Shown here: in pieces, positions 1 to 64,000 of the stretch
Position numbering within the stretch: position 1 is the stretch's first letter
Layout: every line of letters starts with the position of its first letter
Assembly: GCF_021919125.1 (NCBI RefSeq)
Contig: NZ_CP083439.1
Span: forward strand, 1,178,001 to 1,242,000
Length of the DNA stretch: 64,000 nt
Reading direction: 5' to 3'
DNA from: Clavibacter sp. A6099
GTDB taxonomy: Bacteria; Actinomycetota; Actinomycetes; Actinomycetales; Microbacteriaceae
The notes under the pieces: generated by a model
What the model was told of the DNA's origin: nothing
The model's input: only the letters and a program-made list of their open reading frames with translations
Database searches by the model: none
Position numbers and translations under genes: made by a program

Positions 1-475
1 GGCCGTCGTGCTCGCGATCCTCACGGCCGTCCGCCGCCCGCGCGTCCTCCGGCTCGGGCTGCTGCCGTGGCAGCTCGTGGTGTTCGCCTCGGGCCTCTTC
101 ATCGTGATGGAGGCCGCGCAGTCGCTCGGGCTCACCGCCGTCATGGCGGCGATCTCGGGTCAGGGCCAGGACGCGGGAGCGCTCTTCCGGCTCGCGGGCG
201 TCGCGACGCTCAGCGCCAACGCCGTCGACAACCTGCCGGCGTACCTCGCGCTCGAGCCGGTCGCGGGATCCCCGGAGCGGCTGGTCGCGATCCTCGTGGG
301 CGTCAACGCCGGCCCGCTCATCACGCCGTGGGCCTCGCTCGCGACCCTGCTCTGGCACGAGCGGCTCGTGAGCATGGGCGTGCACATCAAGTGGTCGCGC
401 TACGTGCTGCTCGGCCTCGTGGTCGCGCCGCTCACTGTCGGCCTCGCGATGCTCGCCTTCGTCCTCACGCGCTGA
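1..475 (+). CDS. ArsB/SLC13-type anion permease, C-terminal part
   Basis: This is the 3' end of a gene whose start lies before the window; the frame is open from base 2 to the TGA at 473-475. About 157 residues are visible with roughly four membrane segments. The stretches NAVDNLPAYLA and GPLITPWASLATLLW match the conserved C-terminal loop of ArsB/NhaD-type transporters (known family pattern GPxLTPxGSLATLLW). Such proteins move oxyanions such as arsenite, or dicarboxylates, across the membrane. The substrate cannot be told from this fragment and no ars genes are visible. The next gene, a tetR, begins 82 bp later behind its own promoter, so it need not be linked. Confidence 0.75.
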   Translation, partial: AVVLAILTAVRRPRVLRLGLLPWQLVVFASGLFIVMEAAQSLGLTAVMAAISGQGQDAGALFRLAGVATLSANAVDNLPAYLALEPVAGSPERLVAILVGVNAGPLITPWASLATLLWHERLVSMGVHIKWSRYVLLGLVVAPLTVGLAMLAFVLTR

Positions 476-508
476 TCCCGCTTCCTCACCTGTCAGGCCG
501 CTGGCAGT

Positions 509-541
509 CTGACCGATCGTGCAGGGACTGACCGATCGGTC
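509..541. promoter_or_regulatory. TetR-type operator upstream of tetR/MMPL operon
   Basis: CTGACCGATCG occurs twice, at 509-519 and 529-539, exactly 20 bp (two helical turns) apart. The second copy is completed to a perfect 12-bp palindrome, GACCGATCGGTC, at 530-541. It ends 4 bp before the -10 box TAGGCT (546-551), so a bound dimer would block RNA polymerase. The inference is autoregulation by the adjacent TetR protein, with co-control of the exporter genes. Confidence 0.75.
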
Positions 542-557
542 GACATAGGCTCTCCGC

Positions 558-1136
558 GTGACCCGATCCCCCCGCGCCTCCGCCGGCGACGAGCTCCGCA
601 CCATCGCCGCGGCGCGCTTCGCCCGCGACGGGTTCCAGGCGACCTCGCTGCAGCAGATCGCGGACGAGGCGGGCTACTCGAAGTCGAGCGTGCTCTACCA
701 CTTCGCCTCCAAGGAGGCGTTGCTCGACGCCCTCCTCGAGCCGACGATCGACGCGCTCGCCGAGGTCATCGACCGCGCCGACTCGATCCGCGGGGACGAG
801 GACGCCAGGCGCCAGTTCGTCGAGCGCTTCATCGACTTCCTCCTGCTGCACCGGCACGAGGTGGCGCTGTTCATCACGCAGGGCCGCTCGCTCGGGCACC
901 TCGCCGTCATCGAGCGGGCCAACGACCTCGTGCGCGCGCTCGGCGAGACCGCGGGCGCGCTCGACAGCACGCTCGACCAGCTGCGCTTCGGCGTGGCGCT
1001 CGGCGGTGCGGCGTACATCCTCGCCGCGAGCGACGACTGGTCCACCAACGAACCGCTGCCCGACGACGAGATCAGGGCTGCTCTCGTCGTGGTCGTGGGG
1101 GAGCTCCTCGCCCCCCTCGGCACCCGCTCCGCCTGA
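558..1136 (+). CDS. TetR-family transcriptional regulator
   Basis: The protein has 192 residues, normal for the family. An N-terminal helix-turn-helix lies at about residues 26-60 with the typical core ADEAGYSKSSVLYHF, followed by an all-helical ligand-binding domain. The GTG start is supported by the -10 box TAGGCT at 546-551 lying exactly 6 nt upstream, a leaderless arrangement. A perfect palindrome precedes the promoter. The MMPL exporter gene starts 73 bp downstream on the same strand, so this is probably the local repressor that senses an exported compound. The ligand is unknown. Confidence 0.85.
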   Translation: MTRSPRASAGDELRTIAAARFARDGFQATSLQQIADEAGYSKSSVLYHFASKEALLDALLEPTIDALAEVIDRADSIRGDEDARRQFVERFIDFLLLHRHEVALFITQGRSLGHLAVIERANDLVRALGETAGALDSTLDQLRFGVALGGAAYILAASDDWSTNEPLPDDEIRAALVVVVGELLAPLGTRSA

Positions 1137-1209
1137 TCACGCTCCGCCCCCGCACGACCCCACGCGCACGTCCCACGCGCACGTCCCACGCAAGGAGAGC
1201 CACCAGCCC

Positions 1210-4164
1210 ATGGCCACGCTTCTGTACCGGCTCGGCCGGATCTCGTTCCTCCACCCGTGGCGCGTCGTCGCCGCGTGGATCCTCGTCCTCGGCATCCTGC
1301 TGGGCGGCGGCCTCGCGCTCGGCGGCAAGACCCAGGAGTCGTTCTCGATCCCGGGCACCGAGTCGCAGGAGGCCATCGACCGGCTCGCCGCCGTGTTCCC
1401 GCAGGCCGCGGGCGCGAGCGCGCAGATCGTGACCGAGTCACCGGCCGGGCAGAAGGTCACCGACGACGGCCCGAAGGCCGCCATCGACGCCACCGCGACG
1501 GCGGCGGGCGAGGTGCAGGGCGTCGCGACGGCGCTGTCCCCGTTCTCCGAGTACGCGACCGACGCGGTCTCCGACGACGGCACCGTGGCGATCACGACCG
1601 TGCAGTTCTCCGGCCAGAGCGACCAGGTGACGCCCGCGACGCTCGACGCGCTGAAGGAGTCGGCGCAGGCCGCGACGGACGCGGGCCTCACGGTCTCGTT
1701 CGGCGGCCAGGTGTTCCAGGACGTCCACTACGGCGTCACAGTCACCGAGGCGTTCGGCGTGCTGTTCGCGGGCCTCGTGCTCGTGCTCACGTTCGGGTCG
1801 ATGCTCGCGGCCGGCCTGCCGCTCATCGGCGCGCTCGTCGGCGTCGCGGCCTCTGCGGGCGCGCTCATGGCCGCCTCGAAGTTCGTCACGGTCTCGAGCG
1901 CGTCGCCGCTGCTGGCGGTGATGATCGGCCTCGCGGTCGGCATCGACTACGCCCTCTTCATCCTCATGCGGCACCGCACGCAGCTCGCCAACGGCATGCC
2001 CGTCGAGCGCTCGGCGGCGACCGCGGTGGCCACCGCTGGAAGCGCCGTGATCTTCGCGGGCGTGACGGTGATCATCGCGCTGCTCGGGCTGCTCGTCGTG
2101 CAGATCCCGTTCCTCACGGTGATGGGCCTCGGGGCGGCGTTCGCGGTGCTGCTCGCGATGGGCGTCGCGACGACGCTGCTGCCCGCGATGCTCGGCTTCG
2201 CGGGGGAGCGGCTCCGGCCGAAGGAGGGCTCGCGGGCCGCGCGCCGCGCGAAGGCGCAGGCCGAGGGGACGCAGCGCACGCTCGGCGCGCGCTGGGTGAA
2301 GGTCGTCACGAAGGTGCCGATCATCCCCGTCGTGATCGTCGTCGGGATCGCCGGCCTCCTCGCCGTGCCCGCGTCGCAGCTGCAGCTGGGGCTGCCGAGC
2401 GGGGCGACCCAGCCCGCCGGATCCACCAGCCGCGTCGCGTACGACACCGTCTCGGACGCGTTCGGCCCCGGCCACAACGGCCCGCTCGTCGTGCTCGTCG
2501 ACATCACGCAGACCACGGACCCGATCGGGGTGCTGGGGAGGATCGGCGACGAGATCCGAGGACTCGACGACGTGGCCTTCGTCGGCACCGGCACGCCGAA
2601 CCCGTCGGTCGACACCGCGATCATCCAGGTCGTGCCGGACAGCCCGCCCGAGTCGGCGGAGACGACGGCGCTCATGCAGTCGATCCGCGACCTCGCGCCC
2701 GGCCTGCAGGACCGCTACGACACGCGCGTCTCCGTCACGGGCACGACGGCCGTGCAGAACGACATCTCGCAGCGGCTCGACCAGGCGCTCGTGCCGTTCG
2801 GCATCGTGGTGGTGGGGCTGTCGATCCTCCTGCTGATGATCGTGTTCCGCTCGATCTTCGTGCCCGTGAAGGCCGCGGTCGGCTTCCTGCTGAGCGTCGT
2901 CGTGTCCTTCGGCACCGTGGTGCTGATCTTCCAGCAGGGCCTCTTCGCGGACGCGCTGGGCGTGACGCCCGGCCCGATCCTCAGCTTCATGCCGATCCTG
3001 CTCATGGCGATCCTGTTCGGCCTCGCCATGGACTACGAGGTGTTCCTCGTCTCCGGCATGCGCGAGGACTTCGTGCACCACGGGGACGCCAAGCGCGCGA
3101 TCGTCACGGGCTTCTCGGGCGCCGCGCGGGTGGTCACGGCCGCCGCGCTCATCATGTTCTTCGTCTTCGCGGCGTTCGTGCCGGAGGGCGCGGGCGTCAT
3201 CAAGACCATCGCGCTCGGCCTCGCCGTCGGCATCTTCTTCGACGCCTTCCTCGTGCGCATGACCCTCGTGCCCGCCGCCATGGCGCTGCTCGGGAAGCGG
3301 GCGTGGTGGATCCCGCGCTGGCTGGACCGCATCCTCCCGGACGTCGACATCGAGGGCGAGGGCCTCCGCGAGCACCAGGACGACGTCGACTGGGCCCACG
3401 CGTCCGGCGCGTCCGTCGCGGCGGAGCGGCTCGTCGTGGGCGTCCCGGGACGCAGGCTCCTGCCCGTCGACCTGAGCGCCCCGGCCGGATCCCTCGTGCT
3501 CGTCGAGGGCGCGGTGGCCGACCGACGCCTCCTCGGCGCCACGCTGGGCGCCCGGCTCGCGCCGCTGTCCGGCCGCGCGCACGTCGCCGGCCACCCGCTC
3601 GCCTCCGAGGCCGGCCGCGTGCTCACGAGCGTCGCGATGGCCGACCTCGGCCGCGTCGACCGGGTCGACTCCGGCGTCACGGTCGGAGACCTGCTGGCCG
3701 AGCGCATCGACCTGTCCGAGCCGATGGGACGCCGCCGCGGCGCCCGGGCGCGCCAGGCCGAGTGGTGGGAACGCATCGACCAGGCGGCCGACGCGGCGGG
3801 AGCCCGGCGCATCGGCGCCGACGACCCCGTGGGATCGCTCCTGCCGCTCGAGCGCGCCATCGCCCTGACCGCCGTCGCCGCCGCGGGACGCGCGCCCGTG
3901 CTCGTGCTCGACGTGGTGGATCCGTTCCCGGACGCCGCCGCCGAGCGCGCGTTCCTCGCCGCCCTGCCCGCGCTCGTCCACGAGAGCACGACCGTCCTGC
4001 TGGGCGCGCCGTGGTTCCCGGACGAGCACGGGATCCCGGGCAGGCCCACCGTGCGCCTCCGCCTCGTCGCCGGCGACGCGCCTGCGCCCGCTCTCGACGC
4101 CGACGCCGATGAGCGCCCCGACATCGACCAGCCCGTCACGACCGGCAAGGAGACCCGCCGATGA
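1210..4164 (+). CDS. MMPL/RND-family exporter with C-terminal degenerate ABC-ATPase-like domain
   Basis: The protein has 984 residues. Residues 1-690 are a classic MMPL transporter: one N-terminal helix, a long external loop, five helices, then a repeat of this unit, with signature segments GLAVGIDYALF (about 240) and FGLAMDYEVF (about 602). MMPL proteins export lipids or drugs using the proton gradient. Residues about 739-950 are not MMPL-like. They follow the layout of an ABC ATPase (SLVLVEG where Walker A should start, LPLERAIALTAVAA at the signature position, APVLVLDVVDPF like Walker B), but the GKS/T of Walker A and the catalytic Glu are absent. The start is the ATG at 1210, 12 nt after AGGAG; upstream in-frame codons lie inside tetR. 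The stop overlaps the next start (ATGA). Confidence 0.85.
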   Translation: MATLLYRLGRISFLHPWRVVAAWILVLGILLGGGLALGGKTQESFSIPGTESQEAIDRLAAVFPQAAGASAQIVTESPAGQKVTDDGPKAAIDATATAAGEVQGVATALSPFSEYATDAVSDDGTVAITTVQFSGQSDQVTPATLDALKESAQAATDAGLTVSFGGQVFQDVHYGVTVTEAFGVLFAGLVLVLTFGSMLAAGLPLIGALVGVAASAGALMAASKFVTVSSASPLLAVMIGLAVGIDYALFILMRHRTQLANGMPVERSAATAVATAGSAVIFAGVTVIIALLGLLVVQIPFLTVMGLGAAFAVLLAMGVATTLLPAMLGFAGERLRPKEGSRAARRAKAQAEGTQRTLGARWVKVVTKVPIIPVVIVVGIAGLLAVPASQLQLGLPSGATQPAGSTSRVAYDTVSDAFGPGHNGPLVVLVDITQTTDPIGVLGRIGDEIRGLDDVAFVGTGTPNPSVDTAIIQVVPDSPPESAETTALMQSIRDLAPGLQDRYDTRVSVTGTTAVQNDISQRLDQALVPFGIVVVGLSILLLMIVFRSIFVPVKAAVGFLLSVVVSFGTVVLIFQQGLFADALGVTPGPILSFMPILLMAILFGLAMDYEVFLVSGMREDFVHHGDAKRAIVTGFSGAARVVTAAALIMFFVFAAFVPEGAGVIKTIALGLAVGIFFDAFLVRMTLVPAAMALLGKRAWWIPRWLDRILPDVDIEGEGLREHQDDVDWAHASGASVAAERLVVGVPGRRLLPVDLSAPAGSLVLVEGAVADRRLLGATLGARLAPLSGRAHVAGHPLASEAGRVLTSVAMADLGRVDRVDSGVTVGDLLAERIDLSEPMGRRRGARARQAEWWERIDQAADAAGARRIGADDPVGSLLPLERAIALTAVAAAGRAPVLVLDVVDPFPDAAAERAFLAALPALVHESTTVLLGAPWFPDEHGIPGRPTVRLRLVAGDAPAPALDADADERPDIDQPVTTGKETRR

Positions 4165-6056
4165 CCACCCGCTCCGCACGCCGACGGCTCGCCGTCGCCC
4201 TCGTCGCGATCGTGCCCCTCGCGGTCGCCGGCCTCTTCATCGGCTCGCTCTCGGACGTCGCGAAGGGCGTCGAGCGGGTGCCCGCCGCCATCGTCAACCA
4301 GGACGAGATCGTGCAGCAGAAGGCCCAGGACGGCACCGAGTCGCCCGTGCTCGCCGGACGCCTGCTCGTCACGCAGCTGACCAGCGACGACAACCAGGCC
4401 TTCGACTGGACCATCACCAACGCCGACGAGGCCCAGAGGATGCTCGACGACGGCGAGGTCTACGCGGTGCTCACGGTGCCGAAGGACTTCTCCTCCTCGA
4501 TCGTGTCGCTGTCGACGGACGCCCCGAAGCGCGCCGAGATCAGCGTGAAGACGGACGACGCGCACGGCTACCTGACGGGCGCGGCCACCCAGGCCGTCGG
4601 CGTCGGCATGACGAGCGTGTTCGGCAACGCCATCACGTCGCAGTTCGTCTCCGGCATCTACACGACCTTCGGCGGCCTCAAGGGGTCGCTGACGGATGCG
4701 GGAACGGGCGCCGACAAGCTCGCCGACGGGGCCACGCAGCTCTCGACGGGCGCGACCGCGCTCGGCGACGGGATCACGAAGCTCGGCGACGGCGTCGGGC
4801 AGTCCCAGCAGGGCGCGTCGAAGCTCGCGGACGGCCTGGGCGCCTACACGGGCGGCGTCTCGCAGCTCTCCTCCGGGCTCGACCGGCTGCAGACCGGGGC
4901 GGCCGGGCTCTCGCAGGTGTCCGACGGCGTCGGGCAGTACGCGGGCGGGGCCGGGCAGATCGCGGCGCAGGTGGCCGGGCTCCGACAGCAGCTCGCCGCG
5001 AACCCGCAGAGCGCGCCCATCGCGGCGCAGCTCGAGCCGCTCGAGCAGGGCCTCGACCAGTACGCGGCACAGGGGCAGACCCTCGCGACGCAGGCGGCCG
5101 CCGGGATCCAGGGCGTCCAGCAGGGCATCGGCCAGAGCGCTTCGGGCGCGTCGCAGCTCGCGGCCAACGGCGGCGCGCTGGTCTCCGGCGCGCGCCAGCT
5201 CAGCGACGGCCTCGGCCAGCTGCGCACCGGCACGACCTCGGCGGCGACGGGCGCGGGCGACCTCGCCACGGGTGCCGACGGGCTGGCGTCCGGCGCGACC
5301 GAGCTGGGCTCCGGCCTCACCGAGGGCGCCGAGCAGATCCCGTCGCTCGACGCCGACCAGGCGTCCTCCGCCTCGGGCGTCGTCGCGGATCCCGTCGGCC
5401 TCACGGTCGAGCGCGAGAACGAGATCGGCAGCCCGGGCGACGCGATCGCCGCGATCTTCGTGCCGATCGGCCTCTGGCTCGGCGCGTTCGCGACCTTCCT
5501 CGTGCTGCGCCCGGCCGCTCGACGCCTCCTCGCGTCCTCGGCCGCGACCGGCCGCGTGATGGGGCGCGTGCTCGCGCGCGCCGCCCTCATCGCGCTCGCC
5601 CAGGTGGTGCTGCTCGTCGCGCTCGTGCACGCCGCGCTCGGGCTGTCCCTCGCGCTGCTGCCCGCGACGCTCGGGTTCGCGGCCGTCACGGCGGCGGCCT
5701 TCACGGCGATCCACTACCTGCTCCGGCAGGCGTTCGGGCGCGCGGGGCTCGTGGTGTCGCTGATCCTGCTGGCCATCCAGGCCGCGGCGATGGGCGGGGT
5801 GATCCCGCTGCAGCTCGTGGCCGCGCCGTTCCAGGCGATCAGCCCGTTCCTGCCGCTCACCTACGCGGCGTCGGGCATGCAGGCGATCATCGCGGGCGGC
5901 GCCCCGGGCGTGGCGTGGGGCGCGGCGGGCGCGCTCGCGCTCTTCCTGCTGCTGAGCCTCGCGGTGTCGTACCTCGTGACGCGGCGCTCGCGCCGCGCGA
6001 AGAGCCTCGGGCTCGTGCCCGGGACGGCGCCGTCCTCGGTCGCCGTCGCCGTCTGA
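4161..6056 (+). CDS. YhgE/Pip-family membrane protein (ABC-2 permease-like)
   Basis: The protein has 631 residues. An N-terminal helix is followed by an extracellular region containing VNQDE, typical of YhgE/Pip proteins. Residues about 180-400 are a run of Gly-rich, coiled-coil-like repeats of the form LxxGxxxLxDG (for example GATALGDGITKLGDG). Residues about 425-631 hold roughly five membrane helices resembling an ABC-2 permease. Family members include phage-infection protein Pip and the type VII factor EsaA. The ATG overlaps the MMPL stop by 4 nt, which implies coupled translation and a shared function. No separate ATPase gene is visible, and the only ATPase-like sequence is the tail of the MMPL protein. 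Confidence 0.85.
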   Translation: MTTRSARRRLAVALVAIVPLAVAGLFIGSLSDVAKGVERVPAAIVNQDEIVQQKAQDGTESPVLAGRLLVTQLTSDDNQAFDWTITNADEAQRMLDDGEVYAVLTVPKDFSSSIVSLSTDAPKRAEISVKTDDAHGYLTGAATQAVGVGMTSVFGNAITSQFVSGIYTTFGGLKGSLTDAGTGADKLADGATQLSTGATALGDGITKLGDGVGQSQQGASKLADGLGAYTGGVSQLSSGLDRLQTGAAGLSQVSDGVGQYAGGAGQIAAQVAGLRQQLAANPQSAPIAAQLEPLEQGLDQYAAQGQTLATQAAAGIQGVQQGIGQSASGASQLAANGGALVSGARQLSDGLGQLRTGTTSAATGAGDLATGADGLASGATELGSGLTEGAEQIPSLDADQASSASGVVADPVGLTVERENEIGSPGDAIAAIFVPIGLWLGAFATFLVLRPAARRLLASSAATGRVMGRVLARAALIALAQVVLLVALVHAALGLSLALLPATLGFAAVTAAAFTAIHYLLRQAFGRAGLVVSLILLAIQAAAMGGVIPLQLVAAPFQAISPFLPLTYAASGMQAIIAGGAPGVAWGAAGALALFLLLSLAVSYLVTRRSRRAKSLGLVPGTAPSSVAVAV

Positions 6057-6147
6057 CGATCCGCCCGGCGGCCGCACCGCGTCGGCCGGTCGCCGGGTGG
6101 ATCCGTCCACAGCGCGTCCCGTGCGCGACCTCGAGCCCGTAGTGTCC

Positions 6148-6162
6148 TGAGAACCATTCTCA
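6148..6162. promoter_or_regulatory. Zur-like (zinc) operator
   Basis: TGAGAACCATTCTCA is a 15-bp interrupted palindrome with 6-bp arms, close to the actinobacterial Zur-box pattern TGANAAN(N)NTTNTCA. It lies just after a -10-like TAGTGT (6140-6145) and 13 bp before the start codon, so a bound repressor would cover the transcription start. Fur-type or other repressors with similar sites cannot be excluded. Confidence 0.6.
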
Positions 6163-6175
6163 GAAAGCGGGCACC

Positions 6176-7486
6176 ATGCGCATCCCCTCCCTCCTCGTCG
6201 CCGGCGTCGCCGCCCTCGGCCTCCTCGCGGGCTCGCTCGCGGCACCCGCCCCTGCAGCGGAGGCGGCCCCGCGCGCCCGCTGGCTGCTCGTGGCCGACCC
6301 CGCCGCGCACGCCGTCTCGGTCGCCGAGGCCTCGACGGGGCGCATCACGGGCTCTCTTCCCGGGGCCGTCCTCGGCACGCACGCCGGCGTGATCCAGATG
6401 GGCCACGGCCGGGTGGCCTTCGTGGACGAGGCCGGGCCGCGGCTCGACGTCGTCGATATCGGCTCGTCGTCCGTCCCGCGCATCGCCTCATCCACGCCGA
6501 TCCCGGCGGTCGCCGGCGCGTGGACGCGCGCGGGATGGATCTCGGACGACCCCGGCCACCGCTTCGTCGCGGTCGGCTCGGACATCGACGGATCCACCAC
6601 GCAGCAGGTCACGGTCGTGGACACCCGCAGGCTGCTGGCGCGCACCGCGACCATCCGCACGAGCGAGGTGACCCTCGCCACGACGGGGGAGCGCGGCACC
6701 GAGGAGATGGAGACGTTCCTCGTCGGATCGCCGCTCCGGCTCGTCGTGACCGCGGGCGGTCGCCTCGACTCCTACGACGTGTCGGCGATCCTCGGCGGCG
6801 ACACCGCGCCGGCGCCCGTGACGACGACCCCGCTCGGCGCGTACCCGCACGGCCCGGTCGCGGATGCGCGGGGCACCGTGATCGGCTCGACGCTGCATGA
6901 CGGGATCGAGACGGTGCCGCTCACCCGCGGCGGCTTCGGCGCGTCCGTCTCCCGGCCCTACCCCGAGCCCGCCGTGCAGAGCTACCGCCCGCGCATGGCG
7001 CCCGACGGCGAGACGGCCGTGGGCACGCAGACCGGCACCGGGCCGGGCGCGCCCACGCTGCTGACGTCGTCGTCGATGCGCGGCGCCGGCGTCGTGAGCG
7101 TCGCGCTCGGCTCCGGCGCGTCGACGCGCGCGGTCGTGACCCCTGGCTACGCGGCCGCGGTCGTGACGGCCGGCGGCGTGGACACGCTGTCCCTCGTCGC
7201 CCGCGGACGCGCCGGCCTGTACGACGGCGCGATCACGTCGGTGCGGCTGCCCGCCCTCGGACAGACGCAGGGCGCCGGATCCGCCGCGCGGTTCCTCGCC
7301 GCGTCCGACGACGGATCCGAGCTGTTCCTGTCCCGCGCGGGCACGGGGTCCGTCCTCGAGATCGACGTCTCCGGCACGACGGCGACGGTGCGCGGCACGA
7401 TCGCCGTGCCGTCCGCGCTCGCCGACGGCGGCTACCTCGCCACGGTGGATCCGCACCAGCGGCCCTACGACCTCAGCGGGCGCTGA
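6176..7486 (+). CDS. Secreted beta-propeller-like protein, possible AztD-type zinc metallochaperone
   Basis: The protein has 436 residues. It begins with a clear Sec signal peptide (MR, a hydrophobic core, cleavage near AEA-AP at about residue 34). The rest has short beta-strand repeats (LLVADP, VAFVDEAG, VVDIG) as in YVTN/WD-like propellers. The segment GTHAGVIQMGHGRVAFVDE resembles the zinc chaperone AztD, and a Zur-like box sits directly upstream. Together these suggest a zinc-starvation-induced extracytoplasmic zinc carrier, although no AztABC transporter is next to it. The start is the ATG at 6176, 13 bp after the box. A perfect terminator hairpin follows the stop. Function is inferred. 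Confidence 0.65.
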   Translation: MRIPSLLVAGVAALGLLAGSLAAPAPAAEAAPRARWLLVADPAAHAVSVAEASTGRITGSLPGAVLGTHAGVIQMGHGRVAFVDEAGPRLDVVDIGSSSVPRIASSTPIPAVAGAWTRAGWISDDPGHRFVAVGSDIDGSTTQQVTVVDTRRLLARTATIRTSEVTLATTGERGTEEMETFLVGSPLRLVVTAGGRLDSYDVSAILGGDTAPAPVTTTPLGAYPHGPVADARGTVIGSTLHDGIETVPLTRGGFGASVSRPYPEPAVQSYRPRMAPDGETAVGTQTGTGPGAPTLLTSSSMRGAGVVSVALGSGASTRAVVTPGYAAAVVTAGGVDTLSLVARGRAGLYDGAITSVRLPALGQTQGAGSAARFLAASDDGSELFLSRAGTGSVLEIDVSGTTATVRGTIAVPSALADGGYLATVDPHQRPYDLSGR

Positions 7487-7511
7487 CCGCGGGATCGCGA
7501 CCGCGCACGAC

Positions 7512-7541
7512 GAGGGCCGCCCGGATGCCCGGGCGGCCCTC
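7512..7541. terminator. Hairpin terminator between convergent genes
   Basis: A perfect 13-bp GC stem (7512-7524 with 7529-7541) and 4-nt loop, without a T-tract, lies between two convergent genes and can serve both. Confidence 0.75.
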
Positions 7542-7563
7542 GCCGTGCGTCGTGCGCGAGCCG

Positions 7564-7866
7564 CTACAGCGCGAGCGCGATGCGCCCGCTGAACACGCGC
7601 GTCACGGGCGCCGCGGCCAGCACCTCGCCGAGGCGCGCGGTGCCCTCGGGCGTGGCACGCCAGGCGACGTACGCGTCGTGGTCGGCGGTGGACGCCCACT
7701 GCTCCACGACGACCATGCGGGCGGGGTCGGCGTCGTCGACGAGGACCTCGAGGCCCTCGTTGCCCGCGAAGGCGCGCGTGGCCTGCAGGGTCTCGGCGAG
7801 GACGTCGGCGACGTCGGCCAGGCGGCTCTCGTCGACCTGGATCTCGAGGTGCACGGTGGTGCTCAT
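7564..7866 (-). CDS. Antibiotic biosynthesis monooxygenase (ABM) family protein
   Basis: This small protein has 100 residues, the usual size of a single ferredoxin-like ABM domain. It has the family pattern of an N-terminal strand (STTVHLEIQV), a central VVVEQWASTADHDAYVAW segment, and a C-terminal strand. Members are quinol monooxygenases, haem degraders, or enzymes acting on small aromatics; nothing here fixes the substrate. The start is the ATG at 7866; in-frame upstream codons give an Arg/Pro-rich, non-family sequence. It is a single gene, converging on the propeller gene. Confidence 0.75.
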   Translation of the reverse strand: MSTTVHLEIQVDESRLADVADVLAETLQATRAFAGNEGLEVLVDDADPARMVVVEQWASTADHDAYVAWRATPEGTARLGEVLAAAPVTRVFSGRIALAL

Positions 7867-8041
7867 GGTGTCTCCGGTCCCGACGTCGGGCGGGCTGGGC
7901 CTGGCGCGACGTCGATCATGTGCGGGGGACGTTCCCCTGCCCCATCCAACCCCTCGCGGGTGCGCGGCACTCCCGGCGGGCACGCGCGGGCGTGTCGGCG
8001 AGGGCGGGAGGCGCGGACGCCCGATCGGGACGCCCGACGGA

Positions 8042-8917
8042 TCACCGGTCGCGACGGAGCGCGGTGCGGAGCCGCTGGTACCCGGACACCACGGGCGGCG
8101 CGACGGGCGTCTTCTCGGGCGCGGTGTCGAGCCGGAGCTGCCGCTGCGCGAACTCGCGCGTCTCGATGAGCATGGCGAGCCGCTGCTCCTCGGTCTTGGC
8201 CTTGCGGGTGTTGACCTCGGCGACGACGCCGCCCTGCCAGCCCTGCTCCGCGAGCCAGCGCAGCGTCTCGGCGACGGGCTGCGTGCCGCGGCCGGGGAGG
8301 AGGTGCTCGTCGAGGATCCGGCCGTCGTCCTGCGAGCCGGATCCGTCGCACAGGTGCACGTGGCGCAGGCGCGGGCCGAGGGCCTTGGCCATCTCGAGGG
8401 CGTCCTGGCCGGAGAGCGAGGCGTGCGAGAAGTCGAGGGTGGTGGCGTCGCAGTCCATGTCGCGCGGATCCCAGCCCGGCGCGTACGCCTTCATGCTGCG
8501 GCCGGCGACCTGCCACGGGAACATGTTCTCGACGGCGATCTCGACGCCCGTCTCCGTCTGGACGGAGCGGACGATCTCGAGGAACGACTCCGCGTAGCCG
8601 GCCTGCCAGCGGAACGGCGGGTGCACCACGACGGCGGGCGCGCCGACCGCGCGCGCGAGCTCGGCGGACCGCTCCAGCTTCACCTTCGGGTCGCGGCCCC
8701 ACACGAAGTGGGTGAGCAGCAGCACGGGAGCGTGGACGGAGAGGATCGGCAGGCCGTGCTTCTCCGACAGGGCGCGGAGCGCGTCGGCGTCCTGGGTGAC
8801 CTCGTCGTTCGTCACCATGATCTCGACGCCGTCGAAGCCGGCGCGCTTGGCCATCACGAAGGCGTTCTCGACGGGCTGGGGGTACACGCAGGTCGTGCTC
8901 ATGCCTACTCGGATCAC
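8042..8917 (-). CDS. Sugar phosphate isomerase/epimerase (AP endonuclease 2-like TIM barrel)
   Basis: The protein has 291 residues, a normal length for the family. Visible motifs include the first barrel strand (GMSTTCVYPQ), GFDGVEIMV, LPILSVHAP, VEIAVENMF, TLDFSHASL and RHVHLCDG, the metal-ligand strands of xylose-isomerase-like barrels. It probably isomerises or epimerises a sugar or cyclitol; the substrate is unknown. GTG at 8917 is preferred over the ATG at 8902. It adds the first barrel strand residues and lies 7 nt after a -10 box TAGGGT (8925-8930 on this strand), as in the other leaderless genes here. It is divergent from the fructosamine kinase gene. Confidence 0.78.
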   Translation of the reverse strand: MIRVGMSTTCVYPQPVENAFVMAKRAGFDGVEIMVTNDEVTQDADALRALSEKHGLPILSVHAPVLLLTHFVWGRDPKVKLERSAELARAVGAPAVVVHPPFRWQAGYAESFLEIVRSVQTETGVEIAVENMFPWQVAGRSMKAYAPGWDPRDMDCDATTLDFSHASLSGQDALEMAKALGPRLRHVHLCDGSGSQDDGRILDEHLLPGRGTQPVAETLRWLAEQGWQGGVVAEVNTRKAKTEEQRLAMLIETREFAQRQLRLDTAPEKTPVAPPVVSGYQRLRTALRRDR

Positions 8918-9065
8918 GTCGGCGACCCTACCTGCCGGCCCTGTGCCCGCGGGGTACGCGGGTGGTCCGGCGCGTGTCGGGTGCGCGACGCGGACAGCGG
9001 CGGTCGGCATGCTGGATGCGACGGGAGGGCGGCCGGGGCGCCGCCCGCGAGGCGAGGGAGCGGGC

Positions 9066-9890
9066 ATGGCGGCTGCGGGATCGGACGGGCACGGTGGCGC
9101 GGAGGCGTTCCGGAAGGAGCGGCCGGATGCGCCGCGCGGCTTCTTCGAGGCCGAGGCGGCCGGGCTCGCGTGGCTGGCGGAGGCGGAGCCCGCCGGGGGA
9201 GCGCGGGTGGTGCGGGTGATCCACGTCGCGCCGGGCCGCATCGACCTCGAGCGGCTCGCGCCCGCCCGGCCGACGCGCCAGGCAGCTCGCGCGCTCGGCA
9301 CGGCGCTCGCCGTCACGCACGACGCGGGCGCGCCCGCGTTCGGCTCGCCGCCCGCCGGGCTCGACGGCCCGGCCTTCATCGGGCGGCAGCCGCTGTCGGT
9401 GCGCGACGCGGCCGTCGAGGAGGACGGCGCGGGGGAGGGCTGGGGCGCCTGGTACGCCCGCGAGCGCGTGCTGCCGTACCTCCGCCGCGCGGTCGACGCG
9501 GGCGGCGTCACCTCGGCCCAGGCGGCCGACGTGGAGCGCGCGTGCGACGTCGCCGCCGATGGCCGGTTCGACGACCAGGTCCCGCCCGCTCGGATCCACG
9601 GCGACCTCTGGGCGGGCAACGTGCAGTGGACGGACGCCGGCGCGGTCCTCATCGACCCGGCCGCGCACGGCGGCCACCGCGAGACCGACCTCGCGATGCT
9701 CGCGCTCTTCGGCTGCCCCGGCCTCGACGACCTCCTCGGCGCCTACGCGGACACCGGATCCCTCGCGCCGGGGTGGCGGGGACGCGTGCCGCTGCACCAG
9801 CTGCATCCGCTCGCCGTCCACGCCGCCTCGCACGGCCCGGCGTACGGCGACGCGCTGCACGACGCGGCCCGCGCGGTGCTCCGGATGTGA
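9066..9890 (+). CDS. Fructosamine kinase family protein
   Basis: The protein has 274 residues with the fructosamine/ketosamine-3-kinase fold, a relative of aminoglycoside phosphotransferases. The catalytic loop IHGDLWAGNV and metal-binding VLIDPAAHGGHRETDLAM are clear. The N-terminal half carries FFEAEAAGLAWLAEA, typical of the family. These enzymes phosphorylate Amadori products so that the sugar leaves the protein amine. The ATG at 9066 follows a GGGAG site by 5-6 nt; an in-frame ATG at 9009 is the alternative. It is divergent from the sugar isomerase, possibly both acting in handling damaged or unusual sugars (inference). Confidence 0.83.
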   Translation: MAAAGSDGHGGAEAFRKERPDAPRGFFEAEAAGLAWLAEAEPAGGARVVRVIHVAPGRIDLERLAPARPTRQAARALGTALAVTHDAGAPAFGSPPAGLDGPAFIGRQPLSVRDAAVEEDGAGEGWGAWYARERVLPYLRRAVDAGGVTSAQAADVERACDVAADGRFDDQVPPARIHGDLWAGNVQWTDAGAVLIDPAAHGGHRETDLAMLALFGCPGLDDLLGAYADTGSLAPGWRGRVPLHQLHPLAVHAASHGPAYGDALHDAARAVLRM

Positions 9891-9990
9891 CGCGGGCGGA
9901 CGCGCGACCCCCGGTCAGACGCGGGTGAGGCTGGTAGCCTCGATCCACCGAGCAGGTACCACAGAGCTCTGCGCAACCGAGACGGGAACC

Positions 9991-11586
<1,596 letters not shown>

Positions 11587-11591
11587 CGCGC

Positions 11592-12419
11592 GTGGCCGAG
11601 CTGACCACCGACATCCAGGCCAAGGGAGGCCGCGGCTTCCCCGGCCGCCTGTTCGAGGCGCTCACCGAGCTCGCGCGCACGCCGCGCCTGCTCGTCGCGC
11701 TCGACTTCGACGGCACGCTCGCGCCCGAGGTCGACGATCCCGAGAAGGCGCGCGCGGTCCCCGAGGCCCGCGCGGCGGTGCTCGCGCTGCTGGCCCTGCC
11801 GGAGACGCGCGTCGCGCTCGTCTCGGGCCGCGCGCTGCGGAGCCTCGAGGCCGTGGCCGACCTCCCGGACGACGTGCTGCTCGTCGGGTCGCACGGGGTG
11901 GAGATCCGCCTCGACACCGACGACATCGAGCTCACCCTCGACGAGGGAGAGCTCGCCCAGCGCGGCGTGCTCTCCGACGTGCTCGGCCAGGTCGCCGACT
12001 CGCTCGACGAGGTGTGGATCGAGGAGAAGCCCGCGGGCTTCGCGCTCCACACGCGCCTCGCCACGGAGAGGCACAGCCGCATCGCGCACCTCGTCGCCAC
12101 GCAGGAGGCGCACGCCGAGGTCGAGGGCCTCAAGGTGCGCTCCGGCAAGGACGTGCTGGAGTTCAGCGTCCGGCACGCCACCAAGGGCGAGGCGGTCGAG
12201 CACCTGCGCAGGTACGCGGAGGCGACGGCCGTCTTCTACGCGGGCGACGACGTCACCGACGAGGACGCGTTCGCCGCGCTCCAGGCCGGCGACCTCGGGC
12301 TCAAGAGCGGCACGGGCGCGACGGCCGCGGACTTCCGCGTCGACGGCCCGCACGACGTCGCGCGGGTGCTGCAGGTGCTCGCGGACCTCCGCGCCGAGCC
12401 GGTCGTCCATCCCGACTGA
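11592..12419 (+). CDS. otsB: Trehalose-6-phosphate phosphatase
   Basis: The protein has 275 residues from the HAD superfamily. It removes the phosphate from the OtsA product to give trehalose, a compatible solute. Motif I is LDFDGTLAPEVD (nucleophile Asp), motif II VALVSGR, then KPAGFALHTR and motif IV YAGDDVTDEDAF. The GTG at 11592, 5 bp after the otsA stop, gives the normal N-terminus. The pair is followed by the Mrp antiporter operon, which may fit a role in osmotic and salt tolerance, although the Mrp genes have their own promoter. Confidence 0.92.
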   Translation: MAELTTDIQAKGGRGFPGRLFEALTELARTPRLLVALDFDGTLAPEVDDPEKARAVPEARAAVLALLALPETRVALVSGRALRSLEAVADLPDDVLLVGSHGVEIRLDTDDIELTLDEGELAQRGVLSDVLGQVADSLDEVWIEEKPAGFALHTRLATERHSRIAHLVATQEAHAEVEGLKVRSGKDVLEFSVRHATKGEAVEHLRRYAEATAVFYAGDDVTDEDAFAALQAGDLGLKSGTGATAADFRVDGPHDVARVLQVLADLRAEPVVHPD

Positions 12420-12492
12420 GGCGGGCGCCCGGTCTCTCAGGTAGGGCTCAGGTAGACTGGGGAAATAGCCGACTCGCGAGAGGAGACCGCAC

Positions 12493-15400
12493 GTGATCGT
12501 CCTCCTCGCGGTGTTCCTCCTCGCCTCCGTCGCCATCCCGCTCCTCGCTCGCGTGATGGGAGTGCGCGCGTTCGTCGTGGCCGCGCTCGTGCCGGCCGCC
12601 GCCTTCGTCTACACGGTCGCGCAGGCGCCCGCGGTCCTCCCCGACGGCGAGGTCGTCGAGCGCGTGGAGTGGATCCCGTCGCTCGGCATCACGCTCGACA
12701 TGCGGATGGATGCGCTGTCCTGGCTGCTGGCGCTCGTCGTCACGGGCGTCGGCGCGCTCGTGCTCCTCTACTGCGCGCGCTACTTCCGCTCCAACGAGGA
12801 GGGGCTCGGTCGGTTCGCCGGTCTGCTCGTCGCGTTCGCGGGCGTCATGTTCGGGCTCGTCCTCGCCGACGACGTGTTCGTGCTCTTCACCTTCTGGGAG
12901 GCCACGAGCGTCCTCTCCTACCTCCTCATCGGGCACTACACGGGCAAGAAGGCGAGCCGCGGCGCCGCGCTGCAGGCGCTCCTCGTCACCACGGCGGGCG
13001 GGCTCGCCATGCTCGTGGGCCTCGTGATCCTCTCGGTCACCGGCGGCACCACCAGCCTCGCCGCGCTCGTGGCGGATCCGCCCGGCGGCCGGCTGATCCC
13101 CGTCGCCGTCGTGCTGATCCTCCTGGGCGCTCTCTCGAAGTCCGCCCTCGTGCCCTTCCACTTCTGGCTGCCCGCCGCGATGGCCGCGCCGACCCCGGTG
13201 AGCGCGTACCTGCACGCCGCCGCGATGGTGAAGGCCGGCATCTACCTCATCGCCCGTCTCGCGCCCGGGTACGCCGACGTGCCCGGCTGGCGGGTCCTGC
13301 TCGTCGCGCTCGGCGTCGCGACGATGCTCGTCGGCGGCTGGCGCGCGCTCAAGCAGATGGACCTCAAGCTCGTCCTCGCGTACGGCACGGTCAGCCAGCT
13401 CGGCTTCCTCACCGTCGTGGTCGGCTACGGCACGCGGGACGCCGCGCTCGCGGGCGTCGCCCTGCTGCTCGCGCACGCGCTGTTCAAGGCGACGCTCTTC
13501 CTCGTCGTCGGCGTGGTGGACCACCGGGCAGGCACGCGCGACCTGCGCAAGATCAGCGGGCTCGGCCGGAAGGCGCCGGTGCTCGCTGTCATCGCGGCCC
13601 TGGCGCTCGCGTCGATGGCCGGGCTCCCGCCGTTCCTCGGCTTCGTCGCGAAGGAGGCGGTGCTCACGGCGCTCCTCACCGACGCCGAGCTCGGCGGCGG
13701 GCTCGGCTGGGTCGCGCTCGTCGGCGTCTCCGTCGGCTCCTGCCTCACCGTCGCGTACAGCGCGCGCTTCATGTGGGGCGCGTTCGCCCGCAAGCGCGGG
13801 GTCGACGAGGTCCAGCCCGTGCACGAGCACCTCGACTTCCTGGTGCCGCCGGCCGTGCTGGCCGCGACCGGCCTCGTGCTCGGCTTCCTCGCCTCGTCCG
13901 TCGACGGGTGGATCGCCGGCTACGCCGACACGCTGCCGGCCGTGAGCGCGGGCGCCGCGGGGGAGCCCGACCACACGTACCACCTGGCGCTCTGGCACGG
14001 GCTCGAGCCGGCGCTCCTCATCTCCGCGGGCACGCTCGTCGTGGGCCTCGCCATGTTCCGCCTGCGCGACGGCGTCTTCGCGCTGCAGTCGCGCGTGCCG
14101 TCCTGGATCGATGCGGCCCGCATCTACTGGGCCTCCATGCGCCTGATCGACCGGGTCGCCGCGCGGACCACGGCCACCACCCAGCGCGGATCCCTGCCGT
14201 TCTACCTCGGCGTGATCCTCCTGGTGCTCATCGGCTCGGTCGGGTCGGCGCTCGCGCTCAACCGGTCGTGGCCCACCACCGCGGTGCCGTTCGACCACCC
14301 CGCGCAGCCCGTCATCGGCATCGTGATGATCGTCGCCGCCATCGCCGCGGCCCGCGCCGGCAAGCGCTTCCAGGCCGTCGTGCTCGTGGGCGTCACGGGC
14401 TACGGGATGGCCGCGCTCTTCGCCCTGCACGGCGCGCCCGACCTCGCGCTCACGCAGGTGCTCATCGAGACGATCACGCTGGTCGCCTTCGTCCTCGTGC
14501 TCCGCCGGCTGCCCGTGCGGCTGGGGGAGCGGAACCGCTCGGTGCACCCCGTGTGGCGGGCGGCCATCGGCATCGCGGTCGCGGCGCTGATGTCCACGGT
14601 CGCCGTCGTCGCGCTCGGCGCCCGCGTCGCGACGCCCATCTCGCTCGAGTTCCCGCGCCTCGCCTACGAGCAGGGCCACGGCAGCAACGTCGTCAACGTC
14701 ACGCTGGTGGACCTCCGCGGCTGGGACACCATGGGCGAGATCTCGGTGCTCATCGTCGCGGCCACGGGCGTCGCGAGCCTCATCTTCCTCAACCGGCGCA
14801 CCGACTCGCTGCCGCGGCTGACGGCGCCGTCGCGTCGGAGCCTCATCGCGCGGCTCACGGGACGCCACGACCCGCAGGAGCCCCAGGCGCCGCTCGAGGT
14901 CGAGGCCGGCGCCGACGGCCCGCGCATGGACGCGCGCGAGGCCGTCAAGGACTCGCGCCGCGACCAGCGCAGCCCCTGGCTCCTCGCCGGCCGGACGCTC
15001 GCGCCGCAGAACCGGTCGATCCTCCTCGAGGTCGTCGTCCGCCTCCTCTTCCACAGCCTCATCGTCGTGTCCGTGTACCTGCTCTTCTCCGGCCACAACC
15101 TGCCGGGCGGCGGATTCGCGGGCGGGCTCCTCGCGGGCATGGCGCTCGTCGCGCGCTACCTCGCGGGCGGACGCTACGAGCTCGGCGCCGCGGCCCCGGT
15201 GGACGCCGGTCGCGTCCTCGGCACAGGCCTCGTCTTCGCGGTCGGCACGGCGATCGTCCCGCTCGTCTTCGGTGCGGACGCCCTCACCTCCACGTGGATC
15301 GACACCGAGGTGCCCTTCGTCGGCCACGTCGAGTTCGTCACGAGCACCTTCTTCGACGTCGGCGTCTACCTCGTCGTGGTCGGCCTCACGCTCGACGTGC

Positions 15401-15501
15401 TCCGCAGCCTCGGCGCGGAGGTCGATCGCCAGGAGGAGAGCGACCGGACGGTCGAGCAGGGCGCGGACGGCATGGAGACCGAGCAGGGGGTGAGCGTGTG
15501 A
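12493..15501 (+). CDS. mnhA: Mrp Na+/H+ antiporter subunit A (fused A/B type)
   Basis: The protein has 1002 residues with about 20 membrane helices. The N-terminal part (to about residue 500) is NuoL-like, with FTFWEATSVLSYLLIGHY and the proton-path segment SKSALVPFHFWLPAAMAAPTP split across it. The C-terminal part, from about residue 830 (SILLEVVVRLLFHSLIVVS, FSGHNLPGGGFAGG), is the MnhB domain, so A and B are fused as in other actinobacteria and no separate mnhB exists. It is the first gene of a six-gene operon. The GTG follows the SD AGGAGA by 8 nt; a -10-like TAGACT lies near 12453. Confidence 0.93.
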   Translation: MIVLLAVFLLASVAIPLLARVMGVRAFVVAALVPAAAFVYTVAQAPAVLPDGEVVERVEWIPSLGITLDMRMDALSWLLALVVTGVGALVLLYCARYFRSNEEGLGRFAGLLVAFAGVMFGLVLADDVFVLFTFWEATSVLSYLLIGHYTGKKASRGAALQALLVTTAGGLAMLVGLVILSVTGGTTSLAALVADPPGGRLIPVAVVLILLGALSKSALVPFHFWLPAAMAAPTPVSAYLHAAAMVKAGIYLIARLAPGYADVPGWRVLLVALGVATMLVGGWRALKQMDLKLVLAYGTVSQLGFLTVVVGYGTRDAALAGVALLLAHALFKATLFLVVGVVDHRAGTRDLRKISGLGRKAPVLAVIAALALASMAGLPPFLGFVAKEAVLTALLTDAELGGGLGWVALVGVSVGSCLTVAYSARFMWGAFARKRGVDEVQPVHEHLDFLVPPAVLAATGLVLGFLASSVDGWIAGYADTLPAVSAGAAGEPDHTYHLALWHGLEPALLISAGTLVVGLAMFRLRDGVFALQSRVPSWIDAARIYWASMRLIDRVAARTTATTQRGSLPFYLGVILLVLIGSVGSALALNRSWPTTAVPFDHPAQPVIGIVMIVAAIAAARAGKRFQAVVLVGVTGYGMAALFALHGAPDLALTQVLIETITLVAFVLVLRRLPVRLGERNRSVHPVWRAAIGIAVAALMSTVAVVALGARVATPISLEFPRLAYEQGHGSNVVNVTLVDLRGWDTMGEISVLIVAATGVASLIFLNRRTDSLPRLTAPSRRSLIARLTGRHDPQEPQAPLEVEAGADGPRMDAREAVKDSRRDQRSPWLLAGRTLAPQNRSILLEVVVRLLFHSLIVVSVYLLFSGHNLPGGGFAGGLLAGMALVARYLAGGRYELGAAAPVDAGRVLGTGLVFAVGTAIVPLVFGADALTSTWIDTEVPFVGHVEFVTSTFFDVGVYLVVVGLTLDVLRSLGAEVDRQEESDRTVEQGADGMETEQGVSV

Positions 15502-16058
15502 GCGTCTCCGTCACCCTCATCGTGATCATGGCCGCGCTGTACGCCACGGGCATCTACCTCATGCTCGAGCGCAGCATGACGCGCGTGCTCCTCGGCTTCC
15601 TGCTGGTGGGCAACGCGACCAACATCCTCATCCTCATCATGTCCGGCCGCGTGGGCCTCGCGCCGATCTACGATCCGGACGTGGATCCGTCGGAGTACGC
15701 CGACCCGCTGCCGCAGGCCCTCATCCTCACGGCGATCGTCATCACCTTCGGCGTCTCGGCCTTCCTCATGGCGCTCATCTACCGCTCCTGGCGGCTGGCG
15801 AACGCGGACGTGGTGACGGACGACGAGGACGACCTCGCGATGCGCGGCCCCCGCACGGGCCTCGGCGAGGAGCCCACCGTCCCCGACGACGACGACACCG
15901 AGTTCGGCACCAACGCCGAGGCCGCCATCGCGTCCGCCCGCAAGCTCCGCGACAACCGATCCGACCTGGAAGAGGCCATCGACGACTCCGCCGACGACGA
16001 CGACGACCGCGACTTCCGCACGAAGCGCGCCGAGAAGGACCAGGGGGAGGGCCGATGA
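15498..16058 (+). CDS. mnhC: Mrp antiporter subunit C (NuoK-like)
   Basis: The protein has 186 residues. Three helices in residues 1-100 carry the NuoK/MnhC pattern (GIYLMLERSMTRVLLGFLL, NATNILIL, DPLPQALILTAIVI). The last 85 residues are a soluble, very acidic tail (many Asp and Glu) that typical MnhC proteins of about 115 residues lack. The GTG overlaps the mnhA stop by 4 nt. It forms part of the membrane arm of the Na+(Li+)/H+ exchanger, which keeps the cytoplasm near neutral and low in sodium. Confidence 0.92.
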   Translation: MSVSVTLIVIMAALYATGIYLMLERSMTRVLLGFLLVGNATNILILIMSGRVGLAPIYDPDVDPSEYADPLPQALILTAIVITFGVSAFLMALIYRSWRLANADVVTDDEDDLAMRGPRTGLGEEPTVPDDDDTEFGTNAEAAIASARKLRDNRSDLEEAIDDSADDDDDRDFRTKRAEKDQGEGR

Positions 16059-17647
16059 CGATCTTCCAGACGCTCATCCCGCTGGTCGTGCTCGTGCCCC
16101 TGCTGGGGGCGGCCGCCGCCCTCGTCGCCGCGCGCCAGCGCCGCCTGCAGGTCGCGGTGTCGGTGCTCGCGCTCCTCGTGGTCGTCGTCATCAGCGGCGT
16201 GCTGCTCGTGCTGGTGGACCAGCAGGGCGGCCAGTCCGTCGAGGTCGGCGGGTGGGCGGCGCCCTTCGGCATCGTGCTCGTGGTCGACCGGCTGTCGGCG
16301 CTCATGCTGCTGATCTCGTCGATCGTGCTGCTCGCCGTGCTCATGTTCTCGATCGGCCAGGGCCTCGAGGACGGCGACGGCGAGACGCCGGTGTCCATCT
16401 ACAACCCGACCTACCTGATCCTCGCGGCCGGCGTCTTCAACGCCTTCGTCGCGGGCGACCTCTTCAACCTCTACGTCGGGTTCGAGATCCTGCTCGTGGC
16501 GAGCTACGTGCTGCTGACGCTCGGCGGCACCGAGGCGCGCATCCGGGCGGGCGTCACGTACATCGTCGTGAGCCTCGTCTCGTCGATGCTGTTCCTCGCG
16601 TCCATCGCGATGATCTACGGCGCCCTCGGCACGGTGAACATCGCGCAGATCTCGGTGCGGCTCGACGAGATCCCGCCGGACGTGCAGCTGATCCTGCACA
16701 TCATGCTGCTGGTCGCGTTCGGCATCAAGGCGGCCGTCTTCCCGCTGTCGTTCTGGCTGCCCGACTCCTACCCGACGGCGCCCGCGCCCGTCACCGCGGT
16801 CTTCGCCGGGCTCCTCACCAAGGTCGGCGTCTACGCCATCCTCCGCACCGAGACGGTCATGTTCCCCACCGACCAGCTCTCCACGGCGCTCATGGTCGTG
16901 GCCGCGCTGACGATGGTCATCGGCATCCTCGGCGCGGTCGCGCAGGCGGACATCAAGAGGCTGCTCTCGTTCACGCTCGTGAGCCACATCGGCTACATGA
17001 TCTTCGGCATCGCGCTCAACACCGTGGCCGGCATGACGGCGACCATCTACTACGTGATCCACCACATCGTCGTGCAGACGACGCTGTTCCTCGCCTCCGG
17101 GCTCATCGAGCGCACGGGCGGCAGCACCTCCATCAACAAGCTCGGCGGGCTGCTCAAGGCCGCGCCCGTGATGGCGATCCTGTTCTTCATCCCCGCGCTC
17201 AACCTCGGCGGCATCCCGCCGTTCTCGGGCTTCATCGGCAAGGTCGCGCTGTTCGACTCCGGCGCCGAGGTCGGCGGCTGGCTCACCTACACGGTCATCG
17301 CGGCGGGCGCCGCCACGAGCCTCCTCACCCTCTACGCCCTCGCCCGCGTCTGGAACATGGCGTTCTGGCGCGGCGCCGAGGAGGTCGAGGACTACGAGTC
17401 GCCCCTGCTCGACCAGCTCTCCGAGCGGCCGGGCGGCGAGGCGACGACCACCGTGCGGAAGACGCCCGTGCTCATGACGGGCGCGACGGCCGGCATGGTC
17501 CTGGTCAGCGTCGCGCTCACCGTCTTCGCGGGTCCCGTGTACGCCCTCGCCGAGCGCGCGGGGGAGAGCCTCACCGGTCCCGGATCCGGCAACGGCTCCG
17601 GCGAGCTCGGCTACGTCGAGACCGTGTTCCCCGGGGGCATCCGATGA
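16055..17647 (+). CDS. mnhD: Mrp antiporter subunit D (NuoN/M-like)
   Basis: The protein has 530 residues with about 14 helices, the standard MnhD size. Conserved segments include FNLYVGFEILLVASYVLLTLG, the proton-channel segment AFGIKAAVFPLSFWLPDSYP, AQADIKRLLSFTLVSHIGY and NLGGIPPFSGFIGK. The essential Glu in FEILL and the Lys in GIKAAVF are present. The ATG overlaps the mnhC stop (ATGA) and the stop overlaps the mnhE start, so translation is coupled throughout the operon. Confidence 0.94.
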   Translation: MTIFQTLIPLVVLVPLLGAAAALVAARQRRLQVAVSVLALLVVVVISGVLLVLVDQQGGQSVEVGGWAAPFGIVLVVDRLSALMLLISSIVLLAVLMFSIGQGLEDGDGETPVSIYNPTYLILAAGVFNAFVAGDLFNLYVGFEILLVASYVLLTLGGTEARIRAGVTYIVVSLVSSMLFLASIAMIYGALGTVNIAQISVRLDEIPPDVQLILHIMLLVAFGIKAAVFPLSFWLPDSYPTAPAPVTAVFAGLLTKVGVYAILRTETVMFPTDQLSTALMVVAALTMVIGILGAVAQADIKRLLSFTLVSHIGYMIFGIALNTVAGMTATIYYVIHHIVVQTTLFLASGLIERTGGSTSINKLGGLLKAAPVMAILFFIPALNLGGIPPFSGFIGKVALFDSGAEVGGWLTYTVIAAGAATSLLTLYALARVWNMAFWRGAEEVEDYESPLLDQLSERPGGEATTTVRKTPVLMTGATAGMVLVSVALTVFAGPVYALAERAGESLTGPGSGNGSGELGYVETVFPGGIR

Positions 17648-18318
17648 CCCCGCGTCGCGCCCGGGCCCGCGCCGAGCGGCTCTCCCTCCTCGTGCAGCTG
17701 CCGCTCCTCGTCTGGCTCGTGATCCTCTGGCTGCTGCTCTGGGGGCACATCACCGTCATCTCCGTGGTCACCGGCATCGTGCTCGCGCTCCTCGTGACGC
17801 GCGTGTTCTACCTGCCGCCCGTGGAGCTGTCGGGCCGATTCGACATCCGCTGGGCCCTGATCCTGCTCGGGCACTTCGCGGTGGACCTCGTGCGCGCCTC
17901 CTTCCAGGTCGCGGCGCAGGCGTTCGACTGGCGTCGCGTGCCCGTCAACTCGGTCATCGCGGTGCACCTGCACACCCGCAGCGACTTCGTCATGACGCTC
18001 ACGGCCGAGGTCGTGTCGCTCGTCCCGGGCTCGATCGTCGTCGAGGCCGACCGCGAGCGCTCGATCCTCTACCTCCACGCCCTCGGGACCCCTACCCCGG
18101 AGGACGTCGAGCGCGTGCGCGAGACGACCCTGAAGGTGGAGAGCCGCATCGTCTACACGCTCGGCACGGCCGACGACATCTGGCGCGTGAACCGCGAGCG
18201 GCGCGAGACCGGCCGCGAGCCGCTGCTGCAGACCCGCGGGCAGCGCGCCCACGAGCTGGTGCGCGACCGCGACCTCGAGGCCGGGCTCATCACCACCACG
18301 GGGGAGGAGCTCTCATGA
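17644..18318 (+). CDS. mnhE: Mrp antiporter subunit E
   Basis: The protein has 224 residues, about 60 more than typical MnhE, the excess being a basic C-terminal tail. The N-terminal half has two to three helices (PLLVWLVILWLLLWG, FDIRWALILLGHFAVDLVR). The soluble domain shows the MnhE hallmark SVIAVHLHTRSDFVMTLTA and PGSIVVEAD. Its start and stop overlap those of its neighbours by 4 nt. MnhE is needed for stable complex assembly in studied Mrp systems. Confidence 0.92.
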   Translation: MTPRRARARAERLSLLVQLPLLVWLVILWLLLWGHITVISVVTGIVLALLVTRVFYLPPVELSGRFDIRWALILLGHFAVDLVRASFQVAAQAFDWRRVPVNSVIAVHLHTRSDFVMTLTAEVVSLVPGSIVVEADRERSILYLHALGTPTPEDVERVRETTLKVESRIVYTLGTADDIWRVNRERRETGREPLLQTRGQRAHELVRDRDLEAGLITTTGEELS

Positions 18319-18590
18319 GCATCGTGATGCAGGTCGGCTGGGTCGTCGTCGGCGCCCTCTTCTTCTCCACCGCGGCGATGGCGCTCGTGCGCATCGTGCG
18401 CGGCCCGAGCATCCTCGACCGGATCATCGCGTCCGACGTGCTGCTCACCACGCTCATCTGCGTGCTCGGCGCCGAGATGATCTTCAACGGCCACACCCGC
18501 ACGGTCCCCGTGATGCTCGTGCTCGCCATGACCGCGTTCCTCGCCACGGTCGCCGTCGCCCGCTACGTCTCGAAGCAGGACCCGTCGTGA
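18315..18590 (+). CDS. mnhF: Mrp antiporter subunit F
   Basis: The protein has 91 residues and three membrane helices, the normal size. The conserved RIVRGPSILDRIIASDVL and the loop before AEMIFNGHT identify MnhF/PhaF. Start and stop overlap the neighbouring genes by 4 nt. Confidence 0.92.
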   Translation: MSIVMQVGWVVVGALFFSTAAMALVRIVRGPSILDRIIASDVLLTTLICVLGAEMIFNGHTRTVPVMLVLAMTAFLATVAVARYVSKQDPS

Positions 18591-19105
18591 ACGGCATCCT
18601 CGCGGACGGTCCGCTCGCCGACGCCCTCGACGTCGTGAGCCTCGTGCTCCTCATCCTCGGCGGCGTGCTGTCGGTCGCCGCGGGCGTGGGGCTCCTCCGC
18701 TTCCCGGATCCGCTCGCCCGCATGCACGCGGCGACCAAGCCGCAGATCCTCGGCGTGATCCTCGTGCTGCTCGCGCTCGCCCTCCAGTCGCAGAGCCTCA
18801 GCACGGTCGCGATGCTCGTCCCCGTGCTGCTCTTCCAGATGCTGACGGCGCCGATCTCCGCGCACATGGTCGGCCGCGCCGGCTACCGCCTCCGCCACTT
18901 CCTCCGCGAGGACCTCCTGGTCGACGAGCTGGAGGAGGCGATCGACCGGGCGCACGACGAGCTGCGCGCGGCCGACGAGGTGGACGCGTCGACGCTGCCG
19001 GTCGGATCCGCCGAGAACATCGCCGCGGAGGAGGCCGGCCACGTCGCCGGAGGGGCGGGGCCGCGCGACGCGGACGAGGGGAGCACGCCCCCGGGCATCG
19101 GCTGA
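18587..19105 (+). CDS. mnhG: Mrp antiporter subunit G
   Basis: The protein has 172 residues. Residues 1-100 form three helices with the MnhG pattern GVGLLRFPDPLARMHAATKP and LTAPISAHMVGRAGYR. A hydrophilic tail of about 60 residues has low complexity. The GTG at 18587 overlaps the mnhF stop. It is the last gene of the operon; ilvD follows after 65 bp behind its own promoter. Confidence 0.92.
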   Translation: MNGILADGPLADALDVVSLVLLILGGVLSVAAGVGLLRFPDPLARMHAATKPQILGVILVLLALALQSQSLSTVAMLVPVLLFQMLTAPISAHMVGRAGYRLRHFLREDLLVDELEEAIDRAHDELRAADEVDASTLPVGSAENIAAEEAGHVAGGAGPRDADEGSTPPGIG

Positions 19106-19170
19106 ACGGACCGGGTCCGCGGATCCCCCAGGGGCCGGGACTGCTCCACGGCAGGACATAAACTCATGCC

Positions 19171-20865
19171 ATGCCTGAGATCGACATGAAGCCCCGGAGC
19201 CGCGACGTCACCGACGGGATCGAGGCCACCTCATCGCGGGGCATGCTCCGCGCCGTCGGGATGGGCGACGAGGACTGGGAGAAGCCCCAGATCGGCGTCG
19301 CCAGCTCGTGGAACGAGGTCACCCCGTGCAACCTCAGCCTCGACCGCCTCGCGCAGGGCGCCAAGGAGGGCGTGCACGCGGGCGGCGGCTACCCGCTCCA
19401 GTTCGGCACCATCTCCGTCAGCGACGGCATCGCGATGGGCCACGAGGGCATGCACTTCTCGCTCGTCTCGCGCGAGGTCATCGCCGACAGCGTCGAGACC
19501 GTCATGATGGCCGAGCGCCTCGACGGATCCGTGCTCCTGGCCGGCTGCGACAAGTCGCTCCCCGGCATGCTCATGGCCGCTGCGCGGCTCGACCTCTCCT
19601 CCGTGTTCCTCTACGCGGGATCCATCGCCCCCGGCTGGGTGAAGCTCTCGGACGGCACCGAGAAGGAGGTCACCATCATCGACGCCTTCGAGGCGGTCGG
19701 CGCATGCAAGGCCGGCACGATGAGCCAGGAGGACCTGACCCGCATCGAGAAGGCCATCTGCCCGGGCGAGGGCGCCTGCGGCGGCATGTACACCGCGAAC
19801 ACCATGGCGAGCGTCGCCGAGGCCCTCGGCATGAGCCTCCCGGGATCCGCGGCCCCGCCGAGCGCCGACCGCCGCCGCGACTACTTCGCGCACCGCTCCG
19901 GCGAGGCCGTCGTCAACCTCATCGCGAAGGGCATCACGGCGCGCGACATCATGACGAAGGAGGCGTTCGAGAACGCCATCTCCGTGGTCATGGCGTTCGG
20001 CGGATCCACCAACGCCGTCCTCCACCTCCTCGCCATCGCGCGCGAGGCCGAGGTCGACCTGCAGCTGTCCGACTTCAACCGCATCGCCGACCGCGTCCCG
20101 CACCTCGGCGACCTCAAGCCCTTCGGCCGCTTCGTCATGAACGACGTCGACCGCGTCGGCGGCGTCCCCGTCGTCATGAAGGCGCTGCTCGACGCGGGCC
20201 TCCTGCACGGCGACGTCATGACGGTCACCGGCCGCACCATGCGCGAGAACCTCGAGTCGATGGACCTGGCCGCGCTCGACGGCACGGTCATCCGCACGCT
20301 CGACGACCCGATCCACGCCACCGGCGGCATCAGCGTGCTGCACGGCTCGCTGGCCCCCGAGGGCGCGGTCGTGAAGACGGCCGGCTTCGACCTCGACGTC
20401 TTCGAGGGCCCCGCCCGCGTCTTCGAGCGCGAGCGCGCCGCCATGGACGCGCTCACCGAGGGGCTCATCTCGAAGGGCGACGTCATCGTCATCCGCTACG
20501 AGGGCCCGAAGGGCGGCCCCGGCATGCGCGAGATGCTCGCCATCACGGGCGCCATCAAGGGAGCCGGCCTCGGCAAGGATGTACTACTCTTGACGGACGG
20601 TCGATTCTCAGGCGGCACAACCGGACTGTGCATCGGCCACATGGCTCCCGAAGCGGTGGACGCAGGTCCCGTCGCCTTCGTGCGCGATGGAGACCGGATC
20701 CGTGTCGACATCGCCGCTCGCACGCTCGACCTACTGGTCGACGAGGCCGAGCTCGCCGCCCGCCGTGAGGGGTGGGCACCTCTCCCGCCGCGCTACACGC
20801 GCGGGGTCCTCGCCAAGTACGCCAAGCTCGTGCACTCGGCCGCCGAGGGCGCGATCACGGGATGA
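19171..20865 (+). CDS. ilvD: Dihydroxy-acid dehydratase
   Basis: The protein has 564 residues. It dehydrates dihydroxy-isovalerate and dihydroxy-methylvalerate in valine and isoleucine synthesis. The cluster cysteines are visible in [11 protein letters not shown] and [16 protein letters not shown], and the active-site [15 protein letters not shown] is intact. The ATG at 19171 lies 6 nt after the -10 box TAAACT (19159-19164), so the mRNA is leaderless. Bases about 20578-20760 use unusual codons (GTA, CTA, TTG, TCA, ACA, GGA) in an otherwise G/C-ending gene. ilvB overlaps the stop by 4 nt. Confidence 0.95.
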
Positions 20866-22745
20866 CCCCCTCCTCACCTTCCGCTCCCTCTGCCAGGAAT
20901 CGCGCACACATGCCAGCTCTGCCCACCCCGCCCCCCACGCCGCAGGCGCCGACCGCCCACCAGGGCGACGAGATCCTCACGGGCGCCGAGGCCGTCGTCC
21001 GCACCCTCGAGCTCCTCGGGGTCGACGACATCTTCGGCCTCCCCGGCGGCGCCATCCTCCCCACATACGACCCGCTCATGGACTCGACGAAGCTGCGCCA
21101 CATCCTCGTCCGCCACGAGCAGGGCGCCGGCCACGCCGCCGAGGGCTATGCGTCGTCGAGCGGACGCACCGGCGTCTGCATCGCGACGTCCGGCCCGGGC
21201 GCCACGAACCTCGTCACCGCGATCGCGGATGCCTACATGGACTCGGTGCCGCTCCTCGCGATCACCGGCCAGGTCTTCTCCACGCTCATGGGCACCGACG
21301 CCTTCCAGGAGGCCGACATCGTGGGGATCACGATGCCCATCACGAAGCACAGCTTCCTGGTGACGCGGCCGGAGGACATCCCGGCGACCATCGCGTCGGC
21401 GTACCACATCGCCTCCACGGGTCGCCCGGGTCCCGTCCTCGTCGACATCACGAAGGACGCGCAGCAGCTCGAGGCGCCGTTCCACTGGCCGCCGAAGATC
21501 GACCTGCCCGGCTACCGCCCCGTCGTCAAGGCGCACGGCAAGCAGATCCAGGCCGCCGCGCAGCTGCTCGTCGAGGCGAAGAAGCCCGTCCTGTACGTCG
21601 GCGGCGGCGTGATCCGCGCCAAGGCCCACGAGGAGCTCCTCGCGCTGGCCGAGGCCGTCGGCGCCCCCGTCGTCACGACGCTCATGGCGCGTGGCGCGTT
21701 CCCCGACTCCCACCCGCAGCAGCTCGGCATGCCCGGGATGCACGGCACGGTCCCCGCGGTGCTCGCGCTGCAGGAGTCCGACCTGCTCGTCTCGCTCGGC
21801 GCTCGCTTCGACGACCGGGTCACCGGCAAGGCGTCGCTCTTCGCGCCGCACGCGAAGGTGGTCCACGTCGACGTCGACCCCGCCGAGATCTCCAAGATCC
21901 GCATCGCGGACGTCCCCATCGTGGGCGACGCGAAGGACGTCATCGCCGACCTCGCGGTCGCGTTCCGCGAGGCGAAGGCCGCGTCCGCGGTGAGCCAAGA
22001 CATCGCCGACTGGTGGGCCTACCTGGACGGCCTCCGCGAGGAGTTCCCGCTCGGCTACACGGAGCCCGCGGACGGCCAGCTCGCTCCGCAGTACGTCATC
22101 CAGCGCATCGGCGAGATCACGGGACCCGAGGGCGTGTTCGCCTCGGGCGTCGGACAGCACCAGATGTGGGCCGCGCAGTTCATCAAGTACGAGCGCCCCA
22201 ACTCGTGGCTCAACTCCGGCGGCGCCGGCACCATGGGCTACTCGGTGCCCGCCGCGATGGGCGCCAAGGTCGCCCAGCCCGACCGCCACGTGTGGGCGAT
22301 CGACGGCGACGGCTGCTTCCAGATGACCAACCAGGAGCTCGCCACCTGCACGATCAACGACATCCCCATCAAGGTCGCGATCATCAACAACTCGTCGCTC
22401 GGCATGGTGCGCCAGTGGCAGACCCTCTTCTACGAGGGCCGCTACTCGAACACCGACCTCAACACGGGCGGCGGCACCCGCATGGTGCCCGACTTCGTGA
22501 AGATGGCCGACGCGTACGGCGCCCTCGGGATCCGCGTGACGAAGCCCGAGGAGGTGGACGACGCGATCCGCCTGGCGCTCGCCACCAACGACCGCCCCGT
22601 CGTCATCGACTTCGTGGTCAGCCGCGACGCGATGGTGTGGCCGATGGTGCCGCAGGGTCTCAGCAACAGCGCCGTGCAGTACGCCCGCGACCACGCGCCC
22701 GACTGGGACGACGACCTCGCGGAGACCGGGAGGACCGAGAAGTGA
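20862..22745 (+). CDS. ilvB: Acetolactate synthase large (catalytic) subunit
   Basis: The protein has 627 residues and is ThDP-, Mg- and FAD-dependent; it condenses pyruvate with pyruvate or 2-oxobutyrate. Motifs include [10 protein letters not shown], the catalytic-Glu region [15 protein letters not shown], the FAD/central domain (FDDRVTGK), and the ThDP motif from [14 protein letters not shown] to [11 protein letters not shown]. The ATG at 20862 overlaps the ilvD stop (ATGA), which favours it, although the first 35 residues are Pro/Ser-rich and the ATG at 20910 is possible. The operon is ilvD-ilvB-ilvN. Confidence 0.95.
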
Positions 22746-23251
22746 GCCACATCCTGAGCCTCCTCGTGGAGGACAAGCCCGGACTCCTCACGCGCGTGGC
22801 CGGGCTGTTCGCCCGCCGCGGCTTCAACATCGAGTCGCTCGCGGTCGGCGCGAGCGAGATCGAGGGCCTGTCGCGCATCACGGTCGTCGTGGACGTGGAG
22901 GCGCTCCCGCTCGAGCAGGTGACGAAGCAGCTCAACAAGCTCATCAACGTCATCAAGATCGTGGAGCTCGACCCCGGGCAGGCCGTCGAGCGCGAGCACC
23001 TGCTCGTCAAGGTGCGCGTCGACAACGTGACGCGCTCGCAGGTGCTCGAGGCCGTGAACCTCTTCCGCGCCCGCGTGGTCGACGTCGCCACCGACGCGCT
23101 GATCATCGAGGTCACGGGCGACTCCGGCAAGGTGCAGGCCCTCCTCCGGGTGCTCGAGCCCTTCGGAATCAAGGAGCTCGCGCAGTCGGGGCTCCTCGCC
23201 ATGGGGCGCGGGTCGAAGTCCATCACCGACCGCGTCTTCCGCACCGCCTAG
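22742..23251 (+). CDS. ilvN: Acetolactate synthase small (regulatory) subunit
   Basis: The protein has 169 residues, the normal length. An N-terminal ACT domain ([29 protein letters not shown]) is followed by the conserved C-terminal activation domain (ELALIKV-type segment [17 protein letters not shown]). It confers valine feedback inhibition and boosts catalysis of IlvB. GTG at 22742 overlaps the ilvB stop by 4 nt, ensuring matched synthesis. The symbol ilvH is used for the same subunit in some genomes. Confidence 0.95.
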
Positions 23252-23284
23252 CGCCGACCCCGGCGGGCGGCGGGGGACAGCCGC

Positions 23285-23419
23285 TAGGCTCCCCGCGCAC
23301 CGCGCCCGACGCTCTCGCACGTACCCGCCCGCACGACCACGCCCCGCCCGAGCGCGGGGCAGCCAGGCACGACCGCCCATCGCCCCTCGCGGGGACGACA
23401 GAACAAGGAGATCCATCAC
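23285..23419 (+). promoter_or_regulatory. ilvC promoter and structured leader
   Basis: A -10-like TAGGCT at 23285-23290 would give a leader of roughly 120 nt, unusual in a window where most first genes are leaderless. The leader holds two hairpins, 23341-23347 with 23354-23360 (7 bp) and CCCC-TCGC-GGGG at 23383-23394, before the strong SD AAGGAGA at 23404-23410. No leader peptide rich in Leu, Ile or Val is evident. Confidence 0.45.
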
Positions 23420-24445
<1,026 letters not shown>

Positions 24446-24467
24446 CCGTCGCCCACCCGCACCACCG

Positions 24468-24498
24468 GACGCCCGGTCGCCTCGCGCGACCGGGCGTC
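24468..24498 (+). terminator. ilvC terminator
   Basis: A perfect 13-bp stem (24468-24480 with 24486-24498) and 5-nt loop lie 22 bp after the ilvC stop. Confidence 0.8.
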
Positions 24499-24573
24499 CT
24501 CGCTTCCCCGGCGGGGCTGCGGCGCCGAGGAGCGTGCGGCGGGCGTCCGGATCGGAGCACGTACCATCGGGGC

Positions 24574-25107
24574 ATGCCTCGCACCCCCGACGACGACGCC
24601 CTCAGCTGGGCCGGCGAGGAGGCGGATCCCACGCTCGCCCGCTCGCCCGAGCCGCAGCGCCCGGTGCCGCGCCGCCGCCCCGACGCCGGCCCCTCGACCG
24701 GGACCGGCCGCGCGTCCGCCCTCGGGGCGACGGCCGCGCGCCGGGCCGCGGCGTCCGGATCCGCGACATCCGCAACCGACGAGCCGCACGCCCTCGCGAT
24801 GGACGACGACGACGCCGTCGCGCCCGACGCATCGCCCGAGGTGGTGGGGCTCGCCTTCTTCGGCGCCGTCGCGGTCCTCGAGGCCATCGCCTGGTTCTTC
24901 GTCGTCCGCGACAACCCGTCGAGCGCCGGGTCCGGCTTCCAGGTCGGCGTCGCGCAGGCGACCGAGGCCCTCACGGTGCTCGCGCCGCCGCTGTGGGTCG
25001 CCGCCGTGGTCGCCGCCCTGCGCGGCATGCGCGTCGGCCGCCGCATGCTCGCGCTGGCCGCGGGCGCCGTCGTCCTCTTCCCCTGGCCGTGGCTGGTGAC
25101 GCGATGA
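24574..25107 (+). CDS. Hypothetical membrane protein with disordered N-terminus
   Basis: The protein has 177 residues and I do not recognise a named family. Residues 1-85 are rich in Ala, Asp, Pro and Arg and likely disordered. Residues about 87-175 hold three predicted helices (VVGLAFFGAVAVLEAIAWFF, TVLAPPLWVAAVVAAL, MLALAAGAVVLFPWPWLV). The ATG is supported by a -10 box TACCAT (24562-24567) 6 nt upstream. The stop overlaps the start of the next small membrane protein, so the two form a translationally coupled pair. Confidence 0.7.
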   Translation: MPRTPDDDALSWAGEEADPTLARSPEPQRPVPRRRPDAGPSTGTGRASALGATAARRAAASGSATSATDEPHALAMDDDDAVAPDASPEVVGLAFFGAVAVLEAIAWFFVVRDNPSSAGSGFQVGVAQATEALTVLAPPLWVAAVVAALRGMRVGRRMLALAAGAVVLFPWPWLVTR

Positions 25108-25472
25108 GCGCCGAGCAGGCACCCGGCGGCGTGACCGCGACAGCCGCCGCGCGGACGCGCCGCGGCCGGCCCACGCGCGCCGGCTGGATCGTGGGGATCC
25201 TCGGCGCGCTCGCCCACGGGATCCTCGTGTGGCAGGCCGTCGACCAGTACACGGCGTTCCGCGACATCGCCACGGCGTTCGGCGGGTCTCTCCGGCCCGG
25301 CACCCTCGCGACGCTCGTCGGCGCGATCCTCGTGCCCGTCGTCGCGTTCGTCCTCGCGGCGCTCGCCACGCGCGGACGCCCCGTCGCCGCGCGCGTCCTG
25401 GTCATGCTCGCGGGCCTCGCCGCCGCGAGCGCGCTCACGGTCGGCCTCGCGGCCCTGCTGCCGCTCCTCTAG
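25104..25472 (+). CDS. Hypothetical membrane protein
   Basis: The protein has 122 residues with three to four predicted helices (GWIVGILGALAHGILVWQ, LATLVGAILVPVVAFVLAAL, VLVMLAGLAAASALTVGLAA) after a basic N-terminus. The family is unrecognised. It overlaps the upstream small membrane protein gene by 4 nt (ATGA), so they are probably made in equal amounts. It converges on the DoxX gene with a 9-bp gap and no visible terminator. Confidence 0.7.
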   Translation: MSAEQAPGGVTATAAARTRRGRPTRAGWIVGILGALAHGILVWQAVDQYTAFRDIATAFGGSLRPGTLATLVGAILVPVVAFVLAALATRGRPVAARVLVMLAGLAAASALTVGLAALLPLL

Positions 25473-25481
25473 CGGGGACCG

Positions 25482-25883
25482 CTAGAGCGGCCATCCGGCG
25501 AACAGCACGAGGGCGATCAGCACCACCTGCGCCACGAGGCGCGGCACCAGCGGGATCGCGATGCGGCCGAAGCGCTCCGGGTGCCGGGCCGCGAACGCGT
25601 TCGCCGGGAAGACCGCGACCAGGAAGACGGCCAGCGCGACGCCGGCCGCGAGGCGCACGGGCTCGATCAGCAGGCCGATCCCGCCCGCGATCTCGCAGAG
25701 CCCCGTGAACCACACGAGCGCCAGCGGGGAGGGCACGCCGGGCCGTCGGAACGACGGCGGGATGATCGCCGCCATCGCCGTGGCGGCCTTCGGCACGAAG
25801 TGGTTGACGCCCATCCCGACGAAGACGAGGGCCAGCAGGATCCGCACGGCGAGCTGGATCGCAGCCCACGTCTCATCGCTCAT
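25482..25883 (-). CDS. DoxX-family membrane protein
   Basis: The protein has 133 residues and four membrane helices. It carries the DoxX/MauE-like pattern RILLALVFVGMGVNHFVP at the N-terminus, then GLCEIAGGIGLLIEPVRLAA and FPANAFAA. DoxX-like proteins are linked to quinone or redox chemistry in membranes, but individual roles are mostly unknown. A -10-like CAGAAT (25890-25895) lies 6 nt upstream of the ATG, consistent with leaderless expression. It is divergent from serA. Confidence 0.8.
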   Translation of the reverse strand: MSDETWAAIQLAVRILLALVFVGMGVNHFVPKAATAMAAIIPPSFRRPGVPSPLALVWFTGLCEIAGGIGLLIEPVRLAAGVALAVFLVAVFPANAFAARHPERFGRIAIPLVPRLVAQVVLIALVLFAGWPL

Positions 25884-25948
25884 CCGCCCATTCTGGGGCC
25901 ACTAGCATGTGAGGGTCCCAGCCGCCCCCGCCCGAAGGACCGCCTGAA

Positions 25949-27538
25949 TTGACCAAGCCCGTCGTTCTCATCGCCGAAGAACTCTCGCCCGCCACCGTCG
26001 ACGCCCTGGGGCCCGACTTCGACGTCCGATCCGTCGACGGCACCGACCGCCCGGCCCTGCTCGCGGCCCTCGCGGAGGCGGACGCAGTGCTCGTCCGCTC
26101 CGCGACGAAGATCGACGCGGAGGCCATCGCCGCGGCCCCGCGCCTGCAGGTGGTCGCCCGCGCGGGCGTCGGCCTCGACAACGTCGACATCAAGGCCGCG
26201 ACCACCGCGGGCATCATGGTCGTCAACGCGCCGACCTCGAACGTCATCTCGGCCGCCGAGCTCGCCATCGGCCACATCCTCTCGCTCGCCCGGTTCATCC
26301 CGGACGCGAGCGCCTCGCTCAAGCAGGGCCTCTGGAAGCGCTCGTCCTTCACGGGAGTGGAGCTCTACGAGAAGACCATCGGCATCGTCGGCCTCGGCCG
26401 CATCGGCACGCTCGTCGCCCAGCGCCTCGCGGGCTTCGGCGCCACGCTCGTCGCGTACGACCCCTACGTCACGCCGGCCCGCGCGCAGCAGCTCGGCGTG
26501 CAGCTGCTCCCGCTCGACGAGCTGATGAGGGCGTCCGACTTCATCACCATCCACATCCCCAAGACGCCCGACACCACGGGCCTCATCGGCACCGAGCAGT
26601 TCGCGCTCGCGAAGCCGAGCTTGCGCATCGTCAACGCGAGCCGCGGCGGCATCATCGACGAGGACGCGCTGTACACGGCGCTCAAGTCGAAGCGCATCGC
26701 GGGCGCCGGCCTCGACGTGTTCGTCAGCGAGCCGCCCACGGGATCCCCGCTGCTCGAGCTCGACAACATCATCGTCACGCCGCACCTCGGGGCGTCCACC
26801 GACGAGGCGCAGGAGAAGGCGGGCGTCTCGGTCGCGAGGAGCGTGCGCCTGGCGCTCGGCGGCGAGCTGGTGCCGGACGCCGTGAACGTCGCCGGCGGCG
26901 TCATCGACCCGTACGTGCGCCCCGGGATCCCGCTGATGGAGAAGCTCGGCCAGGTGTTCTCCGGCCTCGCCCACGAGGCGCTCACGAGCATCGACGTGGT
27001 AGTCCGCGGCGAGCTCGCCGGCTACGACGTCAGCGTGCTGAAGCTCGCGGCGCTCAAGGGCGTCTTCACCAACGTCGTGAGCGAGAACGTCTCCTACGTC
27101 AACGCGCCGCTCCTCGCCGAGCAGCGCGGGCTCGAGGTGCGCCTCATCACCGACGCCGTGTCGGAGGAGTACCGCAACGTGCTCAGCATCCGCGGCGCGC
27201 TGTCCGACGGCACCCAGGTGTCGGTGTCGGGCACGCTCACGGGAACGAAGCAGATCGAGAAGCTCGTCGAGATCGACGGCTACGACGTCGAGGTGCCGTT
27301 CAGCCGCCACCTCATCGTCATGAAGTACGAGGACCGCCCCGGCATCGTCGCGGTCTACGGCAAGGAGTTCGGCGACGCCGAGGTGAACATCGCCGGCATG
27401 CAGATCGCCCGCCAGGAGGCCGGCGGCCGTGCGCTCAGCGTGCTCAGCGTCGACTCGCCCGTGCCGGACGGCGTGCTCGAGAACGTGCGGCGCGCGATCC
27501 AGGCCACGTCGCTGCGCGAGATAGACATCGCCGACTGA
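25949..27538 (+). CDS. serA: D-3-phosphoglycerate dehydrogenase
   Basis: The protein has 529 residues, the long (type I) form. It has a catalytic domain, an inserted NAD domain (GLGRIGTLVAQRLAGFG), an intervening ASB domain (about 320-450), and a C-terminal ACT domain (KYEDRPGIVAVYGK) that senses serine. Catalytic segments NASRGGIIDEDAL (Arg) and TPHLGASTDEAQE (His) are intact. It starts serine synthesis. The start is TTG at 25949, an uncommon codon here, justified by the SD GAAGGA 9 nt upstream and the family N-terminus (KPVVLIAEELSPATVDAL). A -10-like TAGCAT lies at 25903-25908. Confidence 0.94.
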   Translation: MTKPVVLIAEELSPATVDALGPDFDVRSVDGTDRPALLAALAEADAVLVRSATKIDAEAIAAAPRLQVVARAGVGLDNVDIKAATTAGIMVVNAPTSNVISAAELAIGHILSLARFIPDASASLKQGLWKRSSFTGVELYEKTIGIVGLGRIGTLVAQRLAGFGATLVAYDPYVTPARAQQLGVQLLPLDELMRASDFITIHIPKTPDTTGLIGTEQFALAKPSLRIVNASRGGIIDEDALYTALKSKRIAGAGLDVFVSEPPTGSPLLELDNIIVTPHLGASTDEAQEKAGVSVARSVRLALGGELVPDAVNVAGGVIDPYVRPGIPLMEKLGQVFSGLAHEALTSIDVVVRGELAGYDVSVLKLAALKGVFTNVVSENVSYVNAPLLAEQRGLEVRLITDAVSEEYRNVLSIRGALSDGTQVSVSGTLTGTKQIEKLVEIDGYDVEVPFSRHLIVMKYEDRPGIVAVYGKEFGDAEVNIAGMQIARQEAGGRALSVLSVDSPVPDGVLENVRRAIQATSLREIDIAD

Positions 27539-27543
27539 GTCAG

Positions 27544-27605
27544 GTCCGACGGGCGACCGTCGGACTGACCACGGCGAGGGCGGCTGCTGCGGCGGCCGCC
27601 CTCGC
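27544..27605 (+). terminator. Tandem terminators after serA
   Basis: Two perfect hairpins lie back to back: a 9-bp stem with GCGA loop at 27544-27565, and an 11-bp stem at 27574-27584 with 27595-27605. They sit between convergent serA and a tetR gene. Confidence 0.75.
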
Positions 27606-27641
27606 TGCGCGTGCGGGCCGGTGCGTCCGGCCGGTGGGCGG

Positions 27642-28265
27642 TCAGCCGCGGGTCGAGCGGATCCGCACGAGATCGTCGACCACGCGGATGAGCTCGTCGA
27701 GCGCTTCGTCGGCGGGCGCGGATCCGCCGAGCCAGGGCTGCAGCGCGCTGTTGTAGTAGAGGCCGTCGCCGATGAGGAGCACGGCCCGCGCGACAGCCGG
27801 GTCGCCCACGGCCTCGAGGATGACGGCGGCCCACTCGTCCTGCAGGTGCGTGAGGGTGTCGCGGGCGCGCGGGTGGTTGCCCTGCGCGAGGCGGGAGGTC
27901 GCGACGTAGGCGCGGTCGAACGGCGTGGCGGTGGACAGCGAGCTGCGGATCCACAGGTCCACCGGCCCGCGCTCGGCCGCCCGGAGCCGCGCGACGTCCG
28001 CCTGCGCCAGCGCGGACATGCGCGCGAGGAGCCCGTCCACGAGCGCCTCCTTGCCGCCGAAGTGGTAGAGCAGCCCGCCCTTGGAGACGCCGGCCGCCGC
28101 GGCGACGGACTCGAGCGTCGTGCCGCGCTCGCCCTGCTGCACGAGCAGCTCCTCGAAGGCGTCGAGGATGCGGTCGCGCGCGGTGCCGGCGGAGGACGCC
28201 GCCTGGTCGGGTGCGGCGTCGGCGTCGGGCGCGAGTGCGGGGTCGTCGGGGGGAGTGTCGGGCAT
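27642..28265 (-). CDS. TetR-family regulator of the adjacent MFS exporter
   Basis: The protein has 207 residues. After an acidic 28-residue lead come the HTH (residues about 30-75, core ESVAAAAGVSKGGLLYHF) and a helical effector domain. The ATG at 28265 lies 6 nt after a -10 box TACGCT (28272-28277 on this strand), so it is leaderless. It is divergent from a 14-helix MFS exporter, with a palindromic operator between them, the standard layout for a drug-responsive repressor-pump pair. Confidence 0.87.
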   Translation of the reverse strand: MPDTPPDDPALAPDADAAPDQAASSAGTARDRILDAFEELLVQQGERGTTLESVAAAAGVSKGGLLYHFGGKEALVDGLLARMSALAQADVARLRAAERGPVDLWIRSSLSTATPFDRAYVATSRLAQGNHPRARDTLTHLQDEWAAVILEAVGDPAVARAVLLIGDGLYYNSALQPWLGGSAPADEALDELIRVVDDLVRIRSTRG

Positions 28266-28292
28266 GGATCCAGCGTAGCGGCGGGTTGTCCG

Positions 28293-28314
28293 CTGTACCG
28301 ACCGGACGGTACAG
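28293..28314. promoter_or_regulatory. TetR operator between tetR and MFS genes
   Basis: CTGTACCG and CGGTACAG form perfect 8-bp inverted arms separated by ACCGGA. The site overlaps the TACAGT -10-like box (28310-28315) for the MFS gene and the region just upstream of the tetR promoter. One bound repressor could silence both. Confidence 0.75.
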
Positions 28315-28386
28315 TGATCCCGGTCGCGTCCGCGGCCCCGTCCGCGCCACCCGCGCCGTCGCCTCCCGACGTCAGGAAGCACCGTC

Positions 28387-29928
28387 ATGTCCACGCCCCG
28401 CACCGCATCCGTCCCCGTGACCGCAGTGACCGGCCGCGCCGGGCGACGCCAGTGGGCCGCGCTCGTCGTGCTGATGCTCCCGGTGCTGCTCGTCTCGATC
28501 GACAACACGGTGCTGAGCTTCGCGATGCCGTCCATCGCGCGCGACCTCGAGCCGTCGGGCGCCGCGCAGCTCTGGGTCATCGACGCGTACCCGCTCGTGC
28601 TCGCCGGGCTCCTCGTGGCGATGGGCAACATGGGCGACCGCTACGGCCGCCGGCGCCTGCTCATGATCGGCGCGGCCGGCTTCGGCGTCGTCTCGGCCCT
28701 CGCCGCCTTCGCGACCGACGCCTCGCAGCTCATCGCCGCGCGCGCCGCCCTCGGCTTCTTCGGCGCGATGCTCATGCCGTCCACGCTGTCGCTCCTCCGC
28801 TCGATCTTCACCGACCGGAAGCAGCGCCGCCTCGCGATCGCGATCTGGGCGTCGGGCTTCTCCGGCGGATCCGCGCTCGGCCCGCTCGTCGGCGGCGTGC
28901 TGCTCGAGCACTTCTGGTGGGGATCCGTGTTCCTCGTGGCCGTGCCCGTGCTGCTGCCGCTGCTGATCCTCACGCCCGTGCTCGTGCCCGAGTCGAAGGA
29001 CCCGGCGCCGGGGCCGATCGACGGGATCGCGATCCTGCTGTCGCTCGCGACGGTCGCGCCCATCGTCTACGCGATCAAGACATTCGCGACCGAGGGCGTC
29101 ACGCCGCTCGCGATCGCGGCGCCCGTCGTGGGCGTGGTCGCCGGCATCCTCTTCGTGCGCCGCATGTCCCGCGCGCGGAACCCCATGCTCGACGTCGCGC
29201 TGTTCCGCGAGCCGGTCTTCACGGGTGCGGTGCTCGTCAACCTGCTGAGCGTCGTCTCGCTCGTCGGCTTCCTCTTCTTCGTCACGCAGCACCTGCAGCT
29301 GGTCGCGGGGCTCGATCCGCTCGCGGCGGGCTTCGCGCTCATCCCCGGATCCGTGGTCGTCATCGTCTCGGGGCTCGTGATCGTGCCGATCGTGGCGCGG
29401 GCCCGGCCGTCGCGCGTGGTCGCGATAGCGCTCGCGTTCTCCGCGGTCGCCTACGTGATCCTCGCGGTCACGGGCAAGGGCGCGTCCGTCGGGCTCCTGG
29501 TCTTCGCGTTCTGCCTGCTCGGCGCGGGCATCGGCGCGTCGCAGACCATCTCGAACGACCTGATCATCGCGGCCGTCCCGCCGGCGAAGGCCGGCGCGGC
29601 GTCCGCGGTGTCGGAGACGGCGTACGAGGTGGGCGCGGTGCTCGGCACGGCTGTCCTCGGCAGCATCCTGACGGCCAGCTACCGCACGGGCCTCGTCCTC
29701 CCCGCCGGACTCTCCGAGGGGGATGCGTCCGCGGCCCGGGAGACGCTCGGGGGAGCGGTCTCGGTCGCCGAGCGCGTGCCGGCCGACGTGGGATCCGCGC
29801 TGCTCGAGTCGGCGCACCAGGCGTTCGACGGCGGCGTGGTGACCACCTCGATCATCGGCGCCCTGCTCATGGTCGGCGCGATCGTCATCTCGCTCACGAG
29901 CCTCCGCCGCGCCAGCTCGCACGACTGA
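28387..29928 (+). CDS. MFS drug exporter (DHA2, EmrB/QacA type)
   Basis: The protein has 513 residues with about 14 membrane helices. Motif A is GNMGDRYGRRRLLMIGAAGF, and the helix-1 motif LLVSIDNTVLSFAMP carries the Asp typical of QacA/SmvA pumps. The motif in helix 5 (GFSGGSALGPLVGGVLL) is the antiporter signature. It probably exports cationic dyes or biocides with proton antiport. The ATG follows AGGAAG by 8 nt; the leader is about 65 nt. It is regulated by the divergent TetR (inference from the operator). Confidence 0.88.
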   Translation: MSTPRTASVPVTAVTGRAGRRQWAALVVLMLPVLLVSIDNTVLSFAMPSIARDLEPSGAAQLWVIDAYPLVLAGLLVAMGNMGDRYGRRRLLMIGAAGFGVVSALAAFATDASQLIAARAALGFFGAMLMPSTLSLLRSIFTDRKQRRLAIAIWASGFSGGSALGPLVGGVLLEHFWWGSVFLVAVPVLLPLLILTPVLVPESKDPAPGPIDGIAILLSLATVAPIVYAIKTFATEGVTPLAIAAPVVGVVAGILFVRRMSRARNPMLDVALFREPVFTGAVLVNLLSVVSLVGFLFFVTQHLQLVAGLDPLAAGFALIPGSVVVIVSGLVIVPIVARARPSRVVAIALAFSAVAYVILAVTGKGASVGLLVFAFCLLGAGIGASQTISNDLIIAAVPPAKAGAASAVSETAYEVGAVLGTAVLGSILTASYRTGLVLPAGLSEGDASAARETLGGAVSVAERVPADVGSALLESAHQAFDGGVVTTSIIGALLMVGAIVISLTSLRRASSHD

Positions 29929-29948
29929 GCCCGACCCTTCACATGCGT

Positions 29949-29980
29949 CGGGCCCGTCACCTCGCGAGGTGACGGGCCCG
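29949..29980. terminator. Bidirectional terminator
   Basis: A 32-bp uninterrupted palindrome (16-bp arms meeting at 29964/29965) lies between the convergent MFS and DUF6458-like genes. Confidence 0.8.
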
Positions 29981-29997
29981 ATGCGTGCGGGAGGGGA

Positions 29998-30252
29998 TCA
30001 GACGACGTTGTCGTCCGAGCGCTCGCTGCGCGTGATGCGCTGGCCGGTGGCGGGGTCGATGCGCGTGCGCGTCTCGCTGACGGCCGTGCGGCGGCGGGCG
30101 AGGAGCGCGACGCCGATGATGATGACGAGCGCGCCGCCGCCCATGAGGATGTAGCCGACGAGCTGGAGGTCGACGCCGGGGACGGTGATGTCGACCGCGA
30201 ACGCGAGGATCGCCCCGAGGACGACGAGGAAGATGCCGAGGCCGATGCTCAT
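29998..30252 (-). CDS. Small two-helix membrane protein, DUF6458-like
   Basis: The protein has 84 residues. It has an N-terminal helix (GLGIFLVVLGAILAFAVDI), the strand-loop VPGVDLQLVGYILMGGGAL, a second helix, then a basic/acidic tail (RIDPATGQR). This pattern is common in actinobacteria as DUF6458; no function is known. It is leadered, with SD AAGGA 5-6 nt before the ATG and a -10 box TAGGCT at 30287-30292 on this strand. Confidence 0.72.
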   Translation of the reverse strand: MSIGLGIFLVVLGAILAFAVDITVPGVDLQLVGYILMGGGALVIIIGVALLARRRTAVSETRTRIDPATGQRITRSERSDDNVV

Positions 30253-30310
30253 GGTGTGTCCTTCTGTCGCGCGGTCGGGTCGGCACAGCCTAGCGAGCGG
30301 TGCCCCGCGA

Positions 30311-30329
30311 CGGACAGGTAGCCTGTCCG
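30311..30329. promoter_or_regulatory. Inverted repeat overlapping the leuB -10 box
   Basis: CGGACAGG-TAG-CCTGTCCG has perfect 8-bp arms around a 3-nt centre. Its middle contains the leuB -10-like TAGCCT (30319-30324), so a protein bound here would block leuB-ilvE transcription. The binding protein is unknown. Confidence 0.5.
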
Positions 30330-30356
30330 GAAACCCACCGAGCCCCGGGAGGATCC

Positions 30357-31424
30357 ATGCCCCGCACCATCTCGCTCGCCGTCGTCCCCGGGGACGGCAT
30401 CGGTCCGGAGGTCGTCCACGAGGCCCTCCGCGTGCTCCGGGAGGCGGTCCCCGCCGACGTGTCGCTCGACACCACGCAGTACCCGTTCGGCGCCGGCCAC
30501 TTCCTCGAGACGGGGGAGATCCTCACCGACTCCGACCTGACGGCCCTCGCCCAGCACGACGCGATCCTCCTCGGCGCGGTCGGCGGCGACCCCCGCGACG
30601 CGCGCCTCGCGGGCGGCATCATCGAGCGCGGCCTGCTGCTCAAGCTCCGCTTCGCGTTCGACCACTACATCAACCTGCGGCCGACCACCCTGCTGCCCGG
30701 CGTGACCTCCCCCCTGGCGGCTCCCGGCGAGGTCGACTTCGTCGTCGTCCGCGAGGGCACCGAGGGCCCGTACGCCGGCAACGGCGGCGTGCTCCGCCGC
30801 GGCACCGAGCACGAGATCGCGACCGAGGTGTCCGTGAACACGGCGCACGGCGTCGAGCGCACGGTGCGGTTCGCCTTCGACCTGGCCTCGAAGCGCGACC
30901 GCAAGCGCGTCACCCTCGTGCACAAGACGAACGTGCTGACCTTCGCGGGATCCCTGTGGCAGCGCACCGTCGACCGCGTCGCCGCCGAGCACCCCGACGT
31001 CACGGTCGACTACCTGCACGTCGACGCCACGATGATCTTCCTGGTCACCGACCCGTCCCGCTTCGACGTCATCGTGTCCGACAACCTGTTCGGCGACATC
31101 ATCACCGACCTCGCGGCGGCCATCTCGGGCGGCATCGGCCTCGCCGCGTCCGGGAACGTCAACCCCACGGGCGCGTTCCCGAGCATGTTCGAGCCGGTGC
31201 ACGGATCCGCGCCCGACATCGCCGGCCAGCAGAAGGCCGACCCGACCGCGGCGATCCTGTCGGTGGCGCTCCTGCTCGACCACCTCGGCCTGCCGGACGC
31301 CGCCGCGCGCGTCACGGCCGCGGTCTCCGCCGACCTCGCCGCGCGCGCCGCGGGCGACGCCGCACCCCGATCCACCGCGGAGGTCGGCGACGCCGTCATC
31401 CGCGCCCTCTCCACGAACCACTGA
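30357..31424 (+). CDS. leuB: 3-isopropylmalate dehydrogenase
   Basis: The protein has 355 residues of the actinobacterial short type. It oxidises and decarboxylates 3-isopropylmalate with NAD in leucine synthesis. Motifs include [29 protein letters not shown] (substrate loop) and the metal/NAD segment [19 protein letters not shown]. The ATG at 30357 follows GGGAGG by 4-5 nt; an in-frame ATG 57 bp upstream lies on top of the promoter. ilvE follows after 8 bp, giving a leucine-pathway pair. Confidence 0.94.
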
Positions 31425-31432
31425 AGGACCCC

Positions 31433-32569
31433 ATGAGCACCACCAGCAGCACAGCCTCCACCAGCGGCACAGCCTCCACCGCCTTCCCCCTGTCCTTCGA
31501 GCAGACCCCGTCGGAGACCGCCCGTGCCGACGCCGAGCGGGAGGCGATCCTCGCCGACCCGGGCTTCGGCAAGCACTTCACGGACCACATGGTCCAGATC
31601 GACTGGACGCTCGACGCCGGCTGGCACGACGCCCGCGTCGTCCCGTACGGGCCGCTCCAGCTGGATCCCGCCGCGAGCGTCCTGCACTACGGCCAGGAGA
31701 TCTTCGAGGGCATGAAGGCGTACCGCCACGCCGACGGATCCGTGTGGACCTTCCGCCCCGACCGCAACGCCGCCCGCCTCCAGCGCTCGGCCCGCCGTCT
31801 GGCGCTGCCGGAGCTGCCCACCGAGGACTTCGTCGAGTCGGTGCGCCAGCTGGTCCGCGCCGACCTCGACTGGGTGCCGTCGGCGCCCGAGCAGAGCCTG
31901 TACCTGCGCCCGTTCATGATCGCCAACGAGAGCTTCCTCGGGGTCCGCGCCGCCCAGCGCGTGGGCTACTACGTCATCGCGAGCCCCGCGGGCGCGTACT
32001 TCACGGGCGGCGTCGCGCCGGTCTCCATCTGGCTGTCCACCCAGTACTCCCGGGCGGGCAAGGGCGGCACGGGCGCCGCGAAGTGCGGCGGCAACTACGC
32101 AGCCTCGCTCCTCCCGCAGGCCGAGGCCGCATCGCACGGCTGCGCGCAGGTGCTCTTCCTCGACTCCGAGGAGGGCCGCTACCTCGAGGAGCTCGGCGGC
32201 ATGAACATCGTGCTGGTCTACAGGGACGGCCGGCTGGTCACGCCCGACTCGGAGAGCATCCTCGAGGGCATCACGCGCGACTCGATCCTGGAGCTCGCGC
32301 GCGACCGCGGCCTCACGGTCGAGAAGCGCCGGGTGGAGCTGTCGGAGTGGGTCGACGGCGTCGCATCCGGCGAGATCACCGAGGTGTTCGCGTGCGGCAC
32401 CGCTGCCGTGATCACGCCCATCGGCCGCCTGATGGGCGAGGGCCTCGACGTCGGCGACATCGACGCGCCTGCGGGCGAGCTGACGATGTCGCTGCGCCAG
32501 GAGCTCACCGACATCCAGTACGGCCGGATCCCGGACCGCCACGGCTGGCTCACGCGCCTCGACGCGTAG
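31433..32569 (+). CDS. ilvE: Branched-chain amino acid aminotransferase (fold IV)
   Basis: The protein has 378 residues, the type II BCAT length. A Ser/Thr-rich N-terminus is followed by LHYGQEIFEGMKAYRHADG, LYLRPFMIANE, the PLP-lysine region RAGKGGTGAAKCGGNYAAS and FACGTAAVITPIG. It adds the amino group to the keto acids of Leu, Ile and Val, completing the pathway begun by ilvDBN, ilvC and leuB in this window. ATG 31433 with GAAGGA 6-7 nt upstream; co-transcribed with leuB. Confidence 0.94.
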   Translation: MSTTSSTASTSGTASTAFPLSFEQTPSETARADAEREAILADPGFGKHFTDHMVQIDWTLDAGWHDARVVPYGPLQLDPAASVLHYGQEIFEGMKAYRHADGSVWTFRPDRNAARLQRSARRLALPELPTEDFVESVRQLVRADLDWVPSAPEQSLYLRPFMIANESFLGVRAAQRVGYYVIASPAGAYFTGGVAPVSIWLSTQYSRAGKGGTGAAKCGGNYAASLLPQAEAASHGCAQVLFLDSEEGRYLEELGGMNIVLVYRDGRLVTPDSESILEGITRDSILELARDRGLTVEKRRVELSEWVDGVASGEITEVFACGTAAVITPIGRLMGEGLDVGDIDAPAGELTMSLRQELTDIQYGRIPDRHGWLTRLDA

Positions 32570-32582
32570 CGCTCGATCGCTC

Positions 32583-32609
32583 GTGCCGGCGGCCGCGCGC
32601 CGTCGGCAC
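32583..32609 (+). terminator. ilvE terminator
   Basis: An 11-bp stem with one mismatch (32583-32593 with 32599-32609), 14 bp after the ilvE stop. Confidence 0.6.
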
Positions 32610-32626
32610 GGCTAGGGTCGTGTCTC

Positions 32627-33400
32627 GTGAAGATCGCGCGTTTCAGCACCGGTGACGACCCCCGCTTCGGCATCCTCGACGAGGAGGAGGGCCACCTGGT
32701 CGTCCTCTCCGGCGACCCCATGTTCAGCGGCTACCAGACGACGGGGGAGCGCGTGCCGCTCGCCGATGCCCGGCTGCTCGCGCCGGTGATCCCGCGCTCC
32801 AAGGTCGTGGCGGTCGGCCGCAACTACGCGGCGCACGCCGCCGAGCACGGCAGCGAGGCGCCCACCACGCCGCTCATCTTCCTCAAGCCCAACACCTCGG
32901 TCATCGGTCCGGACGACGCGATCCGCCTCCCGGCCGACAGCCAGCAGGTCGAGCACGAGGGCGAGCTCGCGGTCGTCATCGGGCGGATCACGCGCGACGT
33001 GTCGGTGGAGGACGCGGCGCGCTCGATCTTCGGCTACACGATCGGGAACGACGTGACCGCCCGCGACATCCAGCACTCCGAGAGCCAGTGGGCGCGCGCC
33101 AAGGGCTACGACACGTTCTGCCCGCTCGGCCCGGTCATCGAGACCGAGGGCTCGTTCGAGGACGCGCTCATCGAGACCCGCGTCGACGGGGAGCTGCGCC
33201 AGTCCGGCCGCACGAGCGAGATGGTGCACACGGTGCCCGAGCTGATCGCCTTCGCCTCGCGCGTGTGGACCCTGCTGCCCGGCGACGTGATCCTCACGGG
33301 CACGCCCGCGGGCGTCGGCCCGTTCACCGACGGCCAGGTCGTCGAGGTGTCCATCGAAGGCATCGGCACGCTCTCCAACCCCGCGCGCGCCCGCGCCTGA
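32627..33400 (+). CDS. Fumarylacetoacetate hydrolase family protein
   Basis: The protein has 257 residues. The FAH fold is shown by VAVGRNYAAHAAE, the metal-binding E-x-E in EHEGELAVVIGRI, and GYTIGNDVTARDIQ. The C-terminal GDVILTGTPAGVGPF is diagnostic. Members cleave or decarboxylate acylpyruvates and related beta-diketo acids (for example oxaloacetate or fumarylpyruvate); the substrate is not deducible. The GTG at 32627 lies 8 nt after the -10 box TAGGGT (32613-32618). A lipoprotein gene follows after 2 bp. Confidence 0.87.
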   Translation: MKIARFSTGDDPRFGILDEEEGHLVVLSGDPMFSGYQTTGERVPLADARLLAPVIPRSKVVAVGRNYAAHAAEHGSEAPTTPLIFLKPNTSVIGPDDAIRLPADSQQVEHEGELAVVIGRITRDVSVEDAARSIFGYTIGNDVTARDIQHSESQWARAKGYDTFCPLGPVIETEGSFEDALIETRVDGELRQSGRTSEMVHTVPELIAFASRVWTLLPGDVILTGTPAGVGPFTDGQVVEVSIEGIGTLSNPARARA

Positions 33401-33402
33401 CC

Positions 33403-34164
33403 GTGATCCGCCCCGGCCGTCCCGTGTGCGTCGCGCTGGCGGCCGCGGCGGTGGCGCTGCTCTCGGGCTGCGTGTACGACGTGTCGGACTACGGGCTGGA
33501 GACGCCGGGGCCGACGGACGCGGGATCCCCGACCGCGACCCCCGTCGTCGACGAGCCGCCCGCGCTCGACCTCCCCGCGGGCTGCGCCCCGGCCGACCTC
33601 TCGATCGACTGGGCCCAGCCTGTCGTCGGGGCCGCCGACCAGCTCCTCGCCGTGCGGGTCATGCAGGTGCGGATCCCCGGCCCCGGCGAGCAGCCCGGCC
33701 TCGGCTCGACACCGCAGAGCGTGACGCGCACCGACACCGAGCTCGTGCCGCCCTTCGGTCTCGCGGTCGACGCGGCGGGCGATGGATCCGCCACGGTCGT
33801 CGACCAGCTCACCCCCGATCCGGCATGGGCGGGGTACCTGCTCGGCGATCTCCGCGACCGCGACATCGTGCCGCCGCGCTTCGGCCGGTCGATCCAGCTC
33901 GTGTCCTTCGACCCCGTGCTCGATCGCGCGGCCCGCTACGTCATCGGCTACCTGGGGGCGACGCAGGCTGTGCGCTTCGATGTCACCGGCTGCGACGGCA
34001 CGTTCCGCTCCTCCGGTGCGCTGACCGGGATCGATCCGATGCGCTACGGCGGCGCCGTCCTCCTCGAATGCGGCGTGCCGCCCGGCGACCAGTACGACCG
34101 GTGGGACCTGCTCGAGCCGTACTGCGCCGACGGGGCCGCGGGGGCGGCGGGCACCGAGCCCTAG
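33403..34164 (+). CDS. Hypothetical lipoprotein
   Basis: The protein has 253 residues. The N-terminus has a short basic segment, a hydrophobic stretch and the lipobox LLSGC at about residues 22-26, so it is predicted to be lipid-anchored outside the cell. The mature part starts with a Pro/Thr-rich linker and has four further Cys that could form disulphides. No family is recognised. The GTG start sits 2 bp after the FAH-family stop, so it is co-transcribed. The stop codon TAG is part of the TAGAAT -10 box of gltX. Confidence 0.72.
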
Positions 34165-34177
34165 AATCGGATCCAGG

Positions 34178-35698
34178 ATGACTGAGACAACCGCGCACCC
34201 CGTGACCACCGCCACCGGCACCGACGTCCGCGTCCGGTTCTGCCCGTCCCCGACCGGGACGCCGCACGTGGGGCTCATCCGCACGGCGCTCTTCAACTGG
34301 GCGTACGCGCGCCACACCGGCGGCAAGCTCGTCTTCCGCGTCGAGGACACCGACGCCGCGCGCGACAGCGAGGAGAGCTACGAGCAGCTCATCGAGGCGC
34401 TGCGCTGGCTCGAGATCGACTGGGACGAGGGCGAGGGCGTCGGCGGCCCGCACGCGCCGTACCGCCAGTCGCAGCGCACCGAGCTCTACCTCGACGTGAT
34501 CGCCAAGCTCACCGCGTCCGGCCACCTCTACGAGAGCTACGCGACGGCCGAGGAGATCGAGGCGCGCAACCGCGCCGCCGGCCGCGACCCGAAGATGGGC
34601 TACGACAACTTCGAGCGCGACCTCACCGAAGCCGAGCGCCAGGCCTTCCGCGACGAGGGCCGCGCGCCCGCCCTCCGCCTCCGCGTGCCGGACACCGACC
34701 TCTCCTTCGACGACCTCGTGCGCGGCACGGTCACGTTCCCCGCCGGATCCTTCCCCGACTTCGTGCTCGTGCGCCCCAACGGCGCCCCGCTGTACACGCT
34801 CGTGAACCCGGTCGACGACGCGCTCATGGGGATCACGCACGTGCTCCGCGGCGAGGACCTCCTCTCGTCGACGCCTCGGCAGATCGCGCTGTACCACGCG
34901 CTCATCGACATCGGCGTGGCCGACGCCATCCCGCGCTTCGGGCACCTGCCGTACGTGATGGGGGAGGGCAACAAGAAGCTCTCCAAGCGCGACCCCGAGT
35001 CGAACCTGTTCCACCACCGCGACCGCGGCTTCATCCCCGAGGGCCTCATCAACTACCTGGCGCTGCTCGGCTGGTCGCTCACGCACGACCGGGACGTGTT
35101 CTCGCGGATGGAGATGGTCACCGCGTTCGACGTCGCCGACGTCACGCCCGCCCCGGCGCGCTTCGACCTCAAGAAGGCGGAGTCGCTGAACGGCGACCAC
35201 ATCCGCCTGCTCGCGCTCGACGACTTCGCGCAGCGCCTCGTGCCGTACCTGCAGGCGGCCGACGTCGTCGGCGCGGAGCTCACGCACGACGAGCAGCGGA
35301 TGCTCGAGGCGGCCGCCCCGCTCGTGCAGGAGCGCATGCAGCTCCTCGGCGAGGCGCCCGACCTCCTCTCCTTCCTCTTCACGACGGCCGACGCCCTGCC
35401 CTACGACGACGCTGCGGTCCAGGCGCTCAAGGACGACGCCCCCGAGGTGCTGGCCGCCTCGCGTGGCGCGCTCGCCGGGGTCCCGCACACGCAGTGGGAC
35501 ATCGACCTCGTGCAGGAGGTGCTGCAGAACACGCTCATCACCGGCATGGGCATGAAGCCGCGCCTCGCCTACGGGCCGCTGCGTGTCGGCATCTCCGGCC
35601 GCCGGATCTCGCCGCCGCTGTTCGAGTCGATGGTGCTCCTCGGCAAGGACGAGACCATCGCGCGCCTCGACCGCCTCGCGGGGATGCTCGGTGCCTGA
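34178..35698 (+). CDS. gltX: Glutamyl-tRNA synthetase
   Basis: The protein has 506 residues, a class I synthetase. The HIGH motif appears as [19 protein letters not shown] and the KMSKS motif as [11 protein letters not shown]. It charges tRNA-Glu and, in organisms without GlnRS, also tRNA-Gln. A -10 box TAGAAT (34162-34167) ends 10 nt before the ATG, so the leader is only a few nucleotides. It is followed by an overlapping flavin reductase gene. tRNA-Gln lies 1 kb downstream and tRNA-Glu about 9 kb downstream. Confidence 0.95.
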
Positions 35699-36656
35699 CG
35701 CATCGGTGCCTGACGACGCGGGCGCGGGATCCACCGCGATCGGCGACTCGTACGACGTCGTCGTCATCGGCGCGGGCCCCGCGGGCCTGTCCGCCGCGCT
35801 GAACCTCGTGCGCGCCCGCCGCCGCACCCTCGTGCTCGACAGCAGCCGTCCGCGCAACGCCGCGACGCTCATGTCGCACGGCTTCGTCACCCGCGACGGG
35901 ATCTCCCCGCTCGAGCTCCGCAAGCTCGGCCAGGTAGAGGTCGAGGGGTACGACGAGGGCGAGTTCCAGCTCGCCGTCGTGCAGTCGGCTGAGCCCGCCG
36001 ATGGCGGCTTCACGATCCGCGCGAAGGGCGTGCGCCGCGCGCCCGACCGCGAGGTGCACGCGCGCCGGATCCTCATCGCCACGGGCCTCGTGGAGACCCT
36101 GCCCGACCTGCCGAGCATCCGCGCCTACTACGGCACGGCCGTGCACAGCTGCATGGAGTGCGACGGCTACGAGAAGGCCGACGAGCCGCTCTTCCTCATC
36201 GGCGAGACGGACGACCTCGTGGAGCGCGCGCTGCTGCTCTCGCAGTGGTCGCGGGACATCATCGTGTTCACGAACGGCGTCGCGGAGATCGACGAGGCGG
36301 GGGAGCGCGGGCTCGCGTCCCTCGGCATCCGCGTCGACCGCCGTCCCGTCGCCGACATCGAGGGTGAGCGCGCGGTCGTCACCGGCATCCGGATGCAGGA
36401 CGGGGCCGTCGTCCCGCGCACCGGCGGCTTCGTGCGCCCGCGCTACTCGACCGCGCTCGACTTCCTCGCCGGGCTCGACCTCGACACCGACGACGACGGC
36501 CACATCGCCGTCGACGCCGAGGGCCGCACCTCCCACGAGGGCGTCTACGCGGCGGGCGACAGCTCGCAGCCGGGGCCGCAGCAGCTGATCATCGCGGCCG
36601 GCTTCGGCGCGCGTGCGGCCAGCGCGATCAACCGGGACCTGCTGCCTGTGATCTGA
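35691..36656 (+). CDS. FAD-dependent thioredoxin-reductase-like oxidoreductase
   Basis: The protein has 321 residues. The FAD motif is [17 protein letters not shown], and a redox pair CMEC is followed by DGYE, at the position of CxxC in thioredoxin reductases. [21 protein letters not shown] is the C-terminal FAD motif. The NADPH motif is weak: [11 protein letters not shown] lacks the usual GGGxSA, so the electron donor and acceptor are uncertain. GTG at 35691 overlaps gltX by 8 nt; a second GTG at 35706, in an adjacent repeat of the same bases (GGTGCCTGACG), is an equal alternative. Confidence 0.8.
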
Positions 36657-36685
36657 CGCGTGGTGCCCGCCGGGCCGCCGCCGGT

Positions 36686-36715
36686 TTGGCGCGGATCCGG
36701 CCGATGGGCTACACT
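36686..36715 (+). promoter_or_regulatory. tRNA-Gln promoter
   Basis: A -35-like TTGGCG (36686-36691) and -10 TACACT (36710-36715) are separated by 18 bp, about 30 bp before the tRNA. The -10 is followed by CGACGAG, as in the tRNA-Glu promoter of this window. Confidence 0.65.
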
Positions 36716-36744
36716 CGACGAGGCCCGATCGCGCATCGGGGCAT

Positions 36745-36816
36745 TGGGGTATGGTGTAATTGGCAACACGGAAGATTCTGATTCTTTTGTTCTTGGTTCG
36801 AGTCCAGGTACCCCAG
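36745..36816 (+). tRNA. tRNA-Gln (anticodon CTG)
   Basis: A 72-nt cloverleaf. Acceptor TGGGGTA pairs with TACCCCA, and the T arm CTTGG-TTCGAGT-CCAGG is standard. The anticodon stem GAAGA/TCTTT encloses TT-CTG-AT, anticodon CTG, as in other tRNA-Gln. The anticodon stem and variable loop are AT-rich for this genome, with a G-U pair at the top of the stem. CCA is not encoded. Confidence 0.92.
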
Positions 36817-36838
36817 CACTGAATACGCAGGAAATGAC

Positions 36839-36862
36839 AGGCCCGGATATCCGGGCCTTTTC
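36839..36862 (+). terminator. tRNA-Gln terminator with T-tract
   Basis: AGGCCCGG-ATAT-CCGGGCCT is followed by TTTTCC, a classic intrinsic terminator 22 bp after the tRNA. Confidence 0.88.
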
Positions 36863-36959
36863 CTTTTCCCGCTTCCTCCACAGTCCTCGGTGATGCGTCC
36901 CGGTCGCCGCCCTCATCGGGCAGGGGCCGGATGTCGGCCCGTCGGGCCATGATCGAGGC

Positions 36960-37874
36960 ATGCCAGAGCGCACGAGGCGACGACCGATCACCCGCCCCGT
37001 CGTGCTCCAGCGGTGGCTCGTCGTGGCCGGAGCGATGGTCGCGCTGGCGACGCTCGTGGGCCTCCTGGTCGCTGCGGAGTGGAGGGTCCTCACCGCGGCG
37101 GTGTCCGCCCTCGCCGTGTTCGCCGGGGTCGTCCTGGCGTGGCGCAAGACGGTCGCGGAGGAGGCGCTCCGGGCGCGGGCCGGCTCCCAGGAGGAGGAGG
37201 CGCTCCGACGGGCGCGTGCGGAGCGGGAGCGCAGCGCGATCCTGTTCGGCTACAACCTCAGCGAGCTCCTCGGGACGATCGACGGCCTCGCCCGCCGCCC
37301 GCCCTCGGAGCGGTCCCAGGAGATCGCGGCCGTCCGGCAGTCCGCCGCCGTGCAGTGCAAGGAGGGCGTCGGCGCGGTGGATGCCCGTGCCGCGTACTTC
37401 CGCGTGGATGACCTCCGCGCGGTCCGTCGCCGGATGACGCCGGACAAGGTCGCGAGCAGCCCCGAGCGCACGGACGGCTTCACGACCGTGTTCGAGGAAG
37501 CAGGTGACGACGACCAGGACGTGTGGGAGGTCCTCGACGGACGCCGTCTCACCTCGTTCGTCGAGGACGTCGTGGAGTGGGAGACCGGCCGGACCGGTGC
37601 ACGCGGGACGCGCTCCTACGGCACGTTCATCACCGCCCGCGTCGAGGCGGGCGGCGTGGCCTTCGGCATCCTCACCGTGAACGCCGTCCGTCCCGGCAGC
37701 CTCCTCCACGAGGACAAGCTCTACGTCGCGGCCATGGCGAGGATCCTGGGCCTCGCGGAGCTGCTGTGCCTCACGACGCACGCGCACCGGACCGCGACGG
37801 ATGCCGCCGTTGGCCGCAGCGGGACGTCGGGCGTCGTGCCTATGATCGGGTACCGGCAGGAAGGCGCATCATGA
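36960..37874 (+). CDS. Membrane-anchored GAF-like protein, function unknown
   Basis: The protein has 304 residues. Two helices (about 18-38 and 42-60) are followed by a charged coiled coil (about 62-95, AEEALRARAGSQEEEALRRA) and a cytoplasmic domain. The end of that domain (SYGTFITARVEAGGVAFGIL, then EDKLYVAAMARILGLAELL) has the shape of a GAF sensor domain. No catalytic output domain is attached. The ATG at 36960 lies 6 nt after a -10-like CATGAT. The next, 61-residue gene overlaps the stop by 4 nt, suggesting a two-component unit in which the small protein is the partner or output. Confidence 0.65.
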   Translation: MPERTRRRPITRPVVLQRWLVVAGAMVALATLVGLLVAAEWRVLTAAVSALAVFAGVVLAWRKTVAEEALRARAGSQEEEALRRARAERERSAILFGYNLSELLGTIDGLARRPPSERSQEIAAVRQSAAVQCKEGVGAVDARAAYFRVDDLRAVRRRMTPDKVASSPERTDGFTTVFEEAGDDDQDVWEVLDGRRLTSFVEDVVEWETGRTGARGTRSYGTFITARVEAGGVAFGILTVNAVRPGSLLHEDKLYVAAMARILGLAELLCLTTHAHRTATDAAVGRSGTSGVVPMIGYRQEGAS

Positions 37875-38056
37875 GCGACACCATCATCTGGAGCTCCGAC
37901 ACCGGCGAGTTCACCGAGGTCCCGCACCCCGAGCGTCGTCGTGAGGCCATCCGCGCTGTCCTCGCCGACATCCAGGAGGACCCGCGCGCCTCTGTCCGCG
38001 TCGTCGAGGAGCGTTCGCGCGCCCGCCTCCGATGGGCTGACCGCGCCGAGGCCTGA
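37871..38056 (+). CDS. Small hypothetical protein (61 residues)
   Basis: This short soluble protein starts MSDTIIWSSDTGEFTEVPHP and ends in a basic helix (about 22-60; ERRREAIRAVLADIQEDP, then RSRARLRWADRAEA). No family is recognised. Its ATG overlaps the stop of the GAF-like membrane protein gene (ATGA), so the two are translated together. A long compound hairpin terminator follows. Confidence 0.65.
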   Translation: MSDTIIWSSDTGEFTEVPHPERRREAIRAVLADIQEDPRASVRVVEERSRARLRWADRAEA

Positions 38057-38090
38057 CGCCCACGACCGGCGTCCGGTCGAGCACGTCACA

Positions 38091-38136
38091 CGACGACGGC
38101 CCCACCCGAGCATCTGCTCGAGCGGGGCCGTCGTCG
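38091..38136. terminator. Compound hairpin, bidirectional terminator
   Basis: The outer 13-bp perfect stem (38091-38103 with 38124-38136) holds an inner CGAGCA-TC-TGCTCG hairpin (38107-38120). It lies between convergent genes. Confidence 0.8.
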
Positions 38137-38153
38137 CGTTCAGCGCAAGTGGA

Positions 38154-39164
38154 TCAGGCGAGGCGCCCCTTCGGGGAGCTGTCGCTCGTCTTCGACGGGT
38201 CCTTCTCCACGACGTCGCCGAGGGCGTCGTCGATGCGGGTCAGGAGCTCCGCGGGGATCTTCACGCCCGACGCCTTCACGTTCTCGTGGACCTGCTCGGG
38301 CCGCGAGGCGCCGATGATCGCGGATGCGACGTTGTCGTTCTGGAGCACCCACGCGACCGCGAGCTGGGCGAGCGACAGGTCCAGCTCATCGGCGACGGGC
38401 TGCAGCTCCTGCACTCGGCTGAGGACGTCGTCGTTCATGTAGCGCTTGATCATGTCGGCGCCGCCCTTGTCGTCCGTGGCGCGCGAGCCCTGCGGCAGGT
38501 CCTGGCCGGGCTTGTACTTGCCGGTGAGGACGCCCTGGGCGATGGGGGACCAGACGATCTGCGAGATGCCGAGGTCCCTCGAGGTCGGGACGATCTCCTC
38601 CTCGATGACGCGCCAGAGTGCCGAGTACTGCGGCTGGTTGGAGATGAGCTGGAAGCCGAGCTCGCGGGAGAGGCCGTGCGCCTCGCGGAGCTGCTCGGGG
38701 GTCCACTCGCTGACGCCGATGTAGAGCGCCTTGCCCTGGCGGACGACGTCGGCGAAGGCCTGCATCGTCTCCTCGAGCGGGGTCTCGTAGTCGTAGCGGT
38801 GGGCCTGGTAGAGGTCCACGTGGTCGGTCTGGAGGCGCTCGAGCGAGCCGTCGATCGACGCCATGATGTGCTTGCGCGAGAGGCCGGTGTCGTTGTGGCC
38901 CTTGGCGCCGGTCGGGAAGTAGACCTTCGTGAAGATCTCGAGCCCGTCGCGGTCCTCGCCCTTGAGCGCGTCACCGAGGACCTTCTCGGCGACGGTGTTC
39001 GCGTAGCCGTCCGCGGTGTCGAACGTGGTGATGCCGGCCTCGAGGGCCGCCTGCACGCACTGCGTGGCGGTGTCGTTCTCGACCTGCGACCCGTGGGTCA
39101 GCCAGTTGCCGTACGTGATCTCGGAGATCTTGAAGCCTGAGTTGCCTAGATAGCGGAATTCCAT
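38154..39164 (-). CDS. Aldo/keto reductase, copy 1
   Basis: The protein has 336 residues, a TIM-barrel AKR similar to Kv-beta/YghZ-type enzymes. Catalytic residues are visible: Asp and Tyr in FDTADGYANT, Lys in IFTKVYFP, His in LYQAHRYD. The NADPH-binding IIGASRPEQVHENVKASG is at the C-terminus. The substrate is unknown, probably a small aldehyde. The ATG lies 6 nt after -10 box TAGGCT (39171-39176 on this strand). The gene beside it (39299-40309) is a near-identical, same-length paralogue. Confidence 0.88.
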   Translation of the reverse strand: MEFRYLGNSGFKISEITYGNWLTHGSQVENDTATQCVQAALEAGITTFDTADGYANTVAEKVLGDALKGEDRDGLEIFTKVYFPTGAKGHNDTGLSRKHIMASIDGSLERLQTDHVDLYQAHRYDYETPLEETMQAFADVVRQGKALYIGVSEWTPEQLREAHGLSRELGFQLISNQPQYSALWRVIEEEIVPTSRDLGISQIVWSPIAQGVLTGKYKPGQDLPQGSRATDDKGGADMIKRYMNDDVLSRVQELQPVADELDLSLAQLAVAWVLQNDNVASAIIGASRPEQVHENVKASGVKIPAELLTRIDDALGDVVEKDPSKTSDSSPKGRLA

Positions 39165-39237
39165 CCTCCGAGCCTACGCCGGGCGCGCTGGGCGACCCCG
39201 GGACGCGGTCTGTCCGACCGGTGACCGGGAGATGCAC

Positions 39238-39274
39238 GTGTGGCCCCGTCCGATGGTCTCGGGCGGGGCCGCAC
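39238..39274 (-). terminator. Terminator after aldo/keto reductase copy 2
   Basis: A 16-bp stem with two G-T pairs (39238-39253 with 39259-39274), downstream of the upstream copy, separating the two duplicates. Confidence 0.65.
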
Positions 39275-39298
39275 GGTCGTGCAGGAGGAGGCGGCGGA

Positions 39299-40309
39299 TC
39301 AGGCCTCGCGGGTCTTCGGCGAGCTGTCCTCGGTCTTGCGCGGGTCCCTCTCGACGATGTCGCCGAGGGCGTCGTCGATGCGGGTGAGGAGCTCCGCGGG
39401 GATCTTCACGCCGGACGCCTTCACGTTCTCGTGCACCTGCTCGGGACGCGATGCGCCGATGATCGCGGAGGCCACGTTCTCGTTCTGGAGCACCCACGCG
39501 ACGGCGAGCTGCGCGAGCGACAGGTCCAGCTCGTCGGCGTCGGGCTGCAGCTCCTGCACGCGGGAGAGGGTGTCGTCGTTCATGAACCGCTTGATCATGT
39601 TCGCGCCGCCCTTGTCGTCGGTCGCGCGGGATCCGGACGGCAGCTCCTGGCCGGGCTTGTACTTGCCCGTCAGCACGCCCTGGGCGATGGGGGACCACAC
39701 GATCTGCGAGATGCCCAGCTCCCTCGAGGTCGGCACGACCTCCTCCTCGATGACGCGCCAGAGTGCCGAGTACTGCGGCTGGTTCGAGATGAGCTGGAAG
39801 CCCAGCTCGGTGGCGAGGGCGTGGCCGGCGCGCAGCTGCTCGCTCGTCCACTCGCTCACGCCGATGTAGAGGGCCTTGCCCTGGCGGACGACGTCGGCGA
39901 ACGCCTGCATCGTCTCCTCGAGGGGCGTCTCGTAGTCGAAGCGGTGGGCCTGGTAGAGGTCGATGTAGTCGGTCTGGAGGCGCGTGAGCGACGCGTCGAC
40001 GGAGTCCATGATGTGCTTCCGCGAGAGCCCCACGTCGTTGTGGCCCTTGGGTCCGGTGGGCCCGAAGACCTTGGTGAAGATCTCGATCGAGGCACGTCGC
40101 TCGTCCTTGAGCGCCTCGCCGAGCACGGTCTCCGCCTTGGTGTTGGCGTAGACGTCCGCGGTGTCGAAGGTGGTGATCCCCGCCTCGAGGGCGGCCTTCA
40201 CGCACGCGGTCGCAGTGTCGTTCTCCACCTGCGATCCGTGGGTGAGCCAGTTGCCGTAGGTGATCTCGGAGATCTTGAAGCCGGAGTTGCCGAGGTATCT
40301 GAATTCCAT
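39299..40309 (-). CDS. Aldo/keto reductase, copy 2
   Basis: The protein has 336 residues, collinear with copy 1 without gaps and identical over long runs (for example the first 34 residues). Differences cluster at about residues 35-95 (VYANTKAETVLGEALKDERR here) and 185-200. All AKR catalytic residues are kept (Asp and Tyr in FDTADVYANT, Lys in IFTKVFGP, His in LYQAHRFD). It has its own leaderless promoter, TACGGT at 40316-40321 with a 6-nt gap to the ATG, and its own terminator, so the copies are expressed independently. Confidence 0.88.
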   Translation of the reverse strand: MEFRYLGNSGFKISEITYGNWLTHGSQVENDTATACVKAALEAGITTFDTADVYANTKAETVLGEALKDERRASIEIFTKVFGPTGPKGHNDVGLSRKHIMDSVDASLTRLQTDYIDLYQAHRFDYETPLEETMQAFADVVRQGKALYIGVSEWTSEQLRAGHALATELGFQLISNQPQYSALWRVIEEEVVPTSRELGISQIVWSPIAQGVLTGKYKPGQELPSGSRATDDKGGANMIKRFMNDDTLSRVQELQPDADELDLSLAQLAVAWVLQNENVASAIIGASRPEQVHENVKASGVKIPAELLTRIDDALGDIVERDPRKTEDSSPKTREA

Positions 40310-40383
40310 GCTCCGACCGTACGCCGGGCACCTCCGCCGCTTGGCACGAAAGTGTGCGAGGCGGCCGGCGGCCGGCGGCGCGG

Positions 40384-40998
40384 TCAGGCGGCGGGGGAGC
40401 GGATCACGTGCAGGGGCGCGAGCGCCGTGTCGAGCGCCGCCTCCAGCGGCCACGCCGAGCGCTCCGGCTGGCTGAGCACCAGCCCGCCCTGGATGGCCGC
40501 GAGGATCACGGTGGCGATGCGCTGCGGATCCGCGGAGGGGCCGACGAGCCCGGCCTGCCGCATGCGCTCCACCCCGCGCACCAGGAACGCGCGCCAGGCG
40601 CGCATGGTCTCCGCGATGGCCCGCTCCAGCTCCGGGTCGACGGCGGAGGCCTGCGTCGCGAGGGAGCCGATGGGGCATGCCCACCGGCCGCGGCCGATGT
40701 AGTAGTCGACGAGCGCGGAGCGCCAGGCCTCCCACGACTCCCACGACGCGAGGTCGTGGATGTGCGGTTCCTGCGCCTCCATCAGCTGCCGGCCCTCCCA
40801 GGCCGCGACCTCGCGCACGAGCTCGAGCTTCCCGCCGGGGAAGTAGTGGAACAGCTGGCTCTTGCTCGTGAGGGTCGCGGCGCGCACGTCGTCGAGCGTC
40901 GTCCCGCCGACGCCGGTGGCGAGGATCTGCTCGCCGGTGGCCTCGATGATCCGCTGGCGGGTGAGCCGCCCGCGCTCGGTGATCCTCGGTTCGGCCAT
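40384..40998 (-). CDS. TetR-family regulator of the adjacent SDR gene
   Basis: The protein has 204 residues. The HTH is at about residues 14-58 (TTLDDVRAATLTSKSQLFHYF), and the effector domain resembles the C-terminal fold of LmrA/YxaF-type repressors (RGRWACPIGSLA). The ATG lies 6 nt after a -10 box TAGGAT (41005-41010 on this strand). It is divergent from a short-chain dehydrogenase gene, with two TGGAC-type palindromes in the 55-bp gap, so it probably represses both. Confidence 0.87.
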   Translation of the reverse strand: MAEPRITERGRLTRQRIIEATGEQILATGVGGTTLDDVRAATLTSKSQLFHYFPGGKLELVREVAAWEGRQLMEAQEPHIHDLASWESWEAWRSALVDYYIGRGRWACPIGSLATQASAVDPELERAIAETMRAWRAFLVRGVERMRQAGLVGPSADPQRIATVILAAIQGGLVLSQPERSAWPLEAALDTALAPLHVIRSPAA

Positions 40999-41016
40999 GC
41001 CACGATCCTATCGTTG

Positions 41017-41064
41017 TGGACCGACCGGTCCAACGCGTGCTAAGAATTGGACCATGCAGTCCAA
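41017..41064. promoter_or_regulatory. Twin TetR operators in the tetR-SDR intergenic region
   Basis: Site 1 is TGGACC-GACC-GGTCCA (41017-41032). Site 2 is TTGGAC-CATGCA-GTCCAA (41047-41064). Both share the half-site TTGGAC/TGGACC. Site 2 covers the SDR transcription start and its ATG (41054), so the start codon is inside the operator. Confidence 0.78.
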
Positions 41065-41851
41065 CGAAGAAGCCATCCAGTCCCTCGTCCCCGACACCCG
41101 GCTCGCCGGCCGCACGGCCGTCGTCACCGGATCCACCAGCGGCATCGGCGAGGCCATCGCCCGCGTGCTCGCCTCCTCCGGCGCCGAGGTCGTCGTCAGC
41201 GGCCGCGACGTCGACCGCGCCCGTTCCGTCGTCGCCGCCATCACCGCGGCGGGCGGGAACGCTCACGCCGTGCCCGCCGACCTCGCGGGGAGCGCCGAGG
41301 GGATCCGGCGGTTCGCGGCGGAGGCCGCCGCCGCGGTCGGCGGGCGGGTCGACATCCTCGTCAACAACGCCGGCATCTACCCGGTCGGGCCGACCGCGGC
41401 GCTCGGCGACGACGACCTCGACGCCGTCCTCGCCGTCAACGTCCGGGCGCCCCACGTGCTCGTCGCGGCGCTCGCGCCCGCGATGGCGGAGCGGGGGAGC
41501 GGCGCCGTGGTCGACGTCGGATCCTGGATGTCCCGCGTCGGCGTCCCGTTCGGCGCCGCCTACACGGCGTCGAAGGCCGCCCTCGAGCAGATGACCCGCA
41601 CGTGGGCGGCGGAGTACGGCCCACACGGCGTGCGGGTCACCACGGTCGCGCCGGGCGTGACCGCCACGCCCGGCAACGCGTCGGATGCGGCCGTGCTCGA
41701 CGCCATGACGGCGACCACGCCGGCAGGCGTCCCGGTGCGTCCCGTCGACATCGCGTTCGCCGTGCGCTTCCTCGTCTCGGACGAGGCGGCGTTCGTGCAC
41801 GGCGCGCTGCTCGACGTCGACGGCGGCATCGGCAGCACGCGCCTCGGCTGA
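41054..41851 (+). CDS. Short-chain dehydrogenase/reductase (SDR)
   Basis: The protein has 265 residues, a classical SDR. The cofactor motif is TGSTSGIGEA; NNAGIY and the catalytic YTASKAAL are present, as is Ser in VVDVGSWMS. The C-terminal LVSDEAAFVHGALLDVDGG is standard. The basic residue after the second strand (SGRDVDRARS) suggests NADP(H). The ATG at 41054 lies 7 nt after a -10-like TAAGAA (41041-41046), leaderless and within the repressor site. It is likely induced by the compound it reduces or oxidises (inference). Confidence 0.88.
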   Translation: MQSNEEAIQSLVPDTRLAGRTAVVTGSTSGIGEAIARVLASSGAEVVVSGRDVDRARSVVAAITAAGGNAHAVPADLAGSAEGIRRFAAEAAAAVGGRVDILVNNAGIYPVGPTAALGDDDLDAVLAVNVRAPHVLVAALAPAMAERGSGAVVDVGSWMSRVGVPFGAAYTASKAALEQMTRTWAAEYGPHGVRVTTVAPGVTATPGNASDAAVLDAMTATTPAGVPVRPVDIAFAVRFLVSDEAAFVHGALLDVDGGIGSTRLG

Positions 41852-41879
41852 CGCGCAGCCGCGCAGCCGCGCGATCGCA

Positions 41880-41919
41880 CGACGACGCCCGCCCCCGGAT
41901 CCGGGAGCGGGCGTCGTCG
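41880..41919. terminator. Bidirectional terminator between SDR and terC
   Basis: A 13-bp perfect outer stem (41880-41892 with 41907-41919) encloses CCCGGATCCGGG, which can extend the hairpin. Confidence 0.78.
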
Positions 41920-41941
41920 TCGTGCGGCGGAGCGGGAAGCG

Positions 41942-43039
41942 CTAGCGGCGCGGGGCGTCCGCGTCGCGGCTGACGTCGACGCTGCGGCCGGAGCCGCGGG
42001 CCGCGTCGTCGTCCGCATCAGCCGGGGACTTCTCGCCCTCGACGGCGGCGGCGGAGTCGGTGCCCTCGACCGCGGTGCCGTCGCGCTTGGTCTTCGCGAG
42101 GCTCGCGACGGTCGCCACCGTGATGGTGAGGAGGATGAACGACAGCGAGAACCAGATCGGGATCTCGGGCGCCCACAGCATCGGCTCGCCGCCGTTGATG
42201 AAGGGCACCTCGTTCACGTGCATGGCGTGCAGCACGAGCTTCACCGCGATGAAGCCGAGGATCACCGCGAGGCCCTGCGAGAGGTACACGAGGCGCTCGA
42301 GCAGCCCGGAGATCAGGAAGTACAGCTGGCGGAGGCCGAGCAGCGCGAACGCGTTGGCGGTGAAGACGATGTACGCCTCCTGCGTCAGGCCGAAGATCGC
42401 GGGGATGGAGTCGAGCGCGAAGAGCACGTCGGTGAGGCCGATGGCGAGCATCACCAGGAACATCGGGGTGAAGAGCTTCTTGCCGTCGACGCGGGTCGTC
42501 AGCTTGTCGCCGTCGTAGTGGTCCGAGGTGGGGATGAAGCGGCGGAGCACGCGGATGAGCTTCGAGTCGGACTCGTCCTCGTCGTGCGTCTCCTTCATCT
42601 GCTTGTACGCCATGACGAGCAGCAGCGCGCCGAACAGGTAGAAGACCCAGGAGAAGTTGTCGATGATCGCGGAGCCCATGGCGATGAAGATGCCGCGCAT
42701 CACGAGCGCGATGGCGATGCCGACGAGCAGCACCTTCTGCTGGAAGGCCCGCGGCACGGCGAAGCTCGACATGATGATGAGGAAGACGAAGAGGTTGTCG
42801 ACGCTCAGCGCCTTCTCCGTCACGTAGCCGGCGAAGTACTCGCCGCCGAAGGTCCAGTTCGAGAAGACGCCGACGCCCACGCCGAACACGAGCGCGATGA
42901 CGATGTAGACGACCGACCAGGTCGCGGACTCCTTGAGCGTCGGCTCGTGCGCCTTCCGCACGTGCGCGAAGAAGTCGAAGACCAGCAGGCCGAGGACGGC
43001 CGCGATGGTCGCGGCCCAGAGCCAGAAGGGGACATCCAT
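41942..43039 (-). CDS. TerC/Alx-family membrane protein, probable Mn2+ exporter
   Basis: The protein has 365 residues with nine helices. The conserved acidic motifs in the membrane, ALSVDNLFVF (about 75-85) and DVLFALDSIPAIFGLT (about 205-220), are those of the TerC/Alx family, in which they coordinate metal. The last 40 residues are a variable acidic tail. Known relatives export manganese or protect against metal and redox stress at the membrane. It is preceded by a yybP-ykoY-type Mn leader RNA, which strongly supports a manganese role. The SD GGAG lies 8 nt before the ATG and overlaps the base of a leader hairpin. Confidence 0.88.
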   Translation of the reverse strand: MDVPFWLWAATIAAVLGLLVFDFFAHVRKAHEPTLKESATWSVVYIVIALVFGVGVGVFSNWTFGGEYFAGYVTEKALSVDNLFVFLIIMSSFAVPRAFQQKVLLVGIAIALVMRGIFIAMGSAIIDNFSWVFYLFGALLLVMAYKQMKETHDEDESDSKLIRVLRRFIPTSDHYDGDKLTTRVDGKKLFTPMFLVMLAIGLTDVLFALDSIPAIFGLTQEAYIVFTANAFALLGLRQLYFLISGLLERLVYLSQGLAVILGFIAVKLVLHAMHVNEVPFINGGEPMLWAPEIPIWFSLSFILLTITVATVASLAKTKRDGTAVEGTDSAAAVEGEKSPADADDDAARGSGRSVDVSRDADAPRR

Positions 43040-43047
43040 TGTGGGTT

Positions 43048-43087
43048 CTCCAGTACTCGGACCGCTCGTGGGTCCGGTGGGGTACTG
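43048..43087 (-). promoter_or_regulatory. Expression-platform hairpin of the terC leader
   Basis: CAGTAC and CGGACC (43051-43063 region) pair with GGTCCG and GTACTG (43071-43087). The 3' base of this stem overlaps the terC SD (GGAG, 43048-43051 on this strand), and its 5' strand abuts the riboswitch P1 stem. It is therefore placed to control ribosome access. Confidence 0.6.
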
Positions 43088-43192
43088 AAGGTCTCCTCCA
43101 CCCCGCGGACGATGTCCGCGGAACCGGCCGTACGGGTCGGAGTGGTCCGACCGTATTGACGACACGACCGCCGGATGGGAGTACTCCCCTTC
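43087..43192 (-). promoter_or_regulatory. yybP-ykoY-type manganese riboswitch
   Basis: On the minus strand the leader begins GAAGGGGAGTAC and ends GGAGGAGACCTTC. These are the two conserved loops of the yybP-ykoY (Mn2+) aptamer, closed by a P1 stem of GAAGG with CCTTC. Two further internal stem-loops lie between (for example CCGCGGAC-ATC-GTCCGCGG). A -10 box TAGGCT at 43201-43206 on this strand places the RNA start just before the aptamer. It stands in front of a TerC-family exporter, the classic target. Confidence 0.82.
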
Positions 43193-43278
43193 GATGGAAC
43201 AGCCTATACGGCCGCATGGAGCGCTCCGGGCCGCGCCGGCGGATCCCCAGCTGACGCGAGGTCGGGAGCGCAGGCCCG

Positions 43279-43698
43279 CTATTCGAGGAAGAGCAGCGCG
43301 ATCCCCGCGACGGCCGCCAGGGCGCCGATGCCGATGAGCACGAGCCCGGTCACGCGGAGCGCGCGGCCGTCGAGCTCGGGGGCGTGCGTGCGGACGCGCC
43401 ACGGGGATCGCGGCGAGAACCAGACGCGCACGTCGGATCCGGCGGCGAGGTCGTGGGTCTCCGGGGTGTCGGCCGGGGCCTCGTGCACGTCGCCGTCGCC
43501 GTCGAACCAGCGGAGGACGCGCCCGGGTGCTGCGCCGTCCTCGCGGGCGGGCCCGTCCGCGACGAGGCCCTCGGTCGCCGTCCAGCGCCGGCCGACGACG
43601 CGCACCGAGAGCCCCGCGACGTAGAGCAGGACGCCGGGGACGAGCGCGATCCAGGTGAGGAACTCGATGATGAGCGACGCCGCGGCGAGACCGTCCAT
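43279..43698 (-). CDS. Two-helix membrane protein, DUF3592-like
   Basis: The protein has 139 residues. An N-terminal helix (LIIEFLTWIALVPGVLLYVAG) and a C-terminal helix (GLVLIGIGALAAVAGIALLFL) flank an extracytoplasmic beta-rich domain of about 75 residues (ATEGLVADG through DVRVWFSPRSPWRVR). This arrangement resembles DUF3592 proteins, whose function is unknown. It lies between a metal-dependent hydrolase and the terC leader; no clear promoter is seen. Confidence 0.65.
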   Translation of the reverse strand: MDGLAAASLIIEFLTWIALVPGVLLYVAGLSVRVVGRRWTATEGLVADGPAREDGAAPGRVLRWFDGDGDVHEAPADTPETHDLAAGSDVRVWFSPRSPWRVRTHAPELDGRALRVTGLVLIGIGALAAVAGIALLFLE

Positions 43699-43740
43699 GC
43701 CGATGACCCCGCGTCCGCTCGTCGAGAGCCCGAACAGGGC

Positions 43741-44379
43741 CTAGAGGTCGATGCTATCGCCGGGCTCGAGGGCGTGGAACTCGCCGCCGCCCTGCTCGGT
43801 CGCCCACTGCAGGCGCCCGTTCGAGATCGCCTTGCCCGCGGTGGAGAGCACCATCTCGTGCGTGGGGAAGGCGCGGCGCGGCTTCACGGCGAGCACGTAG
43901 TCGATGGACTCGCTGATCTTCATCCACGGCGCGCCCGCGGGAGCGGCAAGCAGGTCGACCTCGACGCCTTCCGGGATGGTGAACGAGTCGCCCGCGTAGT
44001 AGAGCGTGTCGTTGACGAGCACGCCGAGGTTGTCGACCACGGGGATGGACTCGTGGATCACGGCGTGCGTGCCGCCGAAGAAGCGCAGCGTGAAGGGTCC
44101 GGCCTCGATGGTGTCGCCGGCCTCGACCACGGTCACGTCGAAGTCCGCGACCGCGGCCGCGACCCCGGACGGCGCGTAGATGGGCACGCCCTCGTTCTTG
44201 TCGAGGATCCGCTTGAGCTGCTCCGGGGTCCAGTGGTCCGCGTGCTCGTGGGTGATGACGATGGCGTCGGCGTTCATCGCCTCCGTGATGGGGGTGGTGA
44301 AGGAGCCCGGGTCGATGAAGAGCTTGCGCCCCGAGAGTTCCAGGACCAGGGCGGCGTGCTCGAGCTTCGTCAATCGCAT
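43741..44379 (-). CDS. Metallo-beta-lactamase-fold hydrolase (UlaG-like)
   Basis: The protein has 212 residues. The fold is shown by LTKLEHAALVLEL, the metal motif THEHADHW, GTHAVIHES and YYAGDSF, as in UlaG-like MBL hydrolases (UPF0173 and relatives). Substrates range from lactones to phosphoesters; none can be assigned. The ATG at 44379 gives the conserved N-terminus and lies 6 nt after a weak -10, TTGGCT (44386-44391). It is divergent from the tRNA-Glu gene. Confidence 0.82.
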   Translation of the reverse strand: MRLTKLEHAALVLELSGRKLFIDPGSFTTPITEAMNADAIVITHEHADHWTPEQLKRILDKNEGVPIYAPSGVAAAVADFDVTVVEAGDTIEAGPFTLRFFGGTHAVIHESIPVVDNLGVLVNDTLYYAGDSFTIPEGVEVDLLAAPAGAPWMKISESIDYVLAVKPRRAFPTHEMVLSTAGKAISNGRLQWATEQGGGEFHALEPGDSIDL

Positions 44380-44501
44380 GAGAGGAGCCAACACCGTCGA
44401 GGCGGCCGGGGCAAACCGGCGCGCGGGGGCGCCCGGACGCGCCCGTCGGGGGCGCGTGATCGGCACGGGATCGGGCGGATCCGGCCCGGTCGGGGCTCGA
44501 T

Positions 44502-44531
44502 TTGGTCGGGCTGTGCGCGCTGTGGCATACT
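44502..44531 (+). promoter_or_regulatory. tRNA-Glu promoter
   Basis: A -35-like TTGGTC (44502-44507) and -10 CATACT (44526-44531) are separated by 18 bp, followed by CGACGAG exactly as after the tRNA-Gln -10 box. Confidence 0.68.
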
Positions 44532-44548
44532 CGACGAGTTGCAAAAAC

Positions 44549-44624
44549 GGCCCCATCGTTTAGCGGCCTAGGACACCGCCCTCTCACGGCGGTAACACCG
44601 GTTCGAATCCGGTTGGGGTCACCA
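44549..44624 (+). tRNA. tRNA-Glu (anticodon CTC)
   Basis: A cloverleaf with acceptor GGCCCCA/TGGGGTC, anticodon stem CCGCC/GGCGG around CT-CTC-AC (anticodon CTC), and T arm CCGG-TTCGAAT-CCGG. The bases after the discriminator A read CCA, so the 3' end appears to be genome-encoded, unlike tRNA-Gln here. Confidence 0.94.
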
Positions 44625-44635
44625 CCGCATCATGC

Positions 44636-44675
44636 AGCCCGGCTCCTCCTCACGGAGGTGCCGGGCTTTCTTCTT
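44636..44675 (+). terminator. tRNA-Glu terminator with T-rich tail
   Basis: A stem of 14 positions with one internal T-T mismatch (44636-44649 with 44654-44667) and TCAC loop is followed by TTCTTCTT. Confidence 0.9.
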
Positions 44676-44730
44676 GCGCTCGTCGCCTGCGGGGCCCGGG
44701 GCGTGCGCCTCGGCCCTGTACCGTCGAGGG

Positions 44731-45453
44731 GTGAGTGTGCACCTGGTCGGAGGCGGCCTGTCGGATGACGACACCCCCCTCCTCGCGCGGTTCCTGTCCG
44801 AGGCGACGACGAGGGCGACCGATGCCGCCCGGTTGGAGCCGGCCCGCATCGCCGTGGTCCTCGTGCACGACGGCCTGGGTGCCGAGTGGTTCGACGAGTA
44901 CGCCGGCGCGCTGCGTGCCGCGGGCGCGTGCGAGCCAGTCGCGGTGCTGGCCCCCGAGGGCGGATCCATCGAGGTCGCGCAGCTGCAGGACGTCGACGGC
45001 ATCGTCGTCGGCGGCGGCCTGACCCCCGCGTACCGCAAGGCGCTCGAGCCGATCTTCGGCGAGATCCGCCGCCAGGTCACCGCAGGGGTCCCGTACCTCG
45101 GCTTCTCCGCGGGCGCCGCGGTCGCCGCCGAGACCGCCATCGTCGGCGGCTGGCGCATCGGCGACGTCGAGGTCGTGCAGGAGTCCGCCAGCGAGGACCT
45201 CGACGAGGTCACCGTCGAGCAGGGCATCGGCCTCATCGACGTCGCGGTCGACGTGCACGCCGCCCAGTGGGGCACCCTCACGCGGCTCATCGCCGCCACG
45301 GAGGCGGGGCTCGTCGAGGGCGGCGTCGCCATCGACGAGGGCACCGTGCTCATCGTGGGCGAGGGCCAGCTGGTCGTCGAGGGGCGCGGCAGCGTCTGGT
45401 CGGTCATCGGCTCGGAGACGGGCGTCACCGTCAGCTCCGCCGGCGCGTCCTGA
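44731..45453 (+). CDS. Peptidase S51 / type-1 glutamine-amidotransferase-like protein
   Basis: The protein has 240 residues. The fold of peptidase E/cyanophycinase is indicated by MSVHLVGGG at the start, [15 protein letters not shown], and the nucleophile elbow [11 protein letters not shown] with Ser (where amidotransferases have Cys). It probably cleaves small acidic peptides; the exact substrate is unknown. GTG at 44731 lies 6 nt after a -10-like TACCGT (44719-44724); GTG at 44737 is an alternative. ung follows after 10 bp. Confidence 0.77.
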
Positions 45454-45463
45454 TCCGCCGCCC

Positions 45464-46150
45464 GTGGCGCTGACCCTGCCCGAGCTCGTCGAGCGCGGCC
45501 TCATGGACGCCGGCTGGGCCGAGGTGCTCGCGCCCGTCGCCGACGACATCGCGCGCATGGGCGAGTGGCTGCGCGCCGAGGTCGCCGCCGGCCGCCCCTA
45601 CCTCCCCGCGGGCGACCGCGTGCTGCGCGCGTTCCAGCAGCCGCTCTCCGACGTGCGCGTGCTCATCGTCGGGCAGGATCCGTACCCCACGCCCGGCCAC
45701 CCCGTCGGCCTCTCCTTCTCGGTCGAGCCCGACGTGCGGCCCGTGCCGCGGAGCCTCGTCAACATCCACCGCGAGCTGCGCGACGACCTGGGGATCCCGA
45801 CGCCCGAGCACGGCGACCTCACCGCGTGGACCCGCAGCGGCGTGCTCCTGCTCAACCGCGTGCTCACGGTGCGGCCGGGCGCGCCCGCGTCGCACCGTGG
45901 CAAGGGCTGGGAGGCCGTGACGGAGTGCGCGATCCGCGGCCTGGCGGCGCGCGGCGGCCCGCTCGTCGCGATCCTCTGGGGCAAGGACGCGGGATCCCTC
46001 GCGCCCCTGCTCGCGCCCGTGCCGTCGATCACCTCGGTGCACCCGAGCCCGCTGTCGGCGTCGCGCGGGTTCTTCGGCTCGAAGCCGTTCAGCCGGGCGG
46101 ACGCGCTGCTCGCCGAGCAGGGCGCCGATCCCGTCGACTGGCGGCTCTGA
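45464..46150 (+). CDS. ung: Uracil-DNA glycosylase (family 1)
   Basis: The protein has 228 residues. It removes uracil from DNA, the first step of base-excision repair. Motifs are [19 protein letters not shown] (catalytic Asp, pro-rich loop), LLLNRVLTV (uracil-binding Asn), and the intercalation loop [11 protein letters not shown]. The GTG at 45464 starts 10 bp after the peptidase gene, so they may be co-transcribed. Confidence 0.95.
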
Positions 46151-46203
46151 GCCGGTCCCGCGGGATCCGTCCGCGCGCGCGGCCGTCCCCGTAGGATCGC
46201 GGC

Positions 46204-46893
46204 ATGCTCGAGGAGGAATACCAGCGGCGACGCCGCCTGCCCGCCCACCTCCGGAAGCCCGCGCCGCCGCTGCCCGTCTTCTCCTACGAGATCCGGCGGG
46301 CGACGACCGACGACCTCCCGGACATCCGCGAGGTCTACAACCACTACGTGATGAACAGCACCGTCACCTTCGACGAGACGCGCATGACGCTCGCCAGGTG
46401 GCGCGGCCGGTTCGGCCAGCTCGAGCGGATGGGGATGCCGTTCCTCGTCGCCGTCTCGCCGTCGGGGCAGGTGCTCGGCTACGCGCTCGTCGAGCCCGTC
46501 GGCAACCGGCGGTCGTCGCGGACGACGGTCGAGGACTCGATCTACCTGGGCGCGGCGTCCACGGGCAAGGGCCTCGGCCGCGCGCTGCTGGAGGCGCTCG
46601 TCGACGCGTGCCGCGAGGCGGGGATCCGCGAGGTCATCGCGGTCATCGCCGACCAGGGCGCGGACGCGTCGATCCGGCTGCACGCCTCGCTGGGCTTCAC
46701 GGAGAGCGGGCGGATGGGCCGCGTCGGCTGGAAGTTCGGGCGCTGGCTCGGCACCGTCACGATGCAGCTGACGCTCAAGCCGACGGCGCAGCCGGGCCTG
46801 TGGGCGCGGACCATGCGGCGAGCGACATCTGGCGCTGCCGCTCCTGCTCCCACCACGCACGCTCCCGCTCGCGCCGCTCCTCCTTCGCGGTGA
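46204..46893 (+). CDS. GNAT N-acetyltransferase (phosphinothricin acetyltransferase-like)
   Basis: The protein has 229 residues. The GNAT core (about 29-195) shows IREVYNHYVMNSTVTFDE, an acetyl-CoA loop near GAASTGKGLGRALLEALV, and ASLGFTESGRM, resembling PAT/MddA-type enzymes that acetylate small amines. The ATG is supported by -10 box TAGGAT (46192-46197), 6 nt away. The last 35-40 residues are Ala/Pro-rich and lie antisense to the end of the CPBP gene (119-bp overlap), so they may not be functionally constrained. Confidence 0.83.
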   Translation: MLEEEYQRRRRLPAHLRKPAPPLPVFSYEIRRATTDDLPDIREVYNHYVMNSTVTFDETRMTLARWRGRFGQLERMGMPFLVAVSPSGQVLGYALVEPVGNRRSSRTTVEDSIYLGAASTGKGLGRALLEALVDACREAGIREVIAVIADQGADASIRLHASLGFTESGRMGRVGWKFGRWLGTVTMQLTLKPTAQPGLWARTMRRATSGAAAPAPTTHAPARAAPPSR

Positions 46894-47914
46894 GCGGCCG
46901 GGGCGCGACCGTCTCCACCCGGTGACGGCGGGCCCACCAGCCGGTGAGCAGCGCGGATCCCAGCACGACCGCCATGGGCAGGAGCATGAACGGTCCGCCG
47001 GTGCCGGCGCTGCGGTCGAAGCTCTGGGACATCTGGCCGAGGATCACCGTGGGGATGAACAGGAGCGTGTTGTTGAGCGCGTGGATGAGGACGGGCGCCT
47101 CGAGGCCGCCCGTGAGCCGCGCCGAGAGGGTCGCCGACAGGCCGAAGACGAAGTAGTAGGCGATGAGCCACGGGTCCTCGGCGAGGTGCGCGAGCGCGAA
47201 GAGTGAGCTGGAGACCACCGCGCCGACGACGAGGGCGACGCGGGTGCTGCGGAACCAGGATCCGACCGAGCGCTGGATGAGGCCGCGGAACCCGTACTCC
47301 TCGCCCGCCGACTGGAGCGGCGTGGTGAGCAGCACGATGGCCAGGTAGAGCCAGACCTCGCCGTCGAAGCGGACCTCGCCCGAGGGGTCGAGCGCGAACG
47401 TGACGCCGATGTAGACGAGGAAGACGGGCACCATCACGAGCGCGACGCGGCCGAGCCAGCGCCAGCGGAACCGGCCGGCGATGGACGACGTCGCGCCCAT
47501 CCGGATGCCGAACAGCCAGCGCTGCAGGAGCATCGAGACGGGGATCAGCGCGGCGAGCGACAGGTTCGTGGCGAGCAGGACGACGGGGGTCATCGTGGTG
47601 AGGGACGCCTCGTCGGCGGGATCCATCCGGCCCGTGAGGATCTCGATGAGGATCGCGGCGCCGCCGAAGACGAGGGAGAGCACGAGGAAGGCGACGCCGA
47701 ACAGCACGAGCGCGAGGATCCCGCGCCAGGGGCCGCCCGTGTCGCGGAGGCCGTGGTGGTACGGGACGGGCGGGCGCTCGGGGAGCGACGGGAGCTCGGG
47801 CGGGAACGCGCCGGGCATCGCGGCGGTCGGCGGGGCGCCGGGGACGACGGGCGGGGCGACCGGCGGCGACGGGTTCGCTGCGGGATCGGGGGCGGTCGGC
47901 TCCTGTGCGCTCAT
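46775..47914 (-). CDS. CPBP-family intramembrane metalloprotease (CAAX/Abi type)
   Basis: The protein has 379 residues. A Pro-rich cytoplasmic N-terminus (about 60) is followed by eight helices. The active-site motifs are present in order: GEEYGFRGLI (Glu-Glu and Arg), SLFALAHL (His) and HALNN (His/Asn). The family includes bacteriocin-immunity and Abi proteins as well as processing proteases. The ATG at 47914 is 6 nt after -10 box TACCGT (47921-47926 on this strand). Its last 39 codons overlap the GNAT gene on the other strand. Confidence 0.86.
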   Translation of the reverse strand: MSAQEPTAPDPAANPSPPVAPPVVPGAPPTAAMPGAFPPELPSLPERPPVPYHHGLRDTGGPWRGILALVLFGVAFLVLSLVFGGAAILIEILTGRMDPADEASLTTMTPVVLLATNLSLAALIPVSMLLQRWLFGIRMGATSSIAGRFRWRWLGRVALVMVPVFLVYIGVTFALDPSGEVRFDGEVWLYLAIVLLTTPLQSAGEEYGFRGLIQRSVGSWFRSTRVALVVGAVVSSSLFALAHLAEDPWLIAYYFVFGLSATLSARLTGGLEAPVLIHALNNTLLFIPTVILGQMSQSFDRSAGTGGPFMLLPMAVVLGSALLTGWWARRHRVETVAPRPLTAKEERRERERAWWEQERQRQMSLAAWSAPTGPAAPSA

Positions 47915-48042
47915 GCCGCCACGGTACGCGGGGCGGCTGCGCGCGCGGATCCCCCCGACGGCGGAGGGCGCGCGGCGGACGGCGGAGGACGCCGGGCGAC
48001 GTAGCGCCGCCGCGTACGGTGGACGCGACGAGAGGCGCATCC

Positions 48043-48264
48043 ATGCAGCAGGACGAGCACGAGGACCAGGGGCACGACGAGGCCCGCGACGCCGACTTCG
48101 CGGAGAAGCGGCACGAGCAGCTGACGACGGCGCCGAAGGCGGTCGAGTCGGATGCGGCACCGCGCATCGACGTGACCGAGCACGACGACGGCGTGACGCG
48201 GATCGACGTGGCGGACACGGCGTCGGTGCGGCCCGGGAAGACGACCCCGGCGCGCGAATCGTGA
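48043..48264 (+). CDS. Small acidic hypothetical protein
   Basis: The protein has 73 residues, highly charged (DEHEDQGHDEARDADF near the start) and likely unstructured except for a short strand region (APRIDVTEHDDGVTRIDV). The family is unrecognised. The ATG has an AGAGG site about 9 nt upstream and a -10-like TACGGT at 48014-48019. The stop overlaps the start of the epimerase gene by 4 nt, which supports it being a real coupled gene. Confidence 0.6.
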   Translation: MQQDEHEDQGHDEARDADFAEKRHEQLTTAPKAVESDAAPRIDVTEHDDGVTRIDVADTASVRPGKTTPARES

Positions 48265-49271
48265 GCGACGCGGGCATCGGCACCGGCTCGACGGGGGCCC
48301 CGCGCGACGTGCTCGTGCTCGGCGGCACCGGGTGGATCGGCCGGCTCGTCGCGGAGCGGCTGGCGGCGCGCGGCGACCGGGTGACGTGCCTCGCGCGCGG
48401 CACGGGCGGATCCGCGCCCGACCTCACGCGGTTCGCGGCGGCCGACCGCGACCTGCCCGACGCGTACGCCGCCGTCGTCGGCGCGGACTGGGACGAGGTC
48501 GTCGACCTCACCTCCTCCGCCGAGCACGCGAGCTCCGCCGTCACCGCGCTCGGCGAGCGGGCCCGGCACTGGACCCTGGTCAGCACCGTCTCCGTGTACG
48601 CGTCCTTCGCGCATCCGGGCGAGGACGAGACGGCGGCGCTCGTGGAGCCCGTCGACCTCGAGGAGTACGGCCAGGCGAAGGTCGCGGCCGAGCGCGCGGT
48701 GACCGCGGCGCTCGCCGGACGGCGGATGATCGTGCGCCCCGGCCTGATCGTCGGGCCGGGCGACGACAGCGACCGGTTCGGCTACTGGCCGGCCCGCTTC
48801 GCGCTCGCGGGCGACGGACCCGTCCTCGTGCCGGACGCGACGGGCCGGCACTCCCAGGCGATCGACGCGCGGGACCTCGCCGACCTGGTCGTCGACGTCG
48901 GCGTGCGCGCCCTCGACGGCGTCGTCGACGCGGTGGGGGAGAGCGTGCCGCTGGCCGACGCGCTGGATCTCGCGGCCGAGGTGGCGGGATCCACGGGCGA
49001 GCGGGTGGTCGCGACCGACGACCAGCTGGCCGCGGCCGACGTGCGGCACTGGGCGGGACCGCGCTCGCTGCCGCTGTGGCTGCCGGGAACGGCGGCAGGG
49101 ATGCTGGCCCGGAGCGACGCGGGGATCCGCGCCCTCGGCGCCGCGCGTCGGCCGCTCGCCGAGACCATGCGCGACGTGCTCGCCGACGAACGCGAGCGCG
49201 GGATCGACCGGCCGCGCGCATCCGGCCTCGCGCGCGACGAGGAGCTCCAGGTCCTGGCGGCGCTCGGCTGA
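48261..49271 (+). CDS. NAD-dependent epimerase/dehydratase family protein (extended SDR)
   Basis: The protein has 336 residues. The cofactor motif is VLVLGGTGWIGRLVAERLAARG. YGQAKVAAERAV supplies the Tyr-x-x-x-Lys pair (LEEYGQAK). The family includes isoflavone-reductase-like and atypical SDRs; the substrate is unknown. GTG at 48261 overlaps the upstream small-protein stop by 4 nt. A 16-bp perfect terminator follows. Confidence 0.82.
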   Translation: MSDAGIGTGSTGAPRDVLVLGGTGWIGRLVAERLAARGDRVTCLARGTGGSAPDLTRFAAADRDLPDAYAAVVGADWDEVVDLTSSAEHASSAVTALGERARHWTLVSTVSVYASFAHPGEDETAALVEPVDLEEYGQAKVAAERAVTAALAGRRMIVRPGLIVGPGDDSDRFGYWPARFALAGDGPVLVPDATGRHSQAIDARDLADLVVDVGVRALDGVVDAVGESVPLADALDLAAEVAGSTGERVVATDDQLAAADVRHWAGPRSLPLWLPGTAAGMLARSDAGIRALGAARRPLAETMRDVLADERERGIDRPRASGLARDEELQVLAALG

Positions 49272-49288
49272 CGCACGGGCTGCACGCA

Positions 49289-49331
49289 CGAGCGCCGCGC
49301 ACCCGTCCGGAGAGGGGGTGCGCGGCGCTCG
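49289..49331. terminator. Bidirectional terminator
   Basis: A perfect 16-bp stem (49289-49304 with 49316-49331) and 11-nt loop between the convergent epimerase and hxlA genes. Confidence 0.82.
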
Positions 49332-49347
49332 GGGGGAGCAGGGTGGA

Positions 49348-49971
49348 TCAGCGGATCGCGGCCCGCAGCTCGGCGGCGGCCGCGGCCGGGTCGTCGGCCG
49401 AGTAGATCGCGCCGCCGGCGACGGCGACCACGGCGCCCGCGTCCTGCACGTCGCCGATGGTGCCGGGCTTCACGCCGCCCGCGACGGAGAACGCCACGCC
49501 GGATGCCTTGCCGGCCTCGAGCAGGTCGCCGAACGTGTAGCCGTCCTCCGCCTGCTCGTCGAGGCCCGCGTGCATCTCCACGAACTCGGCACCGAGCTCG
49601 GTGACCTCCTTCGCGCGCTTCGCCTTGTCCGGGACGCCGATGAGGTCGACGACGATGCCCTTGCCGTGCTTCTTGGCGGCCTTCACGGCGCCCGCGATGG
49701 TGCTGTCGCCCGCGACGCCCAGGACGGTGACGAGGTCGGCGCCCGCGGAGAACGCGATGTCGGCCTCGAGCTCGCCGGCGTCCATCGTCTTGAGGTCGGC
49801 GAAGACGATCTTGTCGGGGTGCGCCTCCTTGATCGCGGTGATCGCGGAGAGGCCCTCGGCCTTGATGAGCGGGGTGCCCAGCTCGATGATGTCGACGTGC
49901 GGCGCGGCCTTGCCGGCCAGCTCGAGCGCGTCCTTCGTCGTGAGCACGTCCATGGCTACCTGGAGCTTCAT
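49348..49971 (-). CDS. hxlA: 3-hexulose-6-phosphate synthase
   Basis: The protein has 207 residues, a TIM barrel of the OMP-decarboxylase superfamily. It condenses formaldehyde with ribulose 5-phosphate. Key segments are IIELGTPLIKAEG, the metal/catalytic FADLKTMDAGELEAD (Asp-x-Lys-x-x-Asp), HAGLDEQ and VAGGVKPGTI. The ATG at 49971 follows AGGAAG/AGGA. It lies 56 bp after hxlB on the same strand, so the two RuMP enzymes form an operon. Confidence 0.93.
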   Translation of the reverse strand: MKLQVAMDVLTTKDALELAGKAAPHVDIIELGTPLIKAEGLSAITAIKEAHPDKIVFADLKTMDAGELEADIAFSAGADLVTVLGVAGDSTIAGAVKAAKKHGKGIVVDLIGVPDKAKRAKEVTELGAEFVEMHAGLDEQAEDGYTFGDLLEAGKASGVAFSVAGGVKPGTIGDVQDAGAVVAVAGGAIYSADDPAAAAAELRAAIR

Positions 49972-50027
49972 GCGGTTCCTCTTCCTGTCGTGATGCGTTA
50001 GGTGGTGGGGGATCGAGCGACCGTCGG

Positions 50028-50636
50028 TCACTCGAGGTTGGCGTGACGCGGCCACAGCTCGTCGGCCGTGAGGCCGGACGCCTGCCACAGCGCGTGGAAC
50101 ACGGCGTCGCCGACGAGCGCGACGCTCAGCTCGAACAGCCCGCCCGCGTACTGCGCCGAGACCGTGCCGCCGTGGTCCTGCTTGGCGGCCGCGGGGATCA
50201 GCACGGTCACGTCCGCGACGTCGGCGAGCGGCGAGTCGTCTGCCGTGGTGAGCGCGACGATCCGGGCGCCGACGTCGTGCGCGGTCTGCGCGGCGCTGAC
50301 GATGCCGGCCGTGGTGCCGGATCCGCTCGCGACGAGGAGGACGTCGCCCTCCTCGATCGCCGGCGACGTGGCCTCGCCGACCACGTGTGCGTCGAGCCCG
50401 AGGTGCATGAACCGCATGGCGGTCATGCGGAGCGCGAGGCCCGAGCGGCCGGCGCCGAGCGCGAAGACGCGGCGGCCGTCGCGGATCACGTGGGCGGCCT
50501 CGTCGAGGCGCTCGGCGAGGTCCGGGTCGGTGAGCGCGCGGGCGACGCGGGCGTTCTCGTCGGAGATCAGCGTCAGGGCGGCGGCCACGTCGACGGGGGA
50601 GTCGCCGGACGGGCGGGGATGCGTCGTGTTCGTCAC
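50028..50636 (-). CDS. hxlB: 6-phospho-3-hexuloisomerase
   Basis: The protein has 202 residues, a SIS-domain sugar isomerase. It converts hexulose 6-phosphate to fructose 6-phosphate, completing formaldehyde fixation. VFALGAGRSGLALRMTAMRF and VLLVASGSGTTAGIVSAAQ are the phosphosugar-binding loops. The start is GTG at 50636 with an AAGG-like site close by. Without a methanol dehydrogenase in view, the pair more likely detoxifies formaldehyde or, run in reverse, supplies ribulose 5-phosphate (inference). Confidence 0.93.
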   Translation of the reverse strand: MTNTTHPRPSGDSPVDVAAALTLISDENARVARALTDPDLAERLDEAAHVIRDGRRVFALGAGRSGLALRMTAMRFMHLGLDAHVVGEATSPAIEEGDVLLVASGSGTTAGIVSAAQTAHDVGARIVALTTADDSPLADVADVTVLIPAAAKQDHGGTVSAQYAGGLFELSVALVGDAVFHALWQASGLTADELWPRHANLE

Positions 50637-50755
50637 CCTTCGAGGGTGCTCCTCGCGGCCCGTCCGTGCGGCCCACCCGACGGGTGGATCCGCCTACCCG
50701 TCCGAGCAGGTCGCCGTCCCGCGGGCGGCGGATCGGGTGGGCGTACGGTGGCGGG

Positions 50756-52069
50756 ATGCCGTCCCGGACCCACCCCGCAGATCCCTCCGCCCGCCCTGCC
50801 GTCGCGTCAGCGGACGCCGTCGCGCTCCTCGACGGGCTGCACGACGCGCTCGCCGCCCCGCTGCAGGAGGTGGCCGAGTCGCTGTCCGGGCTGCTGCAGC
50901 CGGTGGTCGCGCACCGCGCCCTCGTGATCTTCACCGAGGACTGCACCGGCCGCCCCCGCAAGAAGGCGGGCGAGGCGGAGGTGGTGGAGAACGTGACCAT
51001 CGCCGAGCTCGACCGGATCCTCGCGAGCCTGGCGGACGGGTCCGACGGCGACGCCGGCTCCGCCTGGGCCGTCGAGCACCTCGTCGGCGGCCGGCCGCGC
51101 ACGGTCGCCGCCTGGCGCGCCGACACGGGCGCGCTCCTCGTGCTGGTGGATCCCGTGGCCGCGCACGACGACGTCCCCGCCGCCCGCGAGCTCGTCCGCG
51201 CTCTGTGGCGCAGCGTCGCCCACGGGATCCGGCAGCAGGTCGCCGCCGCGCCGCCCGCGTACCTCGCCGAGGCGCGCGCCGTCTCCTCGGAGCGCGCCCG
51301 CGTCGTGTCCGAGCTGGGCGACGCGCACGCCACCACGCTCGAGTCGCTGCTCGCCGTGCTCCGCTCCTCGCGCACGGGCGACGCCGCCGCCCGGCAGACC
51401 GCGGCCGACCTCGCCACCAACGCCATGGTCGAGCTGCGCGCCGCGAGCGACCGCGACCGGTCGCTCGGCGAGGAGCCCGTCGCCCGCGCCTTCGCCCGGC
51501 TCCGCGACGACCTGCGGCCGCTCGTCCGCTTCCGCGACCTCGACGTGCAGTTCGTCGAGCCGCCGGTGGACGGGCGTGCGCTCCCGGGCGAGGTCGCGCA
51601 CGCGGGCCGGGCGATCGTGCGCGGCGCCGTGCTCGCGCTCGTCGAGCAGCCGGATGTGACGCGGGTGCGGATCCAGTGGGACTGCGACGGCAGCAACCTC
51701 CTCGTCGGGATCCGCGACGACGGCGCGGGCGCGACCACCGCCGACCTCGACGCGCTCCGTCGCCTCACCGACCGCGTCGCCGCGCTCGACGGCGCGCTCG
51801 ACGTGACGGCGACGCCCGGCTGGGGATCCGAGATCGCGGTGCGCCTGCCGCTCGACGCGCCCGCCGCCGGCCTCGACGCCGCGGGGGAGGCGGGGCTCAG
51901 CGCGCGGGAGCGGGAGGTGCTCGCGCTCGTGGCCGGCGGATCCCGCAACCGCGCCATCGCGACCTCGCTCGGGATCAGCGAGAACACGGTGAAGTTCCAC
52001 GTCGCGAACCTGCTGCGGAAGATGGGCGCGTCCACCCGCGCGGAGCTCGCGGGGCTCGTGCGGGGCTGA
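50756..52069 (+). CDS. LuxR-type regulator with N-terminal histidine-kinase-like ATPase module
   Basis: The protein has 437 residues. Residues 1-170 form an unrecognised sensor-like domain. Residues about 180-370 follow a NarL-class kinase: a dimerisation helix (ERARVVSELGDAHATTLESL) and an ATPase domain ending DDGAGATTADLDAL and GWGSEIAVRLPL. Where such kinases have ELHD, this one has ELGD, so the phospho-histidine is missing, and there is no receiver domain. Residues about 380-437 are a LuxR HTH (LSAREREVLALVAGG, ATSLGISENTVKFHV). The ATG lies 6 nt after -10 TACGGT (50744-50749). It is divergent from hxlBA, its likely target. Confidence 0.78.
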   Translation: MPSRTHPADPSARPAVASADAVALLDGLHDALAAPLQEVAESLSGLLQPVVAHRALVIFTEDCTGRPRKKAGEAEVVENVTIAELDRILASLADGSDGDAGSAWAVEHLVGGRPRTVAAWRADTGALLVLVDPVAAHDDVPAARELVRALWRSVAHGIRQQVAAAPPAYLAEARAVSSERARVVSELGDAHATTLESLLAVLRSSRTGDAAARQTAADLATNAMVELRAASDRDRSLGEEPVARAFARLRDDLRPLVRFRDLDVQFVEPPVDGRALPGEVAHAGRAIVRGAVLALVEQPDVTRVRIQWDCDGSNLLVGIRDDGAGATTADLDALRRLTDRVAALDGALDVTATPGWGSEIAVRLPLDAPAAGLDAAGEAGLSAREREVLALVAGGSRNRAIATSLGISENTVKFHVANLLRKMGASTRAELAGLVRG

Positions 52070-52193
52070 GGCGGCGCGCCAGCGGCGCGACAGCGGGACG
52101 GCGCTCGCAGCGGGTCCCGGAGTTAACCCCACGGAAACCTCAGCTCCGTAAGGTATTGAGCACCGCCGCCCGCCCGAACGAGGATGTCCCCGC

Positions 52194-54341
52194 ATGCGCC
52201 CTGCTCCCACCCGCCGCCCGTCCGGAGCCGCGCGCTCCGGCGCCCTCGCCCTCGTGGCGGGCCTCTCCGCCACCGCGGTCCTCGGCCTGGGGGCTGCGCC
52301 CGCATCCGCCGCGGAGGGCGACGTCGCGATCGACGTCTACTCCATCAACGACTTTCACGGCCGCCTCGAGACCACGTCGTCCACCGCGGGCGCCGCCGTG
52401 ATCTCCGGCGCGTTCCAGCAGGCGAAGGCTGAGAACCCCAACAGCACGCTCATCAGCGCGGGCGACAACATCGGCGCATCGACCTTCACGTCGCTGTCGC
52501 AGCAGGACGAGCCCACGATCGACGCGCTCAACGCCATGGGCGTCTCCGTCTCGACCCTCGGGAACCACGAGTTCGACCAGGGCCGCGACGACGTCGACGG
52601 CCGCGTCGTCCCCGCCTCCGACTTCCCCTACATCTCGGCGAACCTCTACGAGAAGGGCACGAAGGAGCACGCGTACGCGGCGTACGACGTGCAGGACATC
52701 GACGGCGTGCGCGTCGCGTTCGTCGGCGCGACCACCGAGGCGCTGCCCGAGCTCGTGAGCCCGGCCGGGATCGCGACGCTCGACGTCGGCAGCGTCGTCG
52801 ACGCCTCCACCGCCACCGCCCGCGCGCTCCGCGACGGCGACGACGCGAACGGCGAGGCCGACGTCGTCGTGCTCGTCGTGCACGAGGGCGCGTCCACCTC
52901 CGACGAGTCCTCCCTCACCGACGACTCGGTCTTCGGCCGCATCGTGACGGGCGTGCAGGCCGACGTCGACGCCGTGATCTCCGGCCACACCCACCTCGGC
53001 TACGACTACGAGCTGCCGGTCGCGGGCAAGGCCCTGCCGCTGCCCGTGCTGCAGACCGGCAGCTACGGCACGAACCTCGGGCACCTGGCGCTCACGGTGG
53101 ATCCCGCCACCAAGGCCCTCACCTCCATCTCCTCCGAGCTCGTCCCGCTGCTCACCGCGGACGGGAAGCCGGCGTTCCCGGCGGATCCCGCGGTGCAGCG
53201 CATCGTGGACGACGCGGTCGCGAAGGCCGAGGTCATCGGCAGCCGCACGGTCGGCGAGATCACGGGCGACATCACGCGCGCCCGCCAGGCCGACGGCTCC
53301 GAGAACCGCGGCGGCGAGTCCACCATCGGCAACCTCGTCGCCGACGCGCAGCTCTGGGCCACGCAGGCGGACCTCGGCACCGAGATCGCCTTCATGAACC
53401 CCGGCGGCATCCGCCAGGACCTCGCGGTCGCGTCCTCCGGCGCGGGCGACGCGGAGGGCGAGGTGACCTACAAGGAGGCCGCCATCGTGCAGCCGTTCGC
53501 CAACACGCTCACGACCGCGAGGATCACCGGCGCGGGCGTCAAGGCGGTGCTCGAGCAGCAGTGGCAGCCCGAGGGATCCTCGCGGCCGTTCCTCAAGCTC
53601 GGCCTGTCGCGCGACCTCACCTACACGTACGACCCGACGGCCGCGCGCGGCGAGCGGATCACGGGCGTGTTCTTCCAGGGCGAGCCGGTGGATCCCGCAC
53701 GCGTCTTCACGATGGTCGCGAACAGCTTCCTCGCGGAGGGCGGCGACAACTTCACCGAGCTCGCCAACACGACCGAGCAGAGCGACTCCGGCCGCGTCGA
53801 CCTCACGGCGTTCGTGGACTACATCACCGAGTTCTCGCCCGTCGAGCCCGACTCGGCGACGCGCTCCATCGGCATCGTCGACACCACCGGCACCGCGCCC
53901 CGCGCCGGCCAGGAGCGCTCCTACGAGCTGTCCTCGCTGCTCGTCTCGAACGCGCCCGTGCAGGACACCGAGGTCGTCACGCTCATCGACGGCGAGGAGG
54001 TCGCGCGCACGCCGATCGACGCGGCCGTGGTCGACACGACCGACGAGCAGGGGCGCGCGAGCGTCCGCTTCACCGTGCCGGCCGGCCTCGCCGCGGGATC
54101 GCACCAGCTCGCGTTCCTGCTGCCGAGCACGGGCGCCTCGGTGCTCTACGCGCTCGACACGCAGGCGGGATCCGTCGTCCCGTCCGGCACGGGCACGGTG
54201 CCCGCGCCGAGCTCCGAGCCGACGCTCGCGGCGACCGGATCCGAGTCCGGACCCGTGCTCGGGACCTCGCTCGCGGCGCTCGCCCTGGGCCTCGCGCTCG
54301 TGGCGTTCCGTCGCCGGGCGCAGGCGGCCGCGCGCCGCTGA
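52194..54341 (+). CDS. Cell-wall-anchored bifunctional UDP-sugar hydrolase/5'-nucleotidase
   Basis: The protein has 715 residues. A signal peptide (about 1-40) is followed by a metallophosphatase domain with YSINDFHGRLE, GDNIGAS, TLGNHEFDQGRDD and SGHTHLGYD (metal ligands). The 5'-nucleotidase C-terminal domain (about 340-560) has GGIRQDLAV and NSFLAEGGDNF. A linker leads to LAATGSESG, a hydrophobic helix and an Arg-rich tail; this is a wall-sorting signal of the LAxTG type used by class E sortases. It likely scavenges phosphate and nucleosides outside the cell. A -10-like TAAGGT at 52149 gives a short leader with a GAGG site. Confidence 0.9.
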   Translation: MRPAPTRRPSGAARSGALALVAGLSATAVLGLGAAPASAAEGDVAIDVYSINDFHGRLETTSSTAGAAVISGAFQQAKAENPNSTLISAGDNIGASTFTSLSQQDEPTIDALNAMGVSVSTLGNHEFDQGRDDVDGRVVPASDFPYISANLYEKGTKEHAYAAYDVQDIDGVRVAFVGATTEALPELVSPAGIATLDVGSVVDASTATARALRDGDDANGEADVVVLVVHEGASTSDESSLTDDSVFGRIVTGVQADVDAVISGHTHLGYDYELPVAGKALPLPVLQTGSYGTNLGHLALTVDPATKALTSISSELVPLLTADGKPAFPADPAVQRIVDDAVAKAEVIGSRTVGEITGDITRARQADGSENRGGESTIGNLVADAQLWATQADLGTEIAFMNPGGIRQDLAVASSGAGDAEGEVTYKEAAIVQPFANTLTTARITGAGVKAVLEQQWQPEGSSRPFLKLGLSRDLTYTYDPTAARGERITGVFFQGEPVDPARVFTMVANSFLAEGGDNFTELANTTEQSDSGRVDLTAFVDYITEFSPVEPDSATRSIGIVDTTGTAPRAGQERSYELSSLLVSNAPVQDTEVVTLIDGEEVARTPIDAAVVDTTDEQGRASVRFTVPAGLAAGSHQLAFLLPSTGASVLYALDTQAGSVVPSGTGTVPAPSSEPTLAATGSESGPVLGTSLAALALGLALVAFRRRAQAAARR

Positions 54342-54361
54342 CGGTCGCGCGACGATCCGCC

Positions 54362-54400
54362 GACGGGGCGGGTGCCGGGACGACCGGCGCCCGCCCCGTC
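54362..54400 (+). terminator. Terminator after the nucleotidase gene
   Basis: A 17-bp stem with one G-T pair (54362-54378 with 54384-54400) and 5-nt loop. Confidence 0.8.
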
Positions 54401-54451
54401 GGCGCGTCCGCCGCCGGTCGGCCGGCGGCGACCCCGGCCTACGCTGGAGCG

Positions 54452-55879
54452 GTGTTCGAACTCCACCACCTCAGCGCCCAGGACCTGTGGGACCAGCTCC
54501 AGCGCGGCGAGGTCACCCCGACCGAGCTCGTGACCCACTACCTCGAGCGCATCGAGCGCCTGGATCCGGGCCTCGGCGCCTTCACCACCGTCACCGCCGA
54601 CCGCGCCCTGGAGCGCGCGCGGTTCGTCGAGCGCGAGGTGCCGCGCACCGCGCCGCTCTGGGGCCTGCCGTTCGGCGACAAGGACCTCTCCGAGCGCGCC
54701 GGCGTCCGCACGACGTTCGGCTCGCGCCTCTTCCGCGACCATGTCTCCGACCGCACGGACGCGATCCCTCAGGCGCTCGACGACGCGGGCGGCATCAGCC
54801 TCGGCAAGACGAGCGCGCCCGAGTTCGGCCTTCCGTCGTACACCGAGAGCCTCGTCGCGCCACCCGCTCGGACTCCCTGGGACACGACGCGCGGCGCCGG
54901 CGGATCCAGCGGGGGAGCGGCCGTCGCGGTCGCGGCGGGCCTGCTGCCGTTCGCGCCGGGATCCGACGGCGGCGGCTCGGTGCGGATCCCCGCGGCGGCC
55001 ACCGGCCTCGTCGGCCTCAAGCCGTCGCGCGGCCTCGTGCCCGCGGGGTCCGGACAGGAGTCGCTCGCGGGCCTCGTCGTGCCCGGCCCGCTCGCGCGGA
55101 GCGTCGCCGACGCGGCCATGCTGCTCGACGCCATGATCGGCCGGGTCAACGGCCGCATCCCGCACCCGTTCACGCTGCGGGCGCCCGAGGACGCGGACGG
55201 CGACCTGCTCGGCGCGGCCGTCCGCGGCGAGGGCCGCTTCCAGATCGGCGTGATGACCACGACGCCGTGGGACGACGCCTACGAGATCGTCCGCTACGCC
55301 TCCGCCGACGACGCGCTCGCCCTCGCCGTGCGCGAGCTGGCGACCATGGGCCACGGCCTCGAGGACCTCGCGCTCCGGCCGGATCCCACCTACGCGCCCG
55401 CGTTCCGCACCATCTGGCAGGCGGGCGCCGCGGGGATCCCCGCCGAGGGCGCCCAGCTGGAGCTCCTCGAGCCGCTCACGCGCTGGCTCGTGGAGCGCGG
55501 CCGGGCGCTCAGCGCGCGCGACCTCGCCCGCGCGCTCGCGCAGCTCGCCGCCTACGAGCGCAGCGTCATCGCCCAGTTCGCCCACGTGGACGCCGTGCTC
55601 ACGCCGGCGCTCGCGCAGGAGCCGCGGCCGATCGGCTGGTACGACGCCGAGGACGGCGAGCGGAACTTCGCGCAGCAGGTGCGGTACACGCCGTACACGT
55701 CGTTCGCGAACGTCACGGGGCTCCCCGCGATCACGCTGCCCGTGCACCTCACCGACGACGGCCTGCCCATGGGAGTGCAGCTCATCGGGCGACCGGGCGG
55801 CGAGGCGACGCTCCTCGCGATCGGCCGGCAGCTCGAGCGGCGGCTGCACTGGCAGCGGCGGCACCCGCCGCAGTGGTGA
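54452..55879 (+). CDS. Amidase-signature-family amidase
   Basis: The protein has 475 residues. The Ser-cisSer-Lys enzymes are recognised by GLPFGDKDLSE (catalytic Lys), GAGGSSGGAAVAVAAGL and DGGGSVRIPAAATGLVGLKPS (both Ser). It hydrolyses a C-N amide bond in a small molecule; the substrate is unknown. It is not GatA by context, since gatC and gatB are absent. GTG at 54452 lies 6 nt after -10 TACGCT (54440-54445). It is convergent with a TSUP gene, with only 9 bp between stops. Confidence 0.88.
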   Translation: MFELHHLSAQDLWDQLQRGEVTPTELVTHYLERIERLDPGLGAFTTVTADRALERARFVEREVPRTAPLWGLPFGDKDLSERAGVRTTFGSRLFRDHVSDRTDAIPQALDDAGGISLGKTSAPEFGLPSYTESLVAPPARTPWDTTRGAGGSSGGAAVAVAAGLLPFAPGSDGGGSVRIPAAATGLVGLKPSRGLVPAGSGQESLAGLVVPGPLARSVADAAMLLDAMIGRVNGRIPHPFTLRAPEDADGDLLGAAVRGEGRFQIGVMTTTPWDDAYEIVRYASADDALALAVRELATMGHGLEDLALRPDPTYAPAFRTIWQAGAAGIPAEGAQLELLEPLTRWLVERGRALSARDLARALAQLAAYERSVIAQFAHVDAVLTPALAQEPRPIGWYDAEDGERNFAQQVRYTPYTSFANVTGLPAITLPVHLTDDGLPMGVQLIGRPGGEATLLAIGRQLERRLHWQRRHPPQW

Positions 55880-55888
55880 GGCGGCGGG

Positions 55889-56626
55889 TCAGCTCAGCCC
55901 GCTGATCCCCTTGACGATCGCCGAGACCGCGCCGCCGAACGCCAGCACCACGACGGCCGCGCGGGCGCCGCGCGTCGGGATCCGGGGGCCGAGGAGCGTC
56001 CCCGCCCCGATCCCCGCGAGCATCGTCACGATGATGCCCACCCACGCTGCCGTCCCCAGGTCCGGCCAGCGCTCCGGCGCGATGAGGAGCTTGGTGAGGA
56101 GGGACGAGGCCCCGACCGTGACGAAGAACGGCTGGAGCGTCGCCGCGAACGCCCGCTGCTCCCAGCGGCTGACGACCGCGTAGACGCTGAGGCTCGGCCC
56201 GCCGATGCCGGCCGCCGCGTTCATGACGCCCGACGCGAATCCGAAGCCCGCCATGACGCCCGGCCCGTCGATCGGGCGCGCGGTGCGCCGGAGCAGGAGC
56301 GAGGTGGTGAGGGCGGCGATGAGCAGCAGGCCGATCCCGATCTCGAGGGCCTCGTCCGGCAGCAGGTAGGCGAGGAGGGCGCCGGGCACGATCCCCACGA
56401 GCGCGGGGATCGCGAGGAAGAGGTAGCGCCGCCACTCCACGTCCCGCCGCACGCCCGCCAGGATGATCGCCGCCGACAGCGCGCCGCAGAGGTTCACGAT
56501 GAGGACGCCGTCGAAGGGGCCGAGCAGGATGACGAGCACGGGCGAGACGACGAGCGCGAAGCCGAGGCCGGTGACGCGCTGGGCCACGGCGCCCACGAAC
56601 ACGGCGGCGAGGACGAGGGCGGACAC
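55889..56626 (-). CDS. TSUP-family sulfite/anion exporter (TauE/SafE)
   Basis: The protein has 245 residues with about eight helices. The two repeats of the family are seen in AQRVTGLGFALVVSPVLVILLG and SGVMNAAAGIGGPSLSVYAV. Relatives export sulfite, sulfoacetate or other organic anions. GTG at 56626 follows a strong SD GGGAGG by 8 nt; an earlier in-frame ATG at 56692 lies inside the iron-box region and is less likely. It is divergent from the siderophore-reductase gene, so it may share the regulatory region. Confidence 0.82.
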   Translation of the reverse strand: MSALVLAAVFVGAVAQRVTGLGFALVVSPVLVILLGPFDGVLIVNLCGALSAAIILAGVRRDVEWRRYLFLAIPALVGIVPGALLAYLLPDEALEIGIGLLLIAALTTSLLLRRTARPIDGPGVMAGFGFASGVMNAAAGIGGPSLSVYAVVSRWEQRAFAATLQPFFVTVGASSLLTKLLIAPERWPDLGTAAWVGIIVTMLAGIGAGTLLGPRIPTRGARAAVVVLAFGGAVSAIVKGISGLS

Positions 56627-56679
56627 GATGACATCCTCCCGTGGATCCCGGTCTAGTTCCGCCGCCCGCCCTCGACCGC

Positions 56680-56718
56680 TGAGGTAAGGCATGCCATACT
56701 TAGGCTGTGCTTACCTCC
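56680..56718. promoter_or_regulatory. Tandem DtxR/IdeR-like iron boxes
   Basis: Two 19-bp sites begin 20 bp apart, at 56680 (TGAGGTAAGGCATGCCATA) and 56700 (TTAGGCTGTGCTTACCTCC). Against the DtxR/IdeR consensus TTAGGTTAGSCTAACCTAA I count about 12 and 11 matches. The second covers the SIP start codon and the first lies over its -10 (CATACT, 56695-56700), so iron-loaded repressor would block transcription. Confidence 0.65.
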
Positions 56719-57699
56719 ACCGCGACCCTCGCCGCCGGCACCGCTCCCGTCGAGGACACGGTCGAGGAGCAACCCGCGGTCGAGCGCCCCGCCTACCGGC
56801 CGTTCGCGGCGCGTGTGGCCCGCACCGAGCGCGTCAGCCCGACGTTCCTCCGGATCACGTTCCAGAGCGACGACCTCCGCGACTTCGGCGACGAGTGCCT
56901 CGACCAGCGCATCAAGCTGCTGCTGCCGGTCGCCGAGCACGGGCTGCCCGACCTCACCGGGGTGGGCGGCGACGACTGGTTCGCCTGGTGGCGCGCCCTG
57001 CCCGACGCCGAGCGCAACCCGCTCCGCACCTACACGTCCCGCGCGGTGCGCCGCGACCTCGGCGAGGTCGACGTCGACTTCGCGCTCCACGGCGACATGG
57101 GCCCCGCCTCGCGCTGGGCCGGATCGGCCGTCGTCGGCGACCCCATGGTCCTCATCGGACCCGACGCCCTGAGCCCCGCGCGCGGGCTCGGCATCGAGTG
57201 GCATCCGGGCGCCGCGCGGTCCCTGCTCCTCGCGGGCGACGAGACGGCCGCGCCCGCCATCTGCAACATCCTCTCCTCCCTGCCCGACGACGCCGTGGGC
57301 TGCGCCTTCATCGAGGTGCCCGTCACGGGCGACCGCCTCGACGTGCGCGTGCCGAAGGGCGTGAACCTCACCTGGCTGCCGCGCGACGGCCGCCCGAACG
57401 GATCCCGCCTCGAGGAGGCCGTGCGCCACTGGGTCGACTGCCACGTGAAGGTCGGCGCCATCGCCGCCCCCGAGGTCGCGCTCGCCGACGACGCCCAGCC
57501 GCTCGCGGAGGACGACGCCGAGGGCATCGTCTGGGACGCGCCGGTCGTCCACGAGGGCTCGACGCTCTACGCGTGGCTCGCGGGGGAGTCCGGCTGCATC
57601 AAGGCGATGCGTCGCTTCCTCGTGCGCGACACCGGCATCGACCGCCGTCAGGTCGCCTTCATGGGCTACTGGCGCCGGGGCGCCGCGGAGGGATCCTGA
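56707..57699 (+). CDS. Siderophore-interacting protein (FAD-dependent ferric-siderophore reductase)
   Basis: The protein has 330 residues. The N-terminal FAD domain (RVSPTFLRITF, RTYTSRAVR with the FAD-binding Arg-x-Tyr-[ST]) and C-terminal SIP domain (LLAGDETAAPAICNIL, CAFIEVPV, WLAGESGCIKAMRRFLV, GYWRRG) are those of ViuB/SIP proteins, which release iron from imported siderophores. GTG at 56707 lies 6 nt after -10 CATACT, a leaderless start inside an iron box. A short SIP-like gene follows after 2 bp. Confidence 0.92.
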   Translation: MLTSTATLAAGTAPVEDTVEEQPAVERPAYRPFAARVARTERVSPTFLRITFQSDDLRDFGDECLDQRIKLLLPVAEHGLPDLTGVGGDDWFAWWRALPDAERNPLRTYTSRAVRRDLGEVDVDFALHGDMGPASRWAGSAVVGDPMVLIGPDALSPARGLGIEWHPGAARSLLLAGDETAAPAICNILSSLPDDAVGCAFIEVPVTGDRLDVRVPKGVNLTWLPRDGRPNGSRLEEAVRHWVDCHVKVGAIAAPEVALADDAQPLAEDDAEGIVWDAPVVHEGSTLYAWLAGESGCIKAMRRFLVRDTGIDRRQVAFMGYWRRGAAEGS

Positions 57700-57701
57700 C
57701 C

Positions 57702-58106
57702 ATGGCCGGAGCCACCCGCTCGCGCACGCGCAAGGACGTGAAGCGCCAGGTGCTGCTCGTCACGGACGAGACCGGCCTCGCCGCGACGCAGGCCGCGCTC
57801 GCCGCGCTGCCGCTGTGCACGCGCGGCAGCGTGTTCGTCGAGGTGCCCGACGCGTCCGTCGAGGTCGCGCTCGCGCACCCGCCGCGCATGGTCGTCACCG
57901 TGATCGCGCGCGAGGGCCGCGGGGTCGACGGCGCACCCGCCGCGCCCATGACCGCGGTCGCCCGGGCGGTCGGCGCGTGGGCCAGCGAGATGATGGTCTT
58001 CGCCGCGCCCGTCTCCGACGAGCACCCGGTCACCGAGGTCAGCGTGCTGCTCGGCGGGCACGTCGGCGGCCACGACGACCTGCTGCACCTGCTCGCGACG
58101 CGCTGA
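57702..58106 (+). CDS. Stand-alone SIP C-terminal-domain-like protein
   Basis: The protein has 134 residues. Its core, VKRQVLLVTDETGLAATQAA, then GSVFVEVPDASVEVALAHPP, matches the start of the C-terminal NAD(P)H-binding half of the SIP family (compare LLLAGDETAAPAICNI and CAFIEVPV in the preceding gene). The FAD domain and the terminal GYWRRG segment are absent. It starts 2 bp after the full SIP gene, so it is part of the iron-controlled operon. It may be a partner subunit or a decayed duplicate; the intact frame favours function. Confidence 0.7.
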   Translation: MAGATRSRTRKDVKRQVLLVTDETGLAATQAALAALPLCTRGSVFVEVPDASVEVALAHPPRMVVTVIAREGRGVDGAPAAPMTAVARAVGAWASEMMVFAAPVSDEHPVTEVSVLLGGHVGGHDDLLHLLATR

Positions 58107-58142
58107 CGCGGATCCGCCGGGCGAGCGTCGGACGCCGTCGGC

Positions 58143-59021
58143 TCAGCGCCGGACGGGCTCGTCGGTCCCGGCAGCCAGCTCCAGCGCCGCCCAGAGGTCC
58201 CGCCCGAGCTGCGGGTCCCCGGCCTGCGCGGTCGTCTTCCCGTCGGGCGTGAGCTGGTCGAAGTACGTGCCGCTCGGCGCGCCCAGGTCGGGCACCGACG
58301 CGAGCTGCACGAGCGGCACGGCGCCCGCCTCCGCGGAGATGCCGTAGGCGCCCATCGAGAGCGCGAGCAGCGCCTTCATCACGGTGCTGTCGGATCCGAA
58401 CGACGTGCGCACGAGGCCCGGGTGGAACGAGCACGCCTCGATGCCGCGCGGGCCGACGCGCTCGGCGAGGGTGCGCATCATCAGGATCATCATCGCCTTC
58501 GACGTGCCGTACGCCTGCCAGCCGCCGAACCAGGGGCGCTTCCGCCAGTCGAGGTCGTCGAGGCGCACGCGGCCCCAGAGGTTCGCGCGGCTCGCGGTGC
58601 CGATGACGCGCACCGGGCTCTCGTCGGCGCCGAGCGCGTCCTGCGTCTCCTCGAGGCGCGGCAGCAGGAGGCGCGTGAGGAGGAAGGGCGCGAGGACGTT
58701 GCGCTGGAACGTCGTCTCGTGGCCGTCGACCGTCATGGCGCGGCGCGGCACGAGGCTGCCGGCGTTGAGCGCGAGCACGTGGATCCGCGGGCACGTCTCG
58801 AGGAGCGTCGCCGCCAGCGCGCGCACCTCGTCGAGCCGGTCCATGTCGGCGAGGACGTGCCGCGCACCGAGCTCGGCCGCGATGCCGCGCGTGCGCTCCG
58901 GATCGCGACCGACAACGACCACGTCGGCCCCGCGGTCGTGCAGCTCGCGGGCGGCGATGCGGCCGATGCCGGAGCTCGCGCCCGTGATGACGACCGTGCG
59001 GCCGTCGAGCGGGCCGGTCAC
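58143..59021 (-). CDS. Short-chain dehydrogenase (retinol-dehydrogenase-like SDR)
   Basis: The protein has 292 residues. TGASSGIGRIAARELHDRGA binds the cofactor, ALNAGSL replaces NNAG, and YGTSKAMM is the catalytic Tyr/Lys. The basic GRDPERTRG after strand two suggests NADP(H). Such retinol-dehydrogenase-like SDRs act on lipophilic alcohols or ketones. The GTG at 59021 overlaps the stop of the preceding gene by 4 nt, making it the last gene of a tight three-gene operon. Confidence 0.85.
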   Translation of the reverse strand: MTGPLDGRTVVITGASSGIGRIAARELHDRGADVVVVGRDPERTRGIAAELGARHVLADMDRLDEVRALAATLLETCPRIHVLALNAGSLVPRRAMTVDGHETTFQRNVLAPFLLTRLLLPRLEETQDALGADESPVRVIGTASRANLWGRVRLDDLDWRKRPWFGGWQAYGTSKAMMILMMRTLAERVGPRGIEACSFHPGLVRTSFGSDSTVMKALLALSMGAYGISAEAGAVPLVQLASVPDLGAPSGTYFDQLTPDGKTTAQAGDPQLGRDLWAALELAAGTDEPVRR

Positions 59022-59410
59022 CGGTAGCCGCCCTTCTCCAGGCCCGCCTCGATCTCGAACCGGTTGCGCAGCGGATCCCGCCCCGCCCACCAGTAGAGCA
59101 GCGGCATCAGCAGCCCGTAGCGACGCCACTGCGTGACGTGCACGGCCTCGTGCTCGAGCACCGCGGGTCCGGCGTTGTCCCGCGTGAGGTAGACGCGGCC
59201 GACGCACGTGCCGCCGCGCCCGAAGACCCAGGACGGCAGGCCGGTGAGCACGATGAGGTCGCCGTGGCGGCGCACCTCGCCCGTGCTGAGGGGGAGGCCG
59301 ATGGCGAGCGCGATTCCCGTCGCGACGCCGCTGCCCGCGCGCGAGACGGGCGAGTCCAGCAGGACGCCGCGGACGGCGCCCGCGACGGCGCCGACGCTGG
59401 AGCGGATCAC
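59018..59410 (-). CDS. Small HEXXH-motif protein, possible metallopeptidase-like
   Basis: The protein has 130 residues. Residues about 1-45 are Gly/Ala-rich and may associate with the membrane. LEHEAVHVTQWRRYG (about 85-100) contains HEAVH, the zinc-binding HEXXH pattern. The C-terminus is RFEIEAGLEKGGYR, where a Glu could serve as third ligand. It is too short for a known peptidase family, so activity is uncertain. Both ends overlap the neighbours by 4 nt, between a flavoprotein and an SDR. Confidence 0.68.
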   Translation of the reverse strand: MIRSSVGAVAGAVRGVLLDSPVSRAGSGVATGIALAIGLPLSTGEVRRHGDLIVLTGLPSWVFGRGGTCVGRVYLTRDNAGPAVLEHEAVHVTQWRRYGLLMPLLYWWAGRDPLRNRFEIEAGLEKGGYR

Positions 59411-60840
59411 GCGGTCGGCCGCCCGTACGTCTCGAGCAGGCGCAGCCACACCTCGCTGATGGTGGGGTACGACGGCACCGCGTGCCAGAGGCGCGTGAGC
59501 GGCACCTCGCCGACGACCGCGATCGTGGCGGAGTGCAGCAGCTCGGCGACGTCCTGCCCGACGAACGTGACGCCGACGATCACGCCGCGGTCCTCGTCGA
59601 CGACCATGCGCGCCTTCCCGGCGTACCCGTCGGCGTGCAGGCTCGAGCCCGCGACGGATCCGAGGTCGTAGTCGACGACGCGCGTGCGGATCCCCGCGTC
59701 GTCCGCCGCCTTCGCGGTGAGGCCGACGCTCGCGACCTCCGGGTCGGTGAAGGTGACCTGCGGGACGGCGCGGTGGTCGGCGGTCGCGACGTGCACGCCC
59801 CACGGGGAGTCGTCGACGGTGCCGCCGGTCGCGCGGGCCGCGATGACCTCGCCGGCCGCGCGCGCCTGGTACTTGCCCTGGTGGGTGAGGAGCGCGCGGT
59901 GGTTGACGTCGCCGACCGCGTACAGCCACGGGGTCTCGGCGTTCACGTCGCCCGTGACGAGCATCGTGTCGTCCACGTCGAGGTAGGCGCCGGCCTCGAG
60001 GCCGACGGTGTCGAGGCCCAGGTCCTCGGTGCGCGGGGTGCGGCCGGTCGCGACCAGCACCTCGGCGGCCGTGAGGGTGGATCCGTCGGAGAGCTCGACG
60101 GTGACCTCGTCGCCGTCGCGGGTGACGCGGGAGGGCGATGCCCCGAGGCGCACGTCGACGCCCATGTCCGTGAGGCTGTCGCCGACGAGCTCGCCCGCGA
60201 AGGGCTCCTGCCCGCCGAGCAGGCCGCTGCGGGCGACGAGCGTGACGGCGCTGCCGAGCGAGGCGAAGGCGGTGGCCATCTCGGCCGCGACCACGCCGCC
60301 GCCGATGACGACGAGGGAGGTCGGCACGACCTCGACGCTCGTTGCCTCGCGGCTCGTCCACGGCTGGGCCTCCGCGAGGCCCGGGATGTCGGGCAGGAGC
60401 GCGGCGGTGCCGGTGGAGACGACGACGGCGTGCGCGGCCTCGTGCTGGACGACGGATCCGTCCGGCGCGGTGACGCTGACGCGGCGCGGCCCGGAGATGC
60501 GCCCGTGGCCGCGCGCGAGGTCGATGCCGATCCCCTCGAGCCAGCTCACCTGCCCCTGGTCGTCCCAGGAGCTGGTGAAGGAGTCGCGGCGCTTCAGGAC
60601 CGCGGCCACGTCGAGCTCGCCCGTGACGGCCTCCTTCGACCCGGCGACGGCGCGCGCCGCGCGGAGTGCGCTGCCGGAGCGGAGGAGCGCCTTGCTGGGC
60701 ATGCAGGCCCAGTAGGAGCACTCGCCTCCCACGAGCTCGGACTCGACGACGAGCACGGAGAGCCCGCCCTGCTTCGCGCGGTCGGCGACGTTCTCGCCGA
60801 CGGGGCCGGCACCGATGACGATGAGGTCGTAGGAGGTCAT
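59407..60840 (-). CDS. FAD-dependent pyridine nucleotide-disulphide oxidoreductase
   Basis: The protein has 477 residues, a class I flavoprotein disulphide reductase resembling mercuric or lipoamide reductases. The FAD motif is LIVIGAGPVGENVADRA and the redox pair is in GGECSYWACMPSKALLR (Cys-x4-Cys). VVIGGGVVAAEMATAFASLG is the NAD(P) motif and YAVGDVNHRALLTHQGKYQ the second FAD motif. The usual C-terminal His-x-His-Pro-Thr is changed to PSYPTISE, so the catalytic His is replaced by Tyr. No mer or pyruvate dehydrogenase genes are nearby. The ATG lies 7 nt after TAGGGT (60848-60853 on this strand). Confidence 0.85.
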   Translation of the reverse strand: MTSYDLIVIGAGPVGENVADRAKQGGLSVLVVESELVGGECSYWACMPSKALLRSGSALRAARAVAGSKEAVTGELDVAAVLKRRDSFTSSWDDQGQVSWLEGIGIDLARGHGRISGPRRVSVTAPDGSVVQHEAAHAVVVSTGTAALLPDIPGLAEAQPWTSREATSVEVVPTSLVVIGGGVVAAEMATAFASLGSAVTLVARSGLLGGQEPFAGELVGDSLTDMGVDVRLGASPSRVTRDGDEVTVELSDGSTLTAAEVLVATGRTPRTEDLGLDTVGLEAGAYLDVDDTMLVTGDVNAETPWLYAVGDVNHRALLTHQGKYQARAAGEVIAARATGGTVDDSPWGVHVATADHRAVPQVTFTDPEVASVGLTAKAADDAGIRTRVVDYDLGSVAGSSLHADGYAGKARMVVDEDRGVIVGVTFVGQDVAELLHSATIAVVGEVPLTRLWHAVPSYPTISEVWLRLLETYGRPTA

Positions 60841-60897
60841 GGTGCCGACCCTACGCCGGGCCTCCCGCGCATCGGCCGGGCGGGTTCGGTCGACGGA

Positions 60898-61737
60898 TCA
60901 GCGGCCGACGAAGTCCGCGGGACGGCGCTCCGCGGCGGCGCGCATGCCGCGCGCCGCGTCCTCGGATCCCGCGAGCCGCACGAGCTCCGCCGGGAGCGCG
61001 GCGGCCGCCGACCCGTGTCCGTCGTGGACGGCGGCGCGGGCGTTCCGGAGCGTCGCCTGCACGGCGAGCGGGGCCTGCGCGGCGATGCGCTCGGCGATCC
61101 CGACGGCCGCCGCGAGCTGCTCGCCGTCCGGCACCACGAGCTGCACGATGCGCATGCGCCTGGCCTCCTCGGCGTCGAAGAGGTCGCCCGTGAGGATCCA
61201 GCGCATGGCGTCGCCCCAGCCCGCGACCGCGGGGAAGCGGAGGGTCGCGCCGCCGAAGGGCAGGATCCCGCGCGCGACCTCGATCTGCCCGAACCGCGTG
61301 CCCGCGGCCGCCACCACGACGTCGCTCGCGAGGGCCAGCTCGATCCCGAGCGTGAGGCACGTGCCCTGCACCGCGAGGACCACGGGCTTGCCGACGCCTT
61401 CGCCGACCATCCGCCACGGGTCGACGCCGTCGTCCGGCACCGTGTCGAGGCCGCCCCCTGGACCGCGGCCGATGTGCGGGGCCACGTCGGCGAGGTCGAG
61501 CCCGCCCGTGAAGTGGTCGCCGACCGCGTGGACCACGCCGACCCGCAGCTCCGGATCCCGGTCGAGCAGGCCGTACGCGCTCGCGAGCTCGCGGAGCATC
61601 CGCATGTCGGCGGCGTTGCGCTTGGCCGGCCGGTCGAGGCCGATGAGCAGCAGGTGCCCGCGCCGCTCGACGCGCACGCGGGGGGCGTCGTCGGCCGGGG
61701 GCTCTGCGGTGGATGCGGTGCGGGCGTCGTCGCTCAC
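60898..61737 (-). CDS. Enoyl-CoA hydratase/isomerase family protein
   Basis: The protein has 279 residues. The crotonase fold is shown by HLLLIGLDRPAKRNAADMRM, GDHFTGGLDLADVA (oxyanion hole) and LALASDVVVAAAGTRFGQIEV, then RGILPFGGATLRFP. The second catalytic Glu (as in PxGG-E) is not obvious: position GILPFGGAT lacks it, so it may be an isomerase or act on an unusual acyl-CoA. GTG at 61737 has a strong SD, AAGGAGA, 4-5 nt upstream. Confidence 0.84.
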   Translation of the reverse strand: MSDDARTASTAEPPADDAPRVRVERRGHLLLIGLDRPAKRNAADMRMLRELASAYGLLDRDPELRVGVVHAVGDHFTGGLDLADVAPHIGRGPGGGLDTVPDDGVDPWRMVGEGVGKPVVLAVQGTCLTLGIELALASDVVVAAAGTRFGQIEVARGILPFGGATLRFPAVAGWGDAMRWILTGDLFDAEEARRMRIVQLVVPDGEQLAAAVGIAERIAAQAPLAVQATLRNARAAVHDGHGSAAAALPAELVRLAGSEDAARGMRAAAERRPADFVGR

Positions 61738-61805
61738 GGCGGTCTCCTTCGATCGTCCGTCCCAGCCTCGCAGGGCCGGGAGGGCGGCGCGACCTCCCGT
61801 CCGGG

Positions 61806-62648
61806 TCAGACCGGCGCGGTCAGCGCCCCGATGATCCGCAGGATGGTGCCCATGTCGTCCACGGCCGCCGCGGGGGAGGACGGTGCGAACTCGGTGATCC
61901 CCGCGCCCGCCAGCCCGAACGACCGGCGCAGCGCCTTGATCGACTCGGTGACGGCCTGGACGTCGAGCCCGAACGGCTCCGGGTGGCCGACGCCGGACAT
62001 CCCGCCCGGGTCGAGCACGTCGAGGTCGACGTGGACGTAGACGTCGGTGGCGCCGGTCGCCCGCACGGCGGCGACGAGCGACGCGGGCCCCACGTCCTCG
62101 GCGTCGACGCGCGCGATGCCGCGCGACTCGACGAGGTCGGACTCCGCGTCGTCGAGGGCGCGCACGCCCGCGAGCACGACGCGGTCGGCCGTGACCGCGC
62201 CCGCCGGGAGCTCCAGGCCGTCGACGCCCTCCCCGATGACGGCGCGCAGCACCATGCCGTGGAAGGCGCCCGTCGGCGAGGACGCGGGCGAGTTGAGGTC
62301 GGCGTGCGCGTCGAGCCAGACCACCGCGAGACCGGGATGCGCGGCGGCCGCGTGCCCGATGGCCGCGATCTCCACGCCGCAGTCGCCGCCGACCGTGACG
62401 ACGGGGCCGGATCCGGACGCGGACGCCGCCTGGAGCGCCGCCTCCTGGCGGGTGCGCACCGCGAGCAGCGACGCATAGCGGAGGACGCCCGTGCCGAGCG
62501 ACTCGCCGGCCTCGACCGGCACGTCCACGACGCGCGTGGCGGATGCGGGCAGGTCGCCGCGTATCGCCTCGGCCCCGTCCGCGAGCCTCATGGCGCGGGA
62601 CGAGCCCGAGCCCTGCCATTGGGGGACGACGACGAAGGAGGCGGGCAC
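61806..62648 (-). CDS. Arginase/agmatinase/formiminoglutamase family protein
   Basis: The protein has 280 residues. The ureohydrolase core shows VWLDAHADLNSP (Asp-His-Asp Mn ligands), FHGMVLRAV, and VHVDLDVLDPG (Asp-x-Asp). The first metal-ligand motif, normally GGDH, reads GGDCGVE, so a His ligand is replaced by Cys; the substrate is therefore uncertain. GTG at 62648 is chosen because a -10 box GATACT (62655-62660 on this strand) lies exactly 6 nt upstream. The in-frame ATG at 62678 would put that promoter inside the gene. Confidence 0.8.
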   Translation of the reverse strand: MPASFVVVPQWQGSGSSRAMRLADGAEAIRGDLPASATRVVDVPVEAGESLGTGVLRYASLLAVRTRQEAALQAASASGSGPVVTVGGDCGVEIAAIGHAAAAHPGLAVVWLDAHADLNSPASSPTGAFHGMVLRAVIGEGVDGLELPAGAVTADRVVLAGVRALDDAESDLVESRGIARVDAEDVGPASLVAAVRATGATDVYVHVDLDVLDPGGMSGVGHPEPFGLDVQAVTESIKALRRSFGLAGAGITEFAPSSPAAAVDDMGTILRIIGALTAPV

Positions 62649-62680
62649 GTCCTCAGTATCCCGTGCGGCGCCGGACATGG

Positions 62681-62724
62681 CGATGCCCGCCGCCTGCGGT
62701 CGTGGCCGCGGGCGACGGGCATCG
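62681..62724 (-). terminator. Terminator downstream of the F420-reductase-like gene
   Basis: A 9-bp perfect outer stem, CGATGCCCG/CGGGCATCG (62681-62689 with 62716-62724), with a GC-rich interior that can fold further. Confidence 0.6.
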
Positions 62725-62752
62725 TCGTGGGGAGGAGCTGTCGCTCCGCCCG

Positions 62753-63403
62753 CTACTGCATGTCGCGGTAGCGCTTCGCCTCGGCGAGCGCCTGGCGGAG
62801 GCCGTCGGCGTCGAGCGCCGGGCCGTAGCCGGGGGTGTCGCGCTGGATGCGCCAGCCCTCCGCGAGCGGTCCCGCGTCGACGGCGTCGTAGCCGAAGGAG
62901 TCGAGGATCGAGGTGACGGTCGCCTTCGCCTCGGCGTCGTCGCCCGCGATCACCAGCGCGCGGCGGCCAGGCGTGCCGGCGGGGGTGCCGTGCTCCGTGA
63001 GGTCGGCCGCGTAGATGTGGTTGAACGCCTTCACGACCTTCGACTCGGGCAGGTGACGCTGCAGCATCTCCGCGGTCGTCGTGGTCTCGTCGTCGAGCTC
63101 GGCGATGTTGCCGTCCCGCTCCGGGTAGTAGTTGTCGGTGTCGATCACGATCTTGCCCGCGAGGGGCGCGACCGGGACGCTGTCGATGTTCTTGAGCGGG
63201 ATGGTGACGACGACGATCTCGCCGGCCTCGGCGACCTCCTGCACGGTGGCGGCGCGGGCGTGGTCGCCCAGCTCGTCGATGAGGTCGGTGAGGGTCTCCG
63301 GGCCGCGGGAGTTGGCGATCACCACGTCGTGGCCGGTGGAGGTGAACAGACGGGCGAGCTGGCTGCCGATGAGTCCGGCGCCGATGATTCCGATGTTGGT
63401 CAT
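62753..63403 (-). CDS. NADPH-dependent F420 reductase-like oxidoreductase
   Basis: The protein has 216 residues. The Rossmann motif NIGIIGAGLIGSQLARLFTSTGHDVVIANSRGPE, split here as NIGIIGAGLIGSQLARLF and VVIANSRGPE, has the NADP-type basic residue after strand two. IVIDTDNYYPERDG, VKAFNHIYAADL and a LVIAGDDAEAKATV segment match the F420H2:NADP oxidoreductase/YrkB-like family, which includes many NADP-binding proteins of unknown role. The ATG at 63403 starts the Rossmann fold directly. Confidence 0.8.
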   Translation of the reverse strand: MTNIGIIGAGLIGSQLARLFTSTGHDVVIANSRGPETLTDLIDELGDHARAATVQEVAEAGEIVVVTIPLKNIDSVPVAPLAGKIVIDTDNYYPERDGNIAELDDETTTTAEMLQRHLPESKVVKAFNHIYAADLTEHGTPAGTPGRRALVIAGDDAEAKATVTSILDSFGYDAVDAGPLAEGWRIQRDTPGYGPALDADGLRQALAEAKRYRDMQ

Positions 63404-63452
63404 GCTGAGGGGAACCGGATCCACGGGGGCGGAATTCCCCTCCGGGACGACG

Positions 63453-63482
63453 ACGGGCGCCGCCCCGGAGGACGGCGCCCGT
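63453..63482 (-). terminator. pspA terminator
   Basis: A perfect 10-bp stem (63453-63462 with 63473-63482) and 10-nt loop, just downstream of the pspA-family stop. Confidence 0.72.
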
Positions 63483-63497
63483 GGATCCGACGGTCGG

Positions 63498-64000
63498 CTA
63501 CTCGCCGGACGTGACCTGCTTCGGGGCGGATCCGCCGGACTTGAGGGCGGCGAGGCGCGCCTCGACCTCGGTCAGCTCGCCGAGGTCCTCGAGCTCCTCG
63601 AACTGCGCGTCGAGGCTGGAGGCCTGCAGCTCCTCGGCGCCGCGGACGCGGGCCTCCTCGCGGCGGATCTTCTGCTCGAAGCGGCTGACCTCGCTGGTGG
63701 GATCCATGATGTCGATGCTCTTCATGGCGTCCTGCACCTGCGACTGCGCCTGCACCGTCTTCTGGCGGGCGTTCAGCTCGTCGCGCTTCGACGACAGCTG
63801 CTGGAGCTTGCCGCGCATCGTGTCGAGGCCCTGCTTGAGCTTCTCGACGACCTCGGTCTGCGACGCGATGGTGGGCTCGGCGCCCTTCGCCTCGCTCTCC
63901 GACTGCATCTGGCGCTGCAGCGCGACACGGGCGAGCGCGTCGAACTTGTCGGCGTTCGGGGTGTTGCCGGCGTTCCGGTACTCGTCGGCCTTGGTGCTCG
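63498..64000 (-). CDS. pspA: PspA/IM30-family protein, C-terminal part
   Basis: The gene continues past the window edge; about 167 residues are visible. They form long alternating-charge helices (EVVEKLKQGLDTMRGKLQQL, DELNARQKTVQAQSQVQDAM, EQKIRREEARVRGAEELQAS) preceded by DKFDALARVALQRQ, the typical PspA/Vipp1 coiled-coil layout. Family members bind the inner face of a stressed membrane and maintain its integrity. The C-terminal 25 residues (EARLAALKSGGSAPKQ) are a short flexible tail. Confidence 0.85.
   Translation of the reverse strand, partial: STKADEYRNAGNTPNADKFDALARVALQRQMQSESEAKGAEPTIASQTEVVEKLKQGLDTMRGKLQQLSSKRDELNARQKTVQAQSQVQDAMKSIDIMDPTSEVSRFEQKIRREEARVRGAEELQASSLDAQFEELEDLGELTEVEARLAALKSGGSAPKQVTSGE

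Follow-up and report, generated by a model that had tools for sequence, protein, structure and literature searches.

By their source of energy, RND pumps and ABC transporters are placed in different classes. The closest described system that involves both is found in Mycobacterium tuberculosis, where MmpL7 and DrrABC belong to one PDIM export pathway; in the accessible parts of the relevant papers, the authors suggest MmpL7 as a scaffold with DrrABC and note that direct evidence is still lacking (PMC11539658, PMC8427324). According to the same partial texts, the proton-relay residues are missing from the RND protein of this mycobacterial lipid exporter, and Walker A and Walker B are both present in DrrA. 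Here we analyze a locus within a stretch of 64,000 nucleotides from Clavibacter sp. A6099 (the window) that resembles MmpL7-DrrABC in bringing an MMPL/RND protein and ABC-type components into what may be one export pathway. However, it does not match this combination of a dead RND relay with a live ABC transporter, but is its reverse: the relay pairs are intact, whereas the nucleotide-binding domain (NBD) is dead and covalently joined to the RND protein. A further difference is the permease, which is YhgE/Pip rather than DrrB/DrrC.

In Firmicutes, Pip is a phage receptor and EsaA belongs to type VII secretion, and we know of no NBD partner for either YhgE/Pip or EsaA there; the YhgE/Pip protein of the window passes both TIGR03061 and TIGR03062. 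Two arrangements in other genomes also compare with the window. In pairs of a stand-alone NBD and YhgE/Pip, the NBD lineage and the neighbor are those of the window, but the NBD is encoded by itself and in many cases has a GK[ST] or GR[ST] P-loop. Two genomes outside the order (family code f45) have the fused architecture and the neighbor of the window, but their P-loop is intact. In the literature searched, mostly at less than full text, we found no description of an MMPL-NBD fusion or of an NBD-YhgE/Pip pair, and the accessible text of papers naming both YhgE and MMPL has YhgE/Pip in lists or in passing only. A hybrid exporter, as suggested by the arrangement of the window genes and their relatives, would be new to that literature.

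Organization of the locus

The window carries a conserved trio of genes (Table 1), and a TetR homolog is present at 48 of 50 loci of the family. The sequence-only reading had placed an MMPL gene (1210-4164) ahead of a YhgE/Pip gene (4161-6056) with a 4-nt overlap. This layout stands, with the overlap reading ATGA and the protein models above their cut-offs: YhgE/Pip scores 124.2 bits against TIGR03061 (curated cut-off 96.15) and 156.8 bits against TIGR03062 (curated cut-off 102.2), also exceeds the cut-off of TIGR03057, and matches Pfam ABC2_membrane_3 with E 2.5e-16, which fits its earlier description as an ABC-2-like permease. Both Asp-Tyr pairs, the proton relay of RND pumps according to the accessible part of PMC8427324, are retained in the window pump, and both patterns recur in 48 of 50 relatives, in agreement with the proton-driven pump that had been proposed.

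Table 1. Coordinates of genes, domains and signals of the locus within the window
Feature	Position	Strand	Basis
TetR-family regulator, which opens the conserved trio	558..1136	+	TetR_N, E 2.3e-13
AAGGAG ribosome-binding site of the MMPL gene, ahead of ATG	1192..1197	+	Read from sequence
MMPL-tail gene, 984 aa	1210..4164	+	ORF
MMPL (RND) pump part, residues 1-716	1210..3357	+	Pfam MMPL (PF03176), two stretches (halves), E 1.1e-84
Asp-Tyr pair 1 (residues 246-247), at the proton-relay position in TM4	1945..1950	+	Residues read; role from accessible part of PMC8427324
Asp-Tyr pair 2 (residues 608-609), at the proton-relay position in TM10	3031..3036	+	Residues read; role from accessible part of PMC8427324
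Dead ABC nucleotide-binding domain, residues 735-984 (~250-residue tail)	3412..4161	+	Alignment, profile, predicted fold
Strand and decayed Walker A region, SLVLVEGAVADRRLLGATLGARL, residues 761-783	3490..3558	+	Tail alignment
GRAHVAGHPL (residues 788-797), conserved G-x-hydrophobic-x-G element that follows the P-loop helix	3571..3600	+	Tail alignment
Decayed ABC signature position, SLLPLERAIAL, residues 876-886	3835..3867	+	Tail alignment
Walker-B-like APVLVLDVVDPF, residues 895-906; Asp retained, catalytic Glu gone	3892..3927	+	Tail alignment
AAGGAG ribosome-binding site of YhgE/Pip, within the tail coding sequence	4147..4152	+	Read from sequence
YhgE/Pip family permease, 631 aa; ABC2_membrane_3 C-terminus, LxxG heptad repeats	4161..6056	+	TIGR03061, TIGR03062, TIGR03057, Pfam
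Cytosolic loop after TM2 of YhgE/Pip, RPAARRLLASSAATGR...	5508..5591	+	TM scan, alignment; predicted topology

The MMPL tail is a decayed ABC nucleotide-binding domain

Searched alone against Pfam, NCBIfam and the PDB (phmmer), the window tail returned no ABC match, so it is the family profile, and not the single sequence, that proves its ABC kinship. Run against the PDB, a profile built from 49 tails matched ABC NBDs (best E 1.5e-7), and the best 60 of its 301 matches were all ABC proteins. Profile-profile comparison linked the tails to stand-alone NBD-like proteins (hhalign E 9.7e-35), which in turn matched Pfam ABC_tran in all 36 cases scanned. The AlphaFold2 model of the tail, built from 4 sequences only, is weak (pLDDT 52), and its listed PDB neighbors are ABC proteins; this holds for all of the best 50 neighbors listed in each of two comparisons. 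Foldseek gave this model low TM-scores (0.25-0.42, normalised by the query; rmsd as high as 10.5), with just 20 matches at E <= 0.001. The tail is a decayed ABC NBD by profile, profile-profile and fold comparison. The order of ABC motifs first noticed in the sequence, with the SLVLVEG strand, GRAHVAGHPL, a signature-like helix and the Walker-B-like APVLVLDVVD, was correctly recognized, and the ABC match that it predicted was obtained.

The tail is paired with YhgE/Pip

We surveyed 74 tail-bearing loci, selected by their tail and independently of the neighboring gene. YhgE/Pip lies directly downstream of the MMPL gene and on the same strand in 73 of them (51 of the 52 loci whose tail is full-length, all 20 whose tail is trimmed and both P-loop-intact fusions), which bears out the proposed co-occurrence. 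At the sole exception, L075, the same-strand YhgE/Pip match spans residues 297-623 only. In other members of the order and class the NBD-like domain is a gene of its own, in many cases with a GK[ST] or GR[ST] P-loop, and YhgE/Pip follows it directly on the same strand at 37 of 38 loci of the order and at all 14 of a further set. The earlier remark that no ATPase is visible for YhgE/Pip can now be explained: the missing ATPase is the tail itself. Other lineages still encode this NBD apart, upstream of YhgE/Pip, and the tail is what has become of that NBD-like partner.

These observations suggest how the three proteins may work together. TetR, MMPL-NBD and YhgE/Pip would form one export module, whose MMPL proton pump carries at its cytosolic end an ABC-type NBD that other actinobacteria encode as a separate gene beside YhgE/Pip. 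The dead NBD may still do what it did before, namely hold on to the cytosolic coupling loop of YhgE/Pip, and would thereby tether the ABC-2-like permease to the pump. Energy would come from the proton-driven MMPL pump; YhgE/Pip, which has a long extracellular part, may be the partner or conduit for hydrophobic cargo through the thick cell wall. We give this proposal as a whole, predicted docking included, an even chance of being right. The widespread and poorly understood actinobacterial YhgE/Pip proteins would gain a definite partner domain, and their role would become testable. The idea of a hybrid exporter in the sequence-only reading is partly supported, by the dead NBD, the intact relay pairs and the conserved pairing; docking and proton drive would be its predicted part.

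Evidence bearing on contact between tail and permease

The loop after TM2 of YhgE/Pip would correspond to the coupling-helix position of ABC-2 permeases. In YhgE/Pip proteins next to a full-length tail, a P-loop-intact fusion or a stand-alone NBD, this TM2-TM3 loop is conserved. The contrast is blurred, since the loop still looks similar by eye in 5 of 9 NBD-less YhgE/Pip proteins aligned there and is only weakly conserved at the 20 trimmed-tail loci. The helical subdomain is mostly gone from trimmed tails, and these lineages therefore manage without a full NBD. We also compared gene divergence across 45 of 50 loci, leaving out those without TetR or without a near-N-terminus YhgE/TetR match. 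With the other two genes removed, tail divergence followed that of YhgE (partial r 0.46, 0 of 500 permutations) and, to a lesser extent, that of its own pump part (partial r 0.12, 47 of 500), but the test cannot isolate binding, since the YhgE-TetR pair, for which no contact is expected, gave a higher partial r of 0.64.

The dead NBD could instead serve the pump alone, as a cytosolic assembly or regulatory domain of MMPL (for example in oligomers), with YhgE/Pip merely co-transcribed and acting by itself. NBDs are dimerisation modules, YhgE/Pip occurs without a visible NBD-like neighbor at 12 of 40 surveyed loci, and trimmed tails persist, all of which would fit such a role. However, we consider it rather unlikely, given the nearly invariant presence of YhgE/Pip next to the tail and the stand-alone NBD genes that adjoin YhgE/Pip: at these loci of the order the fetched stretch has an MMPL match in only 2 of 38 cases (L213 and L216) and none in the other 36.

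The residues of an ATPase are lost

None of the 51 aligned tails has the Walker A pattern GxxxxGK[ST] or the LSGGQ signature. Their P-loop is shortened and decayed, with Arg in 50 of 51 tails and the second Arg of an Arg-Arg in 46; the H-loop position is mostly Gly. The Walker-B Asp is retained in 46 of 51, and Val replaces the catalytic Glu after Walker B in the window tail. A DE pattern after Walker B is found in 0 of 107 YhgE-linked domains versus 11 of 13 ABC proteins of the own genome, a reference picked for having a P-loop, so that its 13 of 13 for the P-loop is by selection. The P-loop pattern is absent from 20 of 20 trimmed tails, although in stand-alone, trimmed and own-genome domains it was accepted anywhere in the domain. 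The residues for binding and hydrolysing ATP are, as far as the alignment tells, lost from the tail, and the lack of Walker A GKS/T and catalytic Glu noted previously is confirmed.

An altered pocket, with Arg at the old P-loop, might still bind a nucleotide or another ligand and gate the pump, with hydrolysis dead. The near-invariant Arg-Arg, the Walker-B Asp and the GR[ST] forms in 21 of 38 stand-alone relatives argue for such a sensor. Against the shortened P-loop without GK[ST], the missing signature, the Gly at the H-loop position and the trimmed tails devoid of the P-loop pattern, we regard it as improbable.

The tail is conserved and under purifying selection

The tail was matched in all 18 genomes of the genus; in 3 of these it is split into two frames or ended by the contig end. 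In the family it was found (E <= 0.001) in at least 172 of 398 genomes and at least 43 of 85 genera, these counts being lower bounds because at most 6 candidates per genome were scored. At locus L101, the best matches of pump and tail fall in different frames. Every one of 14 comparisons gave the tail a dN/dS within 0.09-0.27; for the second half of the pump the values are 0.04-0.11. The tail is still under purifying selection as a domain.

An annotation artefact or frame error, which a tail missing from close homologs would have indicated, is ruled out by the genus-wide matches, the family spread and the dN/dS. A generic MmpL C-terminal tail does not fully account for it either, as the MMPL proteins L122 and L123 of the own genome stop 49 and 13 residues past the MMPL match, and in the match to NCBIfam MmpL3 the best stretch reaches no further than residue 709.

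The higher dN/dS of the tail than of the second pump half, the three split or truncated copies and the frame difference at L101 could be read as signs of a fossil that decays without function; with dN/dS far below 1 in every comparison and retention in at least half of the family genera, this seems very improbable. We see practically no chance that the tail has no kinship with ABC NBDs and looks like them fortuitously, as its empty single-sequence searches might hint, since the ladder of profiles, the PDB and ABC_tran matches and the fold neighbors refute it.

Evolution of the fused domain

The NBD of the two f45 fusions has the P-loop GPSGSGKT and the Walker B VVDDAD, and its signature is still not LSGGQ. 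The dead fused domains, 46 in number, all grouped together in a first tree of the NBDs, with support 81. When the two P-loop-intact fusions were added, and near-duplicate stand-alone rows removed (17 names on the drop list), the same 46 grouped with support 19, and the two fusions fell with 11 stand-alone rows (support 91). A constraint uniting all 48 fused domains was not rejected (p-AU 0.557) and had a higher likelihood.

Tentatively, actinobacteria may have a covalent RND-ABC hybrid exporter: the NBD of YhgE/Pip may have moved onto MMPL with an intact P-loop first, the state that the two f45 genomes still show, and then lost ATP binding stepwise, some lineages losing most of the helical subdomain, so that the ABC-fold permease would now be powered by the proton motive force via the dead NBD as a mechanical coupling; we hold this reading to be possible but doubtful. 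The series from stand-alone GKT to GR[ST], MMPL fusion with GKT, dead-NBD fusion and trimmed remnant would then show how a permease might change its energy source and keep the coupling part.

The profile of trimmed tails ranked designed TIM barrels (1.3e-10) above ABC proteins (1.4e-8) in the PDB, which we take as noise from the alanine-rich second half; the ABC kinship of trimmed tails therefore rests on a separate comparison. In the MMPL tree, the tail-less L122 joins the full-length fused group with support 99 on a branch of 2.86, a placement compatible with both tail loss and long-branch pull.

A pump with an ABC-like tail precedes a YhgE/Pip permease

The sequence-only reading had placed an MMPL (RND) pump, ending in a dead ABC nucleotide-binding domain (NBD), next to a YhgE/Pip permease. 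Its gene coordinates proved correct, including the overlap of the two genes (ATGA), and AAGGAG precedes both. In NCBIfam the YhgE/Pip protein scores above cut-off with the LxxG repeat model and with both YhgE/Pip models. Taken alone, the tail, the approximately 250 C-terminal residues of the MMPL protein, returned no useful match in Pfam, NCBIfam or PDB sequences.

Genes of the trio in the window
Gene	Position	Strand	Support
TetR	558-1136	same as MMPL and YhgE/Pip	coordinates checked
MMPL	1210-4164	same as TetR and YhgE/Pip	Pfam MMPL, E 1.1e-84
YhgE/Pip	4161-6056	same as TetR and MMPL	Pfam ABC2_membrane_3

The window's own genome also encodes an MMPL paralogue without a tail (L122, 3078-5729 on the minus strand; contig coordinates C1:139-142 kb); in the tree a long branch attaches it to the MMPLs that bear tails, and it may have lost its own. 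Directly upstream of the second YhgE/Pip gene of this genome (L197, near C1:676 kb) lies a separate NBD-like gene lacking the P-loop (8214-8939, minus strand), itself preceded by a frame that is TetR-like by eye (8879-9562).

The tail matches NBD-like genes found beside YhgE/Pip

We searched 396 genomes of the order with a profile of 49 tails, scoring up to six candidates per genome. Among the matches listed, short separate genes scored strongly and ordinary ABC ATPases lower. The 40 loci fetched from it comprise 38 stand-alone NBD-like genes and two fused ones. YhgE/Pip lies directly downstream, on the same strand, in 37 of the 38, and the remaining locus (L221) lies at the end of its contig. 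By pattern count, 17 of the 38 stand-alone proteins carry GK[ST] and 21 carry GR[ST]; their Walker B is commonly VVDDVD, and no LSGGQ was seen by eye at their signature position. Pfam ABC_tran matches all 36 stand-alone proteins scanned, and their profile reaches ABCA3 (E 9.2e-26) and aligns with the tail profile over 217 columns (E 9.7e-35). The tail is thus the same NBD-like domain that partners YhgE/Pip in other lineages. The observation from sequence is borne out, and so is the reading of the tail as a dead NBD. A possible unfused counterpart of the trio is L213, where a stretch within 7 kb (4912-11548) contains YhgE/Pip, a stand-alone NBD-like gene and an MMPL gene of its own.

The tail is an old and conserved domain

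An annotation artefact would leave close homologues without a tail; the tail is matched in all 18 genomes of the genus. Within the family it occurs in at least 172 of 398 genomes and at least 43 of 85 genera (E <= 0.001, up to six candidates scored per genome, some matches being partial). We fetched 50 wide family loci (40 plus 10, one of the latter from the genus itself): a single open frame holds the best pump and tail matches in 49, YhgE/Pip is matched in all 50 and a TetR homologue in 48. Tail dN/dS against 14 relatives is 0.09-0.27, compared with 0.04-0.11 for pump residues 371-716 and 0.04-0.29 for the first 150 residues of YhgE/Pip, in a set omitting G002, G004 and G007, whose tails are split or cut off. 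The tail is thus an old, conserved domain.

In the exceptional family locus (L101), the best pump and tail matches fall in two overlapping plus-strand frames, 2904-7745 and 3707-5788, which may reflect a sequencing error or a real frameshift. Two of the 18 genus genomes have the tail spread over two frames (G007, L071 from 7980; G002, C1:1040339-1041144), through what may be draft errors or real frameshifts.

Fused domains range from P-loop-intact to trimmed

A search of 118 genomes across the class (E <= 1e-15) returned 16 strong members beyond the order, 14 stand-alone and two fused, all with YhgE/Pip directly downstream. The stand-alone members, which include all seven sampled genomes of code f37/g205, carry GR[ST] at the P-loop in 10 cases; at that place the pattern search gave no match in the other four. 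In the two fused members (L321 and L322, both from genomes of family code f45), the NBD has Walker B VVDDAD and an intact P-loop, GPSGSGKT; fusion thus also occurs where the P-loop is intact.

At the opposite end are 20 further loci, picked for MMPL frames with a partial tail match and all followed by YhgE/Pip. These trimmed tails keep the N-terminal half of the NBD and the Walker-B-like strand, the helical subdomain being mostly or wholly gone, and match the stand-alone profile (E 3.5e-24). In the PDB, designed TIM barrels top their matches (1.3e-10) above ABC proteins (1.4e-8); we take the barrels to be noise from the alanine-rich second half of the profile.

In trees, the YhgE-linked domains separate from 13 ABC NBDs of the window's own genome with support 100, and a branch with support 99 sets the full-length fused tails on one side. 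The dead fused domains group together with support 81, which drops to 19 once the P-loop-intact fusions enter. One origin of all fusions is not rejected (p-AU 0.557), nor do the trees establish it; it is thus plausible, not proven, that fusion preceded loss of the P-loop.

YhgE/Pip often has an NBD-like neighbour

Starting from the permease, we scanned 99 genomes of the order, where 68 places score above the cut-off of TIGR03062, and surveyed the best 40 not fetched earlier; of the 22 weakest, those of the window and of G095 had been covered before. HMM matches put an NBD-like gene upstream in 25 of the 40 (weakest E about 1e-4), and L273 has one by eye; contig ends cut off two. Since no NBD-like neighbour was seen in the other 12 (L288-L290, L292-L300), the link is common, not universal. 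In several genomes, such as G408, G478 and G496, YhgE/Pip is matched twice at a distance of about 2.7 kb, perhaps as a pair of permeases.

A hybrid exporter is plausible

Two Asp-Tyr pairs, at residues 246-247 and 608-609, are retained in the pump half; in MmpL proteins these pairs carry the proton relay (PMC8427324). Both recur in 48 of 50 relatives, and of the two exceptions one is truncated by its contig. Mycobacterial MmpL7 lacks the relay and is suggested to serve PDIM export as a scaffold together with DrrABC, an ABC transporter whose DrrA has Walker A and B and a signature not strictly LSGGQ (PMC11539658, PMC8427324). On that account the present system is a mirror image, with the relay kept and the NBD dead, and, unlike MmpL7-DrrABC, has the NBD fused to the pump. 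MMPL, NBD and YhgE/Pip are each known families. A literature search, with preprints and most subscription journals outside it, found no MMPL-NBD fusion and no NBD-like YhgE/Pip partner; as far as searched, neither their covalent combination nor its graded decay has been described.

The NBD half cannot work as a normal ATPase. It would keep the binding role of an NBD and grip the cytosolic loop that follows TM2 in YhgE/Pip, presumably where ABC-2 permeases have their coupling helix. This loop is conserved where YhgE/Pip neighbours a full-length tail, a P-loop-intact fusion or a stand-alone NBD, and weakly so where the tail is trimmed; some YhgE/Pip proteins without an NBD, though not all, have a degenerate loop. 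Such a hybrid-exporter mechanism is plausible as a proposal, and by analogy with the MMPL family we would guess a hydrophobic envelope molecule as cargo. Tail divergence follows that of YhgE/Pip (partial r 0.46) more than that of its own pump (0.12); this is only suggestive, because YhgE/Pip and TetR score higher (0.64).
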